A stretch of 23,784 nt of DNA from a virus. This document shows positions 1 to 23,784 of this stretch, one piece after another. A program made the translations under genes and the position numbers. The notes under the pieces were generated by a model that was not told the DNA's origin, made no database searches, and saw only the letters and a program-made list of their open reading frames with translations. The stretch covers positions 1 to 23,784 of IMG/VR virus record IMGVR_UViG_3300018416_000117; one strand, written 5' to 3'. Positions within the stretch are counted from its first letter, which is position 1. Each line of letters begins with the position of its first letter.

Positions 1-402
1 TACTTGTATACCTTCATAAGTTATGTTTATGACATAAGCATCTGTAGAGCCGTCTAAAGTATCGGAACCTGTAGGAGTTAAGTTTACTCTTGTTGAAACT
101 GCGAATCCTCCATTAGAAATAAATCTCATTAATCTATTTGTATTGTCTGCTGCTGGAGGTAAATTTAATGTTGCATTACCTGCTCCACCAGACCAAGATA
201 ATCTAATAAGCATAGATTTATGATAAGTTGAATCTGATAAGTTAACAGTAGAACCATCACTCATAGTAAGATTAGTAGGAATTAAATAATTCTCTAATTG
301 ATATACTTCAGCTTTTTTAGTTTCGCTTCCTTCTACTACAGCAAGTAAATCATCCTCTTGTATGGCTGTAATTGCTGTTAATTGTGATATTTTTTTACTC
401 AT
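1..402 (-). CDS. Phage tail-fibre/receptor-binding-type structural protein, N-terminal part (runs off the window)
   Basis: The frame opens with ATG at 402 and stays open for 134 codons to base 1, so the C-terminus lies outside. The N-terminus (MSKKISQLTAI, then EDDLLAVVEGSETKKA) resembles the attachment segment common at the start of phage fibre and collar proteins, where a short 'ISQLT...DDLLPV' stretch precedes a beta-rich body. The rest is rich in S, T, N and G with alternating hydrophobic residues, as expected for beta structure. It starts 4 nt after the stop of the small Cys-rich gene and is the last visible gene of the tail/structural operon. The exact structural role is inferred; a general virion surface protein is equally possible. 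Confidence 0.6.
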   Translation of the reverse strand, partial: MSKKISQLTAITAIQEDDLLAVVEGSETKKAEVYQLENYLIPTNLTMSDGSTVNLSDSTYHKSMLIRLSWSGGAGNATLNLPPAADNTNRLMRFISNGGFAVSTRVNLTPTGSDTLDGSTDAYVINITYEGIQV

Positions 403-405
403 TGT

Positions 406-612
406 TTATAATTTTATATTGTTACCGTTTTCTTGTAATATGTTTCCTCCTGATTCTAATAATAAAACACCTACGCCTGATATTCTACCTACACCTTGAC
501 TTCTTAAAGTTCCATCACAACATTTTCTTGAGTATGTACCATCTTTACACATACAACCTCTTCTGCTACCACTTGGAACAGCGTTTCCTACAGTTTCATT
601 TGTTTTTTTCAT
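406..612 (-). CDS. Small Cys/Gly-rich phage protein, function unknown
   Basis: 68 codons from ATG at 612, which lies 2 nt after the stop of the upstream protease-like gene; a TTG at 633 could extend it by seven residues but would overlap that gene. The protein has a basic segment (PSGSRRGCMCKDGTYSRKCC) with four cysteines in CxC and CC arrangements, followed by a Gly-rich hydrophobic stretch (GVGRISGVGVLLLESGG). The cysteines could bind metal or form disulphides. Its position between the XkdF-like protein and the fibre-type protein suggests a virion or assembly part. I do not recognise a named family. Confidence 0.65.
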   Translation of the reverse strand: MKKTNETVGNAVPSGSRRGCMCKDGTYSRKCCDGTLRSQGVGRISGVGVLLLESGGNILQENGNNIKL

Positions 613-614
613 AG

Positions 615-1622
615 TTATTGTTTTGGCACACAATTAGGCACTTTTCTACCATCTTTATCTTTCATTCCTATTTGTTCATAGCCTGCTTGACATGGATTAT
701 CATCGTTTAAATCTAATTCACCAAGTTCTCTTAGTTTTCCTCTTGACCAGTTTAACCCTGCTTTACCACCCCATAATAAATAAGATATAGTTCCACAAGC
801 TTTAGTATCAGATTCATCATAATAAGTTTCTGCTCTACTTAAATAACTGTACATTCTTTTTATTGTAGATACAGATAATTTTTCACCTCTTGCTAATTGT
901 TGAGCTCTTACTTTGCCAACATTAGTGGCACATTTATTATTTACTTTTTGATTTAATTCAATACCTCTTTTAGCATTGTTTCTAACACCACTTCCATAAT
1001 CGCTATAAGTTTTAAACTCATACTTATTGTCTAGTATTGAATTGGCAATCTCTAATAATATTTCTCTTGCTTCTTCTTCTTCATTCACTTCTTCTATTTT
1101 ACTCATAGCAATTTTATCAGTAAAATATCCTTCTATAGAAAATCCTTTAACTAAACCTGTTTTTACATAATCATTCCAAACTTCATCATTGTTTACTTTC
1201 ATAGAAACCATCCAAGTACCTACAGGTAAATCCATATCGTACTTTCTTGACTTGTCGTGTACATCGTCTTCTATAATCCAAGATTCAACTACAGATAGTC
1301 CATACAATTCAGCTTGATGCTCTAATGTAGATTTGTTTTGATTGCCTCTCATTAAGAATAATTCAGATGCTTTTCTTACAGTATCTTCACTAAAGAATAT
1401 ATAATACTCATCTTCTCCGTTACGTCTATAAATATTCTTATTAGGAACTAAAGCAGCACCCATTAATATTTTCTTTTCTTTATCTACTTCAGCTAGTTTT
1501 ATTTCATGCTGTTTAGATAATGCAATAAAGTTTTCTTCTATTGCTGGTTCATCTACAATAGAGATTGCTTCTATTCCAGATAATTCTTGTTCTTCGTCTA
1601 TAATTAATTCTACTATTTTCAT
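615..1622 (-). CDS. XkdF-like putative phage serine protease (prohead maturation type)
   Basis: 335 aa. Residues about 50-170 match the pattern of the XkdF family of putative phage proteases: GAALVPNK followed by IYRR, YYIFFSEDTV, STLEHQ, VVESWIIED, a PVGTWMVSMKV segment and VKGFSIEGYF. In that family the protein is usually encoded beside portal or capsid genes and is thought to process head proteins. Residues about 210-335 form a second region, seemingly separate, with KRGIELNQ, NNKCATNVG, MYSYLSRAETYYDESDT and ISYLLWGGKAGLNW; similar tails occur on other Bacteroidota phage structural proteins. ATG at 1622 follows the tape-measure stop by 19 nt. The catalytic residues are not certain from reading alone. 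Finding it downstream of the tail genes is unusual. Confidence 0.7.
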   Translation of the reverse strand: MKIVELIIDEEQELSGIEAISIVDEPAIEENFIALSKQHEIKLAEVDKEKKILMGAALVPNKNIYRRNGEDEYYIFFSEDTVRKASELFLMRGNQNKSTLEHQAELYGLSVVESWIIEDDVHDKSRKYDMDLPVGTWMVSMKVNNDEVWNDYVKTGLVKGFSIEGYFTDKIAMSKIEEVNEEEEAREILLEIANSILDNKYEFKTYSDYGSGVRNNAKRGIELNQKVNNKCATNVGKVRAQQLARGEKLSVSTIKRMYSYLSRAETYYDESDTKACGTISYLLWGGKAGLNWSRGKLRELGELDLNDDNPCQAGYEQIGMKDKDGRKVPNCVPKQ

Positions 1623-1641
1623 ATTGAATTTATTTTTATAA

Positions 1642-3504
1642 TTAACCTATTGATGCTGTACTTGTAATATTTCTGTCTAATTCCTGAGCTGTAGATATTT
1701 CTTTGCTAACAACAAATGCTTTTATTGGTTGCCCTGTTACACCTGCTAATGTAGTTGCTAATTGACTTACGTCACCAACACCTACTACATTAAAGTCAGG
1801 AGCTTCAACTTCTCCACCTCCAGCACCACCGCCAGCACCTCCTACAGAAGCAGATATAGATGATTTACTTTTTATTGCATTTATACCACCTGCCGCTGCT
1901 GCAACTATACCAGCAATATTTATACCCGCATTAATGTTATTTTTAGTTATACGAACTCTACCTCTTGCTTCAGCAGTTAAGTCTCCTAACATAGCTCTAG
2001 CCTTAGCTGCTGCACCAATTACCTGATTTGTTTCTTTAGTTTTTACTATTACTTTAGCTATAGCTTCTGCTTTTTCTGTTACGATTGCTGCTATTTTAAA
2101 ACCATCATCTAAATCGCCTAAAGCTTTTAGTCCATTACTAACAGATTTTGCCGCATCAAAATACCCTTCTCTAATTGCAATTCTAGCCTTTGTTTCAGTT
2201 TTCTCTGCATTTGTCAAATCTTTTAATCGTTTTTTATTTTGCCTATCTAGTTCAGCAAATTTATTATCTCTTTCTTTTGCTCCTTCAGCAAGAGCCTCCA
2301 TTGCCATTATTTGTTGTGCAGTATAGCCCTCTAAAAATAACTTATTTAATTCAACTCCTGACAAACCTAGTTCATTTAAAAGCTTAACCTTTTCTCTAGT
2401 TTCTTTTTCTCTTTCGCCTTCTTGAAGTTTTATAAAACCTCGAATTGTTTCTATATTTCCCTCTCTTAATTCTTTTTCTCTTAAAAATTGACCTGCAAGA
2501 ATAGTCCCGTCTTCTCTGCTGTTTCTTTCTCTTTGTATTAATGCATTTCTTCTTCTGCTATTAGCCATTTTTTCAAGCCTTTCAATTTCTTTTTCAGAGT
2601 CTATATATTTTTGAAAATAATCTTCAAGATTATCTATTCCTTTTTCTCTTGCTTCATCATCTAAATCAATTCTTTTTTGTATAATCTTAGCTTGTTCTTC
2701 AGCAATTTTATCTTTTGCAGCTTCAGTATATGCTATTTCTAATATTTTTTTTCTATATTTTTCTAATTCATCAACCGCATCTTTTGTATTGTTTTGAATA
2801 TCTATCATAGAAATACCAGATTTTTTTAAACTATCTACAAAATCAGGATATTCTTCATTTAATTTTTCAATAGCTAATTGATGTTGTTCTTCTGACCTTG
2901 TAGCGTCTTGTAATATTCCTATATAAATTTCAAAATTACCAGCTAAATCTGCTACTCCACTAGCAGCATCTTCAAAAGTCTCACCTAAATCTAAAGTTCT
3001 GCCAGATAATTCTTTAAACAATTTATCTAATCTAGGCATAAAACTTATTAATAGTTGGACTGCAATTAAAAAACCTCCAGTACCCCATAAAGAACTTAGT
3101 AATTGTTTAAAAGAAGCTATTACTCCATTATTAGTTTTTACAAATGAACCAAACAAACTTACTAATTGACCCAAGTTGTTAGCCATACCAGTAAATCCAT
3201 AATTAGCATCAGAAGCTAAACGACCTGTTTCTAAAAGTATTGCATTATTTAAACCAGCTTGAGCTCTTGCGTTATTAGTAGCATCTGCAACTCTCATTTG
3301 TTCTGCTGCTTCAGCTTTAAGAGTACTAATTAAATTTCTTTTTTGTATAGCTGATTTTTCATCATTTATAATTTGCTCCCTTTGTTCTTTATTTAGTATG
3401 GTAACTTTACTTGACAAACCTTGAACAGCATCTTCAGCTCCTTTTAATTTTTTAGTTGCCTTATCATCAAGTATTACTTGAATAAGTATTTTTTTAGTTG
3501 CCAT
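1642..3504 (-). CDS. Tail tape measure protein
   Basis: 620 aa with the tape-measure pattern: a long Lys/Glu/Ala-rich, mostly helical body (charged coiled-coil-like from about 250 to 430), a hydrophobic segment near 143-160 (GGFLIAVQLLISFM), an Ala/Gly-rich hydrophobic stretch near 535-550, a Gly-rich linker, and a C-terminus (QPIKAFVVSKEISTAQELDR) typical of Bacteroidota phage tape measures. At roughly 0.15 nm per residue the tail would be about 90 nm, which is an inference. ATG at 3504 overlaps the last codons of the 48-aa gene upstream. Gene order (chaperone, completion proteins, tail-tip proteins, tape measure) differs from lambda, where the tape measure follows the chaperone directly. 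Confidence 0.85.
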   Translation of the reverse strand: MATKKILIQVILDDKATKKLKGAEDAVQGLSSKVTILNKEQREQIINDEKSAIQKRNLISTLKAEAAEQMRVADATNNARAQAGLNNAILLETGRLASDANYGFTGMANNLGQLVSLFGSFVKTNNGVIASFKQLLSSLWGTGGFLIAVQLLISFMPRLDKLFKELSGRTLDLGETFEDAASGVADLAGNFEIYIGILQDATRSEEQHQLAIEKLNEEYPDFVDSLKKSGISMIDIQNNTKDAVDELEKYRKKILEIAYTEAAKDKIAEEQAKIIQKRIDLDDEAREKGIDNLEDYFQKYIDSEKEIERLEKMANSRRRNALIQRERNSREDGTILAGQFLREKELREGNIETIRGFIKLQEGEREKETREKVKLLNELGLSGVELNKLFLEGYTAQQIMAMEALAEGAKERDNKFAELDRQNKKRLKDLTNAEKTETKARIAIREGYFDAAKSVSNGLKALGDLDDGFKIAAIVTEKAEAIAKVIVKTKETNQVIGAAAKARAMLGDLTAEARGRVRITKNNINAGINIAGIVAAAAGGINAIKSKSSISASVGGAGGGAGGGEVEAPDFNVVGVGDVSQLATTLAGVTGQPIKAFVVSKEISTAQELDRNITSTASIG

Positions 3505-3640
3505 ATCTTAATCTTTTAAGTTGTTCTTTCATTTGTTTAAAATCTTTTACTGCCGCATACTTACCTTTTGCTATTTCTATATTTTCACCTTCTCCATACC
3601 ATTTTGAAGCGTTAAGTAAATCAAGTATATCTTTTATCAT
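3494..3640 (-). CDS. Small tail-operon protein (48 aa), unknown function
   Basis: ATG at 3640, 2 nt after the TAA of the large tail protein; the frame ends with TAA at 3494, overlapping the tape-measure start by 11 nt. The product begins MIKDILDLLNASKWYGEGEN and ends in a basic helix (VKDFKQMKEQLKRLRYGN). Tight coupling on both sides and fully open coding-like sequence support a real gene. No family recognised; a small assembly or accessory protein is possible. Confidence 0.75.
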   Translation of the reverse strand: MIKDILDLLNASKWYGEGENIEIAKGKYAAVKDFKQMKEQLKRLRYGN

Positions 3641-3642
3641 AA

Positions 3643-6219
3643 TTATAGTTTATTTAATAATTCTATTTCGCTTACTTCAGTTTTAAGATTTGTTGTTATA
3701 GAATTAATCGTAAACCTTCTGTCTTGTATTATAAGCTCGTCGTTTAATCTCATGTTTATTAAAACTTCTTTAGTTAAATATGCTTTTATTTTATATATTC
3801 TTTTCTTGGAGTCAAATAAATCACTAATATAATCTTCGTAAAACTTCTTAAATAAAGAATTTGTAGTTCCTCCGTAATCTGTTAAGTTCCATTCATCAAC
3901 TTCATTATCAAAGTTAATTGTAAATGCTGGAGGTCTGTAAATTACATAAGTTTCGCCTGATACCATAATATCATCAGCTAAAGTTAACTGTGTATCACTA
4001 TCTACAGAAGATACTGTTGATTTAGTGTTATCTGTTGTGTTTAACACAATATCTCCAACTATAACAGTTGACGTAAAGTTTTGACCAGTTTCTATAAGTT
4101 TATTAGTTGTTGTAGACGTTGTAGTTCCTGATTCAGCAGGGTTTGTTGAATTATAAGCATCTTCATTTGTATTAGAAGGTCTAAAATATTGCACTAAAGA
4201 AGATGAACCAGAACTAATCCAGTTTATAGATTTATTAGTAGATATTCCTGTTTCTTTAATACCATAAAAAATTAAAGGTTTAGTTAATACAGGTTCATAA
4301 TTACCCTGATTAAAGTTTTCTAATATCATATATTCATCACCAGAAACAAATATATTATTAACAAGTGAAAGCTGAATATTGCTATCTATAGCTGTTATTG
4401 TTGTAGAAGTGTTATCTGTCAAATTTCTAACAGTATCCCCTACAGTTAAATTATTATCTTCAAATTCAGCACCACTGTCGTATAGCTTATTGCTTATTGT
4501 TGAATCTGTTGTGCCTTGTGCTTTAATAACATAATCACCATTAAATTCACCATCGGCAGAATATCCCCACAATATATCTGTTAAATAAGTATCGTTTGTT
4601 CCTGTGTAATAAGGACTGCTACTAGATTTATTTTCATCAAACAATCTTTCAAACTTCATGTGTTCAAAAGGTGTTTCTACAGTATATATTTCTCCTTTGT
4701 CAATGCCACCTTCTCTTGCTTTTTCGTTACCAAAAATATCATTAAATTGTTCTTGATGATTAATAGCGAGAAGAGTGCTGGGTTCTTCGTATTTAAAATC
4801 AACACCACTATAAACAGTAGGAGCGTCAACATCAGTGCTTGAAACGTCTACCATACTAGTAATATCATAACTGCCTCCAGAAGGATTGTTTACTGCATCA
4901 GCATAAAAGTTATCTAAAGTATCTACATATATTTTACCAAAATTAGAGTCAGCAATATCATCAATATAATATGCTGTTAAATTAAACATTTTAAATATTC
5001 CAGTTAAGAAATCTATATTTTTTAATTCTGGTACATTATCTGTTATAACTATTCTTTCTGTTGTTGATAGTCCATTAGCTTCATAAGTTGCTTCTGTTTC
5101 TGAAGTTGGAGTAGTAAGTATAAATTCAGTAACAGTTAAGTCGGCATCAAAAGATATAGCTCCTGTAGATTCTAATACAAATCTTAATTGATGACTTCCT
5201 GTATTAATAAAACTTTGAGAAACAGTCGAGTCACCTACTAAATTATCTTCTTCAATTAATGTAACGCCGTTTTCTAAATCAATAAGTTTTAAAGTGTATG
5301 TATCGGTATCAGATGTTGTTATGTCTAAATCAACAGTAAATGAATTAGTAAATTTTATTACAGAAAAAGTTATTAAATTTCCTGAGACATCAAAAGGATT
5401 GCTTCCTTCTCCTGTATAAACATAATCTCCAATAACTTTTGTTTTTAACACATCATCTTCTCCTCCTATTTGACCTTTGTTTCTACTTAGCCATAAATAT
5501 AAATTTGAAAAAGCAGTAGTTCCAAAGAAATCTCTAGTAAATTCAATATTGTATCTATCTTCTATTGCTTCTATTATATTTAAACATTTTACAGCAGGTT
5601 TTAAGTCGGTAAAATTTAATCCTTGATTGTCTGAAGGATTAGTTGAATCATGATATAAATTGCCACTATATTGAGGGATACTATTAGAAGAATCGTAATA
5701 AAATCTTTTAGTATGAGATATTAAAGGATATATAATTGATTGTGAAAATAAACCATTTCTTATACCTAGTCTTACATTAGAAGCAGTATAATCGTGGCTA
5801 TAGTTATCATCTAAATAAGGCAATGTCTTTAACTGGTCATCTCCCATAAGAGTTCCTAACTCTACTGTGTTACCATAAAATACAATACTATAAGAAAAAG
5901 GTTTATTATCTTTTAGTTTTACAGATTGTAATTGCACTTTACCTCTTTTGTATGGAGAATAATCTATTTCTAGTAAAGCATCTTTTTTTATTCTACTATT
6001 AAAACCATCGTCTATATTATAATTATACCAATGCTGAAATACTTTGTTATTTTCTTTAGATGCTGGCAATGTAAAAGGTTGACTAAAATCTGTAAATACT
6101 TTAGAAATGTCTTTTACGTCTTGTATTTTAGATGTTAATGTGATAGTTTCATCACTAAACATTTCCATTTGAACATAGTTGTCGTCTTTGTCTTTTATGT
6201 ATAGTATAGGTTGTTTCAC
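3643..6219 (-). CDS. Large tail-tip/baseplate-type structural protein with an internal duplication
   Basis: 858 aa. It starts with GTG at 6219, sharing its first base with the TAG of the preceding gene (TAGTG). The N-terminus (MKQPILYIKDKDDNYV, then TFTDFSQPFTLPASKENN with the preceding residue V) is typical of large tail proteins in Bacteroidota phages. The middle is beta-rich. Two similar blocks of about 55 residues lie in the C-terminal half, encoded at about 4319-4491 and 3945-4106; each reads NKL-x-[DE][ST]G, then VGD, LTDNT or TTDNT, ID/VDS, QL[ST]L and VSG[DE]xY. The C-terminus (NMRLNDELIIQDRRFTINSI) resembles the end of tail hub or Dit-like proteins. A tail-tip or hub role is inferred from its size and its place just before the tape measure. 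Confidence 0.65.
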   Translation of the reverse strand: MKQPILYIKDKDDNYVQMEMFSDETITLTSKIQDVKDISKVFTDFSQPFTLPASKENNKVFQHWYNYNIDDGFNSRIKKDALLEIDYSPYKRGKVQLQSVKLKDNKPFSYSIVFYGNTVELGTLMGDDQLKTLPYLDDNYSHDYTASNVRLGIRNGLFSQSIIYPLISHTKRFYYDSSNSIPQYSGNLYHDSTNPSDNQGLNFTDLKPAVKCLNIIEAIEDRYNIEFTRDFFGTTAFSNLYLWLSRNKGQIGGEDDVLKTKVIGDYVYTGEGSNPFDVSGNLITFSVIKFTNSFTVDLDITTSDTDTYTLKLIDLENGVTLIEEDNLVGDSTVSQSFINTGSHQLRFVLESTGAISFDADLTVTEFILTTPTSETEATYEANGLSTTERIVITDNVPELKNIDFLTGIFKMFNLTAYYIDDIADSNFGKIYVDTLDNFYADAVNNPSGGSYDITSMVDVSSTDVDAPTVYSGVDFKYEEPSTLLAINHQEQFNDIFGNEKAREGGIDKGEIYTVETPFEHMKFERLFDENKSSSSPYYTGTNDTYLTDILWGYSADGEFNGDYVIKAQGTTDSTISNKLYDSGAEFEDNNLTVGDTVRNLTDNTSTTITAIDSNIQLSLVNNIFVSGDEYMILENFNQGNYEPVLTKPLIFYGIKETGISTNKSINWISSGSSSLVQYFRPSNTNEDAYNSTNPAESGTTTSTTTNKLIETGQNFTSTVIVGDIVLNTTDNTKSTVSSVDSDTQLTLADDIMVSGETYVIYRPPAFTINFDNEVDEWNLTDYGGTTNSLFKKFYEDYISDLFDSKKRIYKIKAYLTKEVLINMRLNDELIIQDRRFTINSITTNLKTEVSEIELLNKL

Positions 6220-7382
6220 TATTGTATATTGTTTATTTTATCAAAGGCATAATCAAATTGTACTGTGTAAGAAATCAATTTATCATTAACTGACTTTTTG
6301 AATTGTAAACTATTAGATTTAAGATTTATAGGCAAAGTATTAGTTCCGTCGTATACCCAAACTTGTTCTGATAATAACATTTGTCTTACTATCTCATTAT
6401 GGTCTTCAGGATAGAAGCCAGTACTTATTGTAATAGATTCTTTACCATTTGAAATAAATATCTTTTCTTGATGTTTAGATAAAGAGTAAGTTGGGCTTCC
6501 TCCTGAATTATCAAAGTCAATAATATTATTTTTAAATTTATTAGACGATATAGAAATGTTAGTCATCGATTTCTTGAAGAACCATAAGTTTTGTAGTGCT
6601 CCATATTTATTATAAAATATTATATTTAAAGGAGTAAATTTAGGTTCGCATACTTTTCTAAGTGTTATAATAACATCGTCAGGATAATCTGCACTATCGC
6701 TTGATATTGTAACCGTATCTCCGTCTGATAAATATTCTGTATCTGTTAGTATAAGATATTGTATTTTTTGATTAGTATCGCCGTTGTCTGTTATTTCTTG
6801 GTCTTCGTCTCCATCACCCCAATTTACATCGTAAGTGTCCCAAAAGACATTAGCCTCATTCCAGTTTACATTAGCACCAGCGTCTGTATCTAATACAGCA
6901 GTTACTGTTGCAGCTTCCGCATATATAGGAATCTTTATATCATCACCATCGTTGTAATAGATAGAAGTATTATCTTGAAGTACCATAGGCGTAGTATACT
7001 CTGTGCTTCTAGGGTTTATGCCATCTTCAAAGTAACCGTAACCATCAATTGCCAAGTAAGGATAAGTATTTGTGTCCTGTGAATTTACTTGTACTATTGC
7101 GTCGTTTGAATCGTATATCGTTATGTCTGCATCTACCCATAAAGTATCTGTAGCATAATTATTATACTCTGTTATCATAAAGTCTCTTATAAGTTCGCTC
7201 AATTCAAAAGTAACGTAATTGTTTGTTCCTAACTCTTGTTTTGTTAATGTATACTTTTTGTCTCCAGCTACTCTATCTGCATATACTCCAGTCCATATAT
7301 ATAATTCTAATTTTGCTTTTGCTAAAGAAGCATTAGATATTTTTTTATAGAAAGGGCTTCTTGTGTTAATTATTGTTGACAT
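6219..7382 (-). CDS. Phage tail-associated structural protein
   Basis: 387 aa from ATG at 7382, overlapping the preceding stop. It opens with MSTIINTRSPFYKKISNASL and YIWTGVY, a signature I associate with tail-module proteins of Bacteroidota phages; the body is rich in D, T, N and Y and looks beta-structured, with an acidic stretch (VNWGDGDEDQEITDNGD). It is joined to the next gene by TAGTG. Location between the completion proteins and the large tail-tip protein points to a minor tail or tip component, perhaps Dit-like. No catalytic motif is visible. Confidence 0.6.
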   Translation of the reverse strand: MSTIINTRSPFYKKISNASLAKAKLELYIWTGVYADRVAGDKKYTLTKQELGTNNYVTFELSELIRDFMITEYNNYATDTLWVDADITIYDSNDAIVQVNSQDTNTYPYLAIDGYGYFEDGINPRSTEYTTPMVLQDNTSIYYNDGDDIKIPIYAEAATVTAVLDTDAGANVNWNEANVFWDTYDVNWGDGDEDQEITDNGDTNQKIQYLILTDTEYLSDGDTVTISSDSADYPDDVIITLRKVCEPKFTPLNIIFYNKYGALQNLWFFKKSMTNISISSNKFKNNIIDFDNSGGSPTYSLSKHQEKIFISNGKESITISTGFYPEDHNEIVRQMLLSEQVWVYDGTNTLPINLKSNSLQFKKSVNDKLISYTVQFDYAFDKINNIQ

Positions 7383-7960
7383 TATTTTATAATTTTCGTT
7401 TGTATTGAAAAGGTTTCATTAGCACCTTTTTTATATCCTGCTCTTTTTAATATATTTTCTAAATCACTATCTATATCCATAACAATGGGCTCGTGTATAT
7501 TTCTTAGCTCTTCAAATTTAAGCTTAACTAAATCAGTTAAAAATCCTGTAGGATATATTCCTTTAATTCTTAATGAATTGCTTATTAAAGATGCTATTCT
7601 TGATATTTTTCCAATATCACTTAAATTTACTAAATCTCCATTTAAATCTTTAAAACCTCTTTTATTTCTAATCCACTGAATTAATTTATCTTTTGATACA
7701 TTTGTACTGCTTGTTCCTTCGTCTATTTGTTCTGCATAAGAGTTACCTTCTATATTTAGCTCTAATACTGAATTACTTTCTTTTTCTATTATTTTTAAAC
7801 TTTCTTGTAAACTACCGCTAGCTGTAATATTTGTTGTTACAGTTCTTGAAGGGTAATCTCTTTTTCTATCTTTTCTTGATATTTCAACAATAGCATTGTC
7901 AAGTAAAGACTTTGTGTATTGTCTTAAATATTTTTCAGTATTTTCTAATTTTAAACTCAT
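7382..7960 (-). CDS. Tail completion/HK97 gp10-like protein
   Basis: ATG at 7960 shares its A with the TAA of the upstream gene (TAATG), giving MSLKLENTEKYL, 192 aa; a TTG two codons upstream is unlikely to be used. Features that recall gp10-type head-tail connector and tail-completion proteins are an N-terminal helix, a central segment (ITASGSLQESLKI) with YAEQIDEGTSS, in which 'Y..Q.D.G' is a common motif, and a C-terminal helical part. Its neighbour is the likely tail terminator. I infer a role at the head-tail joint. Confidence 0.55.
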   Translation of the reverse strand: MSLKLENTEKYLRQYTKSLLDNAIVEISRKDRKRDYPSRTVTTNITASGSLQESLKIIEKESNSVLELNIEGNSYAEQIDEGTSSTNVSKDKLIQWIRNKRGFKDLNGDLVNLSDIGKISRIASLISNSLRIKGIYPTGFLTDLVKLKFEELRNIHEPIVMDIDSDLENILKRAGYKKGANETFSIQTKIIK

Positions 7961-8451
7961 TAGCAAGGAGATTGACCATTAGCGTTAATATCTGATATTT
8001 GATTGTTTGCCACTGTGATTGATATATCTAAGCTCCAACCAGCAAGAAGATTCTCAAATCTATCTTCAAACATATTGGCAGTGTAATCTGTGTCTATTTG
8101 ATACAAGTCAGTAAACAACTCTCCTCTTCTAAGTGCCGATTGTAAACCATTAACTACAGCAAACTGAGTATTTAACACATCCTGCTTATTGTTTATGTCA
8201 TGAAAATAATTATTCAAATCTTTCTTATCTTCTTTAGTTTCATTTACAATATCCATACAAAGAACTTGTAGATTAAATTGCACTACATGGTCTTGAAATG
8301 TACAACTGTTTACAATTATGTGTGATAATGGAAATATAGTTTGTTTGGCTAGGTCAACTTCAAATATATCTCCAAACGTAACTGAATTTACATTTGTATT
8401 GCCTTGAAGGTATGTTTTCAGTGTATCTAGTATGTCGTAAAAACTGGTCAT
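7960..8451 (-). CDS. Tail terminator-like / head-tail joining protein
   Basis: 163 aa from ATG at 8451, which overlaps the TGA of the frameshifted chaperone frame (ATGA). The start (MTSFYDILDTLKTYLQGN), the VTFGDIFEVDLAKQTIFPLSHI segment of conserved type, and the pattern of alternating beta strands (VVQFNLQVLCMDIV) resemble small tail terminator or completion proteins found next to gp10-like proteins. Role is inferred from context and general pattern. Confidence 0.5.
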   Translation of the reverse strand: MTSFYDILDTLKTYLQGNTNVNSVTFGDIFEVDLAKQTIFPLSHIIVNSCTFQDHVVQFNLQVLCMDIVNETKEDKKDLNNYFHDINNKQDVLNTQFAVVNGLQSALRRGELFTDLYQIDTDYTANMFEDRFENLLAGWSLDISITVANNQISDINANGQSPC

Positions 8452-9235
8452 CTTTTATATGCTTTTTTTAATTCTTGTTGTTCTATATCTACTTTCTCTT
8501 TTTCAAATGCCAAATAATTTAAACACTGGTAGAGTGGAAGCTCGGTAACTGCATCGAAGTTTCTGACATCTCCTTTAGCGAGTGCATAAATTGATTGATA
8601 CCAACCCCACTTTTTTGCAAATGCATCTCTAGCTGTTGCATATCCTCTTTCTTCAGTTTTTGCTCCAAATATTTCGGTATAGCTGCCAGTAATTCCGTCC
8701 CTAAATCGTAAAAAAAAACCATTGAACTTATTGCTACATCTAATGGCATCTCTTTCATTAGCTCTTGTATTTCTTCATTTACCTTGTAAGGTGAAATAGT
8801 GTATTTATCTTTTGCTTTAAAATTAACTGGTCTATACAATACAGCCATAGCTTTATGTATTTTTTGCCAATCAGAAACGTTAGTTTCAATGTCTACATAT
8901 TCGCCAAGTGTGATGTCGTCGAGCTTTGGTATAAATCCCATATCTACATCTAATAACTTAAATCTTTGTATTAACTTAGGTTTCTCTGCAAACGCTTTAT
9001 TTAATATTTCTAATATTTTGTTAAACTCTTTCAAAGGAATCCTACTAACGTCTCTTAGTGAAACATTACAGAATATTTCTACAAGTTTCATATTTAAGAA
9101 ATCGTTTATCTTATCTTCATCTTCGGCATCCTCTGTTTTATTCTGCTCTATGACTTTCATATACTTTTGGTATTGCCAAAGTTTAATGTCAGATAGAGTT
9201 GTTGGTACTTCTAATTCGATTTGTTTTAGTGCCAT
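8448..9235 (-). CDS. Tail assembly chaperone, -1 frameshift product (GT-like), join(9235..8711, 8711..8448)
   Basis: Slipping back one base after GTT TTT TTT moves the ribosome into a frame that reads LRFRDGITGSYTEIFG and on to 8448, adding 87 residues to the first 175 for a total of 262 aa. The added part contains KWGWYQSIYALAKGDV, NFDAVTELPLYQCLNYLAFE and a charged C-terminal helix, a pattern I recognise from the second chaperone frame of Bacteroidota phages. Upstream this frame is closed by a TGA and has no ATG, GTG or TTG before the conserved part, so it needs the shift. Its TGA overlaps the next ATG. Transcript slippage on the same run is an alternative route to the same fusion. Confidence 0.75.
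8519..9235 (-). CDS. Tail assembly chaperone, zero-frame product (G-like)
   Basis: 238 aa from ATG at 9235 (MALKQIELEVPTTLSDI). It is mainly helical, with no catalytic motif. The frame passes through a run of nine T (bases 8718-8710 read on the minus strand) as GTT TTT TTT TAC and then ends at 8519 after 63 more residues (YDLGTELLAAIPKY through SFHSTSV). The size, its position at the head of the tail operon, and a second open frame entered at the T-run match the lambda G/GT arrangement, in which two chaperone forms are made in unequal amounts and coat the tape measure during assembly. It lies behind the palindromic repeat array at 9354-9421. Confidence 0.75.
   Translation of the reverse strand: MALKQIELEVPTTLSDIKLWQYQKYMKVIEQNKTEDAEDEDKINDFLNMKLVEIFCNVSLRDVSRIPLKEFNKILEILNKAFAEKPKLIQRFKLLDVDMGFIPKLDDITLGEYVDIETNVSDWQKIHKAMAVLYRPVNFKAKDKYTISPYKVNEEIQELMKEMPLDVAISSMVFFYDLGTELLAAIPKYLEQKLKKEDMQQLEMHLQKSGVGINQFMHSLKEMSETSMQLPSFHSTSV
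8710..8718 (-). promoter_or_regulatory. Programmed -1 frameshift site (T9 slippery run)
   Basis: Nine consecutive T on the minus strand, read G GTT TTT TTT TAC, contain the heptamer T TTT TTT. A -1 slip joins the zero frame to a downstream frame with coding-like sequence and no start codon of its own. I see no strong stem-loop just downstream. Confidence 0.7.
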
Positions 9236-9280
9236 ATTATAATTAATAATTTTATTAGTTTTTGTACTCTACTATATTCC

Positions 9281-9299
9281 ACCTGAATATATGTCAGGT
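9281..9299. promoter_or_regulatory. Perfect inverted repeat, possible operator upstream of the tail operon
   Basis: ACCTGAATATATGTCAGGT: six-base arms (ACCTGA and TCAGGT) around a 7-base centre, about 46-64 bases upstream of the chaperone start on the minus strand. The arm length and spacing suit a dimeric repressor or activator. No canonical TAnnTTTG box is seen nearby. Confidence 0.4.
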
Positions 9300-9353
9300 A
9301 TATATGTATTATATATGTATATGTTACATACTATGTATTACATCATGTATATA

Positions 9354-9421
9354 TACACTATGTAATATATTACACTATGCAATATAATACATTATGTAAT
9401 ATAATACACTATGTATATATA
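9354..9421. repeat. Four tandem 17-bp palindromic repeats (iteron/operator-like), array A
   Basis: Units start at 9354, 9371, 9388 and 9405, exactly 17 bp apart. The first three read TACACTATGTAATATAT, TACACTATGCAATATAA and TACATTATGTAATATAA; the fourth begins TACACTATGTATATATA. Each unit together with the bases before it forms the palindrome TATTACA-CTA-TGTAATA or a close variant. A further related half-site (TACATACTATGTA) lies near 9325-9337. The same unit occurs again at 21514-21574. The array fills the gap between a small gene and the tail operon, so it may control late transcription or act as a replication site. Confidence 0.8.
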
Positions 9422-9442
9422 TATATAATATAAATTATCTGA

Positions 9443-9694
9443 CTATTTGTCGGTTGGATTATGTTTATAGTAGTAGAAGGTATATAATTCTATAATCTTA
9501 TCACTCCATTCTTTTAACCCGTAAGTCTCTGGAGAGCGTATTAAATGACCATTGTCATTAACTTCAACATAGTACTCTTTCTGCGTCTTAGGCACGGCAT
9601 ATATCTTTATGCCATTATCAATGCAATAAGATATTGCCTTTAGATAATTTCTGTCATATCGAACTAATCGCTTTTTTCTACCCATTAGATTCAT
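9443..9694 (-). CDS. Small phage protein of unknown function
   Basis: 83 aa if started at ATG 9694, 80 aa if started at ATG 9685 (MGRKKRLVRYDRNYL). The N-terminus is strongly basic and the rest mixed, with several aromatic residues (ELYTFYYYKHN) near the C-terminus. It stands alone between two non-coding gaps: a promoter-like sequence (9694-9724) upstream and the palindromic repeat array downstream. If the promoter is used, the 9685 start is more likely because the longer start lies within the promoter. Small size and basic charge fit a DNA-binding or regulatory role, but nothing specific is recognised. Confidence 0.65.
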   Translation of the reverse strand: MNLMGRKKRLVRYDRNYLKAISYCIDNGIKIYAVPKTQKEYYVEVNDNGHLIRSPETYGLKEWSDKIIELYTFYYYKHNPTDK

Positions 9695-9724
9695 AAAGGT
9701 ATTGAATTCACAAGTAACTTACAA
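9694..9724 (-). promoter_or_regulatory. Promoter-like sequence overlapping a 14-bp dispersed repeat
   Basis: Minus strand: TTG at 9724-9722, a 20-bp spacer, then TACCTTTA at 9701-9694, one base off TAnnTTTG. The spacer contains the repeat TTGTGAATTCAATA (9713-9700), which also occurs at 11447-11434 and 22927-22914. It would drive the 9443-9694 gene with a very short leader. Confidence 0.4.
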
Positions 9725-10028
9725 GTGTCAGATGGAAAGTATGATATGTAGAGAGAGTAGAGTAATATACTTAGCCGAGTTGCAAACAGGGAGAGTCCCC
9801 CTTTCTATATTTCTATACAAAACTAAAACTAAAAATAAGCTCATTTAAGAGCTTTTAATATTAAATTGAGGGGTAACTACCATAAAGGGTATTAAACTAG
9901 CTAAAAAGGGCTTTAAATTGCTTGTAATATGGCTATTGTATAGCTGATTAAGAAAAGAATCTTACTTTTTCAATATTTAATTAATCATAACTAACTGAAT
10001 GTTAGAAATCTAACAAAATGTTGGATAT
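9715..10028. other. Non-coding gap without a convincing gene
   Basis: About 310 bases. Small hairpins are visible: AAGCTC/GAGCTT at 9837-9854, and a competing set CTAAC/GTTAGA/TCTAAC at about 9991-10014. A 38-codon open frame on the minus strand (9844-9728) has no supporting overlap or coding-like composition. A regulatory or short untranslated RNA cannot be excluded, but no known RNA family is recognisable. Confidence 0.5.
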
Positions 10029-10053
10029 AAAAAAACCCCCTTAAAAGGAGGTT
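10029..10053 (-). terminator. Rho-independent terminator of the second small-gene operon
   Basis: On the minus strand AACCTCCTT pairs with AAGGGGGTT (one G-U pair) and is followed by seven T. It lies about 40 bases after the stop of the last gene (10095) of the six-gene operon that starts near 11293. Confidence 0.8.
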
Positions 10054-10094
10054 AATTTTTAATAAAAGGCGTTAAAAGATTAATTTATTTTAAT

Positions 10095-10310
10095 TTACAA
10101 GGCGTTTAATTCATTAGACAAGCTTTCTTTTGTATAGTGCCATTCTCCCACATAATCGTTATTTATGCCTCTTATTTGATACAATGAGAAGTTGTTTAAA
10201 TGGTCGACACCTTCAAAAATCTCAAATTTATATTTGCCTTTACTTAAATACTTTCTTTGTTCTCTTCTTTTGTTTGCATGGTGCAATATGTTTTTTTCTA
10301 ATCTGTGCAT
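10095..10310 (-). CDS. Small phage protein, unknown function (last gene of small operon)
   Basis: 71 aa from ATG at 10310. The N-terminal third is very basic (LHHANKRREQRKYLSKGKYK) and the rest has a beta-like pattern (FEIFEGVDHLNNFSLYQIRG) ending in WHYTKESLSNELNAL. It begins 4 nt after the stop of the 98-aa gene and is followed by a strong terminator. Possibly a small nucleic-acid-binding or host-directed protein; no family recognised. Confidence 0.7.
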   Translation of the reverse strand: MHRLEKNILHHANKRREQRKYLSKGKYKFEIFEGVDHLNNFSLYQIRGINNDYVGEWHYTKESLSNELNAL

Positions 10311-10314
10311 AATC

Positions 10315-10611
10315 TTAATTTAAATTAGTTAATATTATTTCTTTGTTTTGAATAAGCTTTAAAATATTTTTTTTGCTTCTGTGCCTAAAATTAACTCCTA
10401 TAAAATCATATAAATACTTTAAAGTAGTTCGGCTATAATCCCAATAATTTTTGTCTATCTTTAATTTGCCTTTAAAATCATATGGCTTAAATGCTATTAA
10501 TGTAGAATAGCTTTGAAAATATACACCTTTTTTAGTATAGATTTTAAATTGATTTGCAACGGGGTTGCCTGTTCTTGATGAACACATTTGATTTACTTCG
10601 ATTGCTTTCAT
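10315..10611 (-). CDS. Conserved-type small phage protein, unknown function
   Basis: 98 aa from ATG at 10611, one base after the upstream stop. Contains SSRTGNPVANQFKI, GVYFQSYSTLIAFK and NYWDYSRTTLKYLYDFIG, a combination I associate with small hypothetical proteins of Bacteroidota phages (the 'FQSY' and 'YWDYS.TT.KY' parts). There is no signal peptide and no enzymatic motif. Membership of a small operon with its own promoter and terminator suggests early expression. Confidence 0.75.
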   Translation of the reverse strand: MKAIEVNQMCSSRTGNPVANQFKIYTKKGVYFQSYSTLIAFKPYDFKGKLKIDKNYWDYSRTTLKYLYDFIGVNFRHRSKKNILKLIQNKEIILTNLN

Positions 10612-10612
10612 T

Positions 10613-10879
10613 TTATTTAAATTTAAATTTATAAATACTTTTGCTTTGTCTGTCTGGCGAAACAGAGGTTAATCTGGTTATTAAGTAACCTCTACAAGTA
10701 TACGACCTTTGAGCCGTTTCTGAACCGCCTAAACGCCTGAACCATTTTTGAGTATCTTTTGAAACTATATTATTGTAGTTTTCTTTTGTTATCTTTTCTG
10801 TTTTTTGACCCTCTACAAAGTATGTTGTTTTTGTATTTGGGTTTTTTACTAAACTTGTTTTTGTCATTGTTATTTCCAT
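10613..10879 (-). CDS. Small basic phage protein, unknown function
   Basis: 88 aa from ATG at 10879 (84 aa if the ATG at 10867, MTKTSLVKN, is used). Contains TTYFVEGQKTEKITKENY, WFRRLGGSETAQRSYTC and a basic C-terminus (SIYKFKFK). It follows the 38-aa membrane peptide gene by 4 nt. Net positive charge would fit nucleic-acid binding, but nothing in the sequence decides this. Confidence 0.7.
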   Translation of the reverse strand: MEITMTKTSLVKNPNTKTTYFVEGQKTEKITKENYNNIVSKDTQKWFRRLGGSETAQRSYTCRGYLITRLTSVSPDRQSKSIYKFKFK

Positions 10880-10883
10880 TGTT

Positions 10884-11000
10884 TTATATTTCTAAGGTTA
10901 ATAATAGGCATAAAATAAAAGCGCTTATATAAACAAAAGCTTTTATAAATAAATCACTTAAAATGATTTTTGCGAATAGGTTTTTAATTCTTGTTTTCAT
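10884..11000 (-). CDS. Very small single-TM peptide (38 aa)
   Basis: ATG at 11000, stop TAA at 10884. The start is basic (MKTRIKNLFAKI) and is followed by a hydrophobic helix (FVYISAFILCLLLTLEI) that could span the inner membrane, with the N-terminus predicted inside. It starts 2 nt after the stop of another short membrane peptide. Two small TM peptides in a row in an early-type operon suggest a host-membrane function such as exclusion or holin-like activity; this is inference. Confidence 0.6.
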   Translation of the reverse strand: MKTRIKNLFAKIILSDLFIKAFVYISAFILCLLLTLEI

Positions 11001-11002
11001 AA

Positions 11003-11113
11003 TTAAAATAAATTGATTAATAAATTAATGCAGGCATATAATACAAGTAAAGAACCTGCAAAAGATAAAATAGTAATTGTTTTAATAATTAGCTTGTGAA
11101 TTGTGTTTTTCAT
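11003..11113 (-). CDS. Very small single-TM peptide (36 aa)
   Basis: ATG at 11113 overlaps the TGA of the 53-aa gene (ATGA) and the stop is TAA at 11003. The product is MKNTIHKLIIK followed by a hydrophobic segment (TILSFAGSLLVLYACINLLI). The ATGA coupling upstream and the 2-nt gap to the next gene argue for translation. No homologue recognised. Confidence 0.6.
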   Translation of the reverse strand: MKNTIHKLIIKTITILSFAGSLLVLYACINLLINLF

Positions 11114-11271
11114 TTGTTTGATTGTTTTATAAAATTATCTAATCTTAGTAAAAATTGCGTTTTACGATATTCTTTTAATAACTTATCATAGTCGCAATCG
11201 TTTTTTCTATTAGGATAATAATAATTAATTAAGTTAAGTTTTCTTTCTAATGTTTTTAGTTTTTGTTCCAT
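11110..11271 (-). CDS. Small helical phage protein (53 aa), first gene of the second small operon
   Basis: ATG at 11271, TGA at 11110. The product is MEQKLKTLERKLNLINYYYP with a charged helical C-terminal part (DYDKLLKEYRKTQFLLRLD). It starts about 20 bases after a good promoter (11293-11322). The N-terminal third is amphipathic and could form a short coiled coil. Function unknown. Confidence 0.65.
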   Translation of the reverse strand: MEQKLKTLERKLNLINYYYPNRKNDCDYDKLLKEYRKTQFLLRLDNFIKQSNK

Positions 11272-11292
11272 TTGTTTGTTTTAATGTTTAAA

Positions 11293-11322
11293 CAAATATA
11301 TATAAATATTTCCAACTGACAA
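11293..11322 (-). promoter_or_regulatory. Bacteroidota-type promoter of the second small-gene operon
   Basis: Minus strand: TTG (11322-11320), 19-bp spacer, TATATTTG (11300-11293), a full match to TAnnTTTG. The spacer begins with TCAGTTGGAAAT, which is also found inside the promoter at 14403-14433, so both probably answer to the same regulator. Confidence 0.75.
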
Positions 11323-11364
11323 AATTATTTATAATTATTTTTTTTATATGTTTGTGAGTTAAAC

Positions 11365-11389
11365 AAAAAACCCCCGCACAAAGCGAGGG
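11365..11389 (-). terminator. Rho-independent terminator of the first small-gene operon
   Basis: Minus strand CCCTCGC pairs with GCGGGGG (one U-G pair) around the loop TTTGT, followed by six T. It sits about 70-90 bases after the stop of the 47-aa gene at 11458 and insulates the next promoter at 11293. Confidence 0.85.
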
Positions 11390-11416
11390 CAAACAAACAA
11401 ACAAAATTTTATGACT

Positions 11417-11460
11417 TAAAGGTATTGAATTTATATTGAATTCACAAGGTATTAAATTTA
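11417..11460 (-). promoter_or_regulatory. Dispersed repeat with a promoter-like arrangement just before a terminator
   Basis: Minus strand: TTGTGAATTCAATA at 11447-11434, a second AATTCAATA, then TACCTTTA at 11424-11417. TTG to TACCTTTA is 20 bp, close to the consensus. If it is a promoter, the transcript would reach the terminator at 11389-11365 within about 45 bases, so it would make a tiny RNA or nothing. Alternatively the repeat is a protein-binding site. Confidence 0.45.
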
Positions 11461-11601
11461 TTTCTCTATTAAATTCATATATTGAATTGCTCTATGCCTT
11501 GAGTATTGTTCAATAGTCCATTGAATTGACCTATCCGTATTGAATTGCTTTTTGTATGGCTCTTGTCCTACTTCTTTTATTTCAAACGTTAGAACTCTCA
11601 T
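11458..11601 (-). CDS. Small phage protein (47 aa), unknown function
   Basis: ATG at 11601 overlaps the TGA of the upstream gene (ATGA); stop TAA at 11458. The product is MRVLTFEIKEVGQEPYKKQF, then a segment rich in Q, R and H (TIEQYSRHRAIQYMNLIEK). The repeated TATTGAATTG strings in this stretch fall in coding sequence (SIQ, IEQ, AIQ codons), so they should not all be counted as regulatory repeats. Last gene before the terminator. Confidence 0.65.
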   Translation of the reverse strand: MRVLTFEIKEVGQEPYKKQFNTDRSIQWTIEQYSRHRAIQYMNLIEK

Positions 11602-11858
11602 GTTTTAAATTTATTCTTATCGTGTCTTTTATATTTATATTTATGCCTTTGTTGATTCATAATAGTTACAAAGTGTTTTGATGGACATAACACCCTCACC
11701 TCTTCTTTTTCTTTATCCCAACTGAATTTATGTATCATATAATTTGGTATCCATACCATTGAATTATCGTACTCAATAAATAACTTTGCTTTCTTTGTAG
11801 CAGTTCTAATAGCTTTGAATTTAAACTCTACCAGCTCTCTAATGAATTTGTGTTGCAT
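11598..11858 (-). CDS. Small basic phage protein, unknown function
   Basis: 86 aa from ATG at 11858, 3 nt after the ParB-like gene. The sequence is basic throughout (FKFKAIRTATKKAKLFIEYD) and its C-terminus (RHKYKYKRHDKNKFKT) is almost entirely positively charged, suggesting contact with nucleic acid. A WIPNYMIHKFSWDKEKEEVRV-like segment looks beta-structured. No named family recognised. Confidence 0.7.
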   Translation of the reverse strand: MQHKFIRELVEFKFKAIRTATKKAKLFIEYDNSMVWIPNYMIHKFSWDKEKEEVRVLCPSKHFVTIMNQQRHKYKYKRHDKNKFKT

Positions 11859-11861
11859 ATA

Positions 11862-12575
11862 TTAAATTTCTAACTTATTACTTCTAAGTTTGTAATTATA
11901 AACGTCTAATATCTCTTGAATAATATCATATTCATTATTATAAATGTAAATCTTTTTAACGCTCTTACAATTCTTTATTAATCTATCAACATCAAAGTGT
12001 TCATTTTTAAACATTATCTTTTTCAGTGCCCTAACAAATTTAGTAGATACAGCATTTTTTCCTATGACATCTTTTAAACTTAAGCAATTTTCTAAAACCT
12101 GTTCGCCTAAATCCTCATTCAATTCATAAACACCTTTTTTAATTAAAGAAGTAGAACCTTTGTTTAATTTTGAATTGAAAGCGTCTGTAATTCCAGATAG
12201 AGTAAAGTCATCAATAAAATCGTCAATTATTTCTAATAATCTTTTGTATTCCAAATTACCTTTGACTGCATAAGATTTAATATGATTTATAACTTTCCAA
12301 CCTCTTTGATTAGTATTTATATCAACAACACAATCTTTATTTACATTATTATTTATTACATAAAATACAGGTTTCTGTAATTGAATTAACGCTTCTAATC
12401 TATGTTGACCATCAATAACGTAATTATCATTAGTTACAATTATCGGCACAACTAAACCAAATTTAGTAATTGAATTACAAAGTAAATCAACATGCTTTTT
12501 ATCTACATCTCTATTAAATGTCAAGTATTTAAACAAGCCATAGTTTTTAGTTTCGAATATCTCAAATTTTTTCAT
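11862..12575 (-). CDS. ParB/Srx-fold nuclease-like or partition-like protein
   Basis: 237 aa from ATG at 12575. Residues about 15-75 fit a ParB N-terminal domain: FGLVVPIIVTNDNYVIDGQH followed by RLEAL, with the GxxRxxA nucleotide-binding motif as GQHRLEA at 56-62. The remaining 160 residues are helical and lack a clear ParB DNA-binding helix-turn-helix. No ParA is visible, so plasmid-like partition is not implied; stand-alone ParB-fold proteins in phages can be CTPases, nucleases or regulators. It lies within the first small-gene operon. Confidence 0.65.
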   Translation of the reverse strand: MKKFEIFETKNYGLFKYLTFNRDVDKKHVDLLCNSITKFGLVVPIIVTNDNYVIDGQHRLEALIQLQKPVFYVINNNVNKDCVVDINTNQRGWKVINHIKSYAVKGNLEYKRLLEIIDDFIDDFTLSGITDAFNSKLNKGSTSLIKKGVYELNEDLGEQVLENCLSLKDVIGKNAVSTKFVRALKKIMFKNEHFDVDRLIKNCKSVKKIYIYNNEYDIIQEILDVYNYKLRSNKLEI

Positions 12576-12591
12576 TGTTTCTTGTTTTAAT

Positions 12592-12762
12592 TTATACTTT
12601 GCTTTTTCTATATTCTGATTCTAATTGTTGCAAGTATAATTGATTCTTTGCCTCTAGTGTTCGATTCATATCTTTTAAATTCTCATTCTCTTCTTTTACG
12701 CTTCTTAGCATTTGTCTTAAATGATTAATCTCAATTCTGTGTAGGTCGTCAATGTGTGTCAT
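12592..12762 (-). CDS. Small coiled-coil phage protein (56 aa)
   Basis: ATG at 12762, TAA at 12592. The product (MTHIDDLHRIEINHLRQMLR and on through ENENLKDMNRTLEAKNQLY) has hydrophobic residues in heptad spacing and no prolines or glycines, so it should form one long helix and probably a dimeric coiled coil. It begins 12 nt after the preceding stop. Such short coiled coils are common in early phage genes; function unknown. Confidence 0.7.
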   Translation of the reverse strand: MTHIDDLHRIEINHLRQMLRSVKEENENLKDMNRTLEAKNQLYLQQLESEYRKSKV

Positions 12763-12774
12763 GGTATTAAATTT

Positions 12775-12945
12775 TTATTTATAATGTTTATATGTAGTTT
12801 CTAAAGCTTCGATAATATTGTCTCTCTCTTTTCCATTTAGTGCCGATTCAATTAACCATCTTAATTCATCATAAGGACAAGAGCATTCGTCATTAAACCA
12901 ATTATAATAAACGTCTATTAAATTTTCTTTGTGTTCTTGTGTCAT
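12775..12945 (-). CDS. Small acidic phage protein (56 aa)
   Basis: ATG at 12945 overlaps the preceding TGA (ATGA); stop TAA at 12775. The product is MTQEHKENLIDVYYNWFNDE with a CSCP motif and a helical C-terminal half (DELRWLIESALNGKERDNII). No family recognised; the ATGA coupling supports the call. Confidence 0.7.
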   Translation of the reverse strand: MTQEHKENLIDVYYNWFNDECSCPYDELRWLIESALNGKERDNIIEALETTYKHYK

Positions 12946-13157
12946 AGCTCTTGTTTTATTTTTATTTTATCGTTCAAGTCGTTAATCAAACTAGACAATA
13001 TAATTTCTTTATGTTCTTTATTTATAGCATACATTGGGTATCTCATCCATTTATGTGTTGATTTTTTTGGATTAAATATATCGCTCATTAATTTTCTGAA
13101 GTTTCTAAACCAAACTCTCATTGGTCGTGTTACTCTAATTACTTTATTTGTTTTCAT
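12942..13157 (-). CDS. Small basic phage protein (71 aa)
   Basis: ATG at 13157 overlaps the TGA of the zinc-ribbon peptide gene. The N-terminal half is strongly basic with aromatic residues (MKTNKVIRVTRPMRVWFRNF) and the C-terminal half is helical (ILSSLINDLNDKIKIKQEL). Basic plus aromatic composition would suit binding to nucleic acid or to a host protein. No domain recognised. Confidence 0.7.
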   Translation of the reverse strand: MKTNKVIRVTRPMRVWFRNFRKLMSDIFNPKKSTHKWMRYPMYAINKEHKEIILSSLINDLNDKIKIKQEL

Positions 13158-13288
13158 TTGTTTAATTGATTTATTAGTGAATAAAATTTATAAGTCTCAT
13201 AAGGCATTTTATAACCTTTGCAGTAATAACAAAACATCTTATTGCCTTTTACTTCTAGTTTGTTTGAACATTTGTTGCACTTTCTCAT
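13154..13288 (-). CDS. Small zinc-ribbon-like peptide (44 aa)
   Basis: ATG at 13288 and TGA at 13154, overlapping the next ATG. Two CxxC pairs (CNKC at residues 4-7 and CYYC at 20-23), 12 residues apart, form a compact zinc-ribbon pattern with a knuckle containing SNKLEVKGNKM. Such small ribbons often contact RNA polymerase, DNA or RNA, but the partner cannot be told from the sequence. It overlaps the preceding gene by 4 nt. Confidence 0.7.
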   Translation of the reverse strand: MRKCNKCSNKLEVKGNKMFCYYCKGYKMPYETYKFYSLINQLNK

Positions 13289-13548
13289 TTGATTTCTTTT
13301 AATGATTCTTTAATACTATCAAGCTTCCATTCCTGCATTTTAGCTTGTTCTTTGACGACTTGATTTATAATGAAGGGTAAGTCATCAAACATATCGTTAA
13401 CGTCAAACACAACGCATTTATCGTCTCCATAATAAATATAGAGTTCTCCGTCGTTACAATGTATTTGAATTGTGTCATAAACATAAGTGTGTCTTTTAGC
13501 AACTTCTAATTGCTTTTCTAAATCTTTGATTTTTTCTTTGAGTGTCAT
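13285..13548 (-). CDS. Small phage protein (87 aa), unknown function
   Basis: ATG at 13548 (MTLKEKIKDLEKQLEVAK) is chosen because it follows the preceding stop by 10 nt; the same frame stays open upstream but would overlap that gene by nearly 60 bases. An N-terminal coiled-coil-like helix is followed by a beta-rich acidic part (IHCNDGELYIYYGDDKCVVF) and a C-terminal helix. No family recognised. Confidence 0.7.
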   Translation of the reverse strand: MTLKEKIKDLEKQLEVAKRHTYVYDTIQIHCNDGELYIYYGDDKCVVFDVNDMFDDLPFIINQVVKEQAKMQEWKLDSIKESLKEIK

Positions 13549-13558
13549 ATTGTTTGTT

Positions 13559-13747
13559 TTAGTTAAAGTTTTCTTTGTATTCATTGTCTCCGTCAGCATA
13601 CCCACAAGCTTCAGCATCTACGTTATTATGTACTTTAGAGACATACTCTCCATAAGTACGCCACCAATTCAATTCGTCTTGTAATCGCTCTATATCGTGG
13701 TCTAAAATTAGATTTTGTTCTTCAAGTTCTCTAAATGATAAATCCAT
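13559..13747 (-). CDS. Small acidic phage protein (62 aa)
   Basis: ATG at 13747, TAA at 13559. The first half is helical and acidic (MDLSFRELEEQNLILDHDIE, then RLQDELNWWRTYGEYV) and the C-terminal part is rich in D, N, E and A (VDAEACGYADGDNEYKENFN). It starts 5 nt after the preceding stop. An acidic DNA-mimic role is conceivable but not supported by anything specific. Confidence 0.65.
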   Translation of the reverse strand: MDLSFRELEEQNLILDHDIERLQDELNWWRTYGEYVSKVHNNVDAEACGYADGDNEYKENFN

Positions 13748-13752
13748 AATTT

Positions 13753-13899
13753 CTATTCTTTGATTTCTTTTTCTATTATTTTGTTTTCTAAATCTACAAT
13801 AGTGTAGCCGTGTGTTCTTAAAAGATTAATTGATTTTCTAATCTCTTCAAGTTTCTTTTGCATCTTATAATGTGCAAATGTTTCGTTTTCTATACTCAT
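13753..13899 (-). CDS. Small helical phage protein (48 aa)
   Basis: ATG at 13899 overlaps the TGA of the 40-aa gene (ATGA); stop TAG at 13753. The product is MSIENETFAHYKMQKKLEEI, then RKSINLLRTHGYTIVDLENK and a charged tail. It resembles short coiled-coil or helical-hairpin peptides. Unknown function. Confidence 0.65.
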   Translation of the reverse strand: MSIENETFAHYKMQKKLEEIRKSINLLRTHGYTIVDLENKIIEKEIKE

Positions 13900-14018
13900 G
13901 ATTTCTTGTTTTTAAATTGTTTACTTAATAGTTCTAACATACGATTTTGGTTACTCTTTTGTATCCAATCTTTGTTAAGGTTAAAGTGTTTTGGGATAAT
14001 CTTTTTGTTTTCTTTCAT
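13896..14018 (-). CDS. Very small basic phage peptide (40 aa)
   Basis: ATG at 14018, TGA at 13896. Product: MKENKKIIPKHFNLNKDWIQ followed by a basic helix (MLELLSKQFKNKKS). It overlaps the end of the upstream 54-aa gene by 38 bases in another frame, and the downstream gene by 4. The downstream ATGA junction supports it; the long overlap upstream leaves some doubt. Confidence 0.55.
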   Translation of the reverse strand: MKENKKIIPKHFNLNKDWIQKSNQNRMLELLSKQFKNKKS

Positions 14019-14145
14019 TATATAAAGTATTAGGGTAGTTAAATAAATTACAAATATCATCTACAATACAATCTCCAAATTCTTGGCTACCATATTCTAT
14101 TAATATTTTTCTTAAATTTTCATGTTTGTTTTTAATTGTTTTCAT
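13981..14145 (-). CDS. Small phage protein (54 aa)
   Basis: ATG at 14145, 4 nt after the stop of the first gene of the operon; TAA at 13981. Product: MKTIKNKHENLRKILIEYGS, then QEFGDCIVDDICNLFNYP, a segment I have the impression of seeing in other small flavophage proteins. The C-terminal 12 codons overlap the next gene. Function unknown. Confidence 0.6.
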   Translation of the reverse strand: MKTIKNKHENLRKILIEYGSQEFGDCIVDDICNLFNYPNTLYNERKQKDYPKTL

Positions 14146-14149
14146 AGTT

Positions 14150-14380
14150 TTATTCATTATTTAAAATATCTAACAAGCTTATCATATCTATTGAATAATC
14201 TGTTTTATAATCTTCTGGCTCTTCTGCTTTATAACAATTTAATCCATTGTATTGAATATAAATGTGTAGTAGTTTTTTAAAAGAGATGTCTTTATAATAT
14301 AATTCAATTTCTTTTTGTGTTCCGATACTGTTTGCAATATCTACTTTGATACAATAATCTTTTAATTCTTGTGCTTTCAT
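14150..14380 (-). CDS. Small acidic phage protein, first gene of the first small operon
   Basis: 76 aa from ATG at 14380 (MKAQELKDYCIKVDIANSIG). It has mixed helix and strand character and an acidic C-terminal third (AEEPEDYKTDYSIDMISLLD). It starts 23 bases after the -7 box of the promoter at 14403-14433, so it is the first gene of that transcript. No family recognised. Confidence 0.7.
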   Translation of the reverse strand: MKAQELKDYCIKVDIANSIGTQKEIELYYKDISFKKLLHIYIQYNGLNCYKAEEPEDYKTDYSIDMISLLDILNNE

Positions 14381-14402
14381 GGTTTTATTTATTAGTTATT
14401 AA

Positions 14403-14433
14403 CAATATTAGTAAATAATTTCCAACTGACCAA
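14403..14433 (-). promoter_or_regulatory. Promoter of the first small-gene operon, with an internal shared motif
   Basis: Minus strand: TTG (14433-14431), 20-bp spacer, TAATATTG (14410-14403), one base off TAnnTTTG. The spacer carries GTCAGTTGGAAAT; on the plus strand TTTCCAACTGAC is identical at 11309-11320 and 14419-14430. It lies just downstream of the large terminase stop; no terminator separates them. Confidence 0.6.
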
Positions 14434-14449
14434 ATAAATATAAAAAAAA

Positions 14450-15664
14450 TTATCTAATAAAATAATTACCATGAGGTACAGACCTAGTAAGTAGGTACTG
14501 AACCAGATAACGACAGGAGTCTATTCCGTGATTAAAATTATCTTGAGGAATAGAACCTGTAAGCTTCCAAGAATAATTATTAAATTCACGAATTAGATTT
14601 ATAGAATTGCTATCAATTACAATTTGATAATCTTGCATCAATGCTATTCCTGACAAGATGCTACCTTTCTTTTTTATTGTAGGCACAATGTTTAATCCTT
14701 TTGTTTTTAATTCACTAATTAAACGGGGTTCGCTATTATCAGCCACAATTAAATTCTTACCTGCCTTTCTAATACAAGTATCATAAATTTGTGAGGTGGT
14801 CAAACCTTTTTTGTATAAATGTTCTTTAAACCAAATAATTTTTCTAGTTTTGTCAATCGCACCTTCTATTAAAGCTGAGGGGTCAACAGAGAATCCAAAG
14901 TCCAATCCGAATATTGAATCTATTTCCGTATTGAATTTATCTATATTCCAATGAGTAAATATAACTCCTTCTGCTCTTTGTAACCAGCCACCCATTATTT
15001 GATGTTTATACTTAAGAGGTCTTCTAACTTTCATATCTTCAATCTGTTTAACAAACGATTCTGATAAGTGGTCTAAGTTATCTAAGTAAGTTGTATGAAT
15101 GTAAGTAATGTTTTCTTTTGTGCCGTTGAATCCGTCTGGTATTCCTCTATTCTGAAAAAACCTTTGATATATCCAGTTCTCTTTTGTAGTAGGGTTTAGA
15201 ATTAATATACATCTATTCTTAACTCCTTTTGCTCTAATACTAAAATCAATCTTGTCAAAACTCTCTTCATCTGTAAGCTCTTCTGCTTCATCTAAAACAA
15301 ACGAACTAACACCTTGAATAGATTTTAGCTTTGCCGTTTGGTCTCCACTTGATGTTCTAATCCCACTGAAATATATTGAACTGCCTGTTAAATTATTAAT
15401 GATTTCTGTTTTGGTTACAGTGAACTGGTCAAGTATGCCCATTAATTCTAGCTTCTCAATAAACTCTGGTATAATTGACATACCTGCTGAGGTCATTGTA
15501 TAACGAGTAAATAATATTCTGTGTCCTTTTTCGTAAGTAAGTAACACTAAGAATGTGTTTGTAGCAAATGATTTTCCACTTCCTCTTCCTCCTGTAATCA
15601 CATAGTATCTACTATCTGAATTAAATAGAGCTTGATATTTAGGATTAAGATTTAGTTTCTTCAT
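14450..15664 (-). CDS. terL: Large terminase subunit (ATPase and nuclease)
   Basis: 404 aa; drives DNA packaging and cuts the concatemer. Walker A GGRGSGKS at 25-32, Walker B FVLDE at 122-126 followed by AEEL, then coupling-type residues (LNPTT at 156-160). The nuclease domain shows GLDFGFSVDPSALIE with D255, IVADNSEPR with D309 and NHGIDSCRY with D382, the three acidic positions expected of the RNase H-like fold. Length is typical of the PBSX/Terminase_3 group. ATG at 15664 overlaps the small subunit gene by 20 bases. No portal gene follows, unlike most phages. Confidence 0.93.
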   Translation of the reverse strand: MKKLNLNPKYQALFNSDSRYYVITGGRGSGKSFATNTFLVLLTYEKGHRILFTRYTMTSAGMSIIPEFIEKLELMGILDQFTVTKTEIINNLTGSSIYFSGIRTSSGDQTAKLKSIQGVSSFVLDEAEELTDEESFDKIDFSIRAKGVKNRCILILNPTTKENWIYQRFFQNRGIPDGFNGTKENITYIHTTYLDNLDHLSESFVKQIEDMKVRRPLKYKHQIMGGWLQRAEGVIFTHWNIDKFNTEIDSIFGLDFGFSVDPSALIEGAIDKTRKIIWFKEHLYKKGLTTSQIYDTCIRKAGKNLIVADNSEPRLISELKTKGLNIVPTIKKKGSILSGIALMQDYQIVIDSNSINLIREFNNYSWKLTGSIPQDNFNHGIDSCRYLVQYLLTRSVPHGNYFIR

Positions 15665-16013
15665 CTTTTATATCTTCTGATTCAATGTCAATTGTTTTTT
15701 CCTTATCTGCAAAATTAATTACAGGAATGTTGACTTCTGTTTTAACATTAAGTTCTTTAAGTTCTTTTGGTTTACCATACTTGTATTCCCAAAGTAATCT
15801 CATATGAGGGAAACTATCTTTTGCCTGTTTTGCAAGTTCAAGCCAAGCTTTCTCTTCACTACCAAATACTTTTTTCATTGCACCTAAGGCATAGTTACCT
15901 AGCTTCTTTTCCCTAGCTTTCGGTGGTCGTCCTTGTCCTCTATAAACTCCTTTTAAAGCACCGTTGTTTGCTCTTCCATCTTTTTTCTTTTTTTCATCGT
16001 TTACTCCTTCCAT
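15645..16013 (-). CDS. terS: Small terminase subunit-like protein
   Basis: 122 aa from ATG at 16013. The N-terminus is basic and flexible (KKKDGRANNGALKGVYRGQG followed by RPPKAREKKL), as seen in small terminases of Bacteroidota phages; a helical middle includes LWEYKYGKPKELKEL, whose 'YGKPKE' is a frequent feature; the C-terminus is acidic. It would recognise the packaging site and hand DNA to the large subunit, whose gene it overlaps by 20 bases. Identification rests on position and these motifs. Confidence 0.75.
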   Translation of the reverse strand: MEGVNDEKKKKDGRANNGALKGVYRGQGRPPKAREKKLGNYALGAMKKVFGSEEKAWLELAKQAKDSFPHMRLLWEYKYGKPKELKELNVKTEVNIPVINFADKEKTIDIESEDIKDEETKS

Positions 16014-16339
16014 AAACCTTTATTTATTAATTGGCATATAATAGAGTAATTGCCTAAGTCCTGAAATGTATCTAATAAAGTTTCATTATTACCTTTACGA
16101 TTCTTAATAATTAGATTTTTCCACCTACTTATTTTATCATTCATTCTAAACCATAAACCATGTAAAGCAAAGTCTTTGCCTTCCTTAGTTTCTAAGTTTG
16201 CACCAGTGCTTATATTACTAATGCCATAATCTAATTGCTTTTTTGCAAACAATTCAAATTGCTCTTCAACAATATCTTCATAACTCTTATAAAGATTTGG
16301 AGCTTCCTTTTGTAATAGTTTTCTGTATTTATTCTGCAT
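16001..16339 (-). CDS. Nmad1/DUF1599-like protein (nucleotide-modification-associated)
   Basis: 112 aa from ATG at 16339. The pattern AKKQLDYGISNIS, then LHGLWFRMNDKISRWKNLI and LLDTFQDLGNYSIICQL matches the DUF1599 family (nucleotide modification associated domain 1), an all-helical group with conserved 'DYG..NI', 'R..DK..R' and 'D...DL.NY'. The family is linked by context to modified nucleotides and resembles MazG-type folds; the reaction is not established. It overlaps neighbours on both sides (11 and 13 bases). Confidence 0.75.
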   Translation of the reverse strand: MQNKYRKLLQKEAPNLYKSYEDIVEEQFELFAKKQLDYGISNISTGANLETKEGKDFALHGLWFRMNDKISRWKNLIIKNRKGNNETLLDTFQDLGNYSIICQLINKGLWKE

Positions 16340-16742
16340 ATTCTAATTCTTTATCGACCATATTACTAATAACCATAGTTAATTCATCAACATCTTTATT
16401 GTTTAGATAGTTTACTTTACTTCTTATATATTCTCTTTTAGAGTAATTATCCATTTGATTTATACTATCTATAATGCTTTCCTGCCAAACAATTAAATCT
16501 TTATTGTATTTCTTATATATCTCGTAGTTTCTTAAAGAATGAATTAATGTAGCGTGATTTATATCCCAACCATTTTTTTTGTAAAAGTTTACGATTTGAT
16601 AAAACGTCATTCTTTTGTGATTGTACAATATGTGGTTTAGTAAAGACCTTACTTCAACATATTCTATTTTTCTTATAATCTTAAATATATTTAGCTTTGA
16701 TAGTTTTATTAACTTCTCTGCTATTTGATTTGCTGTAATCAT
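16329..16742 (-). CDS. DnaA C-terminal-like helical DNA-binding protein
   Basis: 137 aa from ATG at 16742, overlapping the preceding TGA (ATGA). Residues about 25-85 recall DnaA domain IV: paired helices with MTFYQIVNFYKKNGWDINHA then TLIHSLRNYEIY, the 'H.T..H..R' signature in relaxed form. There is no AAA+ domain, so it is not a complete initiator. Phages of Bacteroidota often carry such stand-alone domains; it might bind DnaA boxes or regulate transcription. Assignment is moderate. Confidence 0.5.
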   Translation of the reverse strand: MITANQIAEKLIKLSKLNIFKIIRKIEYVEVRSLLNHILYNHKRMTFYQIVNFYKKNGWDINHATLIHSLRNYEIYKKYNKDLIVWQESIIDSINQMDNYSKREYIRSKVNYLNNKDVDELTMVISNMVDKELEYAE

Positions 16743-16930
16743 GGTAGGTAATTTTTATGAGCTTTGTAATCTTCTAAAGCGTGTAGTATTGCGCCACAAC
16801 ATTCATAATGCTCTTCGTATTCATACTGCTCGATTAATATAGGTATTTCTTGTTCTGTTATTACTCTTTTTTTTAGACATAATAGAGTGTCTTCGTAACA
16901 ATCTAAGTAATCTAAATATTCATTTGCCAT
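16739..16930 (-). CDS. Small acidic phage protein (63 aa)
   Basis: ATG at 16930 directly follows the stop of the exonuclease gene, and the TGA at 16739 overlaps the next ATG. Product: MANEYLDYLDCYEDTLLCLK with many E, Y and C residues and a C-terminal helix (CCGAILHALEDYKAHKNYLP). Could bind metal through its cysteines and histidines; no family recognised. Confidence 0.7.
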   Translation of the reverse strand: MANEYLDYLDCYEDTLLCLKKRVITEQEIPILIEQYEYEEHYECCGAILHALEDYKAHKNYLP

Positions 16931-17704
16931 TTATAAAGTGTCTTCTACTAAGTAGTTTTCTAGTTTAAATTCATTCTTAATATAGTTTTCATATACTTTG
17001 ATAGCATATTCAACTTTTTGCTCACCACTAAAATAGAAATTTTCACTGACATTAAAAATACCAATTTCATTTGTTGGTGATTTATCAATGACAATATACT
17101 TAAAATCTTTATAATCTTTGCCAAACAAATTACAATAAATATAACATTGACTATCGTAATTATATTTGTTGGCACTGTATTTAAATGCCGATAAAACTTG
17201 AGTTGTCTTTAAATCAATAAGGTGTTCTCCCAAAACATCTGCCTTAGCTCTAAAAGGATAGTTGTTTAATGTGTTAACCATAGGCACTTCAAATTGACTA
17301 TTTTGTATAAGTTCGCTTGCAGGTTTGCAATTATAAAATCTATCTCTTAATCTTAACGCTTTGTCTCTGTCTTTTACAGTAAAGACATCCCAACGCTCTT
17401 CTTTGGCAAGTTTGTATTCTTTATTTGCTTTTGTCTTAACATCTAAGAATAGGCACTCGTTAAATTTATCCTCTTCTAAAATACTAGCGTGAAATAAATA
17501 ACCTTGTGCAAGTGCATCTGATTCAGTAGGTAGGTTTATTTGATTTAAGTATTCTAATGGGGATTTAAGTAATTGACTTATGGCACTACTTGATAAACAA
17601 GCTTTTGCCAAGTAGCCATAATAAAAGCTGTCTTGAATTGCTTTTTGTGTGAGCTCATGTCTATCATGAATCTCGTTGTCTAGTGTGATTATTGGTTCTT
17701 TCAT
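16931..17704 (-). CDS. RecE/exonuclease VIII-like PD-(D/E)XK nuclease
   Basis: 257 aa from ATG at 17704 (MKEPIITLDN); an alternative upstream start would overlap the lipoprotein gene. Family marks: ALAQGYLFHASILE (G68, H72), PFRAKADVLGEHLIDLKTT with D156, D164 and K166, and a later YDSQCYIY carrying Q186. These are the RecB-like nuclease motifs of phage exonucleases that resect double-stranded ends. With the ERF protein encoded upstream it would give a single-strand annealing recombination pair. It starts 1 nt after the lipoprotein gene. Confidence 0.8.
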   Translation of the reverse strand: MKEPIITLDNEIHDRHELTQKAIQDSFYYGYLAKACLSSSAISQLLKSPLEYLNQINLPTESDALAQGYLFHASILEEDKFNECLFLDVKTKANKEYKLAKEERWDVFTVKDRDKALRLRDRFYNCKPASELIQNSQFEVPMVNTLNNYPFRAKADVLGEHLIDLKTTQVLSAFKYSANKYNYDSQCYIYCNLFGKDYKDFKYIVIDKSPTNEIGIFNVSENFYFSGEQKVEYAIKVYENYIKNEFKLENYLVEDTL

Positions 17705-17705
17705 A

Positions 17706-17951
17706 TTAATTACAATTATAGTTATACTGATATGAAACATAATACTCCCAACAACCAGCTTCTATATAGTAAGTGTAAACCTCATTGTTATAACCATCTC
17801 TGCATAAATAAATATACTTAACAGTTTTGTCTCCGTACTCTGTATGATAAGGTTCATCAAAGTAAGGAGCTGAAGGGTAATGACTTAAATCGCAATTATC
17901 TGAGCAACTAAACAATGTAAATAAAATTAGTGCGTAAAGTATTGTTCTCAT
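17706..17951 (-). CDS. Small phage-encoded lipoprotein
   Basis: 81 aa from ATG at 17951. A short basic start and hydrophobic stretch (MRTILYALILFTLFSC) end in a lipobox LFSC with the acylated Cys at position 16, followed by SDNCD. The mature part is rich in Y and D with further cysteines at 19, 50 and 68, and 80. It has its own promoter (17972-18001) and is the first gene of the transcript through the exonuclease. Phage lipoproteins often block superinfection or alter the host envelope; that role here is inference. Confidence 0.75.
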   Translation of the reverse strand: MRTILYALILFTLFSCSDNCDLSHYPSAPYFDEPYHTEYGDKTVKYIYLCRDGYNNEVYTYYIEAGCWEYYVSYQYNYNCN

Positions 17952-17971
17952 ATTTCTTTGTTATTCACTTA

Positions 17972-18001
17972 CAAAGTTAATAAAAGAACTGAATAAAACA
18001 A
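17972..18001 (-). promoter_or_regulatory. Bacteroidota-type promoter of the lipoprotein operon
   Basis: Minus strand: TTG (18001-17999), 19-bp spacer, TAACTTTG (17979-17972), a full match to TAnnTTTG. The lipoprotein ATG lies 20 bases beyond, giving a short leader. It starts just after the stop of the 48-aa gene. Confidence 0.7.
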
Positions 18002-18004
18002 GTA

Positions 18005-18151
18005 TTACATGAAATTCTTTTTCCAAATATCTAAACCAACTGCATATCGTTGTTTAGCATCTGGGTATTCAAGAATCATTTTGGCATTGTTCATAAACCT
18101 TGCCATGAAACTAGCTTTCTCTTCGTATTTTTTTGGTTTGAGTAGTGGCAT
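18005..18151 (-). CDS. Small phage protein (48 aa), prohead-protease-associated type motif
   Basis: ATG at 18151, TAA at 18005. Product: MPLLKPKKYEEKASFMARFM, then MILEYPDAKQRYAVGLDIWK. The pattern MPLPKP..E....F..RCM......EYPD.KQR.AVC is one I know from short stand-alone proteins and from segments attached to phage prohead proteases; here the usual RCM cysteine is replaced by F (RFM) and the usual AVC by AVG. Last gene before the lipoprotein promoter. Function unknown. Confidence 0.7.
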   Translation of the reverse strand: MPLLKPKKYEEKASFMARFMNNAKMILEYPDAKQRYAVGLDIWKKNFM

Positions 18152-18183
18152 ATATAAATAACAATTATATCTTATTATGTACT

Positions 18184-18591
18184 CTAGAATTTACATTTTG
18201 CACAATTCCATTTAGCACCCATTTGATTTATGTACTTCTTAAAATCTTTTGTCTCTTTATAGTAAGTCCAACGCTTATTATAATATATGCCAGAAACCCT
18301 GCATTTTTCAAGAGGTATGTTTACATCGTCATTATCAAAGTCATGCTCTACTTTAATCACTGCTGATTTATCTGTATGCCAAGAATCACAAATCCTTTCA
18401 AGTAATAGTTTTTGCCCTGTTGGTATTTTATTGTATTTGTATTTAACTTCTATAAGTATTAAAACTTCATTGTTAAACTCTAATACGGCATCAATATCCG
18501 AAGGGTGTAACTTACCGTTTTGTACTCCAGTAAAATCAATTACTTGTTTTACTCTTTTTCTATTTCTGATTAGTCCTTTGGTTTCAGTCAT
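18184..18591 (-). CDS. PD-(D/E)XK nuclease-like protein (possible resolvase)
   Basis: 135 aa from ATG at 18591, overlapping the preceding stop by 8 bases. HPSDIDAVLEFNNEVLILIE followed by VKYKY gives the D34...E48-V-K50 core, with Q60 a few residues later (PTGQKLLLERICDSW), as in small Holliday junction resolvases and VRR/Vsr-like nucleases. A C-terminal CAKCKF (CxxC) might bind zinc. It sits in the replication and recombination cluster, so a role in resolving branched DNA is plausible; function is inferred. Confidence 0.6.
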   Translation of the reverse strand: MTETKGLIRNRKRVKQVIDFTGVQNGKLHPSDIDAVLEFNNEVLILIEVKYKYNKIPTGQKLLLERICDSWHTDKSAVIKVEHDFDNDDVNIPLEKCRVSGIYYNKRWTYYKETKDFKKYINQMGAKWNCAKCKF

Positions 18592-18988
18592 TGTTGTATT
18601 CTTTATAAACTCGTTCTAGTTTTTTATGTAGGTTGTTTTTAAAACAAGACGAACAACTAGTAAGGCTCATTTTTTGATGAAATATTCTATTATATATTCT
18701 AAGCAGTTTTTGTTGCGTTTGTGGATGTACAGTAGATTTTGCCTCTGTAAAATATTTATCTAAATATTCATATTCCTCTTCTGTTAAACATTCTGGTTTA
18801 TAATAAGGGAATAGATAATTTAATTTGGCTTTCCGCTCCTCACACCCGCAATCTTCACCAAGTACCCATTTAGCTACTTTTGCTATTCCAGTAGCTTCTA
18901 GTACTTGTTCTACTGTATCGCCAAGTCCCCTAGCTTTTGTACTTTTTGTACTCTTCTTTGCTTTCTTTTCTGATTTTTTCTTTGGCAT
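18584..18988 (-). CDS. Cys-rich conserved-type phage protein, function unknown
   Basis: 134 aa from ATG at 18988, overlapping the sigma-like gene by 59 bases. The N-terminus is a Lys-rich tail (MPKKKSEKKAKKSTKSTKAR), then GLGDTVEQVLEATGIAKVAK and EDCGCEERKAKLNYLFPY, a combination I associate with Bacteroidota phages and prophages. Later cysteines include SCSSC. The CGC and CSSC pairs suggest metal binding. The next gene encodes a nuclease-like protein, so a DNA-related role is likely but unproven. Confidence 0.65.
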   Translation of the reverse strand: MPKKKSEKKAKKSTKSTKARGLGDTVEQVLEATGIAKVAKWVLGEDCGCEERKAKLNYLFPYYKPECLTEEEYEYLDKYFTEAKSTVHPQTQQKLLRIYNRIFHQKMSLTSCSSCFKNNLHKKLERVYKEYNND

Positions 18989-19499
18989 TTGTTAATGTGT
19001 TAAATATTGAACTTAAACTTATTTTTGTCTCTTTACTTATATCTCGCATACTCATATCGGTATTTAAATATAACTTAGTAAGCTTCTTATCGTACCAATA
19101 CCATTTGTCAATTATACTATCTATTTTATTGTATAATGCCTCTAAGTTAACTTTTTTTTTGTAATTATCATTATAAGCATCTATATCAAAAGTTATTTGA
19201 TTCATAATATAATTAAACTTTTCATTGTCTATATCTGAGAATAATACTGTTTTTTTATTTTTATTATAATTAGTAAACTTGCTGTAATATAAGTTTCTTA
19301 ACGTAATGTATATGTAAAATGTATTAATTTCAGTTTCATTGTACATAATTCTTTTTACATCTTTTGTGTAATCGTACATTCTTAAATACATATCTTGTAC
19401 TAACTCATTGGCATCACTATTATTCAATTTAAAACTCTTAGCCATATTTAACCATTCGTTATGCCTTTTAGCTAATATGTCAAGTATCTTAGAGCTCAT
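18930..19499 (-). CDS. Sigma-70/ECF-like factor (phage-encoded)
   Basis: 189 aa from ATG at 19499; a TTG two codons upstream is less likely. Residues about 28-45 (NSDANELVQDMYLRMYDY) resemble sigma region 2, where 'A.DLVQ..FLR.Y' contacts RNA polymerase. Residues 148-178 (DMSMRDISKETKISLSSIFN and a following helix) look like the region 4 helix-turn-helix that reads the -35 element. The linker is long and variable. It could redirect host RNA polymerase to phage promoters. It overlaps the VRR-NUC gene by 11 bases. Alternatives are a non-sigma HTH regulator or terminase-like HTH protein. Confidence 0.55.
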   Translation of the reverse strand: MSSKILDILAKRHNEWLNMAKSFKLNNSDANELVQDMYLRMYDYTKDVKRIMYNETEINTFYIYITLRNLYYSKFTNYNKNKKTVLFSDIDNEKFNYIMNQITFDIDAYNDNYKKKVNLEALYNKIDSIIDKWYWYDKKLTKLYLNTDMSMRDISKETKISLSSIFNTLTNAKEKIRKESKEEYKKYKS

Positions 19500-19779
19500 C
19501 TTCAAGTATTATTTCTAATAACCTATCAAATGAATTTGCAATATCGTATTGACCCTGCCAATCGTTTTGAAACTTAACCTCGTCTGGAGTTAGCTTTTGT
19601 TGAGTAGTCGGCTTATCTCCGTCTTTAATTTCTATTAAATAGTTTTTGCCTTTAAACCCAACTATAATGTCTGGAGCACCTTTTCCGAGTTGATGAGTAT
19701 GGAGGACAGAACATCCTATCTCTCTAAGTTGTGAGACAATCTTTTTTTGGTTAGCATCTACTCTAGCTCGCTTTCGCAT
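19489..19779 (-). CDS. VRR-NUC domain nuclease
   Basis: 96 aa from ATG at 19779, overlapping the primase-helicase gene by 22 bases. The whole protein is one VRR-NUC domain: a helical start, then KGAPDIIVGFKGKNYLIEIK with D37, E50 and K52 of the PD-(D/E)XK core, and Q60/Q61 on the following helix. In phages these stand-alone nucleases sit beside helicases and probably process forks or junctions. Length fits the family. Confidence 0.85.
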   Translation of the reverse strand: MRKRARVDANQKKIVSQLREIGCSVLHTHQLGKGAPDIIVGFKGKNYLIEIKDGDKPTTQQKLTPDEVKFQNDWQGQYDIANSFDRLLEIILEDEL

Positions 19780-21485
19780 CTGATATTATCTAATTCATCA
19801 AAGGGCGTTTGATTATTAAAATAATATCTATTTGATTTTCTGTGGTATGTTATGCCTTCAATATCTTGTGGATAACCTACCAATTTTTGTTTTTTAATCT
19901 TTTGACTGCCAAATGTAACTTCAGTATTACTAAAATCTAAAGCTCTATTTGGTCTCCATACAAAAAGTACATTATCACTTTTATCAGCAAACGTTCCACC
20001 ACCTTTTATTGAATTAACATCTGGTTTTCTATACCTTCCGTTGTCATCCTTTTGTGGTGTAACTTGGTGTGCAACTAAATGAACAGAAATTTTATTCTCT
20101 ACGGCAAACCTTTTTAATTCACTCATAAATCTACTTATGTATAAATCTTCTCTTTCACCTCGTTGCATCCTGTGTTGTACAGTATTGTATGGGTCAATAA
20201 TCAATGAACGTATTCCTTTTGTCTTAACTAAAAACTTAGCTCTTTCAAATATGTCTTCTAATTTATAACTTTTTTTTGGATATATAATAAAAAAATGTTT
20301 TTTCATAAACTCCATGCCTTGTTTAAACTCCTTTTCACTCATATAATTATTTTGATAAAAAGGGTCTGAACTTTTGCCAATGTAACATTCTATTAAGTCA
20401 TGGAAAAAATCATTTATTGGCATATTCTCTGGACTAAATACTGCAAACTTCCAACCATCGTGAAATGCCTTTAAAACTGATAGTTGATTTAAAAACATAC
20501 TTTTTCCTTCATTTTGATACCCTGTCCATATATTAACTTCACCGTTTCTCCAAGTCCATGCCCTATCAATAGCACTTATATGAGTTGTAGAACCTCGCTC
20601 TTGTCCGTTCTTATAACCGTCCAACATACTATCATAAATATCATCAACGGCAAAAATACCTTCTACTTTTGGTACTCTAGCTTGTTTAAATCTATACTGT
20701 AATGATTCTATACCTTCATTTAACAAAACTTCGTTAGCATCTTTATAAGGATTTGTGTCAATAATTCTAATCTTTTCAGCACCAATACGCCTTATTAACT
20801 CTTCTTCTAAGTATCTTCCGTTTTCGTCATTGTCAGTACATAAGTAAACTACTTTTGCATTATCAAATACTTCATAAGAATTTGTAATACATTCTAGTTT
20901 CTTGTCTAAGTTTTTATCTCTGGCATTTGGTGCACCCATATTAACAGATGTATGCCAAGTGAAACCTGCTACTTCCCAACTAAGTGAATCTAATTCTCCT
21001 TCACATAGTATTACAAAATCTTGATTCACTACCCTATCGTAATTAAATATTATGGGTTGACTATTTCTTGACTGTGTAAATGTTTTGTTTTCAATGCCTC
21101 TTGTTTTATAATTTACAAGTTCATTATTTTTTAAGTAAGGAAACACAACACTTCTGCCATCTTTTGTAGTAGTAATCTTATTGTTTTCTATAACTTCATT
21201 AGTTATGCCTCTATCATTAAGAAACTTTATGGCACTTGAACTTATTTTCTTTAAGTTGTTTGTAGTTGGTTTAGTATATATTTTTTCTTGTATCATATTG
21301 TTGTTAGGGTTTACAGAACCGTTCCAACCACAATGGTGGCAGTGATATAGTCCATCGTCTAGATTTATTGACAAAGATGTATCTCTTTTGTTTTTTCTAG
21401 TATGACTACATTTTGGGCACTTTACTTTCTGTTGAGAGTATTTGCCTTTGGGTGCGATTCCAATTTTTCTAAAGTTTTCTTGCAT
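19758..21485 (-). CDS. Bifunctional primase-helicase (T7 gp4/Twinkle-like)
   Basis: 575 aa from ATG at 21485 (MQENFRKIGIAPKGKYSQQK); a longer in-frame GTG start would run into the repeat cluster and is rejected. Zinc site C23/C26 and C49/C52; TOPRIM fold with E162 (VILCEGELDS) and D217/D219 (CTDNDENG); RecA/DnaB-like motor with Walker A GYQNEGKS at 321-328, E352 (FSPENMP), Walker B D430 (LIIDPYN) and an arginine/histidine segment VAHQVTPQ. It would unwind DNA and lay primers at the fork. No DNA polymerase gene is seen in the window, so the host enzyme or one elsewhere in the genome may be used. Confidence 0.9.
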   Translation of the reverse strand: MQENFRKIGIAPKGKYSQQKVKCPKCSHTRKNKRDTSLSINLDDGLYHCHHCGWNGSVNPNNNMIQEKIYTKPTTNNLKKISSSAIKFLNDRGITNEVIENNKITTTKDGRSVVFPYLKNNELVNYKTRGIENKTFTQSRNSQPIIFNYDRVVNQDFVILCEGELDSLSWEVAGFTWHTSVNMGAPNARDKNLDKKLECITNSYEVFDNAKVVYLCTDNDENGRYLEEELIRRIGAEKIRIIDTNPYKDANEVLLNEGIESLQYRFKQARVPKVEGIFAVDDIYDSMLDGYKNGQERGSTTHISAIDRAWTWRNGEVNIWTGYQNEGKSMFLNQLSVLKAFHDGWKFAVFSPENMPINDFFHDLIECYIGKSSDPFYQNNYMSEKEFKQGMEFMKKHFFIIYPKKSYKLEDIFERAKFLVKTKGIRSLIIDPYNTVQHRMQRGEREDLYISRFMSELKRFAVENKISVHLVAHQVTPQKDDNGRYRKPDVNSIKGGGTFADKSDNVLFVWRPNRALDFSNTEVTFGSQKIKKQKLVGYPQDIEGITYHRKSNRYYFNNQTPFDELDNIRCESELE

Positions 21486-21513
21486 AGTAATTTTTTTTGT
21501 GTATATTTTATAA

Positions 21514-21574
21514 TACACTATGTAATATAATACACTATGTATTATTTATTTATATATTACACTATGTATTACAT
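21514..21574. repeat. 17-bp palindromic repeats (iteron/operator-like), array B
   Basis: TACACTATGTAATATAA at 21514-21530, a second unit starting TACACTATGTATTA at 21531, and a third at 21558-21574. Spacing is 17 then 27 bp. The sequence is the same as in array A (9354-9421), with the palindrome TTACA-CTA-TGTAA. The array fills the gap between the winged-helix gene and the primase-helicase gene, overlapping the former's last codons. Position next to an HTH protein fits an origin or an autoregulated operator. Confidence 0.8.
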
Positions 21575-21874
21575 AGAACTGACATTCTTGGCACTTGGGC
21601 TTACATAAATCTTACGCTCTTTGCCGTCATTTCCTAAGCTTTTTGTAACTCTTTTTATATAATCTTTGTTTTCTAAACTCTTTAAAATTCTATATAAAGT
21701 TCTATCGTTTAAATTTAATGCCATGCATATACTATCATTTGAGGCATAACAATAACCTTTTTTAATCGAAAGTGAATCTATATAAGATAATACAGTAGCT
21801 TCTGATATTGATAAATTTGTGTTCATAAATGCTAAATTAATGTTTACGTATTTTGTGTTTTTTCTTTGTGTCAT
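21569..21874 (-). CDS. Winged-helix DNA-binding protein (replication initiator/regulator type)
   Basis: 101 aa from ATG at 21874. Residues about 20-78 form a winged helix: LSISEATVLSYIDSLSIKKG, then SNDSICMALNLNDRTLYRIL as the recognition helix and SLENKDYIKRVTK as the wing, as in the HTH_36 group and plasmid/phage replication initiators. The rest is a short tail. The gene ends inside a cluster of palindromic repeats that its product could bind. Binding partner is inferred from location. Confidence 0.7.
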   Translation of the reverse strand: MTQRKNTKYVNINLAFMNTNLSISEATVLSYIDSLSIKKGYCYASNDSICMALNLNDRTLYRILKSLENKDYIKRVTKSLGNDGKERKIYVSPSAKNVSSM

Positions 21875-21885
21875 AATGTTAGATA

Positions 21886-21941
21886 AAAATCCCCCAAAAC
21901 AAAAGACACGAACTCAGAAAATGCCTCAAGTAATGGGGGAA
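21886..21941 (-). terminator. Possible weak terminator or RNA hairpin after the SSB-like gene
   Basis: On the minus strand CCCCC (21940-21936 region) can pair with GGGGG (21895-21891), the latter followed by ATTTTTAT. The loop is about 40 bases, longer than usual, so termination would be leaky at best. It lies between the SSB-like stop and the winged-helix start. Confidence 0.3.
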
Positions 21942-21948
21942 TGTTAAT

Positions 21949-22221
21949 TTAAAATGGTAAATCTGGTGTCGGTAAAGACGGTGCAGGTGCTGATGCAGTA
22001 GCTTGAGTTTCTTTATTCTCAGGCACATATTCATCAATCCATACATTGTGAGTTTTCCCATACTGGTCTGTGGCTTTTTTGTTTGCAATAGTAAGCTTTA
22101 AATAACGCTTACCTTTATAATCAAACCAAGCATCCTTAACTTTGTCTTCACTAATAGTAAAGTTTACCATGTCGTAGTTTCCAACTTTTTTTCCACTACC
22201 AACAAATTTTCTTTCATTCAT
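21949..22221 (-). CDS. Small SSB-like protein
   Basis: 90 aa from ATG at 22221, 14 nt after the ERF stop. The core has strand-rich segments (KRYLKLTIANKKATDQYGKT, then HNVWIDEYVP) and the C-terminus is a Pro/Ala-rich tail ending PDLPF, the acidic-hydrophobic tip that bacterial SSB uses to recruit partner proteins. It is shorter than a normal OB-fold SSB. Proximity to ERF and primase-helicase supports single-strand binding; the fold is inferred. Confidence 0.65.
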   Translation of the reverse strand: MNERKFVGSGKKVGNYDMVNFTISEDKVKDAWFDYKGKRYLKLTIANKKATDQYGKTHNVWIDEYVPENKETQATASAPAPSLPTPDLPF

Positions 22222-22235
22222 AATTTTAATTTAAT

Positions 22236-22799
22236 TTAGGTTAATAATAATTTTTCTACTTTCTTACTTACTTTATATTTTTTTCTAATATCGGTGATAG
22301 TAAAACCCTTTTCTTTTATAGCTTGTTTTGCTTTGTCAAACTTCTCTCCTTTCTCTTCAAGCCAATCTTTATTTGGCTCTAACACGCTTGTAGACGCATT
22401 TTGAGATACCTTAGAGTGATTGTTAGTAGCATCTGCATCTTTGGTATCATCAATTAAAAACAAGCCGTTTAAAGCGTATTTTCTAGCATAACTACTTGAA
22501 GCTCCATAACATTGAGCTACATCCATACCTTTTCTATTTAGGTTAATTCCTGCCTGTGCTCTTACAGATAGTTTGTCTTTTCCGTCTGTAATCTCAGCAA
22601 CGGCATTAACAAACAATGGCTCTGGAGCAATAGAATCAGATATAGTAAGCAACAACCCTTCTTTTGCAAGTAAAGGTTTAACTGCCTCTAAAATGTCTTC
22701 ACAACTCCTGTAATTGTAATTACCGAAATTGTTTCTTTGATTTTTAGGTGCTTTCAAACTCCCTTGAATACGCACCAATTTCTTTGTTAAGTTTTCCAT
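22236..22799 (-). CDS. erf: ERF-family single-strand annealing recombinase
   Basis: 187 aa from ATG at 22799 (MENLTKKLVRIQGSLKAPKN); upstream in-frame codons lie in promoter sequence. ERF marks: FGNYNYRSCEDILEAVKPLL, then LLLTISDS, VAEITDG and AQCYGASSSYARKYALNGLF, the last being the family hallmark (G..xSYxRKYAL.GLf). A C-terminal linker and helical tail follow. ERF proteins anneal complementary single strands in phage recombination and genome circularisation. First gene of its transcript, with terminator and promoter just upstream. Confidence 0.92.
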   Translation of the reverse strand: MENLTKKLVRIQGSLKAPKNQRNNFGNYNYRSCEDILEAVKPLLAKEGLLLTISDSIAPEPLFVNAVAEITDGKDKLSVRAQAGINLNRKGMDVAQCYGASSSYARKYALNGLFLIDDTKDADATNNHSKVSQNASTSVLEPNKDWLEEKGEKFDKAKQAIKEKGFTITDIRKKYKVSKKVEKLLLT

Positions 22800-22803
22800 G
22801 TAA

Positions 22804-22834
22804 CAAACATATACATAAAAAATGTCATGTGCAA
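22804..22834 (-). promoter_or_regulatory. Bacteroidota-type promoter of the recombination/replication operon
   Basis: Minus strand: TTG (22834-22832), 20-bp spacer, TATGTTTG (22811-22804), a full match to TAnnTTTG. The ERF ATG is only 4 bases further on, so the transcript would be nearly leaderless, which is unusual. Confidence 0.6.
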
Positions 22835-22844
22835 GACAAAAGAC

Positions 22845-22873
22845 AAAAAAAAGAGGCAACGCTAGTTACCCCT
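22845..22873 (-). terminator. Rho-independent terminator after the lysis genes
   Basis: Minus strand AGGGGTAAC pairs with GTTGCCTCT (two wobble pairs) around the loop TAGC, followed by a run of at least seven T. It separates the lysis unit from the ERF promoter. Confidence 0.8.
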
Positions 22874-22913
22874 TTTCGTTGAAAACAAAGAAAATCAACA
22901 GATATTCGCACCC

Positions 22914-22988
22914 TATTGAATTCACAAAGATATAAAAATACCTATTAAATTCACAAGGGTATTGAATTTATTTATTAACCTATTAAAT
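22914..22988. repeat. Cluster of TTGTGAATT(C/T)AATA repeats
   Basis: Plus strand TATTGAATTCACAA at 22914-22927, TATTAAATTCACAA at 22943-22956, TATTGAATTTA from about 22961 and TATTAAATTC near 22981. The first is identical to 14-mers at 9700-9713 and 11434-11447. On the minus strand TTG (22956-22954), 21 bp, TATCTTTG (22932-22925) forms a promoter-like pair whose transcript would end after about 75 bases at the 22873-22845 terminator. Confidence 0.6.
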
Positions 22989-23123
22989 TCAACGACCCTG
23001 ACCCTTGTATTTCTTATGATAGTTTTTAGAGCTTTTTAAGGCACTCATTTTGCTTTTTGCGTGTATACCCTTACGTTTTTTAGATTTGCTCTTATAAGTG
23101 CTTATTTTAAGTACTCTAGCCAT
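22989..23123 (-). CDS. Small highly basic phage protein (44 aa)
   Basis: ATG at 23123 shares bases with the holin TAA (TAATG); TGA at 22989. Product: MARVLKISTYKSKSKKRKGI, then HAKSKMSALKSSKNYHKKYK and GQGR. I recognise this type: short lysine-rich proteins with 'ISTYK.KS', 'KGVHAK' and 'GQGR' are frequent in Bacteroidota phages. Strong charge suggests nucleic-acid binding; role unknown. Confidence 0.8.
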   Translation of the reverse strand: MARVLKISTYKSKSKKRKGIHAKSKMSALKSSKNYHKKYKGQGR

Positions 23124-23581
23124 TATTTTTTAAATATACTAGTAGCTTTTTCTGTTGTACGACCACCAAAGTATGCTAATACAACTGCCATCATTACTTT
23201 CTCAAATGTATCGTTCCATGTAACACCAATGTTAAATGGCACGCTTTCTATGCTGTCTAATATACCAGCTAAACTAAATACAACTATACACCAAACCAAA
23301 ACTAGAGGACGTACATTCTTCGAAAGCCATGAGTCGCTTATAGAATCAGCTTGCCATCTATCTGTTATAGATTGTATTTCTTTGTTTTGTTGTTCGTAAA
23401 TTAGTTGTTGTAGTTTTATTTTATCTTCATTAGATATTTTAGATTTACCTATTTCAGACAACGCTTCTTGTGGCGAGCTTACACCGCTTAATACTTTTCC
23501 TAGTGTTGGATTTATCATTGATGCAGCACCAAATAATAATTTACCAACTGTAGTTTCTTTAAATTTCTTTTTATCAGACAT
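23123..23581 (-). CDS. Putative holin, 3-TM type
   Basis: 152 aa from ATG at 23581, overlapping the end of the endolysin gene by 8 bases. Hydrophobic segments: a weak one near 12-30 (VGKLLFGAASMI), a strong one near 91-110 (RPLVLVWCIVVFSLAGIL), and one near 127-141 (FEKVMMAVVLAYFGG). SDSWLSKNVRPLVL and FGGRTTEKATSIFKK match the pattern of the three-TM holin group also used in gene-transfer-agent release. It would permeabilise the inner membrane to release the endolysin. Pairing with the M15 peptidase supports it. Confidence 0.8.
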   Translation of the reverse strand: MSDKKKFKETTVGKLLFGAASMINPTLGKVLSGVSSPQEALSEIGKSKISNEDKIKLQQLIYEQQNKEIQSITDRWQADSISDSWLSKNVRPLVLVWCIVVFSLAGILDSIESVPFNIGVTWNDTFEKVMMAVVLAYFGGRTTEKATSIFKK

Positions 23582-23784
23582 TTGTTATATCTATATATTT
23601 AGTTTTACCATCTTCTCTGTATGCCTTTAGACATCTTTTTCTGTTTGAATCTGCGTCTACATAGCTTACGTGTACCCAATCTGGGTTATGGTCTGTACCA
23701 AACTCCCAAATAAGTTGGTCAAAGTCGAGATTATCTTTAATATAATAATACATAAAAGCATTACTAACGCTACCATAAACGTCA
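23574..23784 (-). CDS. M15-type peptidoglycan peptidase (endolysin), C-terminal part
   Basis: The last 69 residues are visible; the 5' end lies outside. FDQLIWEFGTDHNPDWVHVS is the conserved end of the peptidase M15_3 domain, in which WVH carries a zinc-binding His. A short tail (YREDGKTKYIDITNV) follows. The enzyme would cut peptide cross-links in the cell wall. Its stop overlaps the holin start. Confidence 0.85.
   Translation of the reverse strand, partial: DVYGSVSNAFMYYYIKDNLDFDQLIWEFGTDHNPDWVHVSYVDADSNRKRCLKAYREDGKTKYIDITNV

Follow-up and report, generated by a model that had tools for sequence, protein, structure and literature searches.

Paired arrays of palindromic 17-bp repeats with origin-like traits, and their candidate winged-helix reader, in a group of uncultured marine phages

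The window, i.e. the whole stretch of DNA analyzed in this study (a virus record of 23,784 bp), represents part of the genome of a marine Bacteroidetes-type phage, with nearly all of its genes located on the minus strand. These encode a holin, an Erf annealing protein, a winged-helix protein, a primase-helicase, a VRR/Hjc-like nuclease, a sigma-like protein, an exonuclease and terminases, accompanied by small genes and a structural block. One of the small genes (21949-22221) is SSB-like by position; its product gave no family match. The nearest isolate, as judged by the helicase (49%), is Tenacibaculum phage JQ, in which an HTH_36 match was absent from the four nearby genes tested and a repeat search revealed no array of the kind described below. 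The bacterial genomes scanned for the helicase contained no relative and so pointed to no host or prophage.

Two gaps between genes of the window carry clusters of short repeats, designated array A and array B. The features of both regions are as follows:

8519-9235, minus strand: first gene of a structural-type block downstream of array A (phrog_32199, no assigned function)
9279-9297, plus strand: P-like element in the opposite orientation, between array A and the structural genes
9325-9349, minus strand: weaker units of array A (TACATACTATGTA at 9325-9337 and TACATCATGTA at 9339-9349)
9354-9415, minus strand: array A, four 11-bp cores of the TACATAGTGTA type on the coding strand
9439-9457, minus strand: P-like element CCAACCGACAAATAGTCAG, upstream of array A
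9443-9694, minus strand: conserved small gene (83 aa) directly upstream of array A
19758-21485, minus strand: primase-helicase gene (Toprim and DnaB_C domains) with a conserved ATG start; a GTG-started ORF extends to 21518
21486-21568, minus strand: array B, the entire 83-bp gap from the stop codon of the winged-helix gene to the helicase ATG
21569-21874, minus strand: gene of a 101-aa winged-helix protein (Pfam HTH_36; recognition helix, residues 57-69), the proposed reader of the arrays
21577-21598, minus strand: P element CCAAGTGCCAAGAATGTCAGTT, within the last codons of the winged-helix gene

The most likely start of the primase-helicase gene is the conserved ATG near 21485, and the whole gap 21486-21568 was therefore counted as array B. 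Seven TACAYTATGYA sites were found in the window, all of them within the two arrays and not at many unrelated sites, while 200 dinucleotide shuffles contained a mean of 0.15 copies (maximum 2) and in no case a pair spaced by 17 bp. The original prediction of four units with exact 17-bp spacing at 9354-9421 is borne out by the cores of array A, which start at 9354, 9371, 9388 and 9405, but the array proved to be longer, with weaker units from 9325 (TRF: 9336-9422, period 17, 5.2 copies). The three units expected in array B are present at 21514, 21531 and 21558, although separated by steps of 17 and 27 bp and not uniformly by 17 bp. The proposed palindrome TTACA-CTA-TGTAA holds as a consensus, but the full TTACACTATGTAA sequence (13 of 13 bases) is matched by no single unit in either array. 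The G+C content of the two gaps is 18% and 14%, compared with 29% for the window, and both were correctly described as lacking a TAnnTTTG promoter, since no such box was found on either strand. Array B does precede the primase-helicase gene; the "tail operon" placed after array A is not proven, because the first gene of that block has no assigned function.

When pairs of units in 17-bp register were searched for, 66 stretches were obtained, many of them on contigs encoding the same helicase. In relatives whose helicases are 73-98% identical, array B is nearly always located between the winged-helix stop codon and the helicase ATG, and array A precedes the orthologue of the gene at 8519-9235. 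Relatives on circular contigs of 32-36 kb have both arrays at the same two places, with a B-to-A distance of 11.6-13.1 kb (six circular genomes); the motif is thus present at matching positions in related phages. Among the relatives TACACTATGTA occurs in 146 copies, and any other TACANNNTGTA word in at most 11.

Thirty contigs were read whole for comparison of the motifs. The repeat varies between clades but matches within a genome: TACATAGTGTA is the repeat in three clades, whereas both arrays contain TACATARAGTA in G005, TACACTTAGTGTA in G017, ATACAATGTAT in G022 and TATAACTATATA in G019-21. The clade motifs cluster in A as well as in B, and the C and G positions of the palindrome are retained within clades. 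In most contigs array A matches its own array B better than dinucleotide shuffles do (the score being reached by 0-1 of 100); the exception is G018, where the arrays agree only partly and 9 of 100 shuffles reach the score. When whole contigs were scanned, the stretch most similar to A was B in all 18 of the contigs, a result which is weak for the pure-AT clades, since low complexity alone might produce it. The joint switch of motif at two loci 12 kb apart points to a common trans-acting reader, and the original prediction of one protein for both arrays is supported by this concerted change in sequence.

In order to find the protein that tracks the motif, the motif distances of the arrays were compared with the distances of 13 core proteins, with control for average protein distance (partial Mantel). 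For array A, the winged-helix protein was the best of the 13 (r 0.84, partial 0.51, p 0.001; phylogenetic dependence is only partly removed by the Mantel permutation). The outcome was the same with another implementation and with 15 representatives. Its gene lies 12 kb from the array whose motif it tracks, so linkage is unable to explain the match. The motif of A is not tracked by the gene adjoining the array (partial -0.01), by TerS, or by the sigma-like factor (-0.04). The strongest signal of any segment for array A came from the recognition helix (0.36-0.41). In the TACATARAGTA clade, the winged-helix protein has six private substitutions (residues 38, 43, 50, 57, 64 and 70), two of them in the recognition helix, while sister clades have one or two. 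The 101-aa HTH_36 protein is therefore the best candidate for the reader of both arrays, as far as covariation between sequences can indicate, and the suggestion that the protein encoded beside array B is the controller gains in weight.

The other controller suggested, the sigma-like factor, was rejected as a reader, and the arrays as a sigma promoter element: its covariation with the motif is about zero, and hardly any variation is seen in its region-4-like helix across clades whose motifs differ. This protein (18930-19505 and orthologues) is ECF-sigma-like, and the helix concerned (ISLSSIFNTL) is conserved in nearly all relatives. Two further candidates were discarded, namely (i) the ParB-like gene 11862-12575, considered as the reader of a ParB/parS-type centromere, which is absent from almost all array-bearing relatives, and (ii) the gene 16329-16742, DnaA domain IV-like by eye, which has no Pfam support and was not detected in several array-bearing clades.

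The winged-helix protein has a length of 96-103 aa in all relatives; HTH_36 was matched by 15 of the 15 family members tested, and the best profile matches are phage replication initiators. The AlphaFold2 model (pLDDT 86) contains a recognition helix (residues 57-69) and a wing (73-91). A Foldseek search of solved folds placed the N-terminal domains of plasmid initiators (4pql, 4pt7 and 5kbj) among the best matches, with MarR regulators close behind, and many winged-helix proteins tie with the 101-aa protein in VIA-align. The modeled fold by itself thus cannot separate an initiator from a regulator. The C-terminal domain that follows the HTH in the compared initiators (218-315 aa) is absent from the 101-aa protein, which is therefore said to work like a full initiator and is not classed as one.

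The position of the gene was compared with that of other HTH_36 initiator genes. Those of Cellulophaga phage phi39:1, Leuconostoc phage LLC-1, Staphylococcus phage 77 and Fusobacterium phage FNU4 are located before a helicase or loader-like gene (DnaB helicase in phi39:1). In phi39:1 the HTH codons are followed by three palindromic repeats of 21-22 bp, and in the other three phages by repeats and then by AT-rich DNA containing TACAAGTATTAAT. By analogy, array B has the layout of these initiator genes, with the gene ending ahead of the repeats: the HTH_36 domain, the position just before a helicase or loader gene, the repeats after the HTH codons and the adjacent AT-rich DNA are shared. The differences are that the phage initiators (phi39:1 gp41, LLC-1, 77) have 218-315 aa with a C-terminal domain, that their iterons are coding, whereas array B comes after the gene, and that phi39:1 has one cluster, as opposed to two here. 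A similar comparison may be made with plasmids. The initiator of plasmid pPR9 is reported to have an HTH_36 N-domain, with its own origin (staphylococcal plasmid review, PMC5703833), and the RepA_N/pPR9-type initiators (PMC5703833) and PLE RepA (PMC7145576) have in common with the present system a winged-helix N-domain binding repeats in or beside the rep gene. Unlike the phage arrays, they belong to plasmid or satellite replicons with one cluster; the 101-aa protein, for its part, lacks the C-terminal domain and gave no RepA_N match in the Pfam scan (HTH_36 being matched instead), only the fold being alike.

The 13-mer TACAAGTATTAAT itself occurs after the HTH and repeat codons in LLC-1, iLp1308, phage 77 and FNU4 (L330, L334, L335 and L336), phages with distant hosts, where it encodes NTSIN or TSIN; it is a possible conserved unwinding element.

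Several other elements were observed near the arrays and elsewhere in the window. The P element has a 16/19 match to the iteron of the LLC-1 initiator, in the window and in G002 only. As a universal HTH_36 iteron it was rejected, having only chance-level matches in distant clades, and it is kept as a lead. The palindrome CCAACTGYCA-N4/5-TGRCAG, conserved in relatives, is found on both sides of array A in opposite orientations (9279-9297 and 9439-9457), and again ahead of array B, within the winged-helix gene (21577-21598). In the copy that follows A (9279-9297) there are compensatory changes, its hairpin being CCTGA..TCAGG in the window and AACTGA..TCAGTT in relatives. At about 9265-9275, CAGTTGG is followed by a conserved RTACAAA box, where other phage promoters have TAnnTTTG; it may serve the sigma-like protein of the phage as a late promoter. 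The sequence GTCAGTTGGAAAT (11293-11322 and 14401-14435; coding strand minus) is located about 12 bp before a TAnnTTTG or similar box in gaps upstream of small genes and is repeated in G002 and G005; it has the appearance of a common early promoter or operator. Finally, TGAATTCAATA (9700, 11434 and 22914) lies at or beside promoter-like boxes upstream of three genes.

A precedent for two arrays read by one protein is provided by phage SPP1, in which gp38 binds two clusters of repeats separated by 12-13 kb, one of them inside the initiator gene and the other in an intergenic gap of the late region; its oriR has been proposed to stall the fork and thereby start concatemer synthesis (PMC6316719, PMC3485210). 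Our comparison with gp38 was made through the published description. The phages studied here resemble SPP1 in having (i) two clusters of direct repeats with AT-rich DNA at a similar distance, (ii) one cluster at the candidate initiator gene, the other being intergenic and close to late genes, and (iii) helper genes with comparable functions (annealing protein, exonuclease, helicase and resolvase-like nuclease). They differ in that array B is located just after the gene and not within it, the candidate initiator is a lone winged helix of 101 aa, a separate helicase loader was not found, and the helicase is a fused primase-helicase; the origin role proposed here is based on sequence. When duplex stability was calculated in 80-bp windows, no window was less stable than A and B in 6 of 10 contigs, and in 9 of 10 the two arrays ranked among the four least stable. 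Turning points of the GC and fourfold-site strand skew were located near A in only two or three of six genomes.

The paired origin put forward in the original prediction thus fits the anatomy, with SPP1 as a precedent (PMC6316719, PMC3485210). We lean, with modest confidence, towards the view that A and B are paired origin-like iteron arrays of one protein, probably the winged-helix protein, and are comparable to oriL and oriR of SPP1. The protein would coat the palindromic repeats at array B, taken as the replication origin, where the very AT-rich DNA would open and the primase-helicase encoded by the next gene would be loaded. Array A, located in the long gap that precedes the structural block, would be a second origin-like site. 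Protein bound there could stop the fork and trigger a switch to concatemer synthesis by the phage exonuclease, the Erf annealing protein and the VRR-type nuclease, as proposed for oriR of SPP1; alternatively, it could start a second round of replication.

The main alternative is that the arrays are operators, to which a winged-helix regulator binds cooperatively, switching the phage from early replication to late structural expression. The protein indeed consists of a single winged-helix domain (about 100 aa), for which MarR/PadR-type folds and MotA of phage T4 score equal to initiators, and each array is directly upstream of a gene and lacks TAnnTTTG. Ahead of the first structural gene, array A is followed by a CAGTTGG element, which is conserved, and by TACAAA. 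Promoter room is scarce, however: array B fills the whole 83-bp gap, which is only 28-30 bp long in G025 and G027. The promoter geometries also differ, the putative late promoter lying some 100 bp downstream of A, and B abutting the start codon. Moreover, the winged-helix gene, like its counterparts in other HTH_36 phages, occupies the slot of an initiator gene ahead of the helicase. We consider a purely operator function possible, though rather unlikely. Replication and transcription functions could nevertheless coexist. A lone winged-helix domain without a loader part might act as initiator and late-operon switch through both arrays, a suggestion that we regard as tentative and somewhat doubtful. 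In such a case, the protein would open the DNA at B and occupy A, linking replication to late expression, and its DNA code would have been replaced repeatedly (at least five clearly distinct motifs), the arrays staying in step.

It may also be supposed that another phage or host protein, involved in replication, partition or packaging, reads the arrays, and that the winged-helix protein merely evolves at a similar rate. The partial correlation of the exonuclease gene with the motif is significant too (0.32-0.45), and winged-helix residues and array B sometimes mismatch: among AT-rich clades, G030 and G011 have identical B arrays and different recognition-helix residues, and L066 and L067 retain the NDRT helix, while TACATAGTGTA is missing and the gap is pure AT. 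Against this stand the first rank of the winged-helix protein among the 13 core proteins for the distant array A, the failure of TerS and the sigma-like protein to track that array, the absence of the ParB-like gene from almost all array-bearing relatives, and the lack of a match to gene 16329-16742 in several array-bearing clades, which together make a different reader improbable. The idea that the arrays are mere AT-rich unwinding DNA or chance repeats with no sequence-specific reader agrees with their low duplex stability and with the nearly pure AT composition of the B gap in several clades, but the C/G positions kept within clades, the switch of both arrays to the same new motif and the excess of TACACTATGTA over other TACANNNTGTA words leave it hardly credible overall, being largely refuted for GC-containing clades, though not for pure-AT ones.

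No earlier description of such paired arrays was found in the literature searched, the coverage of which was partial. For this group of uncultured marine phages the arrays offer a candidate origin; they also suggest that the two-origin plan of SPP1, known from a phage of a Gram-positive host, may be used by Bacteroidetes-type phages as well. Moreover, protein and motif form matched pairs in many clades, which would constitute a natural series for the study of changes in winged-helix DNA specificity.
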